A stretch of 64,000 nt of DNA from Flavivirga eckloniae (lineage in GTDB: Bacteria; Bacteroidota; Bacteroidia; Flavobacteriales; Flavobacteriaceae): NCBI RefSeq assembly GCF_002886045.1, contig NZ_CP025791.1, positions 4,789,001 through 4,853,000 of the forward strand, read 5' to 3'. A program made the position numbers and the translations under genes. This document shows positions 1 through 64,000 of this stretch, piece after piece. The notes under the pieces were generated by a model. The model saw only the letters and a program-made list of their open reading frames with translations, did not search any database and had not been told where the DNA came from. Position 1 is the first letter of the stretch. Every line of letters starts with the position of its first letter.

Positions 1-222
1 ATTTTAAAAAAGGAAATTTTTTAACAATTATTATATTTAAAACCAAAAATATTTAGAAATTTTAAAATAAGAGTTTTAAGGGTAGTTGTATAAAATAAAT
101 GATTAAAAGTTTAATTCTAGGCGAATTTCGTACTCTTAAATGTCTTTAAAATAGGAGTTTATAAAAAATCCATATATTTATCGGAATTTTATTTAAAAAA
201 AGACCCAAATAACTCTAACACT
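1..222. other. AT-rich leader before first gene, no gene seen
   Basis: This stretch is very AT-rich and holds no reading frame or RNA I can recognise. It probably carries the promoter of the secreted protein gene starting at 223, but I do not see a convincing -33/-7 pair of the Bacteroidota type, so no promoter is called. Confidence 0.4.
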
Positions 223-2124
223 ATGAAAATTAATATACTATTTTTTGTGTTTTTCATATGCTTTATTTCGATAACAGCTCAAAACACTAAGAGTAACAAA
301 ATAGAAATTGCTTATACTCAATTACCTACACATCCATTAGAGAAAGACATAAAGTCTTATAAACTAGCATTCAAAAATCAATCCGCAATAGACTTTTCTG
401 GAGTATTTAACCCTGAGTCGAAAATTAGTATAGATGGGTTTGAAAAAAAATTAGTAGACCCTGATTTTACAGTTCATATAGACATATCTGGTTTTGAAAG
501 TAAGTCTTATGTTACAACTAATAAAACGGGAGGTTTAGGAGCAAGTGCTACCCAAACTTATGTTTATATCATAGAAGGAATATTACAAGCTTCAACTTAC
601 ATATATGATTCTAGAGATGGCAGTACATATTATCTAGATGAATTGAAAAATATTGATGAACTTACCATACAAAACAGATCAAAGCAGAGTTATAATACAG
701 AAGATGAGGCAAAAAAAGCGCTGAATCTAGCAAAGAAGAAGGAATTAAATCTTCTTAATGAGGCTGTTAAAAAGCAATTTTTAAGCTTTATTAGTATGTA
801 TTTAAATACAAAGCACGGATATAGTTTAAAAAAGGAGCACTACCCGATTTGGAGTATTAAATCTAAAAAGTTTGATTACGCTAAAATTGATGAAGCTGCA
901 TCAAATTATAATCAAGCTGTAGTTCAAATAAGTGCTGATGGAACTCCTCAATCTGCTAAAGATTTATTAAAAAAGTCTGTATTAATTTGGGAGGATGCCG
1001 TGAAGCAATATGATCCCAATAACAAAAAAGCACGAATCTCAACGAAAAATGTTGGTGCACTTTATCTTAATTTAGTTATGGCTAATGTTTGGCTACAAGA
1101 TTTTGATAAGGCTAGCTTGTATTTTGATAAAGCCAAGAAAGCTAAAGGGCAATTTGTATGGAAACCTGTAATTGAAAAATTATTATATACTCAAAAAGCA
1201 GGTATTGAACAAGATGAGTTACGTAAAAAAGGGGCACTAGTTATTGAAAAATTAGAGACTACCGACCCTAACAAAAAATCATATGCTACCGATTTCCTTG
1301 TATCAAACCAAAAATACAGGTTAAAAGGTGTTTATTTTTATGAAAAGAGAGATCGCAACGCCTATTCAAGAAGAAAGCATTATGATTATACAAAGAGTGG
1401 TATTTTAACAGCTGTTTTAAACCAAACATATCTATCTAAAAACTTTGCTAAAGGTTCTAAAGATGTAAAGTTTGAATATGATAATGATGTGTCTAGAATT
1501 GTTTATATGAGTTATTATGATTTTGGACCTAAAAAAGATAAAGGTTTACAGCCAGTAAAATATCGTTACATAAAACAAGGGAAAATTATAAAAGAAGAAG
1601 GGTTTGAAAACACTTTAGGAGCGCATGATTATACAATGGAAATGATATACAATGATAATGGGCAATGGCTAGGGTTTAAAAAGAAATCTAAAGAAACACT
1701 TTTAGAAGGTTTAGATATTAAATACGAAAAAGAAAAAGTAATTAACTTTACTAAAACTTTAAAACTAGCAAACAATAATTATTCACATCAGAAATATGTA
1801 TATAGTTATGAAAATGATCGTATATCAAAAGTAGATATGTATCAAGATGAAGGAGATAATCCAACGTTTCAAGAACAATTTGGTACTATTAATTATACTT
1901 ATAACAATGATGGGTTATTAATAAAAACTAAAATGAGCGGACCGATTTATAATGAATATATTTATGATGCTAATAAGAATCTCATTGAAGTTGTAAAACA
2001 TCAAGATACAAATCATGAACGGATCACTTTTGAGTGGGAAGCTGGTTCTGGAAATGAGACATTAATAAAGTTTGATACTAGATTTGTATTTCAATCTCTT
2101 TTATATCCTATACCTATTTATTAA
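223..2124 (+). CDS. Large secreted hypothetical protein with TPR-like middle region
   Basis: A 633-residue protein with a clear Sec signal peptide (MKINILFFVFFICFISITAQ, cleavage expected after the AQ near residue 20). The middle part (roughly residues 160-330) is lysine- and alanine-rich and helical, with segments such as ALYLNLVMANVWLQDFDKA that look like tetratricopeptide repeats. The C-terminal third (about 430-620) contains repeated Tyr/Asn/Asp-rich strands of the YTYNNDGLLIKT and YIYDANKNLIE kind, which resemble RHS/YD-like beta repeats. I do not recognise a named family. It stands alone, with no close upstream gene in the window, and it is followed by an inverted-repeat element starting 9 bases after the stop. 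Likely a periplasmic or outer-membrane-attached protein; function unknown. Confidence 0.75.
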   Translation: MKINILFFVFFICFISITAQNTKSNKIEIAYTQLPTHPLEKDIKSYKLAFKNQSAIDFSGVFNPESKISIDGFEKKLVDPDFTVHIDISGFESKSYVTTNKTGGLGASATQTYVYIIEGILQASTYIYDSRDGSTYYLDELKNIDELTIQNRSKQSYNTEDEAKKALNLAKKKELNLLNEAVKKQFLSFISMYLNTKHGYSLKKEHYPIWSIKSKKFDYAKIDEAASNYNQAVVQISADGTPQSAKDLLKKSVLIWEDAVKQYDPNNKKARISTKNVGALYLNLVMANVWLQDFDKASLYFDKAKKAKGQFVWKPVIEKLLYTQKAGIEQDELRKKGALVIEKLETTDPNKKSYATDFLVSNQKYRLKGVYFYEKRDRNAYSRRKHYDYTKSGILTAVLNQTYLSKNFAKGSKDVKFEYDNDVSRIVYMSYYDFGPKKDKGLQPVKYRYIKQGKIIKEEGFENTLGAHDYTMEMIYNDNGQWLGFKKKSKETLLEGLDIKYEKEKVINFTKTLKLANNNYSHQKYVYSYENDRISKVDMYQDEGDNPTFQEQFGTINYTYNNDGLLIKTKMSGPIYNEYIYDANKNLIEVVKHQDTNHERITFEWEAGSGNETLIKFDTRFVFQSLLYPIPIY

Positions 2125-2133
2125 ATACTATCT

Positions 2134-2395
2134 AATTAACGTGAATCTTGAATAAGAGAATTTATGTCGGTGTGTCCCAGACATGTTTCAGAACTATTTT
2201 TTTACTGTCACAGTGCTCTCCTCTTTAAATTAAAGAAGAGAATGAATTTCGATTTTGATAAAAATAGAAAGAAAGAGGAGTTTTATTAAAAATAGCAAAC
2301 AAATATAACCCTCCGAATCCCGATCTCATCGGGATCCACCCCCCTTTTTAAAAGGGAGGAACACCTTGAATTCTTAAGCAAGATTCACGTTAATT
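2134..2395. repeat. 262-bp intergenic element with 17-bp perfect terminal inverted repeats
   Basis: The arms AATTAACGTGAATCTTG (2134-2150) and its exact reverse complement (2379-2395) enclose 228 bases without a gene. The inside holds nested hairpins: TCCCGATCTCATCGGGA near 2318-2335 and CCCCCCTTTTTAAAAGGGAGG near 2339-2359. It begins 9 bases after a stop codon. No transposase and no obvious target duplication is present, so it is either a MITE-like remnant or a folded 3' untranslated element. The rest of the gap up to 2485 shows nothing further. Confidence 0.65.
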
Positions 2396-2484
2396 AATAA
2401 TTTATAGTAATATTTAGATAGCATATTTTGCAATTACTAAGTATACAAAATAGTTTCTAATCATTAGTTGTACTATATTTATAG

Positions 2485-2514
2485 AAAAGCTTCATGGTAC
2501 GTCATGAAGCTTTT
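2485..2514 (+). terminator. Perfect 12-bp hairpin before the Ycf48-like gene
   Basis: AAAAGCTTCATG (2485-2496) and its exact complement (2503-2514) flank a 6-base loop and are followed by an AT-rich run. The shape fits an intrinsic terminator or a leader attenuator 25 bases ahead of the start codon at 2540. It also covers the alternative ATG at 2504, which argues against that start. Confidence 0.5.
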
Positions 2515-2539
2515 ATATTTTTATGAAAATTTAGGTTTT

Positions 2540-3610
2540 ATGAAAAAAGCATTTGTATTATTAATAGTAGTAATTGTTCTTTTTGGGTTTAAAGAAAGTC
2601 GTTTATTTGAATCTCGAAATATTAATAATGTTGAAATCAAAACAATTATTAAAGACTCGCTATTAAATGTAAGAGCTTTAGAAATTATAGAAGGTACTAA
2701 CTTTTTTGTTTTTTTAGATTCTAAAGGAAATATGGGAACTGGATTAATAAATGAAAGTGAATATCCTGAAAACAATGTAACGTACCCTGTTAAGGTTAAA
2801 AGCGATTCGATTACGCCTAATTTTAGAGCTTTAGCCGGAAACCGTAAGCATGGGTATGGGTTAAGTATAGGGTCGCCTGCTTTATTGTTTAAGTTAGATA
2901 TGGGAAAAGATTCTTTAGTGTATAAAGAAACCCATCCTAAGGTTTTTTACGATGCTATGGATTTTTGGAATGAGGATGAAGGAATTGCTATTGGCGATCC
3001 TACGGATGATTGTATGAGTATTATAATTACTCGGGATGGAGGCAAAACCTGGACTAAATTATCTTGTGATGAGTTGCCAAAAGCTAAAAAAGGAGAGGCC
3101 GCTTTTGCAGCGAGCGATACGAATATTGCGATTGTGGGTGATCATACTTGGGTTGCTACAGGAGGTAAGTCGAGTAGGGTTTTATATTCGCCAGACAAAG
3201 GAAAAACATGGAAAGTTTATAAAACACCCATAGTACAAGGTTTGGAAACAACTGGAATGTATTCTATCGATTTTTACGACGAGCTTAATGGTTTTGCCAT
3301 TGGGGGTGATTATACAAAACCAGATGGTAATACGGCTAATAAAATAAAAACTACAGATGGTGGTAAAACATGGAAAGTAGTGGCAAAAAACGAAAACCCC
3401 GGTTATAGAAGTTGTGTGCAATATATACCAAATAGAGGCGGGAAGGAGCTAGTTGCCATAGGGTTTAAAGGTATTGATTATAGTAATGATTCTGGGAATT
3501 CCTGGAAGCATTTAAGCGATGAAGGGTTTTACACCATTCGGTTTTTAAATGATTCGGTTGCTTTTGCTGCTGGAGCAGGAAGGGTGGCTAAGTTAACTTT
3601 TCGGGAATAG
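2540..3610 (+). CDS. Ycf48/BNR-repeat beta-propeller protein
   Basis: A 356-residue protein of the glycosyl hydrolase/BNR-like propeller fold, related to the Ycf48/HCF136 stability-factor family that flavobacterial genomes often label oxidoreductase. Asp-box motifs of the S/T-x-D-x-G-x-T-W kind are visible four times: TRDGGKTW, SPDKGKTW, TTDGGKTW and SNDSGNSW. The frame is open from 2468, but I start it at the ATG at 2540 because that gives a normal N-terminal membrane/signal segment (MKKAFVLLIVVIVLFGF) and because the longer version would run through a perfect terminator-like hairpin at 2485-2514. It probably lies in the periplasm. The substrate or partner is unknown; enzymatic naming of this family is not well supported. 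Confidence 0.8.
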   Translation: MKKAFVLLIVVIVLFGFKESRLFESRNINNVEIKTIIKDSLLNVRALEIIEGTNFFVFLDSKGNMGTGLINESEYPENNVTYPVKVKSDSITPNFRALAGNRKHGYGLSIGSPALLFKLDMGKDSLVYKETHPKVFYDAMDFWNEDEGIAIGDPTDDCMSIIITRDGGKTWTKLSCDELPKAKKGEAAFAASDTNIAIVGDHTWVATGGKSSRVLYSPDKGKTWKVYKTPIVQGLETTGMYSIDFYDELNGFAIGGDYTKPDGNTANKIKTTDGGKTWKVVAKNENPGYRSCVQYIPNRGGKELVAIGFKGIDYSNDSGNSWKHLSDEGFYTIRFLNDSVAFAAGAGRVAKLTFRE

Positions 3611-4114
3611 AAATATGATGTTTGTGGGTATTTTTAAAGACACTAATTACACGGATTTACACCCATAGCATCTCAATACGATAGGTTTATTATATACTAA
3701 ACATAATTCTATGAATCAGACTTTTAGTCTATTATAACGTAGTTCGACGTAACCATAATATTATTATACTGAATGCCAGTGATTTAATTTAAGTGTCGGG
3801 TTGAGCCTTTCGACTCCGCTCAAGACAGGCTAAAGTCGAAACCTATTTAAAATTATAGGTTTTAATGACCTTTCGACTGCGCTCAAGGTGACAAGTAACA
3901 TTTTTAGTGTATTTATCGTTAAAATTAGACTGCTTTTAAATCGAGTTCACGTTATCATAAATCCAAAAAAAATTGAATGCTAAGCATGTCTTTGTAGATA
4001 ATATTTACTAATCGTTAAACAGTGTTTATTTATTTGTAAATAGCCAATAGATAGCATAATTCGTGAAAATTAGTATAATTCGTGTCAGTATAACTGCCGA
4101 ATATCTTTTAAGTG
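3611..4114. repeat. 504-bp gene-free gap with two copies of a 19-bp GTCGAAAG-type repeat
   Basis: The gap lies between two convergent genes. CCTTTCGACTCCGCTCAAG at 3806-3824 and CCTTTCGACTGCGCTCAAG at 3869-3887 are direct repeats differing at one base. Between them sits a hairpin AACCTAT/ATAGGTT (3840-3846 with 3855-3861). The same core, in reverse complement, occurs in the elements at 57340-57485 and 32547-32727. No reading frame with coding character was seen here. Confidence 0.6.
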
Positions 4115-4561
4115 CTAATTTTTTCTTTTATGACCTTTGCCTCCTCTAAAGCGTTCTAGCATTTTTCTTTTAAAATCGTCTTCGGCTATTTTTAATAAAA
4201 TGATCTTTTTTGGCGGAATGATTTCCAATAGTTTAGCAGATAACTCCATACGTTGTTTATGCAATATACTTTCAGCCTCATTTAACTCGGTAATTAACTC
4301 TTTGGCTCTTTTGTCAGTTAGTGTAGCAATACTACTTCTAATTTCCCGACGAATATTTCTAATATCCTGATGCCTTATTTTTGATGTAACTTTTTCATAG
4401 TCATTATAAACCGGCCAAAATTTTTGAGCTTCTTTTTCGGTTAAATCTAGTTTCTCTGTAATAAAGGACACTTTAAGCGCTTTTAAGCGTTCTCTATTAT
4501 GCTGCGCAAAAACATTAAATGATAATAAAAATAATAATATATATAGTGCAATCTTTTTCAT
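4115..4561 (-). CDS. Spy/CpxP-like periplasmic protein
   Basis: A 148-residue secreted protein with a clean signal peptide (MKKIALYILLFLLSFNVFAQ). The mature part is all-helical and basic, with the pattern LDLTEKEAQKFWPVYNDYE that is typical of the Bacteroidota Spy/CpxP-like sensor family, in which LTxxQ-type helices form a cradle that binds unfolded or metal-stressed envelope proteins. It is the last gene of a three-gene set reading leftwards from the ECF sigma factor at 5649, with 11 bases to the gene before it. This context suggests an envelope stress response in which the protein may feed back on the sigma module. The C-terminus is Gly/Lys/Arg-rich (GGKGHKRKN). The family assignment is by pattern; the ligand is unknown. 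Confidence 0.75.
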   Translation of the reverse strand: MKKIALYILLFLLSFNVFAQHNRERLKALKVSFITEKLDLTEKEAQKFWPVYNDYEKVTSKIRHQDIRNIRREIRSSIATLTDKRAKELITELNEAESILHKQRMELSAKLLEIIPPKKIILLKIAEDDFKRKMLERFRGGKGHKRKN

Positions 4562-4572
4562 GGGCTTGTGTT

Positions 4573-5070
4573 TTATTCGATGATGATATCTTCTATGTCG
4601 AGGTTATCTAATATGTAGGTTTCTACGGTTTCTTCTTCAACGTTATACTCTATAAAATGTTCTTCTAAAAGGTCATCTTCAGAGAGTAATACGGCAATTT
4701 CATAAGAACCAATATTTTCATTCATAATATAGTTTTCAACTGTTTCTACATCTAAAGAATCAAAAGTTGGTTTGTTTTCAAAAATTGAAAGATTAAACAA
4801 AAGTAATACAGCTGCTGCTATACCGGATAGATATATGATGGTTCTTTTTCTATATAAAGGAATTACTTTTGTAGGTGCCTTGTCTGAAACCTTGTTTGCA
4901 ATAGTGTCTTCTAAAGCATCAAAATAACCTTCGGGTGTTTTAAAACCGGAATCATCAGATACCTCTTTAAGTTTTATATCACTTAAAATGGCATCCTCCA
5001 AACCGCTAAAATAATCATCCGGGACTTTAAATCCGGTTTCTTTAATGTTATGTAATTTCTTCTGTTTCAT
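4573..5070 (-). CDS. Single-pass membrane protein of the ECF sigma operon, putative anti-sigma partner
   Basis: A 165-residue protein with a cytoplasmic N-terminal half, one membrane helix around residues 82-99 (TIIYLSGIAAAVLLLFNLSI) and an acidic periplasmic tail ending in EDIIIE. The N-terminal half has two copies of a short motif, FKVPDDYFSGLEDAI and FKTPEGYFDALEDTI, roughly residues 14-28 and 43-57. This F-x-x-P-x-x-Y-F repeat is common in Bacteroidota proteins encoded just after sigma factors. It sits 36 bases after the sigma gene and 11 bases before the Spy-like gene. No zinc-binding anti-sigma motif is visible, so the anti-sigma role is inferred from position and topology only. Confidence 0.7.
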   Translation of the reverse strand: MKQKKLHNIKETGFKVPDDYFSGLEDAILSDIKLKEVSDDSGFKTPEGYFDALEDTIANKVSDKAPTKVIPLYRKRTIIYLSGIAAAVLLLFNLSIFENKPTFDSLDVETVENYIMNENIGSYEIAVLLSEDDLLEEHFIEYNVEEETVETYILDNLDIEDIIIE

Positions 5071-5106
5071 TATCTTATTAATAAGACTTGTGGTTTTAAT
5101 AAAGGT

Positions 5107-5649
5107 TTAATCTTTAGTTAAATACGCTTCTATTTTTTTAACGGCTATATGGTATGATGCTTTTAAAGCACCTTCGCTGGTTTCAAGAATATCTGCCATA
5201 TCTTTATACTTTATGTCTTCAAAATATTTCATATTAAAAACAAGTTGCTGTTTTTCTGGTAAAGTAGCAATAGCTTTTTGTAATTTTAATTGAATTGTAT
5301 CACCTTCAAAATAAACATCGGATTTTAAATTGTTTATGGCCAATTGCTGAACTTCTTCGCTTGTAATTTGTAACCGTTTGGCATTTTTATTAATTAATGT
5401 AATGGATTCGTTGGTAGCAATTCTGTACAACCATGAAAACAATTTACTGTCTCCTTTAAAATTATGAATGTTCTTGTAAACTTTAATAAACGTGTTTTGG
5501 AGTACATCGTCGGCATCGTCATGTGATTTTACAATATTACGAATATGCCAATACAAACGCTCTTTATAAAGTGTAATGAGTACTCTAAAAGCCTTATCTT
5601 TTTGATTGTCTGACCTTAATTGTTCTAATAGTTGCGTTTCGTCTGTCAC
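5107..5649 (-). CDS. ECF RNA polymerase sigma factor
   Basis: A 180-residue sigma-70 family protein of the extracytoplasmic function class. Region 2 is seen in HDDADDVLQNTFIKVYKNIH and FSWLYRIATNESI (about residues 43-95), and region 4 with its helix-turn-helix in LPEKQQLVFNMKYFEDIKYKDMADILETSEGALKASYHIAVKKI (about 128-173). It recruits RNA polymerase to a specific set of promoters. It heads the operon with the membrane protein and the Spy-like protein, so its regulon is probably envelope stress. The start ATG at 5649 gives the usual length. Confidence 0.9.
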   Translation of the reverse strand: MTDETQLLEQLRSDNQKDKAFRVLITLYKERLYWHIRNIVKSHDDADDVLQNTFIKVYKNIHNFKGDSKLFSWLYRIATNESITLINKNAKRLQITSEEVQQLAINNLKSDVYFEGDTIQLKLQKAIATLPEKQQLVFNMKYFEDIKYKDMADILETSEGALKASYHIAVKKIEAYLTKD

Positions 5650-5883
5650 AAAAATGGTTTAGTCCTTAGACTAATAAAGATACATAAAGTTTAAAATCTA
5701 TTCTTAAAATTTTAAAAATGTATTAATTGATTGATAATCAATTTCTTACAATATTTTTAATCGATTAAGTGTATTAAAACAACGATTAAATACATTTTTT
5801 CTTGGTTGAATTGGTTTTTTATATTATGTTTGTATCAGAAAACCTACTTTATGTTGTTAGTCGTCCCCAAGTCTATCAATGAA

Positions 5884-5921
5884 CAAAAAAGGATAGAAAT
5901 TTAAACCTCTATCCTTTTTTA
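5884..5921 (-). terminator. Intrinsic terminator after the ABC exporter gene
   Basis: AAAAAAGGATAG (5885-5896) pairs perfectly with CTATCCTTTTTT (5909-5920). Reading leftwards it follows the stop of the exporter gene at 5941 and ends in a T-run; it is symmetric and could work both ways. The rest of 5650-5883 is AT-rich and shows no gene. Confidence 0.8.
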
Positions 5922-5940
5922 CTTTTTAAGCGTTAAGTAA

Positions 5941-7809
5941 TTACCCGAAACTTTGCATCTCTACTAACTTGTAGTAAACGCCTTTCTTGCTAATTAGCTC
6001 TTTATGTTTGCCTTGTTCTACTATTTCTCCTTTATTAAGAACAACAATCTCGTCTGCATTTTGAATGGTAGATAGTCTATGCGCTATAACGATAGACGTT
6101 CTATTTTTCATCATGTTTTCCAGAGCTTCCTGTACCAAGCGTTCACTTTCTGTATCTAGGGCAGAGGTGGCTTCGTCTAAAACCATAATTGGTGGACTTT
6201 TAAGAACAGCACGAGCAATGCTTAAACGTTGTTTTTGACCACCAGAAAGCTTATTTCCGGAATCGCCAATATTGGTATTGATACCTTCTGGTAAACTTTT
6301 AACAAATTCCCAGGCATTAGCAACTTTTAGCGCATCAATAATTTGTTCGTCTGTGGCTTCTTCATTACCCAATTTTAAATTATTCTTTATACTGTCGTTA
6401 AAAAGAATAGCGTCTTGCGTTACTATACCTAATTGAGCACGTAAGGAAGCTGTGGTTAAATCGCGAATATCTAAACCATCAATTAAAACTTTACCTTTAT
6501 TTACATCGTAAAAACGGGTAACTAAATTTGCAATAGTCGATTTTCCACTACCGGATTGGCCTACCAATGCTACTGTTTTTCCTTTAGGAATGGTTAATGA
6601 AAAATCTTTTAACACATAATCTTCGTCGTATTTAAACGAAATGTTATCAAATACGATGTCTGTATCAAATCCTTTTTTATCAATAGCATTATCTCTATCC
6701 TTTAGAGGGTTTTCAGTATCTATAATTTCTTGTATTCTCTCTGCTGCTGCTCCACCTTTTTTAATGTTATATAGCCCTTTTGAAATGGCTTTTGCGGGTG
6801 TTAGCACATTATAGGATAATCCCATATATACGAGAAACATACTACTATCTAAATTGGATGAGGCTCCTCCGCTTAGTACCAGGTTTCCTCCATACCATAA
6901 AATAACAGCTATTATGCATATCCCTAAAAACTCACTAGTTGGAGATGCCAGATTTTGACGGTTTAATAGCTTATTTGAAAAATGATAAAAACGTGATGTT
7001 GATTCTTGAAATTTATCGTTGAATTTCTCTTCGGCATTAAACCCTTTTATAATACGCAAACCTGTTAATGTTTCTTCTAATGTAGAAAGAAAGGTGCCTT
7101 GTTCTTTTTGTACGCGATCTGACTTTCGTTTTAAGCTTTTTCCAATTTTGGAAATAATGAATCCCATAATTGGAATAAAAATAAATACGAATATGGTAAG
7201 CTGCGGACTTATATAAAGCATTACCCCTATGGTGAAAATAATGGTTAGAGGTTCTCTAACTAAGAGTTCCAACACCGAAAGGAATGAATACTGTAAATCC
7301 AGAACATCGCTAGTTACTCTAGCCAAAATATCTCCTTTTCTTTTTTCTGAAAAATAAGAAAGCGGTAAATCTACAGTTTTTCTGTAAACATTATTTCTAA
7401 GATCTCTAATAACGCCATTACGTAAGAATACTAAAAAATAGTTTGCAAAGTAACCAGAAATATTTTTCAGTAAAAAAACTACGATGATTAGCCCAACAAC
7501 AAAAATTAAAGCTTTTGAATCATCTCCTCCAGTAAATTGATGCATATAATATGCTAAAACGTTTTTAGCATACTCTCCAATTTCCGCAATACTGGAAAAT
7601 ACTGGCTTTACCGGTTCTACAAATAAAGTAGCAGATTCTTCATTACATGGATCGACCTTATCTTTTTTAAAAATAACATCTAACATGGGCTTTAAAGCAA
7701 CGAATGAGAGAGTGCCAAATAAAGCGAAAAAAATGTTGCAGATTATATGCCCAACGGCAAATTTTTTATACGGTTTTGCATACCGTAAAATATTTACAAA
7801 ATGATTCAT
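5941..7809 (-). CDS. ABC exporter, fused permease and ATPase (MsbA-like)
   Basis: A 622-residue half-transporter. Residues about 15-330 form the six-helix exporter membrane domain (for example ALIFVVGLIIVVFLLKNI and LLVREPLTIIFTIGVMLYIS). The C-terminal ATPase has Walker A GQSGSGKST near residue 417, signature LSGGQKQR near 520, Walker B IMVLDEATSALD and the switch histidine in IAHRLST. It should work as a homodimer that flips or exports lipids, lipopolysaccharide core or drugs; MsbA-like lipid flipping is the most likely role for this type in Bacteroidota, but the sequence alone does not settle the substrate. It is followed by a strong terminator and is co-oriented with the phosphoglucomutase gene 65 bases upstream. 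Confidence 0.88.
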   Translation of the reverse strand: MNHFVNILRYAKPYKKFAVGHIICNIFFALFGTLSFVALKPMLDVIFKKDKVDPCNEESATLFVEPVKPVFSSIAEIGEYAKNVLAYYMHQFTGGDDSKALIFVVGLIIVVFLLKNISGYFANYFLVFLRNGVIRDLRNNVYRKTVDLPLSYFSEKRKGDILARVTSDVLDLQYSFLSVLELLVREPLTIIFTIGVMLYISPQLTIFVFIFIPIMGFIISKIGKSLKRKSDRVQKEQGTFLSTLEETLTGLRIIKGFNAEEKFNDKFQESTSRFYHFSNKLLNRQNLASPTSEFLGICIIAVILWYGGNLVLSGGASSNLDSSMFLVYMGLSYNVLTPAKAISKGLYNIKKGGAAAERIQEIIDTENPLKDRDNAIDKKGFDTDIVFDNISFKYDEDYVLKDFSLTIPKGKTVALVGQSGSGKSTIANLVTRFYDVNKGKVLIDGLDIRDLTTASLRAQLGIVTQDAILFNDSIKNNLKLGNEEATDEQIIDALKVANAWEFVKSLPEGINTNIGDSGNKLSGGQKQRLSIARAVLKSPPIMVLDEATSALDTESERLVQEALENMMKNRTSIVIAHRLSTIQNADEIVVLNKGEIVEQGKHKELISKKGVYYKLVEMQSFG

Positions 7810-7874
7810 CTAGTGATGATGTTAGTTATTTTTTGAGGCTTTTCCAGAATGAACTGAAAATATGAAGTACTTCA

Positions 7875-9605
7875 TTAATTAAGCTTCATATCTTTTAAAA
7901 TAGCATCTATTTTAGATTCTATTTTGGCTTCAGCATCTTTAAAGGTATCAACAGATTCCAGAGTATCATTTACACTCACGTAGAACTTTATTTTTGGTTC
8001 AGTACCACTAGGACGTAATGCTATTTGGCTACCGTCTTCTGTGGTATAAATTAAAACGTTCGATTTTGGAATGTCAATAGGGCTTTCTTCTCCAGAAACC
8101 ATATTTTTAGTAATAGATAATTGATAATCATCAACCTTTACTACTTTCGATCCGTTAACTACGGTTAATGGATTTTCGCGGGCGTCAACCATCATTTGTT
8201 TAATTTCTTCTGCGCCTTCAATACCTTTCTTGGTTAAAGAAACTAAACGCTCTTTATAGAAACCATGGTCTACATATAATTTTATGAGTTCGCTGTAAAA
8301 AGAGCTGCCAATGGCTTTACATTGTGCTGCTATTTCGCATGCTAAAAGCGTTGAGGTAACGGCATCTTTGTCGCGAACAAAATCACCAACCATGAATCCG
8401 AAACTTTCTTCGCCACCACCAATAAAATCTAGCTCAGAAAAATCTTTTATCAATTTAGCGATCCATTTAAATCCAGTTAAAACAATTTTGCTGTCTACGC
8501 TATAAGCTTCGGCAAGTTTGTTTAACATTGGAGTAGACACTATGGTCGATGCAATAAATTCTTTTCCTTTTATTTTCCCTTCTGCTTTCCATTGCTTTAA
8601 TAGGAAATCGGTCATCATCACCATGGTTTGATTTCCGTTAAGTAATTGCAACTTATTTTCAGAATTACGTACAGCTACACCTAATCTATCACAATCGGGA
8701 TCGGTACCAATAACAATATCGGCGTTTACTTTATCGGCTAACTCCAATGCCATTTTTAATGCGGCTGGTTCTTCTGGATTTGGTGATGCTACCGTTGGAA
8801 AACCACCATCTGGCACTTCCTGTTCTTTTACGATATGTACATTTTTATATCCGGCACGTTTTAAAGTTTCAGGAACGGCTGTTATAGATGTACCGTGCAA
8901 TGATGTAAATACAATTGTTAAATCGTCTTTTGCTTCTTGCGAAGCGCCAACACTACCGTTTTTTACAGATGCATCAATAAACACATCATCAATATCTTTA
9001 CCTATATAGTTTATAAGATTATCGTTGGCTTCAAATTTTATATTAGCATAATCCAGATTATTTATAACTTGAATTAAAGCATCGTCGTGTGGTGGTACTA
9101 ATTGACCTCCGTCTTGCCAGTACACTTTGTATCCATTATACTCTGGAGGGTTGTGCGATGCGGTTAAAACAATACCACAGTGACAGTTTAAATGTTTAAC
9201 GGCAAACGACAGCTCTGGTGTTGCGCGCAAATCTTCAAATAAATAAACTTCTATATTATTTGCCGAAAATACGTCTGCTACAACTTTGGCTAACGTTTTA
9301 CTATTGTGTCTGCAATCGTATGCGATTGCTACTTTAATGTTTTCATTTGGAAACGATTGGTGTAAATAATCGCTTAAGCCCTGGGTACTTTTCCCAAGTG
9401 TATATTTATTTATGCGGTTAGTACCAACACCCATAACTCCTCGCATACCACCGGTACCGAACTCTAAGTCTTTATAAAAACTTTCTTGAATGTCTTTTGG
9501 ATTGTTGGCAATACTATCTTTAATAAAAGTTTGCGTTTCTTCATCAAAAGTTGGTGTTAACCACGTATTTATTCTATCTAAAATCTTTGGTTCTATATAA
9601 ATCAT
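7875..9605 (-). CDS. Phosphoglucomutase/phosphomannomutase family enzyme
   Basis: A 576-residue enzyme of the alpha-D-phosphohexomutase superfamily, which moves a phosphate between C1 and C6 of a hexose through a phosphoserine. All four signature loops are visible: the catalytic serine loop [13 protein letters not shown], the metal loop [10 protein letters not shown], the sugar-binding loop GGEESFGF and the phosphate-binding loop [14 protein letters not shown]. The length and the phospho-sugar loop match the PGM2-like branch common in Bacteroidota. It supplies glucose-1-phosphate or a related sugar phosphate for glycogen or cell-surface sugar synthesis. It lies between an ABC exporter and a glycosyltransferase on the same strand, which fits envelope glycan supply. 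Confidence 0.93.
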
Positions 9606-9730
9606 ATCTCAATTAAATAAATGCAAAAATAATCAATTAGTCAGATAATCTATTTCTTTTTTTCTAAGGAACTTATATTTAATAACGCAATCGATTTAGA
9701 ACTTATACTGTTAGAGGAAAAGTAATTGTT

Positions 9731-10681
9731 CTAATCGAAATTAAGCTCATTTTTAACGGCATAGCGTTTTTTGCCTTGTTTGGTACGTAAAATAATTTCA
9801 CCCAAAAATCCGGCAACGAAAAATTGAGTACCAATAATCATAGTAGAAAGTGCAATGTAAAATTGAGGACGTTGTGTGATTAGCCTACCTGCTGGGTTTA
9901 AAAACAATTTATCTATACCCAAATAGAACGAAAACCCTAATCCGATGGTAAACATTATAAATCCTAGGGCTCCAAACAAATGCATAGGGCGTTTACCAAA
10001 CCTAGACAAGAACCAAATGGTAATTAAATCTAAAAAACCATTAATAAAACGATTCATTCCGAATTTAGTCTCACCATATTTTCTGGCTTGATGTTGTACA
10101 ACCTTTTCACCGATTTTTACAAATCCGGCATTTTTAGACAGTACTGGAATGTAGCGGTGCATTTCACCATTTACATCAATATTTTTAACAACTTCTAATC
10201 GGTATGCTTTAAGCCCACAATTAAAATCGTGTAGTTTTACGCCCGATGTTTTTCTGGCAGCCCAGTTGAATAGTTTTGATGGTAAGTTTTTGGCAATAAT
10301 CGAATCGTAACGTTTCTTTTTCCATCCGGAAACCAAATCGAAACGATCATTTATAATCATGTTGTAAAGCTCTGGAATTTCGTCTGGGTTATCTTGTAAG
10401 TCTGCATCCATAGTAATAACTACATCACCTTTTGCTTTTTCGAAACCCGCATGAAGCGCTTGCGATTTCCCAAAGTTTCTAAAAAAACGAATCCCTTTTA
10501 CATGTTCGTTTTGTGAGGCTAATTGAGAAATGGTTTTCCAAGAACCGTCAGTACTGCCATCGTCAATAAAAACAATTTCATACGAAAAATGATTGGATTG
10601 CATAACTTTTGCAATCCAATCATGTAATTCTGTTAAAGATTCTTGTTCGTTTAGTAGTGGTATTACTACAGATATATTCAT
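9731..10681 (-). CDS. Membrane-anchored family 2 glycosyltransferase (ArnC/DPM1-like)
   Basis: A 316-residue glycosyltransferase. The N-terminal GT-A domain (about 1-225) shows NISVVIPLLNEQESL, the nucleotide-binding FIDDGSTDGS and the metal-binding MDADLQDNPDEIP. Two C-terminal membrane helices follow (LFGALGFIMFTIGLGFSFYL and FYIALSTMIIGTQFFVAGFL). This arrangement is typical of enzymes that move a sugar from a nucleotide donor to undecaprenyl phosphate or dolichyl-type carriers on the cytoplasmic face. It ends in KKRYAVKNELNFD, a tail common in flavobacterial members. It is 36 bases downstream of the DUF4199 gene, and the pairing of these two is frequent in this group. Confidence 0.9.
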   Translation of the reverse strand: MNISVVIPLLNEQESLTELHDWIAKVMQSNHFSYEIVFIDDGSTDGSWKTISQLASQNEHVKGIRFFRNFGKSQALHAGFEKAKGDVVITMDADLQDNPDEIPELYNMIINDRFDLVSGWKKKRYDSIIAKNLPSKLFNWAARKTSGVKLHDFNCGLKAYRLEVVKNIDVNGEMHRYIPVLSKNAGFVKIGEKVVQHQARKYGETKFGMNRFINGFLDLITIWFLSRFGKRPMHLFGALGFIMFTIGLGFSFYLGIDKLFLNPAGRLITQRPQFYIALSTMIIGTQFFVAGFLGEIILRTKQGKKRYAVKNELNFD

Positions 10682-10717
10682 TTAAATATGTTCAAATTAT
10701 ATTCAAAAATAATGAAT

Positions 10718-11248
10718 TTATTCTGTGTCTGGATTACTTTTTTTCATTGCAGCTGCAACTATTAACCCTATGATACTAAAAAGTACTAAATATCCAGCTA
10801 AGCCCTTAGCAATGTTTCCTAATGAATATTGATTTTGAGATTCAATTTGTTCAACAGACTTGGCAATAGCGTCGCTAGGTGTATTAAAACCCTCAAGCAT
10901 TTGAACCGTTTTTTCAATTGTTTTTTGTTTCAATACTTCAGCAGCTTCTGTATCAATAAAATTGAATAATAGATAAGAAACAAAAGTGCTTATTACTAAG
11001 CCTATTAAAACTGTAAAGAAGTATGAAGTAAAAGCTTCTTTAAACGATGCATACCCGTTTTGGGACTGTTTTACTTTAGCAACCGAAATAATTCCGAAGA
11101 CTATTATAGCTATTAAAATAAAAATCCCATACCACATATTTGTTAGCAAATCCAGACTTACAGCATAGGCAATAACAGTTAAAAGGGCTAGTAAAGCGCC
11201 TAGATATAGTCCGTAATTTGAAGCAATAGACTTTAAAGATTTTTCCAT
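10718..11248 (-). CDS. DUF4199 family membrane protein
   Basis: A 176-residue protein with four hydrophobic segments (LYLGALLALLTVIAYAVSL, MWYGIFILIAIIVFGIISV, FTSYFFTVLIGLVISTFVSY and LAGYLVLFSIIGLIVAAAM) and a charged loop between the last two. This is the architecture of DUF4199, a Bacteroidota inner-membrane family without a known function. The frame is open to 11290, but I choose the ATG at 11248 because MEKSLKSIASNYGLYLG gives the usual family start. It reads into the glycosyltransferase gene 36 bases downstream, so a link to glycan assembly is possible but unproven. Confidence 0.82.
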   Translation of the reverse strand: MEKSLKSIASNYGLYLGALLALLTVIAYAVSLDLLTNMWYGIFILIAIIVFGIISVAKVKQSQNGYASFKEAFTSYFFTVLIGLVISTFVSYLLFNFIDTEAAEVLKQKTIEKTVQMLEGFNTPSDAIAKSVEQIESQNQYSLGNIAKGLAGYLVLFSIIGLIVAAAMKKSNPDTE

Positions 11249-11340
11249 AATATTATGTTTGATTAATTTAGTTGCTCTGTTAGTGTTCAAAAATAATAAA
11301 ATGTTACATTAGAGGTTGAAATAAAAAATAATAAAAAGTA

Positions 11341-11370
11341 TTGCGCATTTATAAAAAATACTTAAATTTG
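11341..11370 (+). promoter_or_regulatory. Bacteroidota-type promoter of rpmE2
   Basis: TTG at 11341-11343 and TAAATTTG at 11363-11370 are separated by 19 bases, matching the -33 TTG and -7 TAnnTTTG consensus of the major sigma factor in this phylum. The rpmE2 ATG is 37 bases downstream. Confidence 0.75.
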
Positions 11371-11407
11371 CAGCTCCAAAATTGTAAAGAATAAAAAGCA
11401 TTTAGCG

Positions 11408-11659
11408 ATGAGAAAAGGTATACATCCAGAAAATTATAGATTAGTAGCATTTAAAGATATGTCTAACGACGATGTGTTTTTAACTAAGTCTACTGCAGAT
11501 ACTAATGAAACTATTGAGGTTGATGGTGTTGAGTATCCACTTGTTAAAATGGAGATATCAAGAACATCACATCCTTATTATACTGGTAAATCTAAGTTAG
11601 TAGATACGGCTGGTCGTATTGATAAGTTCAAAACTAAATACGCTAAATTTAAGAAATAA
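11408..11659 (+). CDS. rpmE2: 50S ribosomal protein L31 type B
   Basis: An 83-residue ribosomal protein of the large subunit, starting [20 protein letters not shown] and containing the L31 core [20 protein letters not shown]. It has no cysteine, so it is the zinc-independent (C-minus, type B) form with the usual insertion of about 15 residues. It is a single-gene unit with its own promoter (11341-11370) and an intrinsic terminator right after it (11683-11715). In other bacteria the B form replaces the zinc form under zinc starvation; here it may be the only copy, which cannot be judged from this window. Confidence 0.97.
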
Positions 11660-11682
11660 TTTAACCGTTATATATTAATATT

Positions 11683-11715
11683 AAGCCTTTCGTAAACCGA
11701 AAGGCTTTTTTATTT
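11683..11715 (+). terminator. Intrinsic terminator of rpmE2
   Basis: AAGCCTTTCG, a short TAAAC loop and CGAAAGGCTT are followed by a run of Ts. The 10-bp stem is perfect and lies 24 bases after the rpmE2 stop. Confidence 0.88.
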
Positions 11716-11798
11716 TACCTAATTAAGTTACTTTTGGATTTGTAAAATAAGATTGTAAAAACCTATAGTATAGCTGCTAACCGATAACGTTAATTTTT

Positions 11799-12974
11799 AT
11801 GAATTATATTCTTTTTGATGGATCTTCCCGTAACAATTTGTTACCATTTACATTCACCAGACCAGTAGCCGATATTAGAATAGGAATTTTAACCATTCGC
11901 GACAAGTGGGAAACCTTTTTAAAATCGACCACTACTACTGTAACAGAAGATTATCTGTCTGATAAATACCCCATGGTAGAGATGGAAGAAAATGTGATGA
12001 TTAATGCATCGTATCTACCAAATATGGAATTGGTTGAAATGGTAAAAGGATTGAAAGAAAATCAGGCGATTTTTAAAAACGAGGATGTTATTGCATTTTT
12101 TGCCAAGGAAACGCAGGATGATATCGACTTTGATCGTTTTGAAATATTTGAGTTTAACGACAATATTATAAAGGTTCAAAATACCTGGGACATATTTTCT
12201 AAAAACGGTGAAGCTATTCAGGAGGATTTTAATTTAATTACAAAAGATAGAACATCGCAATCCATACCTTCGAGTAACAACATTATAGCTCCAGAAAACA
12301 TTTTTGTAGAGGAAGGGGCTAAACTGGAATTTGTAACACTTAATGCTAGTAAAGGCCCTATTTATATTGGAAAGAATACTGAGATAATGGAAGGTGCTAT
12401 GATACGTGGCCCTTTTGCTTTGTGTGATAATGCTGTTGTTAAAATGGCTGCCAAGATTTATGGTCCAACCACTATTGGTCCTGCTAGTAAGGCTGGTGGC
12501 GAAATTACAAACTCTGTTATATTCGCTAATTCTAATAAAGGCCACGACGGTTATTTAGGTAATTCTGTTTTAGGCGAATGGTGTAATTTGGGTGCCGATT
12601 CCAACACTTCTAATTTAAAAAACAATTATGCTCAGGTACGTTTGTGGGACTATGAAACCGAAGGTTTTGCAAAAACCGGATTACAATTTTGTGGTTTAAT
12701 GATGGGAGATCACAGTAAATGTGGCATTAATACTATGTTTAATACGGGAACAGTTGTAGGGGTAAGTGCCAATATTTTTGGCAGCGGATTTCCAAGAAAT
12801 TTTATACCAAGTTTTAGTTGGGGAGGAAATAGTGGTTTTACAACTTATTTAACTAAAAAAGCATTTGAGGTAGCCGATGTTGTTATGGCCAGACGTAATG
12901 AAAAATTTACAGAACAAGATCAAGCTATTTTCGAGCATGTGTTTGAAGAAACTAAGAAGTATAGAAGAGAGTAA
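11799..12974 (+). CDS. GlmU-family sugar nucleotidyltransferase-like protein
   Basis: A 391-residue protein of the Bacteroidota GlmU-like family (NTP_transf_4 type N-terminus followed by a left-handed parallel beta-helix). The N-terminal part begins NYILFDGSSRNNLLPFTFTRP and lacks the classical LAAGxGTRM pyrophosphorylase loop. From about residue 165 onwards the hexapeptide repeats appear (APENIFVEEGAKLEF, GPIYIGKNTEIMEGAMIRG, AKIYGPTTIGPASKAGG). It may transfer a nucleotide to a sugar phosphate or act as an acyltransferase for envelope sugars; the true reaction is not established for this family. The last 20 codons (QAIFEHVFEETKKYRRE) exist again as a decayed copy at 13995-14061, showing that this gene's 3' end was part of a duplicated block. 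Confidence 0.85.
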   Translation: MNYILFDGSSRNNLLPFTFTRPVADIRIGILTIRDKWETFLKSTTTTVTEDYLSDKYPMVEMEENVMINASYLPNMELVEMVKGLKENQAIFKNEDVIAFFAKETQDDIDFDRFEIFEFNDNIIKVQNTWDIFSKNGEAIQEDFNLITKDRTSQSIPSSNNIIAPENIFVEEGAKLEFVTLNASKGPIYIGKNTEIMEGAMIRGPFALCDNAVVKMAAKIYGPTTIGPASKAGGEITNSVIFANSNKGHDGYLGNSVLGEWCNLGADSNTSNLKNNYAQVRLWDYETEGFAKTGLQFCGLMMGDHSKCGINTMFNTGTVVGVSANIFGSGFPRNFIPSFSWGGNSGFTTYLTKKAFEVADVVMARRNEKFTEQDQAIFEHVFEETKKYRRE

Positions 12975-12999
12975 CTTTTTAATAATAGGGTACAGGCAG

Positions 13000-13146
13000 T
13001 ACTTTAGAAAAGCTGAAAAATTATTAAAACAAATAAGTGTTTCACAAGACAATGTTGGTCTGATTATTGATAGAAAGGACAAGACTGGATATTTTTATCA
13101 AAACTCCAATGAGGTAAGGAGTTGATGATATTTATTTAGTTAAATA
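13000..13146 (+). pseudogene. Remnant of the 3' end of a PD40 propeller gene
   Basis: Translating this stretch gives FRKAEKLLKQISVSQDN, LIIDRKDKTGYF and, after a frameshift, DDIYLVK and a stop. These match in order the end of the intact gene at 14101-15015 (FEKAQKLAKPINSNKDD, LIIDAENKSGYF, DDDIYFFTMD). Everything upstream in that gene is missing here: the remnant follows the GlmU-family stop after about 25 bases. It is therefore the left copy of a duplicated PD40 gene that lost all but about 50 codons and picked up a frameshift. Confidence 0.82.
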
Positions 13147-13198
13147 AAAAACCAAATCAGACGATTTTTAAATCTCTCTAACCTATACCTATTTAACG

Positions 13199-13939
13199 GT
13201 GACTTTATTTAAAAACATTTATTTATTCTCGACCCTTTTTTTCTTAGTATTATTCACAGATATTTTAATGAAACTAAATCCAGATATGCTAGCTTTTAGG
13301 TTTATATCTAAGAGTTTAGTTACTATTCTGCTATTGGGATATTATCTGGTTAATAATAAAGAGCAGTTTAAGATAAAGCGAATTTTTACAGTTTGTGCTT
13401 TGTTGTTTTTTTTAGTAGGTGATGTCTTTTTAATTATACACACTCAAGCAGCGTGTTTTGTTATAGGTACGCTTTGTTTCATTTTTGGAAAAGTGTTTTA
13501 TGCTTTTCGTTTTTCTAATAAAAGAGATTTTAGTTTACTTAAGCTATTTCCTTTTTTAGCTTTTTGCTTTATATACTTGGCCGGCTTTTTAATTTTAATA
13601 TATAAAAATTTAGACAGCTACTTTTTTCTTATTTTACTGTATTTGTTTGCTGCAATGACTACTATAGCATTTGCTTATTTACGAAAAGGTGAAGTTAGTT
13701 TAATCAGCTATAAGTGGGTTTTAATTGGTATTATTTTTTCTATTTTATCAGATAATATTACGGCATTGAGGCTTTTTTACGATAGTAATTTTGCTTACCA
13801 TTCAATTACTATCATGTTATTTTATGGCTTGTCTCAGTATTTTATTATACTTGGCATAGTTAAAGAAACTAATTTTTCATTTGAAAAAAAGAAATTTTAT
13901 CCCGGGTTTTTGTTAAGGAGGAAATTAGGTTCTAGTTAA
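13199..13939 (+). CDS. YhhN/TMEM86-like multi-pass membrane protein, copy 1
   Basis: A 246-residue, very hydrophobic protein with about eight membrane helices. Motifs ALLFFLVGDVFLI with a following GKVFYAFRF, and the late GIIFSILSDNITAL followed by YGLSQYFIILGIVKE, fit the YhhN family (TMEM86A/B, lysoplasmalogenase-like), in which the GD and SD aspartates are conserved. The start is GTG at 13199, aligned one codon inside the ATG of the second copy at 15058. It is clearly paralogous to 15058-15765 (shared NIYLFSTLFF start and FRFSNKRDFS) and, more distantly, to 15969-16673. The family role would be cleavage of the vinyl-ether bond of lysoplasmalogens, but in an aerobic flavobacterium the real substrate is uncertain. 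Confidence 0.75.
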   Translation: MTLFKNIYLFSTLFFLVLFTDILMKLNPDMLAFRFISKSLVTILLLGYYLVNNKEQFKIKRIFTVCALLFFLVGDVFLIIHTQAACFVIGTLCFIFGKVFYAFRFSNKRDFSLLKLFPFLAFCFIYLAGFLILIYKNLDSYFFLILLYLFAAMTTIAFAYLRKGEVSLISYKWVLIGIIFSILSDNITALRLFYDSNFAYHSITIMLFYGLSQYFIILGIVKETNFSFEKKKFYPGFLLRRKLGSS

Positions 13940-13994
13940 AGAAACGATTAAGGTGATTTATATTGTTATTGCTAAGTGTAGTAAGGACTTGCAG

Positions 13995-14061
13995 AGCAAA
14001 ATCAAAATCTAGCTGTTTTCGAGAAGTATTTGATGAAACTAAGAAATATAGAAAGGAATAA
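13995..14061 (+). pseudogene. Remnant of the GlmU-family gene 3' end
   Basis: The bases from 14011 read GCTGTTTTCGAG, TTTGATGAAACTAAGAA and TATAGAAAGGAATAA, nearly identical to the end of the intact gene at 12940-12974 (GCTATTTTCGAG, TTTGAAGAAACTAAGAA, TATAGAAGAGAGTAA). One base is missing between the blocks, so the frame is broken. The piece lies 40 bases before the intact PD40 gene, which is exactly where the intact GlmU-family gene ends relative to the decayed PD40 copy. It marks the right-hand copy of the duplicated block. Confidence 0.82.
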
Positions 14062-14100
14062 AACTTTTTAGTAACTTTATTTCAAATATAAAACTAAGGT

Positions 14101-15015
14101 ATGAAGGGGTTTATCTGTATTTGCTTTTCTTTATTGAGTTTGCTTAGCTTTTCCCAAACAGAAAAATATACAGTTACTAATTTAGGTATTAATAATGAGT
14201 ATCCGCATTTTGGACTCATGCGTGTAGCTGACCAAAAAGTTATTTTCACTACTTATTTACTGGATAAAAAAGGACGACTAAAGCGATTTCAAGGAAATCC
14301 TATAGTGGCTGTTTTTCAAGGGAATTTATCTAACGATGGCGCTATTAAAAACATAAGTAAGATACAGATAGATTCTAAACAGGATATACCATATGTAACT
14401 AGTGCGACCATGTCTTTAGATGGTAAACAGTTGTACGTAACGACAAGATATACTTATAAAAATAGCCCTAAAGGCGATTTTAATATGGAAAACTTTCATA
14501 TTAAAGTGGGAGAGTATAAGGAAGGCGTGGGGTGGACTAATTTTAAAGTACTGCCATTTTGTAAACCTAAATATTCTTATGCACATCCAGCAATTAGTAA
14601 TGATGGTAAAACGCTTTATTTTACAGCTAATGAAAGAGGCGGAAAAGAAACTACGCGAGGTGGATCGGATATTTTTAAGGTGGCTATTTTGGGTAATAAT
14701 ACGTTTAGTAAGCCCAAAAATTTAGGAAGTAAAGTTAATTCTTATAGTCGAGAGATGTTTCCTTATATAAGTGCTGATAATACTTTATATTTTGCATCAA
14801 ACAGGGCCGGCGGGTTTGGTGGTTTTGATATTTATAAAAGTGTACTAAACAGTAATGGAGCTTTCGAAAAAGCTCAAAAATTAGCTAAGCCCATTAATAG
14901 CAATAAAGACGATTTCTGTTTAATTATTGATGCGGAAAACAAGTCAGGTTATTTTTCTTCAAAACGACCGAAAGGCAAAGGGGACGACGATATCTATTTT
15001 TTTACTATGGATTAA
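14101..15015 (+). CDS. Secreted PD40 (WD40-like) beta-propeller protein without OmpA domain
   Basis: A 304-residue protein with a signal peptide (MKGFICICFSLLSLLSFSQ) and PD40/TolB-like blades: ATMSLDGKQLYVTTRYT, PAISNDGKTLYFTANERGG, PYISADNTLYFASNRAGG and LIIDAENKSGYFSSKRP, each of the x-x-x-S-x-DG-x-x-LYF-x-S type, with the GGSDIFK / GGFDIYK / DDDIYFF markers. In larger relatives of the T9SS-associated PorE type, this propeller stands before an OmpA peptidoglycan-binding domain, which is absent here. It likely sits in the periplasm or on the outer membrane. It lies 42 bases before the YhhN-like gene at 15058, and a decayed duplicate of this gene's end lies before the other YhhN-like gene, so the two genes form a conserved pair. 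Confidence 0.8.
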   Translation: MKGFICICFSLLSLLSFSQTEKYTVTNLGINNEYPHFGLMRVADQKVIFTTYLLDKKGRLKRFQGNPIVAVFQGNLSNDGAIKNISKIQIDSKQDIPYVTSATMSLDGKQLYVTTRYTYKNSPKGDFNMENFHIKVGEYKEGVGWTNFKVLPFCKPKYSYAHPAISNDGKTLYFTANERGGKETTRGGSDIFKVAILGNNTFSKPKNLGSKVNSYSREMFPYISADNTLYFASNRAGGFGGFDIYKSVLNSNGAFEKAQKLAKPINSNKDDFCLIIDAENKSGYFSSKRPKGKGDDDIYFFTMD

Positions 15016-15057
15016 AAATACTATATTCGGTGTTTTGATTCTCTCAACTCTAACACC

Positions 15058-15765
15058 ATGCGGGATTTTTTTAGAAACATTTATTTGTTTTCGACGCTCT
15101 TTTTTTTAGCACTAATTACAGATATTTTAATAAAACTAAATTCAGAAATACTAGCCTACAGGCTTATTTCTAAAAGTTCTGTTATTGTTTTGTTGTTGAT
15201 ATATTACTTAATTAATAATAAGGAACATATTAAACAAAAAAGGATTTTTACTATTTGTGCTTTATTGTTTTTTTGGATAGGTGATATCTTTATTATCAAG
15301 TATACTCAAGAACCTTACTTTATTTTTAGTCTTTTTTCATATATAATAGGCAAAACATTTTATATTTTTCGTTTTTCCAATAAAAGAGATTTTAGCATAT
15401 CTAAATTGTTCCCTTTTTTAGCGCCCTTTTTTTTGTACATGGTTTGGGTCTTTGTTTTAATCCATAAAAATTTAGATGATTACTTTTTTATCATTTTGCT
15501 ATACTTTTTCGTAGCAATTACAACTATTATATTTGCTTATTTAAGAAAAAATGAAGTTAATCCGTTGAGTTATAGTTGCGTTTTAATAGGTATTGTGTTT
15601 TCTGCTTTATCAGATAGCATTACAGGGCTGGAAGCTTTTTATGATCAAGATATAGCTTATAGTTTAGTTACAACCATGTTGTTTTATGGGATTTCTCAAT
15701 ATTTTATCGTTGTAGGTCTTGTTAAAGAAACTAATTTTGGAAAAAGGATGTATTCCAGTAGATGA
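15058..15765 (+). CDS. YhhN/TMEM86-like multi-pass membrane protein, copy 2
   Basis: A 235-residue, roughly eight-helix membrane protein, close paralogue of 13199-13939. It shows the same YhhN-type motifs: ALLFFWIGDIFII, IGKTFYIFRFSNKRDFS, GIVFSALSDSITGLEAFYD and YGISQYFIVVGLVKETNFG. The start is ATG at 15058. It follows the PD40 propeller gene by 42 bases and its stop codon lies inside the stem-loop of the terminator at 15741-15776. It likely arose with copy 1 by duplication of a block that contained the end of the GlmU-family gene, the PD40 gene and the ancestor of this gene. Function as for copy 1: lysoplasmalogenase-like by family, unproven here. Confidence 0.76.
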   Translation: MRDFFRNIYLFSTLFFLALITDILIKLNSEILAYRLISKSSVIVLLLIYYLINNKEHIKQKRIFTICALLFFWIGDIFIIKYTQEPYFIFSLFSYIIGKTFYIFRFSNKRDFSISKLFPFLAPFFLYMVWVFVLIHKNLDDYFFIILLYFFVAITTIIFAYLRKNEVNPLSYSCVLIGIVFSALSDSITGLEAFYDQDIAYSLVTTMLFYGISQYFIVVGLVKETNFGKRMYSSR

Positions 15766-15776
15766 ATACCTTTTTT
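15741..15776 (+). terminator. Terminator overlapping the end of YhhN-like copy 2
   Basis: AAAAAGG, an AT bulge and GTATTC pair with GAATACCTTTTTT. The stop codon TGA (15763-15765) is inside the hairpin. Confidence 0.65.
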
Positions 15777-15968
15777 GTGAATATATTTGCAATTACTTTA
15801 TGAAAAATAACGACCCAGTATTTTTATGTTTTTTAATAATTCGACCCTGCTTTATAGCCTTTAATCGTTTTTTAATCAATTGAAATGTAATTTTTTTCTT
15901 ATTTTACGTAAGATTTATCATTCTGTAAGTATGTGAATTGAAAAAAAATAGCCCTTAAAAGAAAAATT

Positions 15969-16673
15969 GTGTTAGATATTTTAAGAAATGAGAGGAAAGT
16001 AAGTGTTCTTTTTTTTATTATTTTAACTATAGATATTTTAGTTAAACTAAATCTCGATCCTTTTCCCTACCGATATGTTTCTAAACCACCTTTGGTGATT
16101 CTTTTGTTTTTGTATTACTATTATAATAATAAGGAAAAACGTAAAAGAAAAAAACTATGGGTGTATCTGGCGTTGTGTTGTTTTTTATTAGGAGACATAT
16201 TTATTATAAACCATACTAATATTATGTTTTTAAGCATTAGCTTAGTGCTCTTCGCTATAGCTAAGGTCTTTTTAAGTTTACGACTATCCCATGTGTCAGA
16301 TTTTAGTGTTGTTAGGCTAATTCCTTTTTCTATAATACTATTTGCCTATACCGTTTTTATAATAAGCTTGCTTTTTAATAGTTTGGGGAATTTCTTTGTG
16401 CCGGCTCTAATTAGCTTCTTTATATCGTTGGTACTTATACAATTTGCCTATTTAAGAAGGGAGGTTGTAGATAAGTTTAGTTATGTATCTGTTTTTATAG
16501 GTATTATTTTTTATAAATTTTCCGAAGGTATGATGGCAATTAAAACGTTTAAAATGGACTTGCCAATGCAGGATATTTTAATTATGCTACTTTATGGTAT
16601 TTCCGTTTACCTTATATTTTTTGGAATTGTAAAAGAAGAATTTAAAAAGAAGGACGATTTTATTTCTTTTTAA
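15969..16673 (+). CDS. YhhN-like multi-pass membrane protein, copy 3 (diverged)
   Basis: A 234-residue, eight-helix membrane protein, a third and more distant member of the family at 13199 and 15058. It keeps DILVKLN near the start, CFLLGDIFII, a final YGISVYLIFFGIVKE, and AYLRR, but the late SD motif is SE (FYKFSEGMMAIKTF), so the second conserved aspartate is replaced by glutamate. The start is GTG at 15969 with no better ATG; copy 1 also begins with GTG. Its last 14 bases overlap the convergent peptide-binding lipoprotein gene. It may be an older duplication than the one joining copies 1 and 2. Its function is unknown. Confidence 0.7.
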   Translation: MLDILRNERKVSVLFFIILTIDILVKLNLDPFPYRYVSKPPLVILLFLYYYYNNKEKRKRKKLWVYLALCCFLLGDIFIINHTNIMFLSISLVLFAIAKVFLSLRLSHVSDFSVVRLIPFSIILFAYTVFIISLLFNSLGNFFVPALISFFISLVLIQFAYLRREVVDKFSYVSVFIGIIFYKFSEGMMAIKTFKMDLPMQDILIMLLYGISVYLIFFGIVKEEFKKKDDFISF

Positions 16674-18261
16674 CCCGTCTTAAATCTAATAAGTTAATAG
16701 GGTTTATTCCAAGTCCAGAAATATTTTTTCTTGTAAAGCGTACAACTTCGTCGTAATACAAAGGTACCATGATGGCATTTTGCATGGCTATAGAGTCCAT
16801 GGTAGTGTATAAATGTTTTCTTTCCTCAATATTGGTAACGGTAAAAGCTTTGTCGTACAAACTATCAAACTGTGCATTTTTAAAGTGAAAGTAATTTGAG
16901 CCGTTAGGTGCGAAATTTTTACTGTAAAAAATAGATAAATAATTTTCGGCATCTAAATAATCTGCAATCCAGGAACTTCTAAACATATCTACTTTTCCGT
17001 TAGATCGGGCAGTTCTTAATGTAGCTTCCGGCATAACGTCTACATTAATTATTAGTCCGGTTTTTTCGAGCTCTCGCTGAATAAATTCGCAAAAACTTAA
17101 ATAGTTACTGGTGGTAGTTAATGTAATTTCTGGGTTTTTTATACCGCTTTCTTTTTTGAATTGTTCTACCAATTGTTTTGCCTTTTCTGGTTGATATGAA
17201 AAACCAATAGATTTATTATGTCCGGCAAGACCTATTGGAATAAACCCACCGTTTGCAGGATTACCAATGTCGTTGCGCAAATAAACCATCATTTTTTTTC
17301 TGTCGAAACCATAATTTATAGCTTTTCTAATAAGTTCGGACTGTATTTCGGGTGTTTTAGAATCTAAATAAAAACCTAAGTACTCTGAGTTTAGATAAGG
17401 CCCCTGAATCATATTTACGGTTTCCTTATATGTATTACGAAGTCGGCCGTCTGCCGTTAAAAGCTCGTCTTTATAAGATGCATCCAAGCTATTTAAGAAG
17501 TCTGTATTTCCTTGAGCAAACTGTAAAAATTCACTTTGCTTATCTGGTAAAAAGGTAATAGATACAGCTTCTAAATAAGGTAAAGGTGCACCGGTACTGT
17601 CTTTTTCAAAATAACTATGGTTTTTTCTAAAAACAAGTTTAATGTTTTCTTCCCAACGTTTAAACTTAAACGGACCAGTACCAATTGGATGAGACCTGAA
17701 ATCGCTACCATAATGTTCTGCTATTTCCTTAGGAATAACCGAGCAGTATTTCATGGATAGCAACCCTATAAATGCAGGAAATGGCTGTTTTAATTTTATT
17801 TTGAAGAGTGTGTCGTTTATCGCTTCAAAATCATCTACCTTTTTTAAAACCCAGTTTCCCGGAGCCGCTATTTTTTCATCCCTTAATCGGTTGAAACTAT
17901 ATTTAAAATCATTGGCAACTACGATTCTGGTAGAATCTTTTCCAAATAGTTCATGTTTATGGAAATAAACATCATCACGTAGCGAAAAAGAGTAGGTAAG
18001 CCCGTCTTCAGAAATAACCCAACTTTTAGCAATACTTGGTAAAATATTTAAATCTTCATCCAATTGCACCAAACCATTAAACAGTTGGTTACAAACCCAT
18101 GTGTCTTGTAATGTTCTGGAAAAGGCGGGATCTAAAGTATTGATGTTTGCATGTTCGTTGTACCTAAAAACTAAATGATCTTTACTAGATAAGGTATTAT
18201 TAAAGCAAGAGTTTAACAATAAAAAGCCTAGCAATAATACATACGGCGATAGATATTTCAT
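16660..18261 (-). CDS. Peptide/solute-binding lipoprotein of ABC type (SBP_bac_5)
   Basis: A 533-residue extracellular solute-binding protein of family 5 (OppA/DppA-like). It begins with a lipoprotein signal, LLLGFLLLNSCFNN, with the lipid-modified cysteine near residue 19. Family hallmarks include LDPAFSRTLQDTWVCNQLFNGLV, LTYSFSLRDDVYFHKHELFG and VSITFLPDKQSEFLQFAQG. It would bind oligopeptides or similar ligands at the outer face. No permease or ATPase of the Opp type is nearby, so it is an orphan receptor here, as is common in flavobacteria. It ends with a 14-base tail overlap with the YhhN-like copy 3. The gene upstream, 49 bases away, is an unrelated membrane protein on the same strand. 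Confidence 0.88.
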   Translation of the reverse strand: MKYLSPYVLLLGFLLLNSCFNNTLSSKDHLVFRYNEHANINTLDPAFSRTLQDTWVCNQLFNGLVQLDEDLNILPSIAKSWVISEDGLTYSFSLRDDVYFHKHELFGKDSTRIVVANDFKYSFNRLRDEKIAAPGNWVLKKVDDFEAINDTLFKIKLKQPFPAFIGLLSMKYCSVIPKEIAEHYGSDFRSHPIGTGPFKFKRWEENIKLVFRKNHSYFEKDSTGAPLPYLEAVSITFLPDKQSEFLQFAQGNTDFLNSLDASYKDELLTADGRLRNTYKETVNMIQGPYLNSEYLGFYLDSKTPEIQSELIRKAINYGFDRKKMMVYLRNDIGNPANGGFIPIGLAGHNKSIGFSYQPEKAKQLVEQFKKESGIKNPEITLTTTSNYLSFCEFIQRELEKTGLIINVDVMPEATLRTARSNGKVDMFRSSWIADYLDAENYLSIFYSKNFAPNGSNYFHFKNAQFDSLYDKAFTVTNIEERKHLYTTMDSIAMQNAIMVPLYYDEVVRFTRKNISGLGINPINLLDLRRVKKK

Positions 18262-18310
18262 ATTAGTTTTAATAGTTTCATTTAAAAGCCGATAATTTAA
18301 AAATTATTAT

Positions 18311-20074
18311 TTATCCTTCAGGTAAAGCTTTCCAGTTTTTTATTACACCAGAATAAAAATAGATAAAGAATAAATTCATAATAAATAATACATAACTCCA
18401 ATTTATACCTAAACTTTCCAATAAATTAAAACATTCTTTTTTATAAGGGATAGAGGTATAGCGCCAAATACATGCATCTGATTGATGCAAGGAAATGGTT
18501 GCAATTATTAGAAAAACATAAAGTATAAACCCAGCTAAGGAGATGTTTAGACAGATTGCCACAACAAGTTTTTTAAATTTTTTTATAAAGAATATAGGAA
18601 TAGATAAAATAATGGTACTTAGTATTAAAGTTAAATACGCTGCAAAATATCCGGGACTATTATCGTTGAATCCGGTTGTGTATGAGAAGAAAACAGTTAA
18701 TAAGGCTACAAAAACTGTTAGTATACCACTACTAATAATGGTGAATAGTAGCGCTTTTAATCCAGTAATTCTAAATATAAAGATCAATACGGAGAAAAAG
18801 AACGAAAACCATATAAAAAAATGTATGCTTTCTATAAGCGGATTACTTGCTTTGATATCTATAATGTTATCAAAAACATAATGAAGCGCATCATGGTCTA
18901 AATAATAATCTGTAATATGATTTTTGTAAAACGCTTCAATAGCTGTTTTTGGTTCGGAAGATGCAAATTGTAGTGTTTCTTTGGGCTCAATTCTAATTAA
19001 GTGTTTTAATTCGAAATGATCATTTGGATGATAAATCATTTCAAACCATGCATTGGCAGTTAGATTGTGTTTAATTTCATAGGCATTACTAATCATTAAA
19101 AAATCGGTTAGTATTTGCTTAATCTCATCAGGGTTATTTCGTTTTAAAAGATCGTAACCTTGTTTGTTCCATGATTCCCGATTATCATTAAAATTTCGTT
19201 GATAATTATAATTATCGTATTCATAATAATCAATATCGGTATAATTATATTGAACGTTTTCATATCCCAATTCATCATCTTCATATTGATAGAATATTTT
19301 TGAATAATTAAAATAGCTTGGACTGGATGTTTTAACCAAACTTGAGACATCAAAAAGGGTATCTTTATAAAAGTAGGTTCTAACAGAATCTTTTGTTTTG
19401 TGATATACAAACCCTTTATATATTGAATCGTTGTACCCTTGATCTAATGTGCCTTTCTTTGTTTTTAGTATATAAAATCGATATTTAAAATCTAAGAAAC
19501 TTAAAAATAAGCTGTCATCAACATGCGTGTCTTGAAGCGTCTCACAATATAAAGTGTTGAATGGATGCGGATGTCTACGTTTATCTATTGTATAATCAGC
19601 AATGGTTTCTGAAAAAAATAGGGCAGCAGCATTGGTGATTGCAATTTCTTTTTTTACTCGCTCATCATCATATTTGGTTGCGATATAAGTTTTGATTCCA
19701 AAATTATATGAAATATAAAATGTAGTGGAAAAGAAAGTTATAATTAAATAAATTAAAAATTGTTTAAACAATTTTGTTTTAGATGTTGGATAGAAATTTT
19801 TGAAGGCATTATTCTTAAATAGAAAAATAAGCCATACAACTAGTATTAGAATAGATAAAATAATACTTATAAAAATGGTACCATTTTCGAAAAAGATAGA
19901 TTTAGCACCATATTCTTGTAAAATTTCAGGATTCGTAATAGCTAAGAATCCAAAAATAAAGAACAATATATGTAGAATTAGTGAAGCGGATAAAACCCAA
20001 ACTAATTTTGTATTCCAAACTGTGGGATGGTTTTCAAGTAAATATTGATTGGTTTTATGTATAAAATTTTTCAT
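18311..20074 (-). CDS. Large multi-pass membrane protein paired with an ABC ATPase
   Basis: A 587-residue protein with three N-terminal membrane helices (about 28-47, 68-87, 104-126), a large soluble region of about 270 residues and about five C-terminal helices (about 418 onward). The soluble region is rich in Tyr, Asp and Asn (YEDDELGYENVQYNYTDIDY). This topology resembles ABC-2 or MacB-like exporters with a big periplasmic domain, but no known permease signature is visible, so I do not name a family. It lies 12 bases downstream of the ATPase gene at 20087-21250, and together they should form a two-gene transporter or a mechanotransmission device. Gene order and spacing are the main evidence. 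Confidence 0.72.
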   Translation of the reverse strand: MKNFIHKTNQYLLENHPTVWNTKLVWVLSASLILHILFFIFGFLAITNPEILQEYGAKSIFFENGTIFISIILSILILVVWLIFLFKNNAFKNFYPTSKTKLFKQFLIYLIITFFSTTFYISYNFGIKTYIATKYDDERVKKEIAITNAAALFFSETIADYTIDKRRHPHPFNTLYCETLQDTHVDDSLFLSFLDFKYRFYILKTKKGTLDQGYNDSIYKGFVYHKTKDSVRTYFYKDTLFDVSSLVKTSSPSYFNYSKIFYQYEDDELGYENVQYNYTDIDYYEYDNYNYQRNFNDNRESWNKQGYDLLKRNNPDEIKQILTDFLMISNAYEIKHNLTANAWFEMIYHPNDHFELKHLIRIEPKETLQFASSEPKTAIEAFYKNHITDYYLDHDALHYVFDNIIDIKASNPLIESIHFFIWFSFFFSVLIFIFRITGLKALLFTIISSGILTVFVALLTVFFSYTTGFNDNSPGYFAAYLTLILSTIILSIPIFFIKKFKKLVVAICLNISLAGFILYVFLIIATISLHQSDACIWRYTSIPYKKECFNLLESLGINWSYVLFIMNLFFIYFYSGVIKNWKALPEG

Positions 20075-20086
20075 CGATTGTGGGCT

Positions 20087-21250
20087 TTAGGAAACAAAGA
20101 AACGTCTTGTAGATTTTGTTATGTTACGTGTATAGGTAACATCTATTTTGTGCTTTCCTAAAGTTTCAAGAACCAACGGGAAAGTTGTATTAATGGGGAA
20201 ATAAGCAACATAAATACCACCATTAAAAATTAGTTTTTCAAGATGTAAATCGGTAAAGATTTGTTTAAGTTTATCTCTTTCGCATTTGCAATCAATTTCT
20301 ACAATTAAATAATTTTTGACATCTGTTATCGTATCGTTGTCTTCGCTCTCATTCTCTTTGTAAGCTCCGTTTTTAAGGTATATTACTTTATCGGATACTT
20401 TTTCGACTTCATATAGTTGTTGAGAACTTAATATTAAAGCTATAGGGTTGTTTATGGAGTTGCAGATAGATTTTAAATCCTCTAAAATAACCTGTTGCGC
20501 CAATACATCTAAGTTGGCTAACGGTTCGTCCAATAATAGTAATTCGGGTTGTCTTAATAAAGTTCGAGCCAATTCGAAGCGCATTTTATATCCAGAAGAT
20601 AGCTCGTTCCATTTTAAGTGTTTGTAATTCCACAGACCAAAACGAGCAATCATCATTAAAACCCTGGTTTCATTTTCTTGAGGACTTATACCGTAATTCG
20701 ATAAAACAAATTTTAAATTGTCCTTTAGGCTACCATACCATTTTTGGGTGCGTTGCGGAATATAAACTAGATTTGATCGTAAATCGTAGTCACTATGATA
20801 TATCTTGTCAAAATTAAAATCTAAAGACCCTTTATTGTATTTAAGTTCTTTTGCTAAAACCCTAAGCAACGTTGTTTTTCCATTTCCATTCTCGCCTACA
20901 AGCCCATAAACATCACCTTTATGTATATTAATAGAAATTGGCCCTAATGTAAAACGATCATGTCCATAACTTTTAACGAGGTTAGTACCTGAAACAACAG
21001 GTGTTTGGGTATTATATTCTTCAATTGGAATTTTTGAGATTTTGTCTAGAATTTGAAGACTTTTTTCTATTAATTCATCCTCTTTTTCAGGATATGTTTC
21101 TTTCCAATCGGTGAGTGATATTACCTCATTGTAAATGTCTAGGTTTTGAGTATCGATGGCACAATCCATAAGTTTTCGATACCCCAGGTAGATGTCTTTG
21201 TTTTCAAAAAAAGAAAAGACTTCTTTAATTCGGGCTTGGGCTTTTGTCAT
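20087..21250 (-). CDS. ABC transporter ATPase with N-terminal extension and glutamine at the switch position
   Basis: A 387-residue protein. Residues 1-85 form a helical extension that is not part of the ABC fold. The ATPase core follows: Walker A GENGNGKTT (119-127), Q-loop glutamine at 166 (VYIPQRTQ), signature LSSGYKMR (217-224), Walker B LLLLDEP (237-243) and D-loop ANLD. The switch histidine, normally SSH, is replaced by glutamine at 277 (LILSSQQLYEVEKV). After about residue 300 comes an extra C-terminal domain of about 80 residues. The partner is the membrane protein encoded 12 bases downstream. The altered switch residue may mean slow or regulated hydrolysis. Substrate unknown. Confidence 0.82.
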   Translation of the reverse strand: MTKAQARIKEVFSFFENKDIYLGYRKLMDCAIDTQNLDIYNEVISLTDWKETYPEKEDELIEKSLQILDKISKIPIEEYNTQTPVVSGTNLVKSYGHDRFTLGPISINIHKGDVYGLVGENGNGKTTLLRVLAKELKYNKGSLDFNFDKIYHSDYDLRSNLVYIPQRTQKWYGSLKDNLKFVLSNYGISPQENETRVLMMIARFGLWNYKHLKWNELSSGYKMRFELARTLLRQPELLLLDEPLANLDVLAQQVILEDLKSICNSINNPIALILSSQQLYEVEKVSDKVIYLKNGAYKENESEDNDTITDVKNYLIVEIDCKCERDKLKQIFTDLHLEKLIFNGGIYVAYFPINTTFPLVLETLGKHKIDVTYTRNITKSTRRFFVS

Positions 21251-21297
21251 TTGGTGTAGTAGATTATTAACTTTTAGTTCAAGTCTTCGTACTTAGA

Positions 21298-21328
21298 TTG
21301 TATTACTTATAGCAATTACGTAAATTTG
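21298..21328 (+). promoter_or_regulatory. Bacteroidota-type promoter of mtaB
   Basis: TTG at 21298-21300 and TAAATTTG at 21321-21328 are 20 bases apart, matching the -33/-7 consensus. The mtaB start follows about 70 bases later. Confidence 0.65.
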
Positions 21329-21398
21329 CAGGCTTTTAAGTTAGAAAACAAGTAAATATAAATACATTTCTCTAGCAAAGGAAATGAAGGATAAAGAA

Positions 21399-22739
21399 AT
21401 GAATAAAAAAGTCGCATTTTATACGTTAGGTTGTAAACTGAATTTTTCGGAAACATCAACCATTGCCAGAAGTTTTAAAGAAGAAGGCTTTGATCGTGTA
21501 GACTTTTCAGAGAAAGCAGATATTTATGTAATAAATACCTGTTCGGTAACCGATAATGCAGACAAGCGCTTTAAAACCATTGTAAAACAGGCTCAAAAGG
21601 CTAATGCCGATGCCTTTGTAGCTGCAGTAGGGTGTTATGCGCAACTAAAACCTCATGAACTGGCAGATGTTAATGGTGTAGATTTGGTTTTAGGAGCTAC
21701 CGAAAAATTTAATATTACAGCTTTTATTAATGATTTACTTAATAATCCTGAGCGTAGTCGTGAAACAGGAGAGGTGCACTCGTGCGAGATTGAGGAAGCC
21801 GATTTTTATGTGGGGAGCTATTCTATAGGAGATAGAACCCGGGCGTTTTTAAAAGTTCAGGATGGGTGCGATTACAAGTGCACCTATTGTACCATACCTT
21901 TAGCCCGTGGTATTTCGAGAAGTGATACCATGGAAAACGTTTTAAAAAATGCCAAAGAAATTTCTAAACAAAACATAAAGGAAATTGTTCTTACTGGTGT
22001 TAATATTGGTGACTACGGCAAAGGTGAATTTGGTAATAAAAAGCATGAACATACCTTTTTAGATCTGGTAACCGAACTGGATAAGGTTGAAGGTATTGAA
22101 CGTTTAAGAATTTCGTCTATAGAGCCGAATCTTTTAAAAAATGAAACGATCGATTTAGTGTCGAGGTCAAGGGCTTTTGTTCCTCATTTTCATATACCAT
22201 TGCAATCTGGGAGTAATGAAATCCTTAAAAATATGAAGCGTCGCTACATGCGTGAGTTGTATGTAGATCGTGTTTCGAAAATAAAAGAAGTCATGCCCCA
22301 TGCTTGTATTGGGGTGGATGTTATTGTTGGATTTCCTGGCGAAACCGATGAGCAGTTTCTGGAAACGTATAACTTCTTGAATGAATTAGATATTTCGTAT
22401 TTACATGTGTTCACCTATTCAGAGCGTGATAATACCGAGGCGGCAGATATGAACGGGGTAGTACCTAATAACGTAAGGAGTAAGCGTAGCAAAATGTTAA
22501 GAGGCCTGTCTGTTAAAAAGCGCCGGGCTTTTTACGAAAGTCAAATAGGGAGTACGCGAACTGTTTTATTTGAAAGTGAAAACAAGGAAGGCTATATACA
22601 TGGATTTACCGAAAATTATGTTAAGGTAAAAACCCCATGGAATCCTGAGTTGGTTAATACCTTGCATAATGTTGAACTTACAAAAATAGACGAAGACGGT
22701 CTGGTAAGATTTGAGTTTGCTGACGTACTTTCAAACTAG
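21399..22739 (+). CDS. mtaB: tRNA t6A37 methylthiotransferase
   Basis: A 446-residue radical SAM methylthiotransferase that converts t6A to ms2t6A at position 37 of ANN-decoding tRNAs. The N-terminal domain holds the three cysteines of the auxiliary cluster (YTLGCKLNFSET, NTCSVTDNA and AVGCYAQ). The radical SAM cluster is CDYKCTYC in DGCDYKCTYCTIPLARG. A C-terminal TRAM domain is expected in the last 60 residues. The frame is open from an ATG at 21384, five codons earlier; I prefer 21399 because it gives the usual MNKKVAFYTLGCKLN start. It stands alone with its own promoter (21298-21328), divergent from the ABC ATPase gene. Confidence 0.93.
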   Translation: MNKKVAFYTLGCKLNFSETSTIARSFKEEGFDRVDFSEKADIYVINTCSVTDNADKRFKTIVKQAQKANADAFVAAVGCYAQLKPHELADVNGVDLVLGATEKFNITAFINDLLNNPERSRETGEVHSCEIEEADFYVGSYSIGDRTRAFLKVQDGCDYKCTYCTIPLARGISRSDTMENVLKNAKEISKQNIKEIVLTGVNIGDYGKGEFGNKKHEHTFLDLVTELDKVEGIERLRISSIEPNLLKNETIDLVSRSRAFVPHFHIPLQSGSNEILKNMKRRYMRELYVDRVSKIKEVMPHACIGVDVIVGFPGETDEQFLETYNFLNELDISYLHVFTYSERDNTEAADMNGVVPNNVRSKRSKMLRGLSVKKRRAFYESQIGSTRTVLFESENKEGYIHGFTENYVKVKTPWNPELVNTLHNVELTKIDEDGLVRFEFADVLSN

Positions 22740-22849
22740 AGAACAGTAAATATCTTGCATATTACCCCAAGTTTTACTCACTTTAACTTATTTTTTGTGC
22801 TAATAAAGTGTCCTACCATATTTTTGAGACGGTTAGTCATGCCCCGAAT

Positions 22850-23350
22850 ATGAATAGATTACTTTTCATTTTATGCTTTATACCGTTATTGTTTGCAAGT
22901 TGTTCTAAAGAGGACAATGATGTGTCCGTAGTTGGTACATGGAAGTTAACAGCATGGAATATTACAGATGGTTTCGATATTAATAAAGATGGTACTGTTA
23001 GTACCAACATTTTAGATGAAGTTGTATGCGAAAACAATGAAACTCTAATTTTTGAAACTAATGGTGTAATATCTTCAAGTGAAACCTATAATCCAGAAAT
23101 TGATATTGCTTTGTTAGATGGCACTACAGATGAGTATACTTATATGGTAACATGTGATGAGCAAGGTGTCATTGGTTTTGCAACAACGTATTCCCAAGCT
23201 ACCGATAAGGTTGTTTTTAATGATGTTGAGTTTACTGTGGGGGATAAAGAATTGTTTCGTGTAAAAAAGGAAGCTATTAAAATATATAATGAAACTTTTA
23301 CAGAAGTTATAGCCACTAAGGATTTAACTATGGTTTACACTAAACAATAA
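22850..23350 (+). CDS. Lipocalin-like lipoprotein
   Basis: A 166-residue lipoprotein. The signal is NRLLFILCFIPLLFASC with the acylated cysteine followed by SKEDND. The mature part begins with VVGTWKLTAWNITDGFDINKDG, the G-x-W-K-L pattern that opens the lipocalin-like beta-barrel domain of many Bacteroidota lipoproteins. The frame is open from a GTG at 22808, but the ATG at 22850 places the signal peptide at the very start, so I use it. It stands after mtaB and converges with the small acetyltransferase-like gene across a shared terminator. The ligand is not predictable. Confidence 0.72.
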   Translation: MNRLLFILCFIPLLFASCSKEDNDVSVVGTWKLTAWNITDGFDINKDGTVSTNILDEVVCENNETLIFETNGVISSSETYNPEIDIALLDGTTDEYTYMVTCDEQGVIGFATTYSQATDKVVFNDVEFTVGDKELFRVKKEAIKIYNETFTEVIATKDLTMVYTKQ

Positions 23351-23365
23351 ATAATTATAAAACAA

Positions 23366-23398
23366 AAAATCCGAAGCGATATAACTCCGGATTATTTT
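23366..23398. terminator. Shared terminator of two convergent genes
   Basis: AATCCG (23368-23373) pairs with CGGATT (23388-23393) in a run of A before and T after, between the stops of the + gene at 23350 and the - gene at 23418. Confidence 0.5.
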
Positions 23399-23417
23399 AT
23401 CATAAGTTTTTCGAAAA

Positions 23418-23714
23418 TTAAATTCTTACACCAACAGGAAGCATACGCTTGTATTTTCTATTACTTCTCACAAATTTTGCAATTTCAGGGCTTGTTGGTA
23501 CAACACTTAAATTACGTTCTTCAATTTGTTCGAAAACAGCTACTAAAAACTCTTTGCTAAAGTCTTGGTCTTTAATACCTTCTGGAATAACGAGTTTTGT
23601 TAAAAAGATTTTCCTTTCTTGTAAGGAGTATTCAATTTTAGCTAGATGATCATCAATTTTTATTTCAAATTGACGTAAAAAATCGTTATCAATTAGTTCT
23701 GCAGCTTCAACCAT
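23418..23714 (-). CDS. Small GNAT-like protein (YidJ/GTL3B type)
   Basis: A 98-residue protein matching the minimal acetyltransferase family (Acetyltransf_CG type): HLAKIEYSLQERKIFLTKL, VIPEGIKDQDFSKEFLVAV and LSVVPTSPEIAKFVRSNRKY align with the family's x-x-EY-x, V-P-x-x-x-x-G-x-G-I-A and V-x-P-x-C-x-x-x-x-x-x-x-R-H-x-x-Y blocks. The acetyl-CoA loop G-x-G-x-A is not preserved (KDQDFSKE), so activity may be altered. It is a single-gene unit on the minus strand. Confidence 0.6.
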   Translation of the reverse strand: MVEAAELIDNDFLRQFEIKIDDHLAKIEYSLQERKIFLTKLVIPEGIKDQDFSKEFLVAVFEQIEERNLSVVPTSPEIAKFVRSNRKYKRMLPVGVRI

Positions 23715-23911
23715 GGTAATTTTTGTTTTTTATTTCTAAGGAATAATCTTAAATAGTGAGCACTATTTATATAACTTTGTTTTGCAAAAGTACAAAAAAA
23801 AATTGTCATTCTAAATTTAAAGCTAGGTTAATGCCTTATGGAATAAACCATTAGAATAAGTTATTTTTAATTTTAGAGCAATTAATTTATCAAATTTCAT
23901 CTACAGATTAA

Positions 23912-24577
23912 ATGAACGAAGCAACGATACATGTTTATTTAATGCCTGGAATGGCAGCAAACCCTACAATTTTTGAATATATAGAGTTACCTAAAAACCA
24001 ATTTGAAATACATTGGTTAGAGTGGATGTTACCTTTAGAAGATGAATCTCTTAGCGATTATGCATTGCGTATGGTTAATAACATAAAACATGATAATGTT
24101 GTGCTAATAGGCGTGTCGTTTGGTGGGGTTTTGGTTCAAGAAATGAGTAAACATATACAGGTTAAAAAGCTCATTATAATATCCAGTGTTAAATCGATGC
24201 ACGAGTTGCCCACACATATGATTTTGGCGAAAAAAACCAAAGCTTATGCATTTGTGCCAACGCAATTAGCTGGGAATATTGAATTACTTGCAAAATATGC
24301 TTTGGGAGGTAGTGTGAAAAAACGATTGGATTTATATAAAAAATATCTATCTGTTAACGATAGTCGTTATTTAAGCTGGGCCATTAAGCAAATAGTATGC
24401 TGGAATCAAAACGACATCTTACCGGGTGTTGTACATATTCATGGCGATAAAGATCTAGTGTTTCCTATAAAAAATATAACAAATTGTATTACCATAAAAA
24501 ATGGTACTCACATTATGATAATTAATAAGTATAAGTGGTTTAATGAGAATTTACCACGTATAATTTTAGAAAATTAA
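23912..24577 (+). CDS. Alpha/beta hydrolase
   Basis: A 221-residue soluble protein of the alpha/beta hydrolase fold. The nucleophile elbow is GVSFGG (serine near residue 70), the acid is in HGDKDLVF and the catalytic histidine is in NGTHIMI. The start VYLMPGMAANPTIFEY carries the oxyanion loop PGM. Short members of this kind in flavobacteria are serine esterases of unknown substrate. It lies 35 bases before the lytic transglycosylase gene on the same strand and may share its transcript. Confidence 0.82.
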   Translation: MNEATIHVYLMPGMAANPTIFEYIELPKNQFEIHWLEWMLPLEDESLSDYALRMVNNIKHDNVVLIGVSFGGVLVQEMSKHIQVKKLIIISSVKSMHELPTHMILAKKTKAYAFVPTQLAGNIELLAKYALGGSVKKRLDLYKKYLSVNDSRYLSWAIKQIVCWNQNDILPGVVHIHGDKDLVFPIKNITNCITIKNGTHIMIINKYKWFNENLPRIILEN

Positions 24578-24612
24578 ATAAAAATTTTACCTTTAAGCAA
24601 AACTTATTAAAC

Positions 24613-25539
24613 ATGAAGACAGTACAGAAACTATTAGCGTTTGTGGGATTATTAAGTTTGTCGGCTCTATTTATTTATGCGCTCCAAGACGCCCCTACAG
24701 ATGAAAATTTTGAAAAAAAATTAATTAACGACTATAATGTTTATGCATTACAGGTTCCGGACGATTTAAGTTTTTCCGGTGAACCTATGCCGCTTAAAAA
24801 TCCTGATATTTTAGAGCGAATGGACAGGGAATTATTGGTTAACACCTATTGGCAATCTAATGGATTGTTAATGTTTAAACGTGCAAAAAAGTATTTTCCA
24901 ATAATAGAACCTATTTTAAAAAAGCACGGTATTCCAGATGATTTTAAATATTTAGCAGTAATAGAAAGTGGTTTAACAAATGCTGTATCTCCGGCAGGAG
25001 CCAGAGGTGTTTGGCAAATTATGAAAACTACTGGTAGAGAAAATGGCTTGGAAATAAATGACAATGTAGACGAGCGTTATCATTTAGAAAAAGCCACCGA
25101 AGTAGCTTGTAAATATTTATTACGCTCTAAAGAGAAACTAGGGTCATGGACTTTAGCTGCAGCGGCTTACAATGCTGGAGTTGCAGGTATTTCCAGAAAG
25201 CTTAAAGAACAAAATGTAAGTGATTATTACGATTTGTTACTTATTGAAGAAACTGGACGTTATATTTTTAGAATTGTAGCACTAAAAGAAATTTTATCGA
25301 ACCCTGGTAAGTATGGTTTCAATTTTAGAGAAAAAGATTTATATAACAACATTCCAACTTATAAAGTTGATGTAGATACACCAGTAACCGATTTTTCACA
25401 ATTTGCACAGGAGCATGGTATTAATTACAAGATATTAAAACTTCATAATCCTTGGTTACGCGAATCGCATTTAAATAATAAATCGAAAAAACTATATAAA
25501 ATTGATATTCCTAAAAAGGGGTATTATGATGTACAGTAA
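24613..25539 (+). CDS. Lytic transglycosylase (SLT domain)
   Basis: A 308-residue exported murein hydrolase. After an N-terminal membrane or signal segment (LLAFVVGL-like, MKTVQKLLAFVGLLSLSALF), the SLT domain shows the catalytic glutamate in YLAVIESGLTNAVSPAGARG and the motif GVWQIM, followed by AAAAYNAGVAGISRKL. This cleaves peptidoglycan between MurNAc and GlcNAc with formation of the anhydro sugar. The end (DVDTPVTDFSQFAQEHGINYKILKLHNPWL) resembles a LysM-like module. It belongs to the MltD-type family and should act in cell-wall turnover at the outer periplasm. It follows the hydrolase gene by 35 bases. Confidence 0.9.
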   Translation: MKTVQKLLAFVGLLSLSALFIYALQDAPTDENFEKKLINDYNVYALQVPDDLSFSGEPMPLKNPDILERMDRELLVNTYWQSNGLLMFKRAKKYFPIIEPILKKHGIPDDFKYLAVIESGLTNAVSPAGARGVWQIMKTTGRENGLEINDNVDERYHLEKATEVACKYLLRSKEKLGSWTLAAAAYNAGVAGISRKLKEQNVSDYYDLLLIEETGRYIFRIVALKEILSNPGKYGFNFREKDLYNNIPTYKVDVDTPVTDFSQFAQEHGINYKILKLHNPWLRESHLNNKSKKLYKIDIPKKGYYDVQ

Positions 25540-25602
25540 AATTATATTGTATACTCTTTACGTTAAGAGTTGAATGTAATTTGCAAAGTCTCCATAAATT
25601 AA

Positions 25603-26109
25603 TTGAGAAACACACTTATAATTTTTGGGATTATCCTAATTGGATTAGAGCTAACTTTGTATCTGTATTGGTATAAAGAATTGTATTCTATGCAATTCTT
25701 TGTTTTATTAGTTTTGTGTCATTTAGGGATTGCCGTATCTTGTTATGGTGTTTTAAAAGAGTATTTTCCTAGAAGCAAAAGAATAACCTACACTACTGCA
25801 TTTCTTTTTATAATAATGATAATTCTACTGTTTTATCATAATATGGTACGTAATCAGAATGATATTGATAAAAATGGCATTTTTGCAAAAGGAATTGTGC
25901 AAAAAAAAGAATATGGCTCAAAATCTACTCGTTGGTTAGAGTCTATATTTTACCATAATGGTATGAAATATAAATCTACATTTCATATGAAAATAGAAGA
26001 TTTTGATAAGGTTAATATTAAAGATACGGTTTTAGTGAAGTTTATTGATAAGCACCCGAAATTAAACAGAACAGAAAAAGTAATCAAAGCTAACAATAAT
26101 ATGCAGTAA
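25603..26109 (+). CDS. Hypothetical three-helix membrane protein with DUF3592-like tail
   Basis: A 168-residue protein with membrane helices at about 3-24 (LIIFGIILIGLELTLYLYW), 32-49 (FVLLVLCHLGIAVSCYGVL) and 62-80 (TTAFLFIIMIILLFYH). The soluble tail KGIVQKKEYGSKSTRW and YKSTFHMKIEDFDKVNIKDTVLVKF looks like the small beta domain of the DUF3592-like group. The start is TTG at 25603; no ATG lies close enough to keep the first helix. Its stop is two bases before a strong bidirectional terminator. Function unknown. Confidence 0.6.
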   Translation: MRNTLIIFGIILIGLELTLYLYWYKELYSMQFFVLLVLCHLGIAVSCYGVLKEYFPRSKRITYTTAFLFIIMIILLFYHNMVRNQNDIDKNGIFAKGIVQKKEYGSKSTRWLESIFYHNGMKYKSTFHMKIEDFDKVNIKDTVLVKFIDKHPKLNRTEKVIKANNNMQ

Positions 26110-26110
26110 T

Positions 26111-26141
26111 AAAAAAGGAGAGGTTTAACCTCTCCTTTTTT
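26111..26141. terminator. Bidirectional terminator shared by convergent genes
   Basis: A 15-bp perfect inverted repeat (AAAAAAGGAGAGGTT at 26111-26125, complement at 26127-26141) with A- and T-runs on either side. The minus-strand gene's stop codon (26125-26127) is in the centre of the hairpin. Confidence 0.88.
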
Positions 26142-26700
26142 GTGCTCTTATCGAACCGCCACTGCCGTAGTGCTGATTAGGCATTTGTGAGCGTTTCATA
26201 TTTTGTTTCATCATTTTTATTTGATCTGTAAGCATACCTTGCTTATCAAGCTTTTGAGCTTCGGTTAATAATTTCTGAGCTTCCTGCTTTCTGCGTTTAG
26301 AAAAAGCAATACCAGCCAGATTTAATTTAGCCATGGCCAAATCATGATTCATCGATAACCCCAAAGAAATAGCCTTTTTAAAGTATTTTTCAGCGTCGTT
26401 CATATTACTTTGAGATACCATAATACCATGTAAGTAGTTATAATAACCCTGCTGCTTTTTTACCAGAGCAGATTCTGGATTTTTAATTTTGTTAAGCCAT
26501 TTTTTAGCCCCATCAAAATCTTGTTTACGTAATCTTAAAAAAGCTAATAGTATAAATTCGTTTTTAAAATAAAGGAAAACAAAAATTAACGATAGCAGTA
26601 TAAACATAATACCATTGCCAATATATCCTTCTATAAATTGATATACAGCATAGGCAATAATACCAGCAGCTATAATTAGTTTTATAATTTTATTGTACAT
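26125..26700 (-). CDS. Membrane protein with TPR-like repeats
   Basis: A 191-residue protein with two N-terminal membrane helices (IIKLIIAAGIIAYAVYQF and GIMFILLSLIFVFLYF) and a cytoplasmic or periplasmic helical repeat region: a TPR-like pair AEKYFKKAISLGLSMNHDLAMAK and LNLAGIAFSKRRKQEAQKL. The first segment resembles DUF2892. The end is basic (SIRAQKRRG). It stands alone, convergent with the previous gene; its stop codon sits inside their shared terminator hairpin, so the two transcripts end within each other. Function unknown. Confidence 0.7.
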   Translation of the reverse strand: MYNKIIKLIIAAGIIAYAVYQFIEGYIGNGIMFILLSLIFVFLYFKNEFILLAFLRLRKQDFDGAKKWLNKIKNPESALVKKQQGYYNYLHGIMVSQSNMNDAEKYFKKAISLGLSMNHDLAMAKLNLAGIAFSKRRKQEAQKLLTEAQKLDKQGMLTDQIKMMKQNMKRSQMPNQHYGSGGSIRAQKRRG

Positions 26701-26895
26701 TTTAATAAATTTGTAATGTGAATAGGCGTTAAATAATAAAGCCTGAGTTGTTTTTAGACTGCAAAGAAACTAAATTTTTATTAAAAGTAACCCATGCGCA
26801 TTTAACAAAAAAGTATAGGGATGTCCCGAATAAATAGAGGTTTACGATAATTGTCTAATTAAAAATACAATTAAGAATTTTTTTTTCAAAAATGG

Positions 26896-26926
26896 TTTGC
26901 AAAGTAATAAAGGCTTTGTATATTTG
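26896..26926 (+). promoter_or_regulatory. Strong Bacteroidota-type promoter of rpmH
   Basis: TTTG (26896-26899) and TATATTTG (26919-26926) are 19 bases apart, a full match to the -33/-7 consensus. The leader is about 60 bases. The rest of the 288-base gap (26701-26895) shows no gene. Confidence 0.8.
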
Positions 26927-26989
26927 CCCTCGGTTTTGGAGAAGGTCCAAACGATTAAAAATACAATTCAGATTTAAAGACACAAGATA

Positions 26990-27151
26990 ATGAGTAAAAG
27001 AACATTTCAGCCTTCTAAAAGAAAGAGAAGAAACAAGCACGGTTTCAGAGAAAGAATGGCTTCTGCTAACGGTAGAAAGGTATTAGCTCGTAGAAGAGCT
27101 AAAGGAAGAAAAAAGATATCTGTGTCATCTGAAACAAGACATAAGAAATAA
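26990..27151 (+). CDS. rpmH: 50S ribosomal protein L34
   Basis: A 53-residue, extremely basic ribosomal protein: it starts [20 protein letters not shown], continues with [19 protein letters not shown] and ends in [14 protein letters not shown]. The FQPSxxKRxxxHGFRxRM block and the RRxKGRxxL-like block are the L34 signature. The C-terminal extension beyond the usual 46 residues is common in Bacteroidota. It has its own promoter at 26896-26926 and its own terminator at 27175-27207. It is too short for most simple reading-frame scans. Confidence 0.97.
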
Positions 27152-27174
27152 TGATTAACAATTGTTGATATTTT

Positions 27175-27207
27175 AAAGGTGTTACTTAAGCGTAACGCCT
27201 TTTTTTA
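27175..27207 (+). terminator. Intrinsic terminator of rpmH
   Basis: AAAGGTGTTAC (27175-27185) and GTAACGCCTTT (starting 27192) form an 11-bp stem with one G-U pair and are followed by a T-run. Confidence 0.8.
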
Positions 27208-27268
27208 TATCTAATTGAAGACTATTTTTGCAAGCACATAAAATTTAGACATTAATAACCAGTAAAAA

Positions 27269-30124
27269 ATGCCAAAAAATTCAAACCTAAAATCGATATT
27301 AATTATTGGCTCAGGTCCTATCGTTATTGGACAAGCCTGCGAATTTGATTATTCAGGTTCTCAATCTTTGAGGTCACTTAGAGAGGACGGAATTGAAACG
27401 ATTCTTATCAATTCTAATCCAGCAACTATCATGACAGACCCATCTATGGCGGATCATGTTTATTTGTTACCTCTTAATACAAAATCCATTATTAAAATTT
27501 TAAAAGAGCATCCACAAATTGATGCTGTATTGCCTACTATGGGTGGGCAAACTGCTTTAAATTTATGTATTGAGGCAGACGAAAAAGGTATTTGGAAAGA
27601 TTTTGGAGTTGAATTAATAGGAGTAGACATTAATGCTATTAATATAACAGAAGATAGAGAACAATTTAGAGAATTAATGGGGAAGATAGGTGTTGGTATG
27701 GCACCTCAAGCTACGGCGACATCTTTCTTAAAAGGAAAGGAAATTGCGCAAGAATTTGGTTTTCCATTATGTATTCGTTCTTCATTTACTCTCGGTGGCG
27801 CAGGTGCTGCAATTGTTCATGAAGAAGAAGACTTTGATAAATTACTACGTCGCGGATTAGAAATCTCTCCTATTCATGAGGTTATGATCGATAAAGCCAT
27901 GATGGGCTGGAAGGAATATGAATTGGAATTACTTCGCGATAGAAACGATAATGTTGTAATTATATGTTCTATCGAGAATATGGACCCAATGGGAATTCAC
28001 ACAGGAGATTCCATTACGGTTGCACCAGCAATGACTTTAAGTGACAAGACCTATCAGAAAATGCGAGATATGGCCATCAAGATGATGCGCAGTATTGGCG
28101 ATTTTGAAGGGGGATGTAATGTACAGTTTGCTGTAAGTCCAGACGAAAAAGAAGATATCATTGCCATAGAAATAAACCCAAGGGTATCACGTTCTTCGGC
28201 ATTAGCAAGTAAAGCAACAGGTTATCCTATTGCTAAAATAGCAACAAAACTAGCTATTGGTTATACTTTAGATGAATTAGATAATCAGATAACCAAATCG
28301 ACTTCAGCGTTATTCGAACCAACGTTAGATTACGTTATTGTAAAAATACCACGTTGGAACTTTGATAAATTTGAAGGATCGGATAGAACTTTAGGTTTAC
28401 AAATGAAGGCTGTTGGGGAAGTGATGGGAATCGGACGTTCTTTTCAGGAAGCTTTACATAAGGCCACACAATCTTTAGAGATTAAAAGAAACGGATTAGG
28501 AGCAGACGGAAAAGGTTATAAAGATTACAGCCAGATTATTGATAAACTTACCAATGCTTCTTGGGATCGTGTTTTTGTGATTTATGATGCGATTGCCATG
28601 GGAATTCCTTTAAGTCAGATTTACGATATCACAAAAATTGACATGTGGTACTTAAAGCAGTACGAGGAATTATTCCAATTAGAAAAAGAAATATCTACAT
28701 ATACTATTGATACGCTTGATAAAGATTTATTATTAGAAGCGAAGCAAAAAGGATATGGAGACCGCCAGATAGCTCATATGTTAGGATGCTTGGAAAGTCA
28801 AGTATACAATAAGAGAGATGAATTCAATATTCAGCGTGTATTTAAGTTGGTAGATACTTGTGCTGCCGAGTTTACTGCGAAAACACCATATTACTATTCA
28901 ACATTCGAAAATGTGGTGGAGACGCCTTCGGGTGAAGTGTACACACATAACGAAAGTGTTGTAAGCGATAAAAAGAAAATTGTTGTACTGGGTTCTGGAC
29001 CTAATAGAATAGGGCAAGGTATTGAGTTTGATTACTGTTGTGTTCATGGTGTTTTAGCTGCCGCAGAATGTGGTTATGAAACGATTATGATTAACTGTAA
29101 CCCGGAAACGGTTTCTACAGACTTCGATACTGCCGATAAGCTATATTTTGAACCTGTTTTCTGGGAACATATTTATGACATTATTCGTCATGAAAAACCA
29201 GAAGGAGTTATTGTTCAATTAGGAGGGCAAACCGCATTAAAATTAGCAGAAAAGTTAACCAAATACGGAATTAAAATTATTGGAACTAGTTTTGAATCTT
29301 TAGACTTAGCAGAAGATAGAGGAAGCTTTTCTAGCTTATTAAAAGACAACAATATTCCTTATCCAGACTTTGGAGTTGCAGAAAACGCTGATGAAGCTTT
29401 AGAATTAGCTGAGCAATTAGATTTCCCAATTTTAGTAAGACCTAGCTATGTTTTAGGAGGGCAGGGGATGAAAATTGTTATCAATAAAGAAGAATTAGTT
29501 GAGCATGTTGTTGATTTACTGAGAAAAATTCCAAATAACAAACTGTTATTAGATCATTATCTAGATGGTGCTATTGAAGCAGAGGCAGATGCCATTTGTG
29601 ATGCTGATGGGAATGTTTACATCATTGGAATCATGGAGCACATAGAGCCATGTGGAGTACACTCAGGAGACTCTAATGCCACTCTACCCGCATTTAATTT
29701 AGGGGATTTAGTAATGCAGCAAATTATAGATCATACGCATACTATTGCGAGAGCATTAAATACAGTAGGGTTGATTAATATTCAGTTTGCGATTAAGGAT
29801 GATATCGTGTATATCATTGAAGCAAATCCAAGAGCTTCCAGAACCGTACCTTTTATAGCTAAAGCATATAAGGAACCTTATGTAAACTACGCTACAAAAG
29901 TGATGTTAGGAGAGAAAAAAGTAACAGATTTTAAGTTTAACCCTCAGTTAGAAGGTTATGCCATTAAACAACCCGTATTCTCTTTTAATAAGTTTCCAAA
30001 TGTAGATAAGCGATTAGGACCGGAAATGAAGAGTACTGGTGAAAGTATCTTATTTATAGATAGTTTAAAGGACGATGCGTTTTACGATCTGTATTCAAGA
30101 CGAAAAATGTATTTAAGTAAATAA
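27269..30124 (+). CDS. carB: Carbamoyl-phosphate synthase large subunit, lacking the C-terminal allosteric domain
   Basis: A 951-residue synthetase that makes carbamoyl phosphate from bicarbonate, ammonia and two ATP for arginine and pyrimidine synthesis. Both ATP-grasp halves are complete: SILIIGSGPIVIGQACEFDYSG and the second-half equivalent VVLGSGPNRIGQGIEFDY, with paired EINPRVSRSSALASKATGYP and IEANPRASRTVPFIAKA. The protein ends at YSRRKMYLSK, about 120 residues before the end of the Escherichia coli enzyme, so the methylglyoxal-synthase-like domain that binds UMP, IMP and ornithine is missing. This short form appears usual in flavobacteria. The small subunit gene is not in this window. 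A weak promoter element TATTTTTG lies at 27223-27230. Confidence 0.95.
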   Translation: MPKNSNLKSILIIGSGPIVIGQACEFDYSGSQSLRSLREDGIETILINSNPATIMTDPSMADHVYLLPLNTKSIIKILKEHPQIDAVLPTMGGQTALNLCIEADEKGIWKDFGVELIGVDINAINITEDREQFRELMGKIGVGMAPQATATSFLKGKEIAQEFGFPLCIRSSFTLGGAGAAIVHEEEDFDKLLRRGLEISPIHEVMIDKAMMGWKEYELELLRDRNDNVVIICSIENMDPMGIHTGDSITVAPAMTLSDKTYQKMRDMAIKMMRSIGDFEGGCNVQFAVSPDEKEDIIAIEINPRVSRSSALASKATGYPIAKIATKLAIGYTLDELDNQITKSTSALFEPTLDYVIVKIPRWNFDKFEGSDRTLGLQMKAVGEVMGIGRSFQEALHKATQSLEIKRNGLGADGKGYKDYSQIIDKLTNASWDRVFVIYDAIAMGIPLSQIYDITKIDMWYLKQYEELFQLEKEISTYTIDTLDKDLLLEAKQKGYGDRQIAHMLGCLESQVYNKRDEFNIQRVFKLVDTCAAEFTAKTPYYYSTFENVVETPSGEVYTHNESVVSDKKKIVVLGSGPNRIGQGIEFDYCCVHGVLAAAECGYETIMINCNPETVSTDFDTADKLYFEPVFWEHIYDIIRHEKPEGVIVQLGGQTALKLAEKLTKYGIKIIGTSFESLDLAEDRGSFSSLLKDNNIPYPDFGVAENADEALELAEQLDFPILVRPSYVLGGQGMKIVINKEELVEHVVDLLRKIPNNKLLLDHYLDGAIEAEADAICDADGNVYIIGIMEHIEPCGVHSGDSNATLPAFNLGDLVMQQIIDHTHTIARALNTVGLINIQFAIKDDIVYIIEANPRASRTVPFIAKAYKEPYVNYATKVMLGEKKVTDFKFNPQLEGYAIKQPVFSFNKFPNVDKRLGPEMKSTGESILFIDSLKDDAFYDLYSRRKMYLSK

Positions 30125-30125
30125 T

Positions 30126-30156
30126 AAAAAAAATGCCGCTTTAAGCGGCATTTTTT
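30126..30156 (+). terminator. Intrinsic terminator of carB
   Basis: GCCGCTT (30135-30141) and AAGCGGC (30143-30149), extended by A and T runs on each side, form a near-perfect hairpin right after the carB stop. Confidence 0.9.
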
Positions 30157-30322
30157 ATGCTTTTCATGGGAAGGTATTCATATTAAATGTTTTTTAAGGC
30201 TCTGGTATTGTAATACTTCTATATATAGATAGAGCACTTTTTTGTATTTTTATTGATATATGTCAATTATCAACTACAAAAAACTATTGTATATTCGTAT
30301 TGTACTAAAAAGCCTCTAACCT

Positions 30323-32515
30323 ATGAAAATCTACCATTACTTATTAGTAGTTTTTATTCTTTTTCATTTTAATAACGCTAGCGGACAAACCACAGAACCT
30401 ATAAGTTGGTCTAAAAATTCTGGAGAAAAAAGTAATTCAACACCACCCGATTTTTGTGGAACAGATTTCTTTCATAAGGAAAGAATGAAAGATGATATTA
30501 ACTATAAAGCTAAACATGTACAAACATTTAAATCTTTAAGAAAGACTTATGGCCAACAAAAAACATCCGTTAATGGTGTTGTACAAATACCAGTAGTAGT
30601 TCATATTATGCATGTAGGAGAAGCGGTAGGTACAGGAACCAATATTTCGGATGAAGATGTAAGAAGAGGTATAAAAAACTTAAACAATTATTGGAGAAAG
30701 GTCGCTGGGACTATTGGATTTGGGGAAGGTGTAGATATGAAGATTGAATTTGCATTAGCCGTACAAGATGAAAACGGAAATGTTACTAATGGCATTGATC
30801 GGGTAGATATGAGTGGTGTACCAGCCTATGTAAGCAATGGTGTTAACAGAAGAGAAACTGGTGGTATAGCTAATTATTTACCAGGAGGTGAGGTAAATTC
30901 TCTTAAAGAATATAGTATTTGGAATACTAGAAAGTATTATAATGTTTGGCTAATTAATAAAATTGATAACAAAAATTGCTCATCGGGCGAGTCTTTTACC
31001 GCGGGTTATGCTAATTATTCTGCAGCTCATGGAAGACTTTATGATGGTACAGTTGTTCTAATTTGTACTTACTTAAATGATGCATCTTATATTTGGGCTC
31101 ATGAGATGGGGCATGCATTTAATTTACCTCATACTTTTGATAACGACGACCCTGATACCGGAACCTGTGGAGATGATAATATTATAGATACTCCAAAACA
31201 TATTAGAACATCATCTATAAGACCATCTATTTATCGGGATTGTGGCAATACTGATGCCAATGATTGCGATCTTTCGTTTAATCAAATAATAAATCCAGAT
31301 ACAGGGTTTAGAAGAAATTCTGGAACGCATCAAGACCATATGCATAATTATATGGACTATACAGGATGTGCTTCCGAGTTTACCGGCGGGCAAAGACAAG
31401 TAGCTTTAGCGGCGTTAAATAACGATAGAGCTTCTTTCCTTACTAGCGAGGCATTGACTCCTCCAGAAATAGCAACAGTTGATTTTACTGCTGAAACTAC
31501 TGCTGTATGTATTGGAAGTGCACTAACATTTACAGAAACTTCTACAGGTACACCAAATTCTTATACAAATGAAAAATATGATGATATAACATTTCTTTGG
31601 ACTTTTGATAATGGTACTGATACGCCATATACGTCTACAGACCAAAATCCGTCAATTACTTTTAATAATCCAGGGGTATATGATGTAACACTTTCTGTAA
31701 CTAATACCCATGGAACAACAAGAGCAACCAAAACAGATTATGTAATTGTGAGCCCCAATACCGTTACAGGTATGGGAACATGTGTTATTTCCAGTACTAA
31801 TAATGGTAATAATTTTAGAAATGGAGTTACGCGTATTTCTTTTAATACGTTGAAAAACAGAACATCTACTTTTATTCCTAATAACGCATTACATGACTTT
31901 GTTTGTTCTAAGGGCACAAAGCTTGAAGCAAATAAGTCTTATGATTTGAAGATTGATTATAGAGCTAGACCAGGAGGAAGACAATTTTTAGAAGCTTGGA
32001 TTGATTGGGATAATAGCGGAAGTTTCGATACATCTAATACAAATGGTGTTAATGAAAGAGTTTTGGCGGACGATATTGCTGAGAGCTCTAAAGGACAAGC
32101 ATTAGTAAGCGTTGTTCCACCAGCTACTGCCGTTCGTAATACCATATTAAGAATGCGTGTGGTTTCAGAATATGATAAATCACCCATTTTGTGTGGAAAT
32201 GGTAGAGGACAACGTGCCGATGATTATGGTATTTATGTAATGGATGATGTTTTAAGTACAAACGATTTTACTAAATCGGATTCTAGACTTAGAATTGCTC
32301 CTAATCCTGTACAGGATTATTTAAATATTTCTTTAGATAATGTTGATGAAATAAAAGGATATCAGGTTTACGATATTAGTGGTAAGAAAGTCATGTCTAA
32401 TTCAAAAGTGACTCAAAAAGGTATTGAAGTTTTAAACCTTTCAAACGGTTTTTATTTTCTTAAAATAAAGACGATTACAGGAAGAGAGTTCACCGGTAAA
32501 TTTATAAAAGAGTAA
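30323..32515 (+). CDS. Secreted M43 metalloprotease with PKD, GEVED and T9SS sorting domains
   Basis: A 730-residue exported protease. After a signal peptide (LLVVFILFHFNNASG), the catalytic domain of the M43 (pappalysin/cytophagalysin) family carries zinc motif HEMGHAFNLPH (H260, E261, H264, H270) and the Met-turn MDYTGC. A PKD domain follows at about 390-485 (FLWTFDNG, FNNPGVYDVTLSVTN), then a GEVED-like beta domain at about 530-640 (EAWIDWDNSGSFDT, LRMRVVSE, ADDYGIYV). The last 75 residues (RIAPNPVQDYLNISLDN, GFYFLKIKT, KFIKE) are a type A sorting domain recognised by the type IX secretion system, so the enzyme is secreted or surface-anchored. It likely degrades proteins outside the cell. 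It is a single-gene unit. Confidence 0.93.
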   Translation: MKIYHYLLVVFILFHFNNASGQTTEPISWSKNSGEKSNSTPPDFCGTDFFHKERMKDDINYKAKHVQTFKSLRKTYGQQKTSVNGVVQIPVVVHIMHVGEAVGTGTNISDEDVRRGIKNLNNYWRKVAGTIGFGEGVDMKIEFALAVQDENGNVTNGIDRVDMSGVPAYVSNGVNRRETGGIANYLPGGEVNSLKEYSIWNTRKYYNVWLINKIDNKNCSSGESFTAGYANYSAAHGRLYDGTVVLICTYLNDASYIWAHEMGHAFNLPHTFDNDDPDTGTCGDDNIIDTPKHIRTSSIRPSIYRDCGNTDANDCDLSFNQIINPDTGFRRNSGTHQDHMHNYMDYTGCASEFTGGQRQVALAALNNDRASFLTSEALTPPEIATVDFTAETTAVCIGSALTFTETSTGTPNSYTNEKYDDITFLWTFDNGTDTPYTSTDQNPSITFNNPGVYDVTLSVTNTHGTTRATKTDYVIVSPNTVTGMGTCVISSTNNGNNFRNGVTRISFNTLKNRTSTFIPNNALHDFVCSKGTKLEANKSYDLKIDYRARPGGRQFLEAWIDWDNSGSFDTSNTNGVNERVLADDIAESSKGQALVSVVPPATAVRNTILRMRVVSEYDKSPILCGNGRGQRADDYGIYVMDDVLSTNDFTKSDSRLRIAPNPVQDYLNISLDNVDEIKGYQVYDISGKKVMSNSKVTQKGIEVLNLSNGFYFLKIKTITGREFTGKFIKE

Positions 32516-32546
32516 AAGCTTAAGTAGTTTCAACTTTTATAAAAAG

Positions 32547-32727
32547 GAAGTCTAAAAAGTGTTCTTATTAAGAACGACCTGTTCTGAGCGGAACCGAAGC
32601 AAGAGATGAATATCTCTCTATAGAATCAGTTTAAATTTACCCCAAAGTAAACCAAATTTCTATAGTTGTTTGTCTTCAGCCACACTCAAGTGAACACGCC
32701 TTTCACAATTAACACTTTTTAGACTTC
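32547..32727. repeat. 181-bp intergenic element with 17-bp perfect terminal inverted repeats
   Basis: GAAGTCTAAAAAGTGTT (32547-32563) and its exact complement (32711-32727) bracket a segment with the core CTGTTCTGAGCGG..ACCGAAGCAAGAGATGAAT, related to the element at 57340-57485. It fills the gap between the convergent ends of the M43 protease gene and the YceI-like gene. Confidence 0.7.
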
Positions 32728-32733
32728 TTTTTT

Positions 32734-33282
32734 TTATTTCTTTTTCAATTTAAAACTAAACGTAGCATCCACAGTTTCAGCAATTTTATTCTTTACAATT
32801 TTTGGGATTTTAATATCATAGTCCGCTGGTTTTGTAGTAAACATTCCAGACATGATAATATCTCCTTCATTGTTTTTAGAAACTTTTAAAGGAATGTTTT
32901 CCAATGCATTTGTTTTTCCATGAAACGTTAATGAGCCACTAACTTTAAATGTTTTAGGTGTTTCCGATAATTCGTTCAAAGAAAAATTAGCAATGTTGCC
33001 TTTAAAGGTTATTTTAGGGTAAGTATCAGATTCTGCATAATTTTCGTTAAAATGCTCTTCCATAAGTGCATTTTTAAATCGAAAACCTTTAACTAATACT
33101 AACGCTGCAAATTCTCCATTTTCAGAATTCACAATTGCAGTTACTGTATTGTTTGAAGCTTTTACTTCTTCAAAAGACGGTACAGAAGCTTCGAAACCTA
33201 CTGTTCCTGTTTTTGTTAAAAATTTACCCTGAGCAAAGCAATTTAAACTTATAAATACGAAAAAATAAATTAAGTTTTTCAT
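32734..33282 (-). CDS. YceI-like secreted protein
   Basis: A 182-residue exported protein of the YceI family, whose lipocalin-like barrel binds long isoprenoid or fatty acid chains. The signal peptide is MKNLIYFFVFISLNCFAQG. The mature part shows TKTGTVGFEASVPSFEEVKA, YPKITFKGNI and KVSGSLTFHGKTNALENIP, all typical of the family. The frame is open to 33339, but ATG at 33282 starts the signal peptide. It is the last gene of a five-gene leftward set beginning at 35884, together with a c-type haem lipoprotein and DUF5777 barrel, which suggests a quinone- or lipid-linked electron-transfer role in the envelope. Confidence 0.85.
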   Translation of the reverse strand: MKNLIYFFVFISLNCFAQGKFLTKTGTVGFEASVPSFEEVKASNNTVTAIVNSENGEFAALVLVKGFRFKNALMEEHFNENYAESDTYPKITFKGNIANFSLNELSETPKTFKVSGSLTFHGKTNALENIPLKVSKNNEGDIIMSGMFTTKPADYDIKIPKIVKNKIAETVDATFSFKLKKK

Positions 33283-33349
33283 TATAATATGGGTTGTTAT
33301 TGTTTTAATGTCATTTTGATGTAAAAAATTAAGTAACATAAACTTCTTC

Positions 33350-33382
33350 AGACCTGTCAGGTTTTTAAAACCTGGCAGGTCT
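33350..33382. repeat. Hairpin and repeat fragment between envelope-operon genes
   Basis: AGACCTGTCAGGTTT pairs with AACCTGGCAGGTCT around a TTAA loop (one G-U pair). About 20 bases further, at 33400-33423, TTCGAAAGCGTTCAGAATGACA resembles the core of the dispersed intergenic repeat family. It lies between the YceI-like and the haem lipoprotein genes. Confidence 0.6.
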
Positions 33383-33449
33383 TAGTTTGATCTATTTTGT
33401 TTTCGAAAGCGTTCAGAATGACATAATTTCTTTTTTAAATCATAAAAAA

Positions 33450-33812
33450 TTAATTCTCTAAAAGCCCATCATCTTTCCATTGTTGAATAAGGGTTCTGTT
33501 ATTCGACGGCATTAGCCCAGAAGGAGGCATAGGGCTAGATGCATTATTAATTCTGCTTAGTATACCATCAACTCTATTCTTAACTTCTGTAAAGGTTGTT
33601 AAAGAAAAAGGCGCTCCGTTCACAGGTGTGCTGGCATGACATTGTACACAATTACTATTTATAATGTTTTTTACATTTCCTTCATAGGTAATTTTAGTAT
33701 TTGGATCCGGATCTGGATCCGGGTCAGGATTCAGTGCATCATTATTATTACTTGAACAACTAAATAGTAATAATGAAAATGTTAAGGTGTAAATGATTCT
33801 TTTTAAATACAT
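33450..33812 (-). CDS. c-type haem-binding lipoprotein
   Basis: A 120-residue lipoprotein. The signal RIIYTLTFSLLLFSCSSNN places the acylated cysteine near residue 19. A spacer of alternating Asp-Pro (NPDPDPDPDPN, residues about 28-38) follows, encoded by a GGATCC-rich simple repeat. The globular part has one haem-attachment motif CVQCH and a possible axial methionine in PMPPSGLMP. This is a small monohaem cytochrome domain of the kind used as an electron shuttle at the outer membrane. It lies 38 bases downstream of the DUF5777 gene in the five-gene operon. Confidence 0.83.
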   Translation of the reverse strand: MYLKRIIYTLTFSLLLFSCSSNNNDALNPDPDPDPDPNTKITYEGNVKNIINSNCVQCHASTPVNGAPFSLTTFTEVKNRVDGILSRINNASSPMPPSGLMPSNNRTLIQQWKDDGLLEN

Positions 33813-33850
33813 AGCTTCTTATTTTTATTTATTGTTTTTTATTATTTGTA

Positions 33851-34699
33851 TTAAAATCTCCTACTTAGATTAAACCCAAAAAAGATATCTCCATCGCCCC
33901 AATCGCCACCTGCTTGGCTTAAAAAACCATTGGCGTTCATAGCTTGAGCATTGGAGAAATGCATTTGAAATACATGGCCTCCTGTTTCTACATCAATGCC
34001 TATTGATAACGGGTTTTTAAATGGTGAATTGTCAGCTCTATTTAAGTGCCATCCGTAATCGGCATTTACAGACCATCGTTTACCAAGTTTATAGCGCCCT
34101 CCAAAACCTAATGCAAATTGACTATTGTCCTGCTCGTTTACCGAAACATAATTGTCATGAAAAAAGGTTGGGGCTAATTCAACCGAAAAATTGGTGTTAA
34201 TTTTTCTGGATATTAATAATTGAGCAGTATATCCCAATCGATCTACAAATTCAAGCAGAGGTAAATCTTCTTTATCAAGAGCAGTGTTAACCAAAATACT
34301 ATTAAATCCTACAACGGTAAATGGAAATCCATTTTCTTCTTGACTAAGTAGCCTGTATTTTAAAGAGGCTTCATAAATTTTTAAAAAAGAACTTCTGGAA
34401 ACCCCAATATTTATAGCATCAGAAATGCCATATACAAAGTTTAACCGTGTAACCGCTTCATCTAGTCCAAAAAAGGTATCAATACCATCTTTTAAGCTGC
34501 CAAAGCGGTGTGAGACTACTAATGTTAACTCTTTTTCAGCAACCAGTTTAGTAGACTCAAAATTCACGATTTTTAAGCCTTTAAAAGCAGCCGTAGCCTG
34601 TTGAGATCCAGTTTCACCAGTGTCTATTTCATTTAATAAGTCCTCCTGGGAAAACATAAGAAAGGGGAGGCAAAAAAAGGTTAATAATATATTTTTCAT
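33851..34699 (-). CDS. DUF5777 family beta-barrel protein
   Basis: A 282-residue secreted protein with a signal peptide ending in LMFSQ. The body is a series of amphipathic strands ending in the aromatic GDIFFGFNLSRRF, which fits an outer membrane barrel. Segments KGLKIVNFESTKLVAEKELTL, VVSHRFGSL and DGIDTFFGLDEAVTRLNF match the Bacteroidota DUF5777 family, which is often encoded next to cytochromes and YceI proteins. It may form a channel or hold redox partners at the outer membrane; that is inference from neighbours. Confidence 0.85.
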   Translation of the reverse strand: MKNILLTFFCLPFLMFSQEDLLNEIDTGETGSQQATAAFKGLKIVNFESTKLVAEKELTLVVSHRFGSLKDGIDTFFGLDEAVTRLNFVYGISDAINIGVSRSSFLKIYEASLKYRLLSQEENGFPFTVVGFNSILVNTALDKEDLPLLEFVDRLGYTAQLLISRKINTNFSVELAPTFFHDNYVSVNEQDNSQFALGFGGRYKLGKRWSVNADYGWHLNRADNSPFKNPLSIGIDVETGGHVFQMHFSNAQAMNANGFLSQAGGDWGDGDIFFGFNLSRRF

Positions 34700-34733
34700 G
34701 ATTATATTTTAAGTGTCAGGGTAATTTTTCTTT

Positions 34734-35486
34734 TTAAAGTTTGATAAAGCGTTTTGTTTGATTATTTATTTTTACAAAATACAGACCCTGATTAAAGTTG
34801 GAAACATCAATTTTTAAAGAACTGTTGAGAGAAAGCTTCTCGTTAAAAATATGTTCGCCCAAAACATTATATATATCTAGCGATCCGCTATCAATAACTT
34901 GAGGAAATTTTAAAGAGATAAAAGACGATGCTGGATTTGGAGACATTGAAAAATTGTTTGCCGTTAAGTCGTTAACACTTAATGTAGTTCCCCAAAAGGA
35001 GGCTCCATTTTCAGATGTTCCGTTTCCGTTATATTGATATGGGGGAGACGTTGTATTTGGTATTGTTGTTCCTGTAGTCCAAATACCAGCTCCAACAGCA
35101 ACAACCTCTCTGGTTCCTCCTGAACTTATCCATTGCACATAATCCCGGATGTTGGCTGGTTCAGAAAAACTGAATGTATCAATATATAAACCTATTTCTC
35201 CTCCGGCATCTACAAGATTTGCAGAACTAACAACAGTAACTTCTGCATTGGCTGCTAAATTTAGCGATCCGCTATTAACTGTTAAAGTGTTTAGTTTGGG
35301 ATAAGCAGGAAAAATGCAAAGTTTGTAATCGGAAATATCTACCGTACTAGCTCCAAAGTTTTTAATCGTTACTGTGTCGGTTGTAGGATCTATGCTAACA
35401 AATCGTATTTGAGCATTTGTCAACGATGGTAAACAAAAGAGAATACCTAATATTAGAAGGGTTTTAAAAGTAAAGGTTTTTTTCAT
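34734..35486 (-). CDS. Secreted protein with T9SS type A sorting domain
   Basis: A 250-residue protein with signal peptide LLILGILFCLPSLTNAQ. The N-terminal 160 residues include KNFGASTVDISDYKLC and NAEVTVVSSANLVDAGGEIGLYIDT, resembling a lamin-tail-like immunoglobulin domain often seen in secreted flavobacterial proteins. The C-terminal 75 residues (SMSPNPASSFISLKFPQ, DIYNVLGEHIF, GLYFVKINN, KRFIKL) are a type A sorting signal for type IX secretion and surface anchoring. It is the second gene of the leftward operon. It may present or cap the haem and YceI proteins at the surface, but no direct evidence of that is visible. Confidence 0.82.
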   Translation of the reverse strand: MKKTFTFKTLLILGILFCLPSLTNAQIRFVSIDPTTDTVTIKNFGASTVDISDYKLCIFPAYPKLNTLTVNSGSLNLAANAEVTVVSSANLVDAGGEIGLYIDTFSFSEPANIRDYVQWISSGGTREVVAVGAGIWTTGTTIPNTTSPPYQYNGNGTSENGASFWGTTLSVNDLTANNFSMSPNPASSFISLKFPQVIDSGSLDIYNVLGEHIFNEKLSLNSSLKIDVSNFNQGLYFVKINNQTKRFIKL

Positions 35487-35506
35487 AATAGTTTTTTAAT
35501 TATTAT

Positions 35507-35884
35507 TTATTTAATTATTACACATTGGTCTAATTTGATTTGTTCTAACAAGTCGTCGTAGCCAATTACACGTCCTTTGATTTCTATTTTTGACGTAATT
35601 TTTAAAGATCGATCTATAGCATTATTAAATTGACAAAAAACAAGGTCGTTCAAAGTCAAGCTATTTTGATTCACTTCAGAAATAACCCCAGAGATGATTA
35701 TCGTTTTATTGAGATATTTTTTTTCCGATTCTAACGATGCGTTTGCAAATTCTTCACCAATAGCATGAGCCGTAACTACAAAATCAGGTTTTTCGGTTTC
35801 TATGTCTCTATGGTCTTGGTATATATATTGGTAAGTAATAATGCCAAAAGCAATGAGTATTATTAAAGTTATCCACTTTTTCAT
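35507..35884 (-). CDS. Membrane-anchored OB-fold protein (tRNA_anti-like)
   Basis: A 125-residue protein with one N-terminal membrane helix (WITLIILIAFGIITYQYIY) and a soluble domain containing YLNKTIIISGVISEVNQNSLTLNDLVFCQF and EIKGRVIGYDDLLEQIKLDQCVI. This is the OB-fold of the tRNA_anti-like family, widespread in Bacteroidota. It is first in the five-gene leftward operon and lies 20 bases before the T9SS gene. The role is unknown; the fold binds oligosaccharides, nucleic acids or small ligands. Confidence 0.75.
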   Translation of the reverse strand: MKKWITLIILIAFGIITYQYIYQDHRDIETEKPDFVVTAHAIGEEFANASLESEKKYLNKTIIISGVISEVNQNSLTLNDLVFCQFNNAIDRSLKITSKIEIKGRVIGYDDLLEQIKLDQCVIIK

Positions 35885-36027
35885 ATTATCAGTTTAAATA
35901 CTGCTTCAACACTAAGGTTGAAGCAGTTTGACTAGTAGTCAAAAGAGTTTAAAAAACTACAATTGTATGTGAAACCTTTCTTTTTCATAGAAGTATTTCT
36001 ACTAGCTTTTCTTAGTATTTATATTAT

Positions 36028-37101
36028 TTAATTGCAACCGTTGTCGTACCGTAATCTGTCGATACCACCAACTCTTAAATCAACTTTGGTTTCTGTGTAT
36101 TTCGATATTTCATGTAATATCCAATCGTTATTACAATATGGAAGATCGGGAACATTTATGGTAACCGTAATATTATTTCCTGTACCATTAGCTACCCAGG
36201 TACCATAAACGGTTCTGCTAGGCCAGTACACAGATAAAGTGCCATCTGTAAAGAAATTAAATGTATAACCGTCGTATATGTTATCAAGGTCGTTATTGTC
36301 GCGTTCAAGCTTATCAACCGTCCAATCGGCACAATTTGTTAGCACATCAGTTAGTTGTTCGCGGTCGCAATCATCACAGTCATCATCATTATAATCGTAG
36401 TCGTCATCCTCGTCACAGTCATTGTTATATCTCTCAATAATAGTTTCTAATTCTGTTAAATTATTGACGTTTAATTCAGTGCCATCAAGAAGCGTAACTG
36501 TAATTGGGAAATTAATGGTTACAAAATCACTTACATTTAAGTTATCTACGAGTTCGTATAAGCTGCTATCGGAATTTAAGGTCTTTACGTCAATGAGTTC
36601 ATTATTGGTATTAAAAATAGATGCTGTTATAGGGTATTTAAAATCCAGACATTCTATATCGTCATCCTGTTCGTTTTCGCCATTACAATTGTTTGAATAG
36701 CTCGATAATTCGGTATAATTATTTACGGTAACAACAGAGTGGTCTTTAAGACTTATTTTTATAGGGAACGTAATATCTAGGGCATCTGTGTCGTCGTCGT
36801 CTTCATCAAAAATGTATTCAATAATTTTATAATCACTTTTAGAACTTACATTGATTTGTTGATTGTTTGCAGTAACGGCAAGCGGAAAATTAATATTAAA
36901 ACAGTTGGATTTATCTATAATATTATCAAAAGAACCGTCGTTGCTAGATGTTTTTAACATCAGGTTTGCAATTTTTGAGTTTGCAACCAAAATTTCATCT
37001 TCGGGTGCTTCTATTAATTCTGTTTCTTCCGTTCTACACGAAATCAATAGCATGGTTACAGCTATTGGGAAAATGAAAAGGATCTTAAATATTTTGCTCA
37101 T
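36028..37101 (-). CDS. Acidic lipoprotein with four repeated domains
   Basis: A 357-residue lipoprotein (signal IFPIAVTMLLISC, acylated cysteine about residue 22). It contains four tandem units sharing the pattern FP-I-x-V-x(5)-V-NN-x-x-EL: INFPLAVTANNQQINVSSKSD, ITFPIKISLKDHSVVTVNN, FKYPITASIFNTNNELIDVKT and INFPITVTLLDGTELNVNNL. Between units lie stretches of Asp/Glu (DEDDDDTD, CDEDDDYDYNDDDCDDCD). The last 100 residues are a separate beta domain (YTFNFFTDGTLSVYWPS, GTWVANGTG). The gene is divergent from the sigma factor at 37210, so it may be under its control or supply a surface target for the TonB receptor. Acidic runs suggest calcium or metal binding. I do not know a named family. Confidence 0.72.
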   Translation of the reverse strand: MSKIFKILFIFPIAVTMLLISCRTEETELIEAPEDEILVANSKIANLMLKTSSNDGSFDNIIDKSNCFNINFPLAVTANNQQINVSSKSDYKIIEYIFDEDDDDTDALDITFPIKISLKDHSVVTVNNYTELSSYSNNCNGENEQDDDIECLDFKYPITASIFNTNNELIDVKTLNSDSSLYELVDNLNVSDFVTINFPITVTLLDGTELNVNNLTELETIIERYNNDCDEDDDYDYNDDDCDDCDREQLTDVLTNCADWTVDKLERDNNDLDNIYDGYTFNFFTDGTLSVYWPSRTVYGTWVANGTGNNITVTINVPDLPYCNNDWILHEISKYTETKVDLRVGGIDRLRYDNGCN

Positions 37102-37209
37102 CAATTCTTTTACTTGTCTTTGATTACTACTATAACAACTTAAGTTTAAAAACTCCCGAAACTTTTTAAATTATTTTTTTATATACCTTTAGAGGCTCAA
37201 AAAAATATT

Positions 37210-37734
37210 TTGAAAAAAGACCTTAACCATTCGATTTGCGAAGAAGCAATTTTTGAACGTATTTATAATACATATTCAAAAGATTTACATAGTTATTTGT
37301 ATTATAGGTACGGAGAACAATTAAATCCGAACGACAAAGTTCAAGACGCTTTTGTTAAATTATGGAATAATTGTAAAAAGATAACATTTAATAAAGCAAA
37401 ATCTTTTTTATACACTGTGGCCAATAATATGATGTTAAACGATATTAAACACCAAAAAGTAGTTTTAAAACATCAACAAACACAGCCTAAGCATTATACA
37501 TACGAAACGCCCGAATTTATTTTAGAAAAAGAACAGTTTTTAGAACGTTATAATCAGGTGTTAACCAGTTTAAATGAAGAACAACGCGTCGCTTTTTTGT
37601 TAAATAAAACAGAAGGGAAGAAGCATAGCGAAATCGCCGAAATGCTAGGTGTAACGCAAAAAGTTGTTGAGTATAGAATTTATAGTGCTTTCAATATTTT
37701 AAAAAAAGAATTGCAAGGATTTAAAATAAAATAA
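37210..37734 (+). CDS. ECF sigma factor, FecI-like
   Basis: A 174-residue sigma-70 protein of the FecI class. Region 2: QDAFVKLWNNCKKIT and SFLYTVANNMMLNDIKHQK (about 48-82). Region 4: LNEEQRVAFLLNKTEGKKHSEIAEMLGVTQKVVEYRIYSAFNIL (about 118-162). The start is TTG at 37210, since no ATG stands before the region 2 helix. It is followed 32 bases later by a FecR-type anti-sigma gene and then a TonB receptor with a signalling domain, so its activity should be switched by a ligand at the outer membrane. Confidence 0.88.
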   Translation: MKKDLNHSICEEAIFERIYNTYSKDLHSYLYYRYGEQLNPNDKVQDAFVKLWNNCKKITFNKAKSFLYTVANNMMLNDIKHQKVVLKHQQTQPKHYTYETPEFILEKEQFLERYNQVLTSLNEEQRVAFLLNKTEGKKHSEIAEMLGVTQKVVEYRIYSAFNILKKELQGFKIK

Positions 37735-37766
37735 GGAGAAATACCAGTGAAGTTGTTATATATATA

Positions 37767-38678
37767 ATGGATAAAGATTATTTAATAGAAAAATGGTTAA
37801 GAGGAGATTTAACTGATGCCGAAAAAGAGGCATTCAGTAAGTTGGATGATGCCCAATTTAATCAGTATATAATTGATGCTGCACAACATTTTAAGGCGTC
37901 TCATGCTTCTGTGGTAAATGATTTTGAGACATTTAAACAACATTATAATGCTACAAAAACGCCTGTTAAAAAACTATATTGGTTAAACCCTTTGCTAAAG
38001 ATAGCCAGTGTTTTTGTTATAGGTTTAGGCATCTATTTTGCATTTTTTTTCAACAGCCTTACACAAGTTGAAACTTTGGCGAGCGAAAAAACTACGATTG
38101 AGCTTCCAGACCAATCGAAAGTAGAATTAAACGCATTAACCAAGGTTGTGTTTAATGCTAAAGATTGGGATGAAAAACGCGAGGTTGAACTTGAAGGCGA
38201 AGCATTTTTTAAAGTAGCAAAAGGAAAGATTTTCGATGTTAAAACAGAGAGCGGTACGGTAACAGTGGTCGGTACGCAATTTAATGTTAAACAACGTGCG
38301 CATTATTTTGAGGTTAAGTGTTTTGAGGGTATTGTTAAAGTAACCTCAGATACCATTACAAGGCAATTACATGCCGGAGATATTTTTCAGGTTATAGACG
38401 GAAAGTTCTCTGAAGGTAGAACAGGAGCATTGGCTCCAAAATGGACACGTAACATAAGTCACTTTGAAGCTATTCCGTTTAAAGAAGTTTTAGCAGAAAT
38501 GGAAAGACAATATAATGTGAAAATTTCCCATAAGGGTATAGATGCTAATCGTTTATTCACAGGCGGATTTGCGCATAATAAGCTGGAGGATGCGCTAATT
38601 TCCATTACACAGCCCATGGGGATGACTTTTGAGTTACAAGCTTCTAATTTGGTAATAATTCATGGGAAAGAGAATTAA
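37767..38678 (+). CDS. FecR-family anti-sigma/signal transducer
   Basis: A 303-residue single-pass membrane protein. The cytoplasmic N-terminus (LIEKWLRGDLTDAEKEAFSKLDD) binds sigma; a membrane helix lies near 72-94; the FecR domain follows (TTIELPDQSKVELNALTKVVF, REVELEGEAFFKVAK, GTQFNVKQR) and a DUF4974-type end (IPFKEVLAEMERQYNVKISH). It holds the sigma factor at 37210 inactive until the receptor signals. It overlaps the next gene by 17 bases, which indicates translational coupling of regulator and receptor. Confidence 0.9.
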   Translation: MDKDYLIEKWLRGDLTDAEKEAFSKLDDAQFNQYIIDAAQHFKASHASVVNDFETFKQHYNATKTPVKKLYWLNPLLKIASVFVIGLGIYFAFFFNSLTQVETLASEKTTIELPDQSKVELNALTKVVFNAKDWDEKREVELEGEAFFKVAKGKIFDVKTESGTVTVVGTQFNVKQRAHYFEVKCFEGIVKVTSDTITRQLHAGDIFQVIDGKFSEGRTGALAPKWTRNISHFEAIPFKEVLAEMERQYNVKISHKGIDANRLFTGGFAHNKLEDALISITQPMGMTFELQASNLVIIHGKEN

Positions 38679-41175
38679 AAAAATAGCTGTTTTTTTTAGC
38701 CTCTTATTTTTTATCACACATAGTATCCACACACAGGATACTGGTTCACAAACCCTGTCTCAAATAATTACGAATATTCAGGAAGCTTATAACATTCAAT
38801 TTAATTATGCCGAGGATGTTATTAAGGGCATTTCTTTAAAACCACCAAATAAAAAGCTGTCGTTGCAGGGCATTGTATCGTATCTCGAAAACAATACAGG
38901 CTTATCATTCACTTTAATGGGCGATAACTTTATTCTTGTAAAACCTAATACAGAACGTGTACTATGCGGTTATCTTAAAGGTAAGGACAATTTGCAGACC
39001 CTGCCTTTCGCTACGGTACAGACACCAAACAGTTTTACAACAAGCAATGAAAATGGTTTTTTTCAAATAAAGATTAAAGACGAGGCAGATTTAGTTACAA
39101 TACGTTTTTTAGGATACAAAACTGTTAGCAAGCCGTATAATCAATTTGGAGCTACAGGGTGCATAGATGTGTATTTACAACCAGATTTTAAACCGCTATC
39201 CCAGGTTATTATATCTAATTATATAGCCAGTGGTATTAATAAAATAGATAACGGATCCTTTCAGATAGATTTTTCCAATTTAAAGATTCTACCAGGTTTA
39301 ATAGATAATGATGTTCTACAATCGGTTCAAGCATTTCCTGGAATTCAAAGTGTAAACGAAACGGTTTCGAATATTAATATAAGAGGAGGAACGCACGATC
39401 AAAATTTGATGCTTTGGGATGGTATAAAAATGTATCAGTCTGGACATTTTTTCGGTCTAATTTCCATGTATAACCCGCATATTACCCAAACAGTTTCTTT
39501 AAGAAAAAACGGAAGTGATGTTAGTTATACCGATGGTGTTTCCGGGACTATTGCCATGCAAACAGAACCTGAAGTGAACCAGGTGTTTAAAGGCTCCATT
39601 GGAGCAAATTTAACGGATGTTAATGGGTTTGCAGATATTCCCATTAGTGCATCGTCTTCTATACAAATAGCAGCAAGAAAGTCGATTAGCGATTTTGTTG
39701 AAACACCAACATACACAGCTTTTTTCGACAGAATTTCACAAAATACAGAAGTGGCATCTAATACAACAACCATTACCAATGCTGATAAGACTTTTGATTT
39801 TTACGATACGTCACTAAGATGGATTTATAATATTAGTGATAAAGATGAGGTGCGGGTAAATTTTATCAATGTTCATAATCAACTCCTGTTTAATGAAAAT
39901 GCTGTCGTTAATCAACAAGAAGAATCCCGTGATAGTAAACTAAGTCAAAATAGTATAGCCGGTGCAATACACTATAAAAGGGTATGGAATGATCGATTTA
40001 AAACAGATCTTGAAATTTATGAAACCGATTATAAACTTAAAGCCATAAATGTTAACATACTAGATTCGCAACGGTTTTTGCAAGAGAATATCGTATCGGA
40101 AACCAGTACAAAACTAAAGGTAAGTTATAAGTTGAATGACAGGTTACAGTTATTAAATGGTTATCATTTTGTTGAAACAGAAGTAACCAATTTGGACGAT
40201 GTTGATAATCCGTTGTATAGATTTTTAGTTTCAGAAGTAGTAAGAACCCATGGTGTATTTTCTCAATTGGGCTATAAAACCTTAAATAATCAAACCAATT
40301 TAAATCTTGGTTTAAGATATAATTACATTGGAAAGTTTGGTAAATCTATTTGGGAGCCCCGATTAAGTTTTAATCATCGGTTTTTTAACCATTTTACACT
40401 AGAGATTTTGGGAGAGTTTAAACATCAAAACACTTCCCAGGTTATTAATTTTCAAAGTGATTTCTTAGGAATTGAAAAACGCAGGTGGCAGTTATCGAAC
40501 GATAAGGACATTCCTGTTATTACAAGTAAACAAATCTCTATGGGGTTAAATTTTAACCATAATGATTGGTTAATTGGTATTGATGGGTTTTATAAAATTG
40601 TAAATGGTATTACTACTCAGAGCCAAGGGTTTCAAAATCAATATGAGTTTGATAAGGAAAAGGGGAGCTACGATGTTACTGGTTTGGATATTCTATTTAG
40701 AAAGCACATTAAAAAATTCAATGCCTGGTTGAGCTATTCGTATATGAATAATCGTTATCGCTTTAAGGATTTGGAAGCAGATTATTTTCCTAGTAACTAT
40801 AATATCTCACATACGGCAACCATGGGAGTAACCTATGCATTAAATAATTTGCAACTTTCTGGCGGTTTAAATTGGCATTCTGGCAAGCCTACAACACATC
40901 CTGTTTTTGGTAATGAAATTATTGATGGAAAGATCAATTATGAAGATACTAATGCTTCAAATTTAAATGATTATTTGCGTTTGGATGCTTCTGCGGTTTA
41001 TAACTTTAAACTAGGACGTAAGACTAGAGCTAATTTAGGAATCTCGGTTTGGAATATTTTAAATAAGGAAAATGAGATAAATAATTTTTATCGTGTAAAA
41101 GACGAATCCATCATGGAGACCGTTCAAAAATCTTTAGGTTTTACACCTAATGCTGTTTTTAGAGCTTATTTTTAA
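38662..41175 (+). CDS. TonB-dependent receptor with STN signalling domain
   Basis: An 837-residue outer membrane receptor. After a signal peptide comes a secretin/TonB short N-terminal (STN) domain (about 30-95: IITNIQEAYNIQFNYAEDVI, KLSLQGIVSYLENNTGLSF) that talks to the FecR protein, then a carboxypeptidase-like domain (LPFATVQTPNSFTTSNENGF, about 110-180), a plug (SVQAFPGIQSV, NINIRGGTHDQNLMLWDG) and a barrel ending in aromatic AVFRAYF. It imports a ligand using the TonB system and signals its presence to the sigma factor. The ligand is unknown; there is no adjacent SusD gene, so siderophore, metal or small peptide uptake is likelier than polysaccharide uptake. Confidence 0.9.
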   Translation: MGKRIKKIAVFFSLLFFITHSIHTQDTGSQTLSQIITNIQEAYNIQFNYAEDVIKGISLKPPNKKLSLQGIVSYLENNTGLSFTLMGDNFILVKPNTERVLCGYLKGKDNLQTLPFATVQTPNSFTTSNENGFFQIKIKDEADLVTIRFLGYKTVSKPYNQFGATGCIDVYLQPDFKPLSQVIISNYIASGINKIDNGSFQIDFSNLKILPGLIDNDVLQSVQAFPGIQSVNETVSNINIRGGTHDQNLMLWDGIKMYQSGHFFGLISMYNPHITQTVSLRKNGSDVSYTDGVSGTIAMQTEPEVNQVFKGSIGANLTDVNGFADIPISASSSIQIAARKSISDFVETPTYTAFFDRISQNTEVASNTTTITNADKTFDFYDTSLRWIYNISDKDEVRVNFINVHNQLLFNENAVVNQQEESRDSKLSQNSIAGAIHYKRVWNDRFKTDLEIYETDYKLKAINVNILDSQRFLQENIVSETSTKLKVSYKLNDRLQLLNGYHFVETEVTNLDDVDNPLYRFLVSEVVRTHGVFSQLGYKTLNNQTNLNLGLRYNYIGKFGKSIWEPRLSFNHRFFNHFTLEILGEFKHQNTSQVINFQSDFLGIEKRRWQLSNDKDIPVITSKQISMGLNFNHNDWLIGIDGFYKIVNGITTQSQGFQNQYEFDKEKGSYDVTGLDILFRKHIKKFNAWLSYSYMNNRYRFKDLEADYFPSNYNISHTATMGVTYALNNLQLSGGLNWHSGKPTTHPVFGNEIIDGKINYEDTNASNLNDYLRLDASAVYNFKLGRKTRANLGISVWNILNKENEINNFYRVKDESIMETVQKSLGFTPNAVFRAYF

Positions 41176-41711
41176 AGCGCCACTTTTGCATTGTGGCTTT
41201 TTAGGAGATTTTCTATATAAGCATCCATTTTAAATTCTGAAGCTTTAAAACTATTCGTTCTCTTTTTTGCTTGCTCTTGTCTGGCGATACTTCTTGAAAA
41301 ACGACGAATGCTTCGTTCGGAATCTAAAATAATACCTGGAACGGGTGCATTTTTCCCGTTTTCATCTTTGGCAACCATTGTAAAATAAGAAGAGTTGCAG
41401 TGTTTTACGTTGCCTGTTTGAATGTTTTCTGCTTCAACACGAACACCAATAACCATAGAGGTTTTACCCGTATAATTAACGGATGCTTTTAGTGTTACCA
41501 ATTCACCTACATCGATAGGATTTAAAAAATCTACTTTGTTTACAGATGCGGTAACACAATAATTTCTGGAATGTTTTGAAGCGCAGGCAAACGCAATTTG
41601 ATCCATTAAGTTTAAAATGTAACCACCATGAATTTTACCGCTAAAATTTGAATGAGATGGTAACATTAACTCCGAAATGGTAATTTGAGATTCTTCTATC
41701 CTTTTAAACAT
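41172..41711 (-). CDS. Acyl-CoA thioesterase, hot-dog fold
   Basis: A 179-residue enzyme of the YciA/BFIT-type hot-dog thioesterases that cleaves acyl-CoA to the free acid and CoA. The hot-dog helix carries GKIHGGYILNLMDQIAFACASK and the second block is VDFLNPIDVGELVTLKASVNYTG, the usual pair of acyl-CoA-binding strands. It ends four bases inside the TonB receptor stop region (convergent overlap). It is the last gene of the leftward run SatD-like, DUF3307, thioesterase, five bases after the DUF3307 gene, so it may share the palindrome-array promoter region. Confidence 0.88.
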   Translation of the reverse strand: MFKRIEESQITISELMLPSHSNFSGKIHGGYILNLMDQIAFACASKHSRNYCVTASVNKVDFLNPIDVGELVTLKASVNYTGKTSMVIGVRVEAENIQTGNVKHCNSSYFTMVAKDENGKNAPVPGIILDSERSIRRFSRSIARQEQAKKRTNSFKASEFKMDAYIENLLKSHNAKVAL

Positions 41712-41716
41712 GTGCT

Positions 41717-42418
41717 TTAACTTAGTGCAGTATATGTAATACCTGTGATTATTGCTATTCCAAAACTAATTAAAGTGCCTATTAAAATGTATTCTGTAAG
41801 TTGTCTGGATTTCGATTCTTTTAAGTCTCCAAATCTAAAAACCGACTTGGCAGTAATTAAAAAACCGACTGCTTCCCAGTGGTCTGCCATTATAAATATA
41901 AACACTAAAATACGTTCTAAAATACCAATAATTTTACCTGCATCCTTAAGCGACTCGTTATTTTTAGTAAGTTCTAAAATATTCCACTTTAAAAAAATGG
42001 TTTTCATAATTATAGAGACCGGAATTGTTAAAAATGCTAAACAGGTTAGCAACAATAGATTGTCTTCGGTTACAAGAGTTCCTAACTGAAGTGTGTTTTC
42101 TGAATATAAAAAATAGCAGCCAATGATAACTAAAATATGAAGCAGCTGATCTATAAAAAACAATAACCGTTTTGTTTTTTTATTTTGTAGAATAAGTTTA
42201 AAACCATCAATTATAAGATGCGAAACACTTATGGTTAATATATATGGCCATAATGATACATCCCATAATAAGATTATTAATAGTATAGCATGGATGAGTA
42301 CATGCAAATATAGTTTTGGTGATTTTAATTTTTTTTCTTCTTTTTCTTCAACCCATTTTTGGGGTTGTAGAAAAAAATCACCAATTAAGTGGGCCAATAA
42401 AAGTTTAAGTAGTATCAT
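41717..42418 (-). CDS. DUF3307 membrane protein
   Basis: A 233-residue, strongly hydrophobic protein. The N-terminal 110 residues match DUF3307: LLAHLIGDFFLQPQKWVEEKEEKK, YLHVLIHAILLIILL and SVSHLIIDGFKLILQ, with conserved His/Asp in a membrane setting (H11, D15, H40). Several more helices follow. The family has no known activity; HxxxD and HxxID in membranes hint at metal or proton chemistry. It lies one base after the SatD-like gene and five bases before the thioesterase gene, so the three are almost certainly co-transcribed. In streptococci SatD stands next to a membrane partner gene (SatE) in an acid-tolerance operon, a comparison from memory that I cannot verify here. Confidence 0.82.
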   Translation of the reverse strand: MILLKLLLAHLIGDFFLQPQKWVEEKEEKKLKSPKLYLHVLIHAILLIILLWDVSLWPYILTISVSHLIIDGFKLILQNKKTKRLLFFIDQLLHILVIIGCYFLYSENTLQLGTLVTEDNLLLLTCLAFLTIPVSIIMKTIFLKWNILELTKNNESLKDAGKIIGILERILVFIFIMADHWEAVGFLITAKSVFRFGDLKESKSRQLTEYILIGTLISFGIAIITGITYTALS

Positions 42419-42419
42419 G

Positions 42420-43049
42420 TTAAGTTAAGGTGTTTATTTTTTTTCTGTACATAAGATCCAACTCCATGACTTCGTCTAAGTGTGCACGTTTTTGTCTGGT
42501 ACTCACGGCATTTTGATTAATACCTGTAAGTTTACCTAATTCACTTTGTAGCGCATCGGGGTTTTCAATACTTAGTTTAACTATTTCAGCAGAATTAATA
42601 GTCCAATTATCCATAGCTATTAATGCTAGCTTAAAATATAAATTAAGCTCATGATCTATATCAGAATGATTTGTTTTAATACGTAGGTTTTGTTTTTCCT
42701 TTTTAAGAGTTTCTAGGGTTTCTCCAGAGAATATAAAGGCTTCTCCGTTAGATTCTGTTACTTGCTCTCCTTCGTAAGTTTTATTCCCAACGCCAATAGC
42801 TAAGCGAACATCTAAACCATGAATGGATTTTATACAGGCTTTTATATATAGTGCAGCTATAAAGCAGGAACTAATATCTTTAATTTCTATTTGAAAGCTA
42901 TCGCCACGATAAATTTCCCAATAGGCCTTATCTGTGCTTAAAAAGGACAAGGCTTCCTTTAATACATTTATCCATGTTTCTGGGCTTACCTGAGTTCTAG
43001 ACTTAATGATATCGCCCGTTATGACGCTTGTAATTATATTCGGTATCAT
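42420..43049 (-). CDS. SatD-like protein with C-terminal helix-turn-helix
   Basis: A 209-residue protein resembling the SatD family. The N-terminal region has three motifs that look like those of class III nucleotidyl cyclase folds: ITGDIIKSR (residues 10-18), IYRGDSFQIEI (46-56) and LDVRLAIGVGN (79-89). Whether it has activity is not known. The C-terminal part (about 167-189, LQSELGKLTGINQNAVSTRQKRA) is a good helix-turn-helix. It therefore looks like a DNA-binding regulator with a sensor domain of cyclase-like fold. Its ATG is one base away from the first of six phased palindromes (43051-43210), which are the obvious candidate operators. It is one base before the DUF3307 gene. Confidence 0.78.
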   Translation of the reverse strand: MIPNIITSVITGDIIKSRTQVSPETWINVLKEALSFLSTDKAYWEIYRGDSFQIEIKDISSCFIAALYIKACIKSIHGLDVRLAIGVGNKTYEGEQVTESNGEAFIFSGETLETLKKEKQNLRIKTNHSDIDHELNLYFKLALIAMDNWTINSAEIVKLSIENPDALQSELGKLTGINQNAVSTRQKRAHLDEVMELDLMYRKKINTLT

Positions 43050-43050
43050 A

Positions 43051-43210
43051 TATCACGTTTTTAAGTGATAAGCAAATATATCACGTTTTTACGTGATAAA
43101 CAAAAATATCGCATAAAAACGTGATAATTTAACATATCACATAATTGTGTGATAAATATAAATATCGCATAAAAACATGATATTTCAATATATCACGCTT
43201 TTGCGTGATA
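43051..43210. repeat. Array of six 20-bp palindromes in exact 28-bp phase
   Basis: Palindromes start at 43051, 43079, 43107, 43135, 43163 and 43191, every 28 bases, each 20 bases long with 8-base AT-rich spacers. Copies: TATCACGTTTTTAAGTGATA, TATCACGTTTTTACGTGATA, TATCGCATAAAAACGTGATA, TATCACATAATTGTGTGATA, TATCGCATAAAAACATGATA and TATCACGCTTTTGCGTGATA. The consensus half-site is TATCACGT. Copies 3 and 5 have the same core in opposite orientation (A-run centre in place of T-run). The array fills the space between rmuC and the SatD-like gene. It looks like a stack of operators, most likely for the SatD-like protein; each copy would also fold into a hairpin in RNA. Confidence 0.9.
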
Positions 43211-43221
43211 AAAAAATATCG

Positions 43222-44547
43222 TTAATTGTTACTATCTTCTTCAGCACGCTTAATAATAGCTTCAGGTAAAGCTTTTTTAGCTTTAGCACCCATTTTTTTA
43301 AGTTTTTCTACACTGGTAACCAAGTTGCCTTTACCGTCTACAAGCTTGTTCATGGCAGCCGAATAGTCACTTTTTGCAGCATCAATTTTTTTGCCGACCC
43401 CGGTTAAATCTTTTACTAAACCTTCAAACTTATCGTATAACGCACCTGCTTGTCTGGCTATTTCTATAGCATTACGTTGTTGTTTTTCATTATTCCACAT
43501 GGTATCGACCGTACGAAGTGTGGCCAGTAACGTAGAAGGTGTTACAATAACAATATTTTTTTCGAAAGCTTTATTGTATATGGCACTGTCTTCGTTTACA
43601 ACAATAGCAAAAGCAGGTTCTATAGGAATAAACATGAGTACAAAATCCGGCGATTCTATATCGTAAAGGTCCTGATAGTTTTTTTCTGAAAGTTGGTCGA
43701 CATGTTTTTTAATGGAATTAACATGTGCTTTTAAAAAGGGTAGTCTATCTTCTTCTTCGGCATTAACCAAACGTTCATAATCTGTTAATGATACTTTAGA
43801 ATCGATAACCATTTTTTTGTTATCAGGAAGATGCAACACAACATCTGGCAATACTCTGGAACCATCTTCTAAGGTGAAACTTTGTTGCACAAAATATTCT
43901 CGGTCTTTTTCTAATCCAGATTTTTCAAGAACGCGTTCTAAAACCAATTCGCCCCAATTTCCTTGCATTTTACTGTCGCCTTTTAAAGCTCTGGTTAGGT
44001 TGGTCGCTTCCTTGGTCATTTGCTGGTTTAAGTCCTTTAAGCCCAATAATTGTTCTTTTAAAGCAGAATGCATACTAATGCTTTCTTTTTGTGATGCTTC
44101 TACTTTTTTCTCAAAACCCTGTATTTTTTCTTGTAACGGATTTAAAATGTTTTTAATGTTTTCTTTATTCTGAAGTGTGAATTTTTCAGACTTTTCATCT
44201 AATATTTTAGTGGCCAATAACTCGAAATCCTTGCGCAACTGTTCTTGACGCTCTTCCAGCTCTTTATCTCGCTTTAAGTTTAATTGCTGAAGGTTTTCGT
44301 ATTCAGTATTTTTTCTGGTTAATTCAGAATTCAAGAACTCTTTCTCTCGTCTTATTTCTTCACGCTCATTTTCAATTTTAGATAGGTTTTGCTTTAACTC
44401 ATCAATAGTTGCGCTCATTTGGTTTTGGCGTTCTTCCAGCGTGCTTTTTTCACTTTTACCTTTAAGTTTAGTAAACAAAATGCCTAAATAACCGCCTATG
44501 GCAGCAGAAATGAGTATGGAAATTATAAGAATGAGATTGTCGTTCAT
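43222..44547 (-). CDS. rmuC: RmuC-family DNA recombination protein
   Basis: A 441-residue protein with one N-terminal membrane helix (LILIISILISAAIGGYLGILF), a long coiled coil (about 30-150, rich in Glu, Lys and Gln heptads) and the C-terminal RmuC nuclease-like domain. Family blocks visible: GDSKMQGNWGELVLERVLEKSGL, SRVLPDVVLHLPDNKKMVIDSKVSL, VLMFIPIEPAFAIV and IVTPSTLLATLRTVDTMW. RmuC limits DNA inversions in Escherichia coli. The gene ends 11 bases from the palindrome array and reads towards it. Confidence 0.92.
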   Translation of the reverse strand: MNDNLILIISILISAAIGGYLGILFTKLKGKSEKSTLEERQNQMSATIDELKQNLSKIENEREEIRREKEFLNSELTRKNTEYENLQQLNLKRDKELEERQEQLRKDFELLATKILDEKSEKFTLQNKENIKNILNPLQEKIQGFEKKVEASQKESISMHSALKEQLLGLKDLNQQMTKEATNLTRALKGDSKMQGNWGELVLERVLEKSGLEKDREYFVQQSFTLEDGSRVLPDVVLHLPDNKKMVIDSKVSLTDYERLVNAEEEDRLPFLKAHVNSIKKHVDQLSEKNYQDLYDIESPDFVLMFIPIEPAFAIVVNEDSAIYNKAFEKNIVIVTPSTLLATLRTVDTMWNNEKQQRNAIEIARQAGALYDKFEGLVKDLTGVGKKIDAAKSDYSAAMNKLVDGKGNLVTSVEKLKKMGAKAKKALPEAIIKRAEEDSNN

Positions 44548-44610
44548 ATATTTAAAATAACCTGAGTTTGAATTTATTTGTAATGTAAATTAAATAGTTA
44601 CATGTTTTGG

Positions 44611-44730
44611 AAAAAGACTTTATCATTCCGAACGAAGTATAAGGAGTCTGCTTGTCGGCAGACATGGAATCTCATCTTTCAGAAATTTCTCGTCGCTTAT
44701 GCTTCGCTCTGTGGAAATGACAAACGCTTA
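44611..44730. repeat. Dispersed intergenic repeat, GTCATTCCGAAC type
   Basis: The segment runs from TCATTCCGAACGAAGTA (about 44622) to GTGGAAATGACAAA (about 44711), roughly mirror related at its ends, with an internal perfect hairpin GTCTGC/GCAGAC (44646-44651 with 44658-44663). This extragenic family, ending in ATGACA, is common in flavobacterial genomes. It lies in the 270-base gap between rmuC and the btuD-like gene; the rest of the gap shows nothing. Confidence 0.6.
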
Positions 44731-44817
44731 AAAATATAACCAAAGATAATTTTTTTGAATGGAAGACAACGAATGGAAGCCTAAAGATTTTGGAATTTAC
44801 AACTTGTTTTTGAAGCT

Positions 44818-45612
44818 CTATTTCTTCACTCGGAAACTACCGGTTTTATCATCAAAAACAATTAAGTCTTTGGGAAATAAATCGTTAAAAGTGCCTTTTT
44901 CTATGAGTTTAGAAGGTTGATCTGTAATAACCGAATCTTTGGTCATAACAATTAAAGTATCACATAATTGAATGGCTAAGTCTATTTCGTGAGAAGAAAA
45001 CAAGATCGTTTTGTTTGTTTCTTTAGCCAGTTTTTGAAGCAGTTTTAAAATATAGGCTTTGTGATACATATCCAGATGGGTGGTGGGTTCATCTAGAATA
45101 ATTAAATCGGTATCTTGAGCTAATGCACGGGTTATCATGGATTTTTGCAACTGACCATCGCTTAGCTCATAGCATTTTTTATGTTTTAAATCATCGATGT
45201 TTGTTTGATGCAAACATTGGTTTATAATCTTAAAATCCTCGACAGTTAAATTCCCGACCCAATTCGTATAGGGCTGACGTCCCAAAGCTACCAGTTCGAA
45301 CACAGTCAGATTTTTTGATCCCAAAGATTCTGTAAGCACCAAACTTAATGCTTTGGCCAAGTTAATATTCGAATAGTTTTCTAAAGGGATGTTATTAATA
45401 GTAACACTTCCTCCCAATTTATGCTGAACATTAGTAAGTGTTCTTAGTAAGGTGGATTTACCAATACCATTAGCGCCTATAAGCCCAACAAGTTCACCTT
45501 TATGTAATTCAATATTTATGTTAGAGGCTATAACCTTTTTTTCTTTTTTGGTCGTATAGCCAATAGATAAATCATTGGTTTTTAAAATGGTATGTGATTT
45601 GTTTTCGCTCAT
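44818..45612 (-). CDS. btuD: Cobamide/iron-type ABC importer ATPase
   Basis: A 264-residue ATPase of the FecE/BtuD class. Walker A is GANGIGKST, the signature is LSDGQLQKSMITRALAQ, Walker B is LIILDEPTTHLD, and the switch histidine is in LFSSHEID. Its place next to a FecCD permease and binding protein within a cobamide salvage cluster points to B12 uptake (BtuD), although siderophore import cannot be excluded by sequence alone. It is the last of the three genes btuF, btuC, btuD, with 80 bases after the permease gene. Confidence 0.85.
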   Translation of the reverse strand: MSENKSHTILKTNDLSIGYTTKKEKKVIASNINIELHKGELVGLIGANGIGKSTLLRTLTNVQHKLGGSVTINNIPLENYSNINLAKALSLVLTESLGSKNLTVFELVALGRQPYTNWVGNLTVEDFKIINQCLHQTNIDDLKHKKCYELSDGQLQKSMITRALAQDTDLIILDEPTTHLDMYHKAYILKLLQKLAKETNKTILFSSHEIDLAIQLCDTLIVMTKDSVITDQPSKLIEKGTFNDLFPKDLIVFDDKTGSFRVKK

Positions 45613-45692
45613 AAATTCTAAAAAGAAAACTTCAAATTACAACTAGTTACAGTATGCTTTTTTTGTTTAATGTTTGCCATCTTTTGGTCACT

Positions 45693-46724
45693 TTAAAATA
45701 TCATTTTTCGTTTTCTAACTAATAACCAAATAATAACTGGTGCACCAATTAACGATGTTATGGCATTTATAGGCAAAGTAAGGTCGCTTGATGGTAACTG
45801 CGCAATACTATCGCAAATAAGCATAACTATGGCGCCAAACAAAAATACTGCGGGCAATAATACTTTATGATTAGATGTATTAAAAATTTGTCGCGTCATA
45901 TGTGGGATTGCTAAACCGATAAATACAATAGGGCCAGCAAACGCAGTAATAGTTCCTGCCAATAGACTGGTAGCAATAATTATTAATAAACGACTTGTTT
46001 TTATGTTCAAGCCTAAGCTTTTTGCATAATTTTCACCCAACAACAATGTGTTTAAAGCTTTTATAGAGGTTAAACTCATTAGTATACCTATTGAATAAAT
46101 GATAAAGAAAACGAATAATTCGTCCCATGTCAGGTTTCCTATACTACCAAACCCCCAAAATATGTACTGTTGTAGTTCTTCCGCAGAACTAAAATAGGAA
46201 AGCACACTAACGGTTGCGGTAGTAATACTACCAAACATTAAGCCTATAATTAATATGGCCATGGTGTCTCTTACCTTGTTAGATATTACTAGCACGAATA
46301 GAAGCACAGTAAAACTACCTAAGCTGGCTGCAATTACTATACTCCATTTAGAAACAAGTATTCCAGCAAACGCTCCACCAAAAAAAGAAGCACCCATAAT
46401 AACTAAAGCAACGCCTAAGCTGGATCCGGAAGTAATTCCTAAAACAAAAGGGCCTGCCAACGGATTTCTAAATAAGGTTTGCATGAGTAAACCAGAGACT
46501 CCCAAACCAGAACCAACGATTATGGCAGTAAAAGCTTTTGGCAACCTGTACTCGTGGATAATATGCTGCCAGGATTCATTGGCGGTTGAACTTCCTATTA
46601 AACCATTAAAAATATCTTGAAAAGGAATAGATACGGAACCTAGGCTAATATTAGCAAAAAAGCATAGAAACAGCACTAAGGTTAATGCTATATAAGGTAG
46701 TTTGTATGTTTTGGTGTGTGGCAA
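45693..46724 (-). CDS. btuC: FecCD/BtuC-type ABC importer permease
   Basis: A 343-residue permease with about ten membrane helices. The family pattern is clear in RLPKAFTAIIVGSGLGVSGLLMQTLFRNPLAGPFVLGITSGSSLG (the RLPR..A...GA.L..SG...Q...RNPLA.P..LG...GA motif) and in AFAGPIVFIGLAIPHMTRQIF. It forms the inner-membrane channel with the ATPase gene 80 bases downstream. It abuts the binding protein gene (one base apart), so btuF and btuC are coupled. Confidence 0.87.
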   Translation of the reverse strand: MPHTKTYKLPYIALTLVLFLCFFANISLGSVSIPFQDIFNGLIGSSTANESWQHIIHEYRLPKAFTAIIVGSGLGVSGLLMQTLFRNPLAGPFVLGITSGSSLGVALVIMGASFFGGAFAGILVSKWSIVIAASLGSFTVLLFVLVISNKVRDTMAILIIGLMFGSITTATVSVLSYFSSAEELQQYIFWGFGSIGNLTWDELFVFFIIYSIGILMSLTSIKALNTLLLGENYAKSLGLNIKTSRLLIIIATSLLAGTITAFAGPIVFIGLAIPHMTRQIFNTSNHKVLLPAVFLFGAIVMLICDSIAQLPSSDLTLPINAITSLIGAPVIIWLLVRKRKMIF

Positions 46725-47867
46725 CTATTCTAAACGTTTAAAAAAGAAGGTTTCATAGTCATTTAGTAATTCGGGGTGTACAATTTTTATAAGATCTTTT
46801 AAAATTAAATCAGGTCGTAAAGTACCTAATTCATAATACAATAAACCACCTTTTGCACCTTTTCTTTTTGTATAGGTATACACATGGTTATTTTTATAGG
46901 CATTAAAAAACGCATAACCTTTATGCTCGTTTAGCATTTCTTTCTTAGAGTCAAAATTTCCCGAGCCTACCCAAAATTCTGCGTTTTGGGCTTTTTCCAA
47001 TACATTTTCGAAGTTTAATTGTAAACTTCCGTTGTTGTTGTTATCCTTCCAAAGATAATCGGCATTGGCATCTTCGAAATATTTTGCAATAAAACTTTTA
47101 CCTCCAGGAACATTCCATACATCCTTAAAAGAAGAACCAGACATTACTATGGGCTTTTTGGCTGTAGTTTTTGCAACTTCCTTTGCTTTTAGATAGTTGG
47201 TTTCTATAGCTTTAAAAATCGAATCTGCTTTTTCTTCTTTATTATAAAAGGCAGCTATAAATTTTATCCATTCGGCTCTCCCTAAAGGGTGTTGCTCTGT
47301 CCAGGCACCATCAAGAGCAACAGGAATACCTAATTTTTCTATTTGATCTAACTTTTTATTTATACCATTAACCGAAAAACCAAGTACTAAATCTGGTTTT
47401 AACTCTAATAGTAGTTCGATGTTGAGCTCTAAATCGTTACCCAATTCTTTAATATCTCCGTTGTCTACCCGAGCCCTTGTTTTTTCAGCACAAATGTATT
47501 TTGTGTTAGGAAAACCAATTAAACTATTATCTACTCCCAAATATTCTAAAGTGGGAATATTGGTTGTAGAAACGGCAACAAGTGTTTTAATAGGGATTTC
47601 TATTATTTTGGCATTGGCATCATGTTCTGGTCGTTTTTCACCTTTGTTTACCAGTAAATAGGTGAAGGTTTTATTGCTATTAGGCCACGCGGAATTAACT
47701 ACTAATTTTTTATACCCTTTATGGTTACTTATAGAAAAACCTTTTGCGTAGCTTATGGTTTCTTTAATCGCTTCGGGTTTGTTTATAGAAATTGTTGCTT
47801 CCTTTTTTTCTTCTTTACAGGATGAAAGAAGTGTGGAGCATATTATTAAAAAAGTTAAAAAGCGCAT
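46725..47867 (-). CDS. btuF: Cobamide/iron-type ABC importer binding lipoprotein
   Basis: A 380-residue substrate-binding protein of the BtuF/FhuD fold (PBP_like helical backbone). A lipoprotein signal, FLTIICSTLLSSC-like (acylated cysteine about residue 17), precedes two lobes; typical segments are VAVSTTNIPTLEYLGVDNSLIG, LLLELKPDLVLGFSV and ADIVFWVGSGNFDS-like AEFWVGSGNFDSKKEM. It should hand corrinoids to BtuCD. It is the first gene of the three-gene leftward set and is divergent from the Dph6-like gene at 47961. Confidence 0.85.
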   Translation of the reverse strand: MRFLTFLIICSTLLSSCKEEKKEATISINKPEAIKETISYAKGFSISNHKGYKKLVVNSAWPNSNKTFTYLLVNKGEKRPEHDANAKIIEIPIKTLVAVSTTNIPTLEYLGVDNSLIGFPNTKYICAEKTRARVDNGDIKELGNDLELNIELLLELKPDLVLGFSVNGINKKLDQIEKLGIPVALDGAWTEQHPLGRAEWIKFIAAFYNKEEKADSIFKAIETNYLKAKEVAKTTAKKPIVMSGSSFKDVWNVPGGKSFIAKYFEDANADYLWKDNNNNGSLQLNFENVLEKAQNAEFWVGSGNFDSKKEMLNEHKGYAFFNAYKNNHVYTYTKRKGAKGGLLYYELGTLRPDLILKDLIKIVHPELLNDYETFFFKRLE

Positions 47868-47913
47868 GAAAAATAATTAAGGGTCAAAGGTCATTATTTT
47901 TTTTTGAAAAACT

Positions 47914-47943
47914 ATAGGTTTAAGGCAATTAAACCTATTTTTG
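47914..47943 (+). promoter_or_regulatory. Promoter of the Dph6-like gene, overlapped by an inverted repeat
   Basis: TATTTTTG (47936-47943) fits the -7 TAnnTTTG element. An 8-bp perfect inverted repeat ATAGGTTT (47914-47921) / AAACCTAT (47931-47938) covers the region just upstream and overlaps the element, a good shape for an operator. No good -33 TTG was found at the right distance. Confidence 0.4.
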
Positions 47944-47960
47944 ATGCTTTAAAATAAATT

Positions 47961-48617
47961 ATGAAGCATTTTTTGTGTTCCTGGAGTGGAGGAAAAGATA
48001 GTTGTTTTGCTTTTTATAAAGCCTTACAGTTAGGGTACAAACCTACGGTTTTATTGAATGTTATGAACGAGTTTGGAGACCGATCGCGTTCTCATGGCAT
48101 TACAAAACCTATTTTGGAAGCACAGGCTAATGCTTTAAGCTTGCCAATTCATTTTTTTAGTAGCACCTGGAAAGATTACGAAGAAAACTATATCAAGAAC
48201 TTAAATCTTTTAGTTGAAAGCTATGAGCTATCTCATGCCGTTTTTGGAGATATAGACATTGAATCTCACAGGGCTTGGGAAGAAAAAGTGTCTAAATCTG
48301 CAAATCTGAAAGCCGTTTTGCCTTTGTGGCAAGGAGATAGAAAGCAATTGGTTTTGGATATGATTGATACTGGTTTAGAAGCTATTATTGTGTCTTGTAA
48401 TCAGGACTTAGGGGCAGAGTTTTTAGGAAGAACAATTGATGCATCCATTATTGAAACTTTTGAATCTATGGGAGTTGATGCCTGTGGAGAAAACGGCGAA
48501 TACCACACTTTGGTTGTTAATGCGCCTTTTTTTAAAAATAGAATTCATGTAGAAGTGATTAAAAAATCGGTGTCTAGTAATTACAATTTTGCTGAATTAG
48601 GGCTTGTAGATGACTAA
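47961..48617 (+). CDS. Dph6-like ATP pyrophosphatase in a B12 locus
   Basis: A 218-residue PP-loop enzyme of the diphthine-ammonia ligase (Dph6/MJ0570) family. Motifs: CSWSGGKDSCFAFYKAL (PP-loop, residues 6-22), NEFGDRSRSHG, VFGDIDIESHRAWEEKV and CGENGEYHTLVV near the end. Bacteria lack diphthamide, so the true reaction is something else: amidation or adenylation of another substrate. It stands between btuF and cobC within the B12 genes, on the plus strand, and homologues are often found in such clusters in Bacteroidota, so a role in cobamide chemistry, for example amidation of the corrin ring, is a reasonable inference. Confidence 0.85.
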   Translation: MKHFLCSWSGGKDSCFAFYKALQLGYKPTVLLNVMNEFGDRSRSHGITKPILEAQANALSLPIHFFSSTWKDYEENYIKNLNLLVESYELSHAVFGDIDIESHRAWEEKVSKSANLKAVLPLWQGDRKQLVLDMIDTGLEAIIVSCNQDLGAEFLGRTIDASIIETFESMGVDACGENGEYHTLVVNAPFFKNRIHVEVIKKSVSSNYNFAELGLVDD

Positions 48618-48635
48618 TTATATTTAAAGGTTTGC

Positions 48636-48692
48636 TTTTGTCATTCCTGCCTTACTGAAACTAGTTCAGCACATGCCGCAGGAATGACAAAA
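48636..48692. repeat. 57-bp inverted-repeat element between convergent genes
   Basis: TTTTGTCATTCCTGC (48636-48650) and its exact complement (48678-48692), 15 bp each, flank a nested palindrome CTGAAACTAGTTCAG (48656-48670). It lies between the ends of the Dph6-like and cobC genes, 19 and 23 bases away, and would work as a terminator in either direction. It contains the GTCATTC core of the dispersed repeat family. Confidence 0.75.
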
Positions 48693-48715
48693 TTTACTAT
48701 TTGCTTAAATAGAAT

Positions 48716-49285
48716 TTACTCTAACGCTATTTCAGAAAGAAGCTTCCAAGAATTCCCATCTTTTTTAAGATGAAAAACATCTCCATATTGAATTTTAATA
48801 TCAAACGATTTTTCTAACGGTATATTTAAAATGGATGCCAGAAAAGCTCTCATTGGTCCCGCGTGTGTAACGATTATAAGATCTTGTTCGCTATTTGAAT
48901 TTATGATGTCTTCAAAGAAATTTAGTACTCTGGAAGCTAAATCGGTATAAGATTCTCCATTTGGAACTTTAAAGTTGACGAAATCTTTCATCCATAGATT
49001 TAATTCATCTTTTGGGATATTGTCCCAAGATTTCATTTCCCAGTTTCCAAAATCGAACTCTTTTAAGCGATCGTCAAAAAGAACAGGATTTCCCAGGTGT
49101 TCGGCCAGTAAAGCACACCGTTTTAATGGACTACTTTTTATGCTGTAACTTTTATTGTTAGGAATTTGTTCTTCTATTGCTTTAAACTCTTTAGAGAAAG
49201 TGTCTGCTAAGTTTAAATCGGATTGACCGTAACATATTCCTTTTTTTATGTCAGGTGTTGTATGTCTTATTAGATATACTTCCAT
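48716..49285 (-). CDS. cobC: Alpha-ribazole phosphatase-like histidine phosphatase
   Basis: A 189-residue phosphatase of the histidine phosphatase superfamily. The catalytic site is VYLIRHTTPDI (RHT at the start), the second half-site is in IIVTHAGPMRA. A central KSSPLKRCALLAEHLG carries the conserved SPLxRC block of CobC. The frame is open to 49321, but ATG at 49285 starts directly before the catalytic strand. It overlaps the end of cobS by 16 bases and follows it, so it should remove the 5'-phosphate from alpha-ribazole phosphate (or adenosylcobalamin phosphate) in nucleotide-loop assembly. Confidence 0.87.
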   Translation of the reverse strand: MEVYLIRHTTPDIKKGICYGQSDLNLADTFSKEFKAIEEQIPNNKSYSIKSSPLKRCALLAEHLGNPVLFDDRLKEFDFGNWEMKSWDNIPKDELNLWMKDFVNFKVPNGESYTDLASRVLNFFEDIINSNSEQDLIIVTHAGPMRAFLASILNIPLEKSFDIKIQYGDVFHLKKDGNSWKLLSEIALE

Positions 49286-50031
49286 AATGCGATAATACTT
49301 AAATAAAATACAACTTCGCATAATTGCTGAACGGCTCCGGCGCAGTCACCAGTTTGTCCTCCCAACCATTTCTTAAATTTTGCGCCTAGATACATTTTTG
49401 CCATATAGCATGGAATTACAGCAATAAAAATTAGGGGCTTATTAAAAAAGAACAATGGTGATATTCCAAAAATACCGCTAATAAAAAGCATGGTTACAGT
49501 AATGTTTTTGGCGGCTGGTTTAGCTTTGCTATCCTCAGTATCCCTAACATAAGGATGTGAATAAATTAATGTGGTAGCAATAAATCTGCTCAAACTATGC
49601 CCGGCAATAATTGTAATAGGAATAACATGTGGAGACACTTCTCTTAATGCCGAAAATTTGATAGCAAGAATTAAAACTAACCCCGCAGCACCATAGGTGC
49701 CCAAGCGGGAATCCTTCATAATGAGAAGGATTTTTTCTTTAGTCCATCCGCCGCCTAATCCATCGCAAACATCTGCGAAACCATCTTCATGAAATGCTCC
49801 CGTAACATATATTGTGGCAACCATACTTAGCAAGAGTGCTATTTCGGTGGAAAACAAGAAAGAAACACCATAAAAAACCAGAGCACCTATACTACCAACA
49901 ATAATACCGACTAACGAAAAGTATTTTGCACTTTTTGAAAGATATTCTGGACTATGGTCTACCCATTTAGGACAGGGTATTCTTGTGAAAAACATGATGG
50001 CTGTTAAGAAAATATGGAGTTCTTTTTTCAT
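49270..50031 (-). CDS. cobS: Adenosylcobinamide-GDP ribazoletransferase
   Basis: A 253-residue integral membrane enzyme that joins adenosylcobinamide-GDP with alpha-ribazole(-phosphate) to make cobalamin (phosphate). Family marks: FFTRIPCPKWVDHSPEYLSKS, VTGAFHEDGFADVCDGLGGG (the metal-binding HExxDxxDG region), MKDSRLGTYGAAGL and GQTGDCAGAVQQLCEV. About six membrane helices. It overlaps cobC by 16 bases and lies 83 bases after cobT. It is part of the leftward cobU-cobT-cobS-cobC run. Confidence 0.95.
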   Translation of the reverse strand: MKKELHIFLTAIMFFTRIPCPKWVDHSPEYLSKSAKYFSLVGIIVGSIGALVFYGVSFLFSTEIALLLSMVATIYVTGAFHEDGFADVCDGLGGGWTKEKILLIMKDSRLGTYGAAGLVLILAIKFSALREVSPHVIPITIIAGHSLSRFIATTLIYSHPYVRDTEDSKAKPAAKNITVTMLFISGIFGISPLFFFNKPLIFIAVIPCYMAKMYLGAKFKKWLGGQTGDCAGAVQQLCEVVFYLSIIALWKYI

Positions 50032-50114
50032 CTGTTGGTTTTAAAAACTTTTGGCGCTAATTTCACGAATTTAGTTTTGTGGTTAATTGTTTTGCTTAGC
50101 AGACCATCAATTCG

Positions 50115-51143
50115 TTAAACTAAACTTTCTTTAGTTTCTTCACTTACGCCAGCAGTATCGAAACTTGCCATGTTGTTTAAAAAATCTACTGAAGCCTGCA
50201 CTAATGGTATGGCTAATGCGGCACCAGTACCTTCGCCTAATCGCAGTCCTAAAGACAGCAGAGGTTTTGCTTTTAAAAAGGCCAACATTTTTGAATGTCC
50301 TTTTTCGTTCGAATTATGAGCGAATATGCAATAATCTAAAACTGTTTTATTTATGGCCTGTGCCGCTAATAAGGCAGCGGTTACAATAAAGCCGTCTATA
50401 ATGATGATCATTTTTAATTCTGCCGCTTTTAAAATAGCACCACAGATCATAGCTATTTCGAAACCACCAAAAACTGACAGAGCTTCCAGAGCATTTTGCG
50501 GATCGTATTTTTGAAAAACTTCGGTTAATATATCCTGTTTCTTACTAATACCTTCACCGTCTAGCCCTGTGCCAGAACCTACACATTCGGCTATTGGTGT
50601 TTTTGTAAAATATGCCATAAGCAAAGCTGCCGACGAGGTATTGCTGATTCCCATTTCTCCAAAACCAACAGTATTCGTGCCTTCATTTTTAAGTTGAGAT
50701 ATGATGGCTCCACCTTCTTTAAAAGCTCTTTCGCATTGGGCTAACGTCATAGCCGGTTCTTCTTGATAGTTTTTTGTACCAAAGTCAATTTTGGCATTAA
50801 TAATATCGAGCTCTTCGGGAAATTTATGGTTTACTCCGGCATCAACTATTTTTAAGTTTAGGTTGTTGGTATTGCTAAAAACATTTATTGCTGCGCCTCC
50901 ATTAACAAAGTTATAAACCATTTGAGCGGTTACTTCTTGTGGAAAAGGGTTTACTTCACCTTTGGTTGCAATGCCATGGTCGCCTGCAAATACCACAACC
51001 GACGGTTTTTCTATTTTCGGACTTTCGGTTTGTTGAATACAGCCAATTTGAAAAGCGATACGTTCTAGTTCACCTAAAGCGCCAATGGGCTTTGTTTTTG
51101 TATCTATTTTATGCTGAAGTTTTGTTTCTAATTCAGGATTCAT
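50115..51143 (-). CDS. cobT: Nicotinate-nucleotide-dimethylbenzimidazole phosphoribosyltransferase
   Basis: A 342-residue cytosolic enzyme that makes alpha-ribazole phosphate from a benzimidazole or other lower base and nicotinate mononucleotide. Typical blocks: KTKPIGALGELERIAFQIG, VFAGDHGIATKGEVNPFP, GFGEMGISNTSSAALLMAYF, VGSGTGLDGEGI and the C-terminal LRLGEGTGAALAIPLV with the catalytic glutamate. It lies 12 bases after cobU on the same strand. No bluB gene for making dimethylbenzimidazole is visible, so the lower base may be taken up. Confidence 0.96.
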   Translation of the reverse strand: MNPELETKLQHKIDTKTKPIGALGELERIAFQIGCIQQTESPKIEKPSVVVFAGDHGIATKGEVNPFPQEVTAQMVYNFVNGGAAINVFSNTNNLNLKIVDAGVNHKFPEELDIINAKIDFGTKNYQEEPAMTLAQCERAFKEGGAIISQLKNEGTNTVGFGEMGISNTSSAALLMAYFTKTPIAECVGSGTGLDGEGISKKQDILTEVFQKYDPQNALEALSVFGGFEIAMICGAILKAAELKMIIIIDGFIVTAALLAAQAINKTVLDYCIFAHNSNEKGHSKMLAFLKAKPLLSLGLRLGEGTGAALAIPLVQASVDFLNNMASFDTAGVSEETKESLV

Positions 51144-51155
51144 ATAGTAGGTTTT

Positions 51156-51659
51156 TTATTTTAGTTTTACGGGTATTCCAGATACCATAAAAGTCGCTTT
51201 ATCTGCATTTTTGGCAATGTGTTGATTCATCCAACCCTGAAGTTCTGTGAATTTTCTGCCTATTTCGGTCTGGGCATGTACGCCCATACCTATTTCGTTG
51301 GAAATAATAATAATGGTAGCATCCAAACCTAGCAATTTATTAAATTCGGCTTTTGCTAATTCTAAGCTTTCTTCAACATTATTTTTTGTGTCCATATAAA
51401 AATTTGTGAGCCATAAAGTCACACAATCTATAACAACGACCTCTTTTGTGTTTATTACTTTAGAAATTGCTTTTTCTTCTTCAACAGATGTCCATCTTTC
51501 GTCTCTATCTGCAATATGTCTCTCAATTCGTTTTTTATGGTCGTCTCCCCAAATACGAGATGTTGCTATATACTTAGGTGAATTTGAAAGCGATAATGCT
51601 AAGTTTTGTGCGTAGCTACTTTTTCCTGAACGTTCGCCTCCTGTTATATAAAGAATCAT
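51156..51659 (-). CDS. cobU: Adenosylcobinamide kinase / guanylyltransferase
   Basis: A 167-residue bifunctional enzyme that phosphorylates adenosylcobinamide and attaches GMP. P-loop GGERSGKSSYAQNLA (6-20), the guanylyltransfer histidine in ERHIADRDERW, and the Walker B-like VVIDCVTLWLTNF are visible; NEIGMGVHAQTEIGRKF replaces the usual NEVGxGIVP segment in typical flavobacterial form. It begins the leftward cobUTSC run and is divergent from the riboswitch and btuB. Its promoter must lie in 51660-51747, where AAAGTAC/GTACTTT (51711-51717 with 51722-51728) forms a small inverted repeat. Confidence 0.93.
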   Translation of the reverse strand: MILYITGGERSGKSSYAQNLALSLSNSPKYIATSRIWGDDHKKRIERHIADRDERWTSVEEEKAISKVINTKEVVVIDCVTLWLTNFYMDTKNNVEESLELAKAEFNKLLGLDATIIIISNEIGMGVHAQTEIGRKFTELQGWMNQHIAKNADKATFMVSGIPVKLK

Positions 51660-51747
51660 AAGAAGAAAATTATTTTAATGGTTTTGCAAAGATTACATAT
51701 TTAAATGAATAAAGTACAAGAGTACTTTTAAATCTAAAATGGATTAG

Positions 51748-51755
51748 TATATTTG
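51748..51755 (+). promoter_or_regulatory. -7 element of the btuB riboswitch transcript
   Basis: TATATTTG matches TAnnTTTG and lies just before the riboswitch; transcription should start near 51762. The -33 box is weak (CTTTTA). Confidence 0.55.
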
Positions 51756-51762
51756 CAGCGAA

Positions 51763-51995
51763 TTTTGGTTCTATTCAATTTTAATTGAACGGATTAAAAG
51801 GGAATCAAGTGAAAAGATTTATGATTTTAAATATCTAAAATCATTTTCTTCATTCTTGAACTGTTCCCGCAACTGTAAGTTTAAACCGAACCTGTTTCGG
51901 TACCTCGATAGAGGATGTTATTAACTTCAAAACCACTGGCTTTTTGCTGGGAAGGTAAAATAACGTAAAACAAGTCAGGAGACCTGCCATTTTCA
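51763..51995 (+). ncRNA. Cobalamin riboswitch
   Basis: The segment has the conserved elements of the adenosylcobalamin riboswitch in the right order: AAAGGGAATCAAGTG (about 51797), GTTCCCGCAACTGTAA (about 51863-51878), AACCACTGG with GGGAAGGT (about 51931-51956, B12-box-like core) and GTCAGGAGACCTGCC (51974-51988). It lies about 80 bases before btuB. A second hairpin around CTTTCGGGACAAAAG (about 52012) may be the expression platform that hides the start codon or ends transcription when B12 is plentiful. It controls btuB only in this direction. Confidence 0.93.
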
Positions 51996-52072
51996 AAACA
52001 AATAAGTTAAACTTTCGGGACAAAAGTTTGCGTATGATATACATGCGATCTCTCGATTAATTATTCATTGTA

Positions 52073-53935
52073 ATGAACAAAAAATTAAATGTTTTTGGGG
52101 CACTGTGTTTTGGTGTATCTTTAATTGGTTTTGCTCAACAGGAGCAGGATTCAACTAATTTAGAACAACTTGATGAAGTTGTAATCACAGATTCAAGATT
52201 TAAATTGAAACGTGAAAATTCAGGAAAAACAGTTATTAAGATTTCTAAGCAAGAAATTGAAAGAAACCAAGGAAGAACGGTTTCGGAATTAATCAACACG
52301 AAATCGGGTATTGAAATTAACGGGAGTAGGAGTAACGCCGGACAAAATTTAGACGTTTATATTCGTGGTGGACGTAACCGTCAGGTTTTAGTTTTAATTG
52401 ATGGTGTACAAGTAAGTGATCCGTCGCAGCTTAGCGGGGCTTATGATTTTAGGCTTTTAAATTTAAGTCAAATTGAATCTATCGAAATAATTAAAGGGGC
52501 GGCCAGTACTTTATATGGTAGTGGAGCTGCATCGGCGGTTATTAATATAACAACTAAAAAAGCTGGAACTAAAAAGATAAGTGCTGTTGTTGCTTCAAGT
52601 TTAGGAACGAATCAGTCTGAGTCGGATCAAAATTATGACATTGCAGATTTTAATAATAGTGTTGCTTTTAATGGTACTCTAAATAAGTTTACTTACCGAG
52701 CAGCGTTTAGCAATCAATATACCGATGGGCTTTCTGCTGCAATTAGTGATACTAATGAAAAAGATGCATATTCAAAGTATGGGGTTGATGTTAACTTGGG
52801 CTATAGGTTTAACAAAGCGTTATCTTTAAATGTTTATGGGAATTTTTCAGATTTAAAATCTGGTTTTGATGGATTTGATGCGGATTTTAATTTAGTAGAT
52901 ACTGATGATGAATTCAAAAACAAGCAATTTAGAGCTGGATTGTCTTCAAAGTATAAGTATAGAAATGGTAGTGTTAATTTAAATGCGGCTTTTAGTGAAT
53001 ATGATAGGGAATTTATTTCTGCTTTTCCGTCAATATTCAAATCAAAAAACTATGTTATAGATGCCTATAATAAGTATGTGTTTGATAAAATGTTTTATAC
53101 CATTGTTGGACTAAATGTTATAGATAGTAAAGCTGATTTTGTTGAAGAAGAATCATTTACAAATATTGACCCTTATTTAAATTTTGTTTTTGTATCAGAT
53201 TTTGGATTAAATGTTAACGCTGGTGGAAGGTTAAATAATCACAGCGAATATGGTTCCCATTTTACATATAATTTAAACCCATCGTTCACCATAAAATCAA
53301 ATGACGAGGGTTATACAAAAGTTTTTGGATCTTATAGTACATCATTTATCACACCTTCTTTATCTCAATTGTTTGGTTCTTTTGGTCCAAACCCAGATTT
53401 AGAACCAGAAGAAAATAGAACTATTGAAACTGGAGTAGAGTTTAAATTGAACAACGATTTTAGAATTACTGGGCTTTTCTTTAATAGGGAAGAAAAAAAC
53501 ACGGTATTATGGATTGATGGCGGATATGTAAATGCAACCGATAAATTGAATGCTAGAGGTGTAGAGGTTGAAGTTAATGCCACGCCATTAGAGAAACTAT
53601 CTATTTCGGCTAACTATGCATTTACAGAGTATAAAGAAAGTTTAGCTCGTAGAATACCTAAACATAAAGGAAATTTACAGATAGGTTACAATCTTTGCAA
53701 AACGACGTTTGCTTCTTTGTCGTACCAGTACGTGCATGATAGATTTGAAAACAGTTTTGTGCCTCCTTTGGAAAGTTTTAGTTTAGTTAATCTATACTTA
53801 AGCCATAAGGCTTTAAAAGACAAAATAAAATTCTTTGGAGGTATCGACAACGTTTTGAATGAAGATTATCAAGACGTTCCAGGCTATGTAACTAAAGGAA
53901 GAAATGTTAGAATAGGCTTTCAGTTAACCTTATAG
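52073..53935 (+). CDS. btuB: BtuB-like TonB-dependent corrinoid receptor
   Basis: A 620-residue outer membrane receptor with signal peptide (FGALCFGVSLIGFAQ), TonB box/plug region (LDEVVITDSRFKLKRENSGK, VSELINTKSGIEINGSRSN, VYIRGGRNRQVLVLIDGVQVSDP) and a 22-strand barrel ending in YVTKGRNVRIGFQLTL. The plug and RGGRxRQ motif are those of BtuB. It is placed directly after a cobalamin riboswitch, which makes B12 or its precursors the substrate. It delivers corrinoids to BtuF and BtuCD. A terminator-like hairpin follows (53971-53993). Confidence 0.93.
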   Translation: MNKKLNVFGALCFGVSLIGFAQQEQDSTNLEQLDEVVITDSRFKLKRENSGKTVIKISKQEIERNQGRTVSELINTKSGIEINGSRSNAGQNLDVYIRGGRNRQVLVLIDGVQVSDPSQLSGAYDFRLLNLSQIESIEIIKGAASTLYGSGAASAVINITTKKAGTKKISAVVASSLGTNQSESDQNYDIADFNNSVAFNGTLNKFTYRAAFSNQYTDGLSAAISDTNEKDAYSKYGVDVNLGYRFNKALSLNVYGNFSDLKSGFDGFDADFNLVDTDDEFKNKQFRAGLSSKYKYRNGSVNLNAAFSEYDREFISAFPSIFKSKNYVIDAYNKYVFDKMFYTIVGLNVIDSKADFVEEESFTNIDPYLNFVFVSDFGLNVNAGGRLNNHSEYGSHFTYNLNPSFTIKSNDEGYTKVFGSYSTSFITPSLSQLFGSFGPNPDLEPEENRTIETGVEFKLNNDFRITGLFFNREEKNTVLWIDGGYVNATDKLNARGVEVEVNATPLEKLSISANYAFTEYKESLARRIPKHKGNLQIGYNLCKTTFASLSYQYVHDRFENSFVPPLESFSLVNLYLSHKALKDKIKFFGGIDNVLNEDYQDVPGYVTKGRNVRIGFQLTL

Positions 53936-53970
53936 AAAGGTTAATACCTGTAACTTAAACACTTTATTTA

Positions 53971-53997
53971 AATGCCACTAAAACGGTGGCATTATTT
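53971..53997 (+). terminator. Intrinsic terminator of btuB
   Basis: AATGCCAC (53971-53978) and GTGGCATT (53986-53993) form a perfect 8-bp stem, followed by an AT-rich tail 36 bases after the btuB stop. Confidence 0.75.
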
Positions 53998-54023
53998 ATA
54001 AGTAAACAATGATAGTAATTAAA

Positions 54024-54058
54024 AAACGCTCTCTGTATATTTTGAGAGCGTTTATTGT
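54024..54058 (-). terminator. Intrinsic terminator of the S41 peptidase gene
   Basis: AAACGCTCT (54024-54032) and AGAGCGTTT (54045-54053) form a 9-bp stem with T-runs when read leftwards. It lies about 80 bases after the peptidase stop. Confidence 0.65.
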
Positions 54059-54134
54059 TATCGTATTAAATATTTTATTACAAGAATATACAGAACCAAT
54101 TCTGGTAAAATTTTAATTGACTAGATTTATTATT

Positions 54135-55568
54135 TTATTGGTTAATGCGCATGCCCCCTTCAAAAGGATTAAGGTCGTTACTGTCTTTTAATAACTTAAA
54201 AGATAAGCCAGATTTAGCCTTTATGTTTGCTATTTTAACAGTAGAACCTTCAATATCTGCTAAAGCTGCTGCTAATAAAGGTTCGTCGATGTTGCCTAAA
54301 ATACCATAATTTAAGGGGCTTTCTTCTAGTTCTATTTTAGGAGTTATACCAGAAGATGGTACAGTTACATCATCTTTATTAACACCGTTAGCAACTAGAG
54401 GCTGCATAGCATAGGTATGTCCTGGGTTTGCGCCTTTTTTTCCGAAGTTTGGGGAATCATAAATGGTTATAGATGCTTGGGTTTTCCCGGTAGTATTCGT
54501 TCCTAACTGTATAACATCGATATATGGATTTAAACCGTTTATCAGTCCTTCGCTGGCCGAAGCAGATCTACCAGTAGTAAGTATATATAATTTTGTAAGA
54601 CCTAAACTGTTAATGGCTGAACCTTCATCTATTTTATTAGTGAATTTATAGGTATTGTTTTCTGCCTGTAAATCTTCATTATAAACAAGTTTTTGAAAAA
54701 CTTCTCCGGTAAATTGCCCCGTAATCATACTAGCTAAATAAGTTTCTGTGCTAACAGAACCACCCGGATTATATCTTAAATCTACAATTAGGTGTTGTAT
54801 ATTATTGGATTTAAAATCGGCAAAAACAGTATTCAATGCATTTTCAGAACCAGAAGTAAAGCCATTGTACATTAAATAGCCAACTTTTTCGCCGCCTACA
54901 GTTATTACATCTGTTTTATGAATAGGGTTTTCGGTGTATTGAACTTTAGTAAGGGTAATATCTTTGTTAAGCGGATCTATAGAATCGTCGGTAGTTTCAG
55001 GTGTGCCTTTGTCATTATAAAACCCTAGATTTATAGTATACGTTTCTTGATTTAGCAAAGCGTTTATATTATCATTGGTAAGTCTGTTACCGTCAATACC
55101 ATAAAAAATGTCACCACGTTTTAGGTTATTATTATCGGCAGGGCTATTGGGTAAAACCAGACGAATAGCACAAAACCCTTCTGTACTACTGTTTGGTGTC
55201 GCAAAAAAACCGAACTCCATACCGTTAGTACCTGTGATGCCTTGGAATTGACGTTCTAATTCAAAATAATCATCAACGATCCAGCTAAACCTGTCTACTG
55301 TTTTTCTTTCATATATTAAACTTTCAAATAAGTCTTGAGGTTTGGTAAAATCCTCTAGGTAATTGGTGTAATCTTCATCAGATGAAAACCTATTATTAGC
55401 AAGATTAGGTACATTTTGCTTATAGAGGTAAAGAGCATTCATTCCTTTCCAAACAAAATCGTTTATTTCGCTCGTCGTAACCGTAGTGATATCGTCACCA
55501 TCATCATAACAACCCGTTATTAAAAGAGTTAGTATGAGTAATAGGGTTAGGGCTTTTAAATTTTTCAT
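54135..55568 (-). CDS. S41 family (C-terminal processing) peptidase lipoprotein
   Basis: A 477-residue lipoprotein (signal ALTLLLILTLLITGC, acylated cysteine near residue 20). A PDZ-like domain at about 110-180 includes VLPNSPADNNNLKRGDIFYGIDG. The S41 core follows: HLIVDLRYNPGGSVSTETYLA, LYILTTGRSASASEGLINGL with the nucleophile serine in SAS-x-SE, and GKTQAS with the catalytic lysine. It cuts proteins near their C-terminus in the periplasm. Alone as a unit, read leftwards, divergent from the sigma factor at 55717. Confidence 0.9.
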   Translation of the reverse strand: MKNLKALTLLLILTLLITGCYDDGDDITTVTTSEINDFVWKGMNALYLYKQNVPNLANNRFSSDEDYTNYLEDFTKPQDLFESLIYERKTVDRFSWIVDDYFELERQFQGITGTNGMEFGFFATPNSSTEGFCAIRLVLPNSPADNNNLKRGDIFYGIDGNRLTNDNINALLNQETYTINLGFYNDKGTPETTDDSIDPLNKDITLTKVQYTENPIHKTDVITVGGEKVGYLMYNGFTSGSENALNTVFADFKSNNIQHLIVDLRYNPGGSVSTETYLASMITGQFTGEVFQKLVYNEDLQAENNTYKFTNKIDEGSAINSLGLTKLYILTTGRSASASEGLINGLNPYIDVIQLGTNTTGKTQASITIYDSPNFGKKGANPGHTYAMQPLVANGVNKDDVTVPSSGITPKIELEESPLNYGILGNIDEPLLAAALADIEGSTVKIANIKAKSGLSFKLLKDSNDLNPFEGGMRINQ

Positions 55569-55716
55569 AGCTGTTTTTTATAAGCGTTTAGTCTTTAAAA
55601 CCCTAAATTTACTTACATTATTGTATAATAAAAAAAATATTGTAACAAATCTGGAAGTGGTTCGTCGTAATATCAAATAGCAGTAATAAGCTGTTTTTAA
55701 CTAAACTAAACCAATA

Positions 55717-56226
55717 ATGACTCAAGTAGAGTTTTTAAATATTGTAATGCCTTTTAAAGATAAAGTTTTTCGTTTAGCAAAGCGATTACTTGTATCTACA
55801 GAGGAAGCTGAGGATGCAACACAGGAGGTTTTGTTAAAGTTGTGGAACAATAAAAAGAAGATGCAGGAGTATAAAAATGTGGAGGCTTTTTCTATGACAA
55901 TGACCAAGAATTTTTGTTTTGATAAGTTAAAATCGAAACAAGCACAGAATTTAAAAATTGTGCATAGTAATTATGAAGATGGTAATACATCGTTGCAAAA
56001 ACAGGTTGAATTAAATGATAGCGTAGATTGGGTTTCGAAAATTATAGAAGAACTGCCCGAACAACAACGCATGATTATTCAACTACGAGATATAGAAGAA
56101 TACGATTATGATGAGATTGCAAAAATGCTGGATATGAATAATACGGCAGTCCGTGTAAACTTATCGAGAGCAAGAAAAACAATAAGAGAAAAATTAACTA
56201 ATACACATAATTATGGTATTAAATAA
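55717..56226 (+). CDS. ECF RNA polymerase sigma factor
   Basis: A 169-residue sigma factor. Region 2 is in STEEAEDATQEVLLKLWNNKKK and AFSMTMTKNFCFDKLKSKQ (about 25-75), region 4 in LPEQQRMIIQLRDIEEYDYDEIAKMLDMNNTAVRVNLSRARKTI (about 115-160). It heads a run of a membrane protein and two DUF4252 proteins, overlapping the next gene by 14 bases, so the two are coupled. Confidence 0.9.
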   Translation: MTQVEFLNIVMPFKDKVFRLAKRLLVSTEEAEDATQEVLLKLWNNKKKMQEYKNVEAFSMTMTKNFCFDKLKSKQAQNLKIVHSNYEDGNTSLQKQVELNDSVDWVSKIIEELPEQQRMIIQLRDIEEYDYDEIAKMLDMNNTAVRVNLSRARKTIREKLTNTHNYGIK

Positions 56227-56701
56227 TATAGAAGACTTACTGGAAAAGTATGAGAACGGTGAAACAACACTAAAGGAAGAGCAGCAGTTAAAACACTATT
56301 TTTCACAAGAGACTGTAGCGCCACATTTAGAAATGTATAAACCCATGTTTGCATATTTTTTGGTAAACCAACAAGAACAATTTACTAAAGACATACCATT
56401 AAAAACTAGACGTAAATTTAATTACAAATGGGTTTCTGTTGCTGCGGTAGCTGTTCTTATGTTAGGGTTTTATTTAAATCAAACTGGTCCTATTGACACG
56501 TGTCAAGAAGATGTAATGGGAACATTTTGTGAACCCGAAGAAGCGTTTAACGAAGTATCAAAATCGTTGGCCATGATTTCAAGTCATTTTAACAAAGGTA
56601 CACAGGCTATTAGCTACCTTGATGAAATGGATGCAGGAACTTCTACAATAGGTTACCTTAATGAAATCGAAAACACAACAAGTATAATTTTTAAGAATTA
56701 A
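56213..56701 (+). CDS. Single-pass membrane protein, putative anti-sigma factor
   Basis: A 162-residue protein with a cytoplasmic N-terminus (NIEDLLEKYENGETTLKEEQQLKHYF), one membrane helix near residues 77-94 (WVSVAAVAVLMLGFYLNQ) and a periplasmic tail. The YENGETTLKEEQQL motif is common in flavobacterial proteins encoded directly after ECF sigma factors. It overlaps the sigma gene by 14 bases. No RskA or zinc motif is visible, so the anti-sigma role comes from topology and position. Confidence 0.75.
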   Translation: MVLNNIEDLLEKYENGETTLKEEQQLKHYFSQETVAPHLEMYKPMFAYFLVNQQEQFTKDIPLKTRRKFNYKWVSVAAVAVLMLGFYLNQTGPIDTCQEDVMGTFCEPEEAFNEVSKSLAMISSHFNKGTQAISYLDEMDAGTSTIGYLNEIENTTSIIFKN

Positions 56702-56748
56702 AAAAAAATAAGAAAATGAAAACAATAATAAATTTTAATAAAGGAAAG

Positions 56749-57309
56749 ATGAATAAGAAAGTAATTGTATTTATTCTGGCACTAATGTTAGTACCATTAA
56801 CAGGAATAGCACAAAATATTTTTGATAAATATAACGATAACTCAGATGTTACTTATGTGTCTATTAAACCTAAAATGTTTCAAATGATTGCTAAAGCTGG
56901 CATTGATACGAGCGACCCAGAAGCAAGAGCGTTTATGGATATGGTAAAAAGTATTACCAGCTTTAAAACTATAGTAACAGATAAAAAAGAAATATCGTTA
57001 GATATTCAGAAATGGGTGAAATCACGCTCTAGTTCTCTAGAAGAATTAATGGAAGTAAAAGATGATGGTACCGAAGTGAAGTTTTATGTAAAAGAAGGTA
57101 AAGATGCAGATCATGTAAAAGAACTTTTAATCTTTGTAAATGGTATCGATAAAGCCATGAAAGGACAAGGTATTGATATTAATGGTGAGAATAGAAAAAT
57201 AGAAACAGTAGTGGTATCACTAACAGGTGATATAGATTTAAATGAAATTTCTAAGCTTACCGATAAAATGAATATTCCAGGAGGAAAGCATTTAGAAAAA
57301 AAGAAGTAA
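56749..57309 (+). CDS. DUF4252 family exported protein
   Basis: A 186-residue exported protein. Signal peptide MNKKVIVFILALMLVPLTGIAQ. The mature part IFDKYNDNSDVTYVSIKPKMFQMI and the C-terminal half VKELLIFVNGIDKAMKG match DUF4252, a Bacteroidota envelope family. I start at ATG 56749, preceded by GGAAAG, rather than the ATG at 56716, which would put eleven residues ahead of the signal peptide. It follows the putative anti-sigma gene by 47 bases and precedes a second DUF4252 lipoprotein. Confidence 0.82.
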   Translation: MNKKVIVFILALMLVPLTGIAQNIFDKYNDNSDVTYVSIKPKMFQMIAKAGIDTSDPEARAFMDMVKSITSFKTIVTDKKEISLDIQKWVKSRSSSLEELMEVKDDGTEVKFYVKEGKDADHVKELLIFVNGIDKAMKGQGIDINGENRKIETVVVSLTGDIDLNEISKLTDKMNIPGGKHLEKKK

Positions 57310-57339
57310 AAGATAATCATCAATCAAGAAACAAATATG

Positions 57340-57485
57340 AGGCTGTGTGAAAATTAATGTATTTTGTCATTCAGAGCAACCTGTGCTGAGCGTAGTCGAA
57401 GCAAGCGAAGAATCTAATACATAAATCAAAAGATGATTCCCTGCCTGTATTAAACAGGCAGGTTTATTTCATTTTTACACAGCCT
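57340..57485. repeat. 146-bp intergenic element with terminal inverted repeats
   Basis: AGGCTGTGTGAAAA (57340-57353) and TTTTTACACAGCCT (57472-57485) are complementary except for one base. Inside lie the core GTCATTCAGAGC, ACCTGTGCTGAGCGTAGTCGAAG and GAAGAATCTAATAC, and a perfect 9-bp hairpin CCTGCCTGT/ACAGGCAGG (57440-57448 with 57454-57462). The ends closely resemble those of the element at 58221-58343. Confidence 0.7.
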
Positions 57486-57551
57486 TATATTAATTACACT
57501 TGCCCTAACGGACAGGTCTTACATCAAAAAACGAACAAATCAAAAAATCAA

Positions 57552-58097
57552 ATGAAACGAACAATCCAAAGTGTGCTTTGCCTTTTATTTATTACCACCA
57601 TTTTAGTGAGTTGTGGAGATAGTGCAAGCTTGCAGCGTTATTTTGTAGATAATCAGGAGTCAAGTAATTTTATATCGCAGGATATACCTATATCTATGAT
57701 AAAGCTGGACAAATCTAATTTTACGGAAGAGCAAAACGATGCCTATAATTCGGTAAAACGACTAAACTTTTTAGCCTATAAAACATCCGAAACAGATACA
57801 GACATAATATATAAAGAAGAATTAGCTACGGTTAAAACTATTTTAAATGATAGCAAGTACACCGATCTTATGGAATTTAGCGATAAAGGAAGAAAAATTA
57901 TTGTTAAGTATATAGGTACAGATGATGAAGCCGACGAAGTCGTTGTTTTTGGAAGTGCTAAAGAATTAGGTTTCGGTATCGTTCGTGTTTTGGGGGATGA
58001 TATGAGCCCAGATAAAATGGCGACACTATTTACGGCATTACAAGGTGCCAATGTAGACGAAAGTCAAGTACAAGATATTATGAATTTCTTTAAATAA
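57552..58097 (+). CDS. DUF4252 family lipoprotein
   Basis: A 181-residue lipoprotein (signal SVLCLLFITTILVSC). It shares DUF4252 features with the gene before it: YFVDNQESSNFISQDIPISM, TVKTILNDSKYTDLMEFSDK and VVVFGSAKELGFGIVRVLG. It is 242 bases after the first DUF4252 gene, separated by the inverted-repeat element 57340-57485. It may be a second target or effector of the sigma system. Function unknown. Confidence 0.8.
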   Translation: MKRTIQSVLCLLFITTILVSCGDSASLQRYFVDNQESSNFISQDIPISMIKLDKSNFTEEQNDAYNSVKRLNFLAYKTSETDTDIIYKEELATVKTILNDSKYTDLMEFSDKGRKIIVKYIGTDDEADEVVVFGSAKELGFGIVRVLGDDMSPDKMATLFTALQGANVDESQVQDIMNFFK

Positions 58098-58220
58098 TTT
58101 ATAGTAATGTTAATATAAAAAAAGGAATAAGGTTGTTAAAACACAGTGTATAACACACAAATACTTTTAAGTACTTTGTTCTTTTAAAGATTTTCATCCC
58201 TACTACAAATGTAGGAAACT

Positions 58221-58343
58221 AAAGAGGCTGTTTGAAAATTGTCATTCAGAGCGTAGCGAAGAATCTCTTACTTAGGTGATAGATTGCCACAGTCGTACCT
58301 CCTTCGCAATGACACTAAATTTGAATTTTCAAACAGCCTCTTT
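58221..58343. repeat. 123-bp element with 20-bp perfect terminal inverted repeats
   Basis: AAAGAGGCTGTTTGAAAATT (58221-58240) and its exact complement (58324-58343) bracket GTCATTCAGAGCGTAGCGAAG, AATCTCTTAC and a second weak arm GCAATGACAC. The right arm abuts the stop codon of the minus-strand gene (58344-58346). It stands between convergent genes and may end transcription both ways. Confidence 0.8.
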
Positions 58344-58553
58344 TTATGTTAAATCATTTTGGTTTTCTATATCTTTTTCTGTCTTTTCCTTCGGGTTTAG
58401 GTTTACATAAAGTAGGTTTGCAACAATAGCAGAAAATATAAGTGTGAGAATTGTTAAAACAATAAAATTCTTTAAGATATCTAAAATACCGGCAGCAAAT
58501 ACACCGCCAGCCATAAGACCACAAAGTAATAAAGACTGTTTATCGTTTAACAT
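58344..58553 (-). CDS. Small two-helix membrane protein
   Basis: A 69-residue protein with two membrane helices (LLLCGLMAGGVFAAGILDIL and FIVLTILTLIFSAIVANLLY) and a charged tail (NPKEKTEKDIENQND). No named family is recognised. It lies four bases after purB on the same strand, so the two are likely one transcript. Its stop abuts a repeat element. Confidence 0.6.
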   Translation of the reverse strand: MLNDKQSLLLCGLMAGGVFAAGILDILKNFIVLTILTLIFSAIVANLLYVNLNPKEKTEKDIENQNDLT

Positions 58554-58557
58554 ATTT

Positions 58558-59901
58558 TCAAATTCCTGTATAATTGCTAGGAGTAATACGTTTTAATTCT
58601 TCTTTTATTGTATCCGATACATCTAAAGTGTCAATAAAATTTGAAATAGAGTCTTGATTTATAGTAGCGTTAGTTCTGGTTAAACCTTTTAAAGCTTCAT
58701 ATGGGTTAGGATATGCTTCACGACGAAGAATAGTTTGAATGGCTTCTGCAACAACTGCCCAGTTATTTTCTAAATCTTCTGCAAATTTAGATTCGTTTAG
58801 AAGTAATTTATCCAGACCTTTTAAAGTAGATTTAAAACCAATAAGGGTATGGCCGAAAGGCACGCCTACATTACGTAAAACAGTACTATCGGTTAAATCG
58901 CGCTGTAATCTGGACACAGGAAGTTTTGCAGATAAGTGTTCGAAAATAGCATTCGCAATACCTAAATTACCTTCACTATTTTCAAAATCGATAGGATTCA
59001 CTTTATGTGGCATGGCAGAACTACCAACTTCGCCAGCTTTAATTTTTTGTTTAAAATAATCCATGGAAACGTAAGTCCAAACGTCTCTGTCCAAATCAAT
59101 TATAATCGTGTTGATGCGCTTTAACGTATCGAATAAGGCAGCCATGTGGTCGTAATGTTCTATTTGAGTTGTTGGAAATGAATGGTGTAACCCTAGTTTT
59201 TCCTGTACAAATTTAGAACCAAATGCTTTCCAGTCTATGTTTGGATAAGCCACATGATGTGCATTAAAATTACCAGTAGCACCACCAAATTTAGCAGCGC
59301 TAGGTATATCGTTTAATAAATTGAACTGTTCTTCCAAACGTGTTACAAAAACTTGAATTTCTTTACCTAAGCGTGTAGGAGAAGCCGGTTGACCGTGCGT
59401 TCTGGCAAGCATGGAAATAGCAGCCCAATCTTTGGTTAATGTTTTTAACTTGTTTAAAACATTTAAATATTCAGGAATATAAACATCGTTTGTAGCTTCC
59501 TTAATACTTAAAGGAATAGCTGTATTGTTAATATCTTGAGAAGTTAATCCGAAGTGGATAAACTCTTTGTATTGCGACAAGTTTAAAGCATCAAATTTTT
59601 CTTTTATAAAATATTCAACCGCCTTAACATCGTGGTTGGTAACACTTTCTATTTTCTTAATAGCTAAAGCGTCCGCTTCAGAGAAATCTTTGTAGATGTT
59701 TCTTAAATCATCAAAAATAGCAGTATCAATATCTTTAAGCTGGGGCAATGGAATTTCGCAAAGCGCAATAAAGTATTCAATTTCTACTAAAACACGATAT
59801 TTTATAAGTGCTTCTTCAGAAAAATAAGGGGCTAATTCGTTAACTTTACTTCTATAGCGTCCATCAATAGGAGAGATGGCATTTAATGGTGATAATGACA
59901 T
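58558..59901 (-). CDS. purB: Adenylosuccinate lyase
   Basis: A 447-residue enzyme of the fumarase/aspartase superfamily that releases fumarate from SAICAR and from adenylosuccinate in purine synthesis. Blocks seen: LNAISPIDGRYRSKV, TNHDVKAVEYFIKEKF, THGQPASPTRLGKEI, FGGATGNFNAHHVAYP and the signature AGEVGSSAMPHKVNPIDFENSEGN. The frame is open to 60039, but the ATG at 59901 gives the usual MSLSPLNAISPIDG start. A helical repeat gene lies 73 bases upstream in the same direction. Confidence 0.96.
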   Translation of the reverse strand: MSLSPLNAISPIDGRYRSKVNELAPYFSEEALIKYRVLVEIEYFIALCEIPLPQLKDIDTAIFDDLRNIYKDFSEADALAIKKIESVTNHDVKAVEYFIKEKFDALNLSQYKEFIHFGLTSQDINNTAIPLSIKEATNDVYIPEYLNVLNKLKTLTKDWAAISMLARTHGQPASPTRLGKEIQVFVTRLEEQFNLLNDIPSAAKFGGATGNFNAHHVAYPNIDWKAFGSKFVQEKLGLHHSFPTTQIEHYDHMAALFDTLKRINTIIIDLDRDVWTYVSMDYFKQKIKAGEVGSSAMPHKVNPIDFENSEGNLGIANAIFEHLSAKLPVSRLQRDLTDSTVLRNVGVPFGHTLIGFKSTLKGLDKLLLNESKFAEDLENNWAVVAEAIQTILRREAYPNPYEALKGLTRTNATINQDSISNFIDTLDVSDTIKEELKRITPSNYTGI

Positions 59902-59974
59902 TGTTGTGTGTTTTTTTAAGAAGTTGCAAAGATACGTTTTTGATTTACGTTTTAAGTATTTGGTTTGCGATTTT

Positions 59975-60550
59975 TTAAGAAGTTTTACATTTCTTAATTT
60001 TTGACAATGTGCGTTTTGCCCGCACTTTAAAACCGGCACTTTGCATTGGGAAATCGCGATCTAAAATCTGCGCTAATTCTGTGTGAATCCAATCATAATC
60101 GGTTCCGTAAAGAAATAAAGATTCCATGGCATAAACTTTGGGAGCAACTTTTTGGTCGCTAATCATCCAATCGAAACAAGCTTCGATAATACGTTCTCTA
60201 TGCTCTGGATTTAAGGTTTGTTTTATCGTATTTGGGGTTTTGGAATAGTATGCTTTGGTAATAAATTCACAGACTTTGGATATAGGGCGTACTGCCGAAT
60301 CGAAATGAACATTTTTAATGTTTTTTGTGAAAATTTCAAGATAAGGAACAACGGCATAAATATAATTAGCACAAACAAATTCGAAAACCCATGCCGCACG
60401 ACAAGATACTTTATCGTCTACCATAAAAAGAATATCTATAAGTTTTGGAAATAAGCTCATATCGTTTAAAACCATATTGGCGTATTTCATTCGGTTTTCT
60501 CGGGAGGCATTTAAGTAGCTTAATTCTTTGTGGAATTCTTCTAAAGTCAT
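59975..60550 (-). CDS. Hypothetical all-helical (HEAT-like) protein
   Basis: A 191-residue soluble protein built of alpha-helices with HEAT-like spacing: FPKLIDILFMVDDKVSCRAAWVFEFV, PKVYAMESLFLYGTDYDWIHTELAQIL and FKVRAKRTLSKIKK. No catalytic motif and no signal peptide are visible. It is encoded 73 bases before purB on the same strand, an order that appears often in flavobacteria, but I know no functional link. Confidence 0.65.
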   Translation of the reverse strand: MTLEEFHKELSYLNASRENRMKYANMVLNDMSLFPKLIDILFMVDDKVSCRAAWVFEFVCANYIYAVVPYLEIFTKNIKNVHFDSAVRPISKVCEFITKAYYSKTPNTIKQTLNPEHRERIIEACFDWMISDQKVAPKVYAMESLFLYGTDYDWIHTELAQILDRDFPMQSAGFKVRAKRTLSKIKKCKTS

Positions 60551-60592
60551 AAGATAATTTTATCTATTTTTAGAAACCTAAAAATACCCATA

Positions 60593-61066
60593 ATGAAAAC
60601 AATAAAAAAGATATTCTTGTTGTTATTGATCGTATTTGTTGTTGCTCAATTTTTCGGTCCTGATAAAAATGCAGGCAACATAGCGTCAATAGAGGGTTTT
60701 CTTAATGAAACGAATCCGTCCGAGGACGTTAAAATTATTTTGAAAGAAAGCTGTTTCGATTGCCATAGTGATGTTACGAGGTACCCTTGGTATAATGCTA
60801 TTACACCAGTTAATTATTGGCTGGCAGACCATATAAAACATGGAAAAAAGCATTTTAACGTATCTAACTGGGAAGGGAATTCTGTAAAGCGAAAAGACCA
60901 TAAATTTGAAGAACTTATAGAAATGGTTGAAGAAAAAAGTATGCCGCTTAATTCGTATACCTGGACACATACCGAAGCCAAACTTACAGATGAACAAATA
61001 AATGCTGTAACCGATTGGGCTAAACAGGTGCGTTTCAAGTATAGTTTAGAGCCTAAGCCGGAGTAG
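60593..61066 (+). CDS. Haem-binding domain protein
   Basis: A 157-residue protein with an N-terminal membrane anchor or signal (IFLLLLIVFVVAQFF) and the Haem_bd fold: ILKESCFDCHSDVTRYPWYN (CxxCH haem attachment), PVNYWLADHIKHGKKHFNVSNW and a later MPLNSYTWTHTEAKLTDEQ. This is a monohaem c-type domain of the envelope. It stands alone on the plus strand, divergent from the helical protein gene. Confidence 0.85.
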   Translation: MKTIKKIFLLLLIVFVVAQFFGPDKNAGNIASIEGFLNETNPSEDVKIILKESCFDCHSDVTRYPWYNAITPVNYWLADHIKHGKKHFNVSNWEGNSVKRKDHKFEELIEMVEEKSMPLNSYTWTHTEAKLTDEQINAVTDWAKQVRFKYSLEPKPE

Positions 61067-61070
61067 TTTT

Positions 61071-61119
61071 GATGGTTGATGGTTGATGGTTGATGGTTGA
61101 TGGTTGATAGTTGATGGTT
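61071..61119. repeat. Seven-copy GATGGTT tandem repeat
   Basis: Seven consecutive 7-base units: five perfect GATGGTT, then GATAGTT and GATGGTT, starting four bases after the haem protein stop. A similar decayed run continues into 61120-61140. It is in the 163-base gap before the glycosyltransferase. Confidence 0.85.
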
Positions 61120-61229
61120 GACAGTGTTCAGTGGTTAGTTTGTCGTGATTAGTATGGGGTTGTTGGTGTGAAGTTTTTTAAATGAATTATGATATTGTAG
61201 ATTTTTAACAAAAAAACAGTTGTGAATTA

Positions 61230-62471
61230 GTGTCAAGAAAACTTTTAATAATTGGTTTTGTATGGCCAGAGCCTAAAAGTTCTGCGGCAGGAAGCAGAAT
61301 GATGCAGCTGATAGTGTTCTTTCAAGCTCAAAACTACCAAATAACATTTGCCAGTCCCTGTGCTAAAAGCGATAATGCTTTTGATTTAAGCACTATAGGA
61401 ATTGGTCAAATTTCAATTGAATTAAATAATTCCAGTTTCGATACTTTTATTAAGGAGTTGAAACCCGATATAGTCTTATTTGACCGTTTTATGATGGAAG
61501 AACAATTTGGTTGGCGGGTTGCAGAACAATGTCCGAATGCCTTAAGGGTTATTGATACTGAAGATTTGCACTGTTTGAGAAAAGGTAGACAGCAAGCCTT
61601 TAAAGATAAAAAAGCGTTTGACAGATCTTATTTGTTCAACGATACTGCAAAACGGGAAATAGCAAGTATTTATAGAAGTGATTTAAGTTTGATGATTTCT
61701 GAAGCCGAAATGGATATTCTTAAAAATGACTTTGGGGTAGACGAAAGTTTATTGCACTATTTACCTTTTATGTTAGATGGCGTTTTAGAAGAAACAATTG
61801 AAAAATTTCCAAGCTTTGAAACCCGGCAACATTTTATAACCATTGGTAATTTTTTACATGCACCCAATTATAATGCGGTATTGTATTTAAAAGAAACCAT
61901 TTGGCCATTAATAAAAAAGCAATTGCCTAAAGCGGAATTACATATTTATGGTGCTTATGCTTCTCAAAAAGTAAATCAGTTGCACAATAAAAAAGAAGGT
62001 TTTTTAATAAAAGGATTTACAGAAGATGTAAACGAAGTTATGCAACAAGCCAAGGTGTGTTTAGCGCCTATAAGGTTTGGAGCTGGTTTAAAAGGGAAGT
62101 TGGTAGATGCCATGCTTAACGGTACGCCAAGTATAACGACTAGTATGGGAGCGGAAGGCATGTATGGTAATTTAAAGGCAAACGGATTTATAGAAGACGA
62201 GCCGAAGCATTTTGCTAATAAGGCGGTTGAGTTATACGTAAATGATCACCTTTGGAGGGAAAAGCAACAAAACGGATTTCAAATTATAAAGAAACGTTTT
62301 AATAAAAAGGCTTTTCAGGAAGCACTACAGCATCGTATAGAAGAAGCCATGGAAGCACTTCATAATAACAGGTTCAATAATTTTACAGGGCAAATGTTGC
62401 AATATCACAGTATGCAAAGCACTAAGTTTATGAGCAAGTGGATTGAAGAAAAGAATAAAGCAATTGATTAG
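61230..62471 (+). CDS. Family 4 glycosyltransferase
   Basis: A 413-residue enzyme with two Rossmann domains (GT-B fold). N-terminal part: LLIIGFVWPEPKSSAAGSR and LKPDIVLFDRFMMEEQ. C-terminal part: HFITIGNFLHAPNYNAVLYL, LHIYGAYASQKVNQLH, GFTEDVNEVMQQAKVCLAPIRFGAGLKGKLVDAMLNG, which contains the donor-binding E-x7-E-like segment of GT4 enzymes. The start is GTG at 61230. Transfers an unknown sugar, probably onto a surface glycan. It is three bases before a small cupin lipoprotein gene, so the two are co-transcribed. Confidence 0.85.
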   Translation: MSRKLLIIGFVWPEPKSSAAGSRMMQLIVFFQAQNYQITFASPCAKSDNAFDLSTIGIGQISIELNNSSFDTFIKELKPDIVLFDRFMMEEQFGWRVAEQCPNALRVIDTEDLHCLRKGRQQAFKDKKAFDRSYLFNDTAKREIASIYRSDLSLMISEAEMDILKNDFGVDESLLHYLPFMLDGVLEETIEKFPSFETRQHFITIGNFLHAPNYNAVLYLKETIWPLIKKQLPKAELHIYGAYASQKVNQLHNKKEGFLIKGFTEDVNEVMQQAKVCLAPIRFGAGLKGKLVDAMLNGTPSITTSMGAEGMYGNLKANGFIEDEPKHFANKAVELYVNDHLWREKQQNGFQIIKKRFNKKAFQEALQHRIEEAMEALHNNRFNNFTGQMLQYHSMQSTKFMSKWIEEKNKAID

Positions 62472-62474
62472 CAT

Positions 62475-62891
62475 ATGAATAAAATAATCGTTTTTTTAAG
62501 TTTTATAATGGTCTTATCTTGTAAAACTGGAAAAATAACAGAGATACAAGTAGAAAAGTTAGCAGAAACCACTAAAAGCTGGAATGGCGATACATTACCT
62601 AATTATCCAACGGGGAACCCAAAAATTACGGTTTTAAAAATAACGATTCCGCCAAAAACGAAATTGCATAAGCATTACCACCCAGTTATTAATTCGGGTA
62701 TTTTATTAAAAGGAGAATTAACAGTTGTTGATATAGATGATAACATTTTAGAGCTTAAAGAAGGCGATGTTATTGTAGAACTTGTAAATAAAATACATTA
62801 CGGCATTAATAAAACCAATAAACCGGCAGTTATAGTGGTGTTTTATTCAGGAACTGAAGATTTGCCCATTACTGTTGTTGAAAAAGACTAG
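62475..62891 (+). CDS. Cupin-domain lipoprotein
   Basis: A 138-residue lipoprotein (signal IVFLSFIMVLSCK, acylated cysteine about residue 16). The cupin motif 1 is PPKTKLHKHYHPVINSGILLKGEL with clustered histidines for a metal and motif 2 is LKEGDVIVELVNKIHYGINK. It may bind a metal and a small ligand at the outer membrane. It follows the glycosyltransferase by three bases. Confidence 0.8.
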   Translation: MNKIIVFLSFIMVLSCKTGKITEIQVEKLAETTKSWNGDTLPNYPTGNPKITVLKITIPPKTKLHKHYHPVINSGILLKGELTVVDIDDNILELKEGDVIVELVNKIHYGINKTNKPAVIVVFYSGTEDLPITVVEKD

Positions 62892-62920
62892 TAGTGATAA
62901 GCAAAACCAGTATAGTTTGG

Positions 62921-63517
62921 TTAATTTCTAAGATTTATTAAAAACCATCGTTGTAGCGTACCATCGTAAACCAGTTCTGCCGATCCTTGACCTGAAGTAG
63001 CTTCGAAACCACCACTTAATGTTATAATTCTATTTTGGGCAAGTGAAGATGTATGTTCATTTTCTAATCTAAAGTTTACAGAAGGAATGTTAAGTAGTAC
63101 TATATGTCTTCCGTCTGTACCACCTGCTATACCTGTAAACCGATAGCTATTGGTTCTTCCGGTTAACCTAAATACGGTCTTATCTTGATTTACTCCACTA
63201 ACTCCTAGATCATAGTCGTTAAATTCTTCATTAACTGGTCCATCGGTAACGGCTAATGAAATAATGCCGTAAGTTGCAGATCCATAAGCGTTAAGTGTAC
63301 CTGCTGTTAACCCGAGGTTCGTACCAACGATAACTTCGTTTATAGTTCCATTAGCATCCGCTCCCATTAATTTGGTAGAGGTAGAAGAATTCGTATCAAC
63401 TATCCTAACCGTTCCATTTACATGTAATGTATCTAATGGATTTGTTGTATTAATACCCACCTGAGAAAAGGAGATCGTAGGCAAAAGCACAAGTGCTAAA
63501 CAGTATAATATTTTCAT
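62921..63517 (-). CDS. Secreted hypothetical protein
   Basis: A 198-residue protein with signal peptide LALVLLPTISFSQ followed by VGINTTNPLDTLHVNGTVRI, a segment that opens many flavobacterial secreted and tail-fibre-like proteins. The rest is Gly/Ser/Asn/Thr-rich beta structure without a known domain. It is a lone gene on the minus strand, convergent with the cupin gene. No sorting domain is visible. Confidence 0.68.
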   Translation of the reverse strand: MKILYCLALVLLPTISFSQVGINTTNPLDTLHVNGTVRIVDTNSSTSTKLMGADANGTINEVIVGTNLGLTAGTLNAYGSATYGIISLAVTDGPVNEEFNDYDLGVSGVNQDKTVFRLTGRTNSYRFTGIAGGTDGRHIVLLNIPSVNFRLENEHTSSLAQNRIITLSGGFEATSGQGSAELVYDGTLQRWFLINLRN

Positions 63518-63646
63518 AGCAAAAAAGATTTACTGTTAGAGTGGGGCAAAACAATTAACCTTCAAATGAAGGAATAATATGATTCAAATGTAGTAAAATA
63601 TTTTCAAATACTAAAGTTTAAAAAATTGTATGGTATTGTAAATGTG

Positions 63647-64000
63647 TTATTTAAGTAAAATATTTGAGACTTTAAAAACTCCAGATGTAGCAGTTTCGGC
63701 AATAACGGTTAAGTTGTCTTTGCTATTTATAGCGGGTTTCGGATCGATAAAATAAGAGGGTGTATTTTGGGGTACATAGTGCATTAAACCGGCAGCAGGA
63801 TATACCTGCATAGACGTGCCGATAATGAGTAAAATATCGGCAGTTTCGCAAATAGAAATCGCTTTTTCAATCATAGGTACATCTTCACCAAACCAAACAA
63901 TATGTGGGCGTAATTGGTGTCCTTTTTTGCATGTATCGCCTAAAACCAAATCGGTTTTCCAGTCTTGAATGTCGCTTTCATCAACAGTGCTTCTTACTTT
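63647..64000 (-). CDS. Sirtuin-type NAD-dependent protein deacylase, C-terminal part
   Basis: The C-terminal 117 residues of a Sir2-family deacylase, cut by the window edge. The frame stays open to 64000 and reads STVDESDIQDWKTDLVLGD just upstream. Family marks: LRPHIVWFGEDVPMIEKA, ADILLIIGTSMQVYPAAGL and PSYFIDPKPA, which form the NAD-binding Rossmann end. A conserved cysteine of the zinc module remains (DTCKKG). It should remove acetyl or succinyl groups from lysine. No complete start is in the window. Confidence 0.9.
   Translation of the reverse strand, partial: KVRSTVDESDIQDWKTDLVLGDTCKKGHQLRPHIVWFGEDVPMIEKAISICETADILLIIGTSMQVYPAAGLMHYVPQNTPSYFIDPKPAINSKDNLTVIAETATSGVFKVSNILLK

Follow-up and report, generated by a model that had tools for sequence, protein, structure and literature searches.

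Phage repressor operators are cooperative autoregulatory operator arrays. Plasmid partition sites used with ParR/TubR-type proteins are phased repeats placed beside the gene of the binder. The locus described here, six 20-bp dyads in front of a gene for a SatD-like protein, was found in the window, i.e., the whole stretch of 64,000 nucleotides of Flavivirga eckloniae DNA that was analysed. As in phage repressor operators, putative dimer sites lie in series over the regulator's own predicted promoter. However, the SatD arrays mostly comprise three or four, and up to 12, equally spaced dyads, the period of 28 or 29 bp is kept phylum-wide and beyond, in well over a hundred species, and the protein belongs to another family. 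With partition sites the locus shares phased repeats next to a binder gene, whereas satD has no NTPase partner, its array is a predicted promoter operator, and the window copy is chromosomal. The SatD family (PF16264; sat locus of S. mutans) carries the label "secretion and acid tolerance" in the available excerpt of PMC10326533. The open-access literature searched yielded no paper in which operators of SatD or its binding to DNA were described.

From sequence comparison, the array is read as the operator of the adjacent SatD-like protein, which would repress the satD-DUF3307 operon, and so its own gene, cooperatively and perhaps in response to a nucleotide (rough probability 0.86). The features are collected in Table 1.

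Table 1. Features of the satD locus and other repeats of the window (window positions)
Feature	Position	Strand	Remarks
DUF3307 protein	41717..42418	-	all-helical, probable membrane protein; second operon gene, one base after satD
SatD-like regulator	42420..43049	-	209 aa; N-domain of class III cyclase/GGDEF fold, predicted HTH at the C-terminus
N-domain, residues 1-148	42606..43049	-	cyclase/GGDEF palm fold; D13 and D50 invariant
Recognition helix, predicted, residues 179-188	42486..42515	-	residues 180, 181 and 184 covary with half-site letters
satD start codon ATG	43047..43049	-	complement
Operator array, predicted	43051..43210	.	six 20-bp dyads in 28-bp steps
Dyad copy 1	43051..43070	.	
Dyad copy 2	43079..43098	.	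fills predicted -33/-7 gap; its outer TA doubles as that of the -7 box
Dyad copy 3	43107..43126	.	
Dyad copy 4	43135..43154	.	
Dyad copy 5	43163..43182	.	
Dyad copy 6	43191..43210	.	
-33 element TTTG, predicted	43101..43104	-	match to consensus in the excerpt of PMC2483708
-7 element TATATTTG, predicted	43073..43080	-	20 bp from -33 element
rmuC stop codon	43222..43224		
Tandem 7-mer TTGATGG	61069..61121		7.6 copies, 95% matches
Tandem 22-mer, imperfect	63561..63609		2.3 copies

Array geometry and the predicted promoter

The array lies in the 172 bases that separate the satD start codon from the rmuC stop codon. Each 20-bp dyad is followed by a gap of 8 bp, and the step is exactly 28 bp for all six copies. 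Because the 8-bp gap is identical inside and between dyads, the twelve TATCRC/GYGATA-like half-sites form one alternating row (TATCAC, GTGATA, and so on), one per 14 bp. With the 20-mer of copy 2 and up to three mismatches, five matches were found in the window against 0.02 expected. The top three-dyad score was 35/36, compared with a maximum of 28 across 100 dinucleotide shuffles.

An earlier note on this DNA had reported the six palindromes at a spacing of 28 bp, the first one base from the satD ATG; both statements agreed with the re-measured coordinates. It had called copies 2 and 6 perfect, which holds for their 8-bp arms and fails for the full 20 bp, since the arms flank a non-symmetric TTTT (7, 8, 6, 9, 5, and 8 complementary pairs out of 10 in copies 1 to 6). 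Its remark that copies 3 and 5 point the other way had to be dropped: only the central A/T tract differs, and dyads have no direction. Its rejection of a CRISPR array was right, as CRISPR arrays have unique spacers of about 20-50 bp and the gaps here are 8 bp.

In the own genome, a single 5.67-Mb contig, a plain dyad search with two mismatches was uninformative (712 matches vs 655 for the control), and therefore a four-half-site pattern was used instead. Its exact match was found at the satD array only, and two extra matches, i.e., with one and two mismatches, compared with three for the reversed control. Across the 12 genus genomes searched, every exact match lay upstream of satD; one-mismatch matches away from satD occurred once each in four of them, and control matches once each in two.

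The Bacteroidetes promoter consensus consists of TTTG (-33) and TAnnTTTG (-7), elements that are given without a spacing figure in the excerpt of PMC2483708. Read towards satD, from 43104 to 43073, the array contains TTTG-N20-TATATTTG, a promoter by consensus only. Among the 237 homologous loci compared below, TTTG-N17-23-TAnnTTTG was present in 42, against 0.7 expected, with a spacer of 20 bp in 35 of the 42. The -7 box was commonest behind the second (38/162) and third (27/161) dyad counted from the start codon. The overlap of the array with the consensus promoter is exact in the window and recurrent among loci. Although the period of 28 bp is the sum of 8 and 20, the spacing is not explained by the promoter: a period of 29 also occurs often, and in a Vibrio lentus plasmid 28 is kept with TTAGCC half-sites.

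SatD could also bind the array and activate the operon, or do both depending on a ligand. Copies 3-6 do lie upstream of -33, where activator sites can be. However, copy 2 fills the -33/-7 gap with its end overlapping the -7 box, and in loci of the TAT class, i.e., with half-sites starting in TAT, the TA of the -7 box was the last TA of a dyad in 61 of the 108 that have a box. Activation is accordingly regarded as rather unlikely, and repression is kept as the reading of choice.

Conservation of the array and covariation with the predicted recognition helix

Of 149 genomes of relatives, 64 encoded the protein, and a profile search detected it in 106 of 395 phylum genomes, the own genome being counted in both. 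After the addition of 80 named loci, i.e., the best 80 of 586, and the removal of identical proteins, the comparison set comprised 237 homologues, distant ones with profile scores as low as 34 bits among them. In the array test, the 250 bases upstream were searched for three dyads with half-site spacings of 14 bp inside each dyad and 14 or 15 bp from one dyad to the next, and the score had to exceed 100 of 100 mononucleotide shuffles. This test and a free scan superseded an early, looser finder (spacings 11-18 free, 20 shuffles).

The array test was passed by 190 of the 237 distinct homologues. An earlier run on 163 of those homologues gave 124 positives, compared with a single one among 646 control stretches taken from these loci; the sole control match, at -600 in L151, may be part of the L151 array, because that array has 12 copies. 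When periods of 18-48 were scanned freely, 185 loci scored at least 31/36, with period 28 in 147, period 29 in 38, and no other period; shuffled sequences reached this score in 3 of 237. The 190 arrays had three copies in 122 loci, four in 51, five in 9, six in 4, twelve in 1, and fewer in 3. The 12 dyads of L151, the longest array counted, lie upstream of satD with a period of 29.

The remaining 47 homologues failed the array test, and some of them look two-copy by eye (L075, L148, L149). Thirteen with a differing HTH (L164, L166, L168-L173, L175, L176, L180-L182) had no array. Their HTH reads TQEESA/TQVETA ... SRQA/TRQA ... SL.RAHW, and DUF3307 is found downstream.

The half-site letters varied, i.e., TATCAC in the genus and TATTCC, TATCGT, TATCGG, TATTAC, TATTAG, TATAAG, and others elsewhere. 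Phased palindromes had been predicted upstream of homologues in related genomes, and the spacing and dyad symmetry were indeed recovered, whereas the TATCACG letters were conserved in the closest genera only. The earlier view that the dyad itself is kept, and not just its letters, was borne out. The note's guess of cooperative operators of the SatD-like protein gains support from the 190 arrays, from the restriction to periods 28 and 29, and from the letter-helix covariation described below.

Ten loci on plasmids and viral contigs were also checked, i.e., seven plasmid records and three IMG/VR contigs. With the spacing fixed, eight of them outscored all 100 shuffles; four of these eight reached just 27/36, two of the four being near-identical Pseudoalteromonas loci. 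Salinivibrio proteolyticus and Segatella copri failed this fixed-spacing test. In the Vibrio lentus plasmid (Gammaproteobacteria), a SatD-like/DUF3307 pair again had a period-28 array, which scored 36/36 at spacings of 12+16 and 33 at 14+14. The gammaproteobacterial arrays were clear in Vibrio lentus and weaker in others. On two IMG/VR contigs classed as viral (L280, L281), SatD-like and DUF3307-like genes were accompanied by GGCC-type half-sites of period 29. In the Salinivibrio proteolyticus plasmid NZ_CP114585.1, an array-like TTAGCC site with 1-2 mismatches was located at 252246-252291, straight after DUF3307 and before an S9 peptidase gene; it is possibly an extra target.

For the covariation analysis, 163 TAT-starting arrays were reduced to 81 representatives with less than 70% N-domain identity, and the 27 of 190 arrays outside the TAT class were left out. 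Half-site positions 1-3 are uninformative because they are fixed by the choice of this class. Among 203 protein columns, T184, N180, and A181 had the highest mutual information with half-site positions 4-6, and the same three led with 90 and 63 representatives. By single position, T184 ranked first at 4, 5, and 6, and N180 at 7. At the dyad centre (positions 9-10) the three residues ranked 155-185, and none was first at linker positions (best N180 at 5th and T184 at 8th). In distant pairs with all three residues alike, the half-site triplet was alike in 58% of 19 pairs, vs 7.7% otherwise.

In 101 TAT-class loci, counted without thinning for relatedness, residue 184 went with particular triplets: E with CGG, CTG, or CGT (17/18), Q with AAG or TAG (24/29), R with TAC (11/12), K with TCC or GCC (6/9), and T or S with CAC (12/16). 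A separate search for residues that set period 28 vs 29 gave a diffuse list (K90, S183, S160, and others) and was set aside.

The half-site letters thus change in step with the neighbouring protein's predicted recognition helix, and this ties the SatD-like protein to the array DNA. That another DNA-binding protein occupies the array, with SatD merely its target, is very unlikely. A regulator shared by the clade might in principle follow phylogeny, and pair tests also pick out residues outside the HTH. Over 202 columns and 81 phylogenetically independent pairs, V97 ranked first (p 1.4e-6), T184 second (1.8e-6), and K204 third (2.6e-6); T184 was third in the 74 pairs with at least 50% identity, and E110 outscored it in distant pairs. 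Because V97, K204, and E110 rank near or above T184, shared ancestry is not fully removed as a source of covariation; they are tentatively taken as lineage markers. In 4 of 21 listed pairs, the half-site changed although residues 178-186 were identical. Against another binder, SatD's own recognition-helix residues are the best covarying partners of the letters, though not at dyad centres, exact pattern matches occur at satD only, and the gene pair of Vibrio lentus, from another phylum, again adjoins a 28-bp array with other letters.

That the dyads act as RNA, i.e., as hairpins or an attenuator or terminator in the leader, is highly improbable. Every dyad is able to fold, and copy 2 was marked as a terminator-like minus-strand site, yet three such sites in the stretch compare with 2.3 expected. 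Moreover, the predicted start point lies downstream of copies 2-6, which would therefore be outside the operon transcript, the unbroken dyad arms have just 4-8 pairs, and the letters follow the predicted DNA-reading helix. An Rfam scan gave microRNA and sRNA look-alikes, all far below gathering scores.

The SatD-like protein and its DUF3307 partner

The structure model of the SatD-like protein was confident (pLDDT 95.6, pTM 0.92). Its helices 168-175 and 179-188 form a predicted helix-turn-helix, the second being taken as the recognition helix, and residues 180, 181, and 184 are all in it. Sigma70_r4 matched 32 of 55 alignment members at E<=0.1, and other HTH families matched many members too. 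The window protein alone matched no Pfam family, HTH families included, and the fold search scarcely covered its C-terminal part.

The predicted N-domain has the cyclase palm fold of class III nucleotidyl cyclases. D13 and D50 were invariant in 55 sequences and aligned with the metal-binding Asp of Ma1120, a weak sequence match (E 0.037). The GG(D/E)EF signature was absent: the window protein has RGDSF and others RGDEF, with the first G of GG replaced. Unlike class III adenylyl cyclases and GGDEF diguanylate cyclases, the SatD-like protein has no GGDEF motif, and its N-domain is joined to an HTH.

The PF16264 profile did not match the window protein at E<=1. The search of its own genome gave no match, and the same search was silent in every control genome too. 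At E<=0.1, 42 of the 55 alignment members matched. Of eight relatives scanned with a cut-off of 29 bits, L065 (50.4), L038 (32.2), and L079 (30.9) passed, L285 (24.5) was below, and L081, L151, L281, and L289 had no match at E<=0.1. In L065 and L038 the profile match spans nearly the full length, HTH part included. The window protein is homologous over its full length to profile-positive SatD members, i.e., 59% identical to L038 and 42% to L065 across nearly the full length. PADLOC and PHROGs gave no defence or phage assignment, and a phage tblastn was negative.

DUF3307 was the same-strand downstream neighbour of satD in 234 of 237 loci. PF11750 matched residues 2-120 of the window DUF3307 protein, and no PDB match was found for it at E<=0.001 by fold search. 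The satD-adjacent DUF3307 proteins have a second conserved C-terminal block beyond the PF11750 part, i.e., AGxYIGxLERLLVF...FLIAAKSIFRFGDL...TEYILIGTLLSFG, with invariant E168, R169, K191, R195, and E209.

The array could be imagined as a centromere-like partition site or another maintenance site with SatD as a ParR/TubR-like adaptor, since phased sites adjoin the gene of the binding protein and some SatD homologues are plasmid-borne. This is hardly credible, as the near-constant partner is DUF3307 and no filament NTPase, the window copy is on the 5.67-Mb single contig, and the array overlaps the promoter consensus. A functionless satellite from tandem duplication can be dismissed, as the earlier note also held: slippage does generate tandem repeats, but dyad and phase are kept while letters change, the 185 loci have periods 28 and 29 only, and the letters track the recognition helix.

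Proposed regulation and its meaning

The covariation makes SatD very probably the binder of the window array. SatD dimers would bind the 20-bp dyads via the C-terminal HTH, each TATCAC half-site taking one recognition helix, and residues 180, 181, and 184 would read half-site positions 4-7. DNA has 10.5 bp per turn. Dimers 28 bp apart (2.67 turns) would touch, load cooperatively, and spiral around the DNA, each next dyad being turned by about 240 degrees, so that the fourth faces like the first.

Repression is the likely outcome of binding. A filled array would shut off the satD-DUF3307 operon, since the start region lies under copy 1 and the -33/-7 gap is taken up by copy 2. With dimers touching at 28-29 bp and covering the promoter, the operon would therefore be turned down as SatD accumulates. 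A nucleotide that would tighten or loosen the array is probably bound by the cyclase-fold N-domain, which has two invariant Asp of the metal type; from fold and invariant residues, the chance that a nucleotide is the effector is put at about even. The grades for binder, repression, and effector are judgements and were not computed. The promoter inside the array, the cyclase-like N-domain, and the array at a gammaproteobacterial homologue are new relative to the earlier note.

More speculatively, SatD-like proteins may form a large class of transcription factors that has gone unrecognised so far. Their cyclase-fold domain would sense, or make or break, a nucleotide, and a helical nucleoprotein filament would thereby form or dissolve on the phased operators; the readable one-helix code would have switched repeatedly across bacteria, the filament geometry being fixed at 28-29 bp.

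On the operator reading, a family with little beyond an "acid tolerance" label can be put to the test as transcription factors, its target and recognition code being predicted and its higher-order geometry fixed. The 190 arrays provide well over a hundred natural protein-operator pairs, i.e., a natural experiment in the joint change of regulator and sites. The operon reading also offers a handle on DUF3307.
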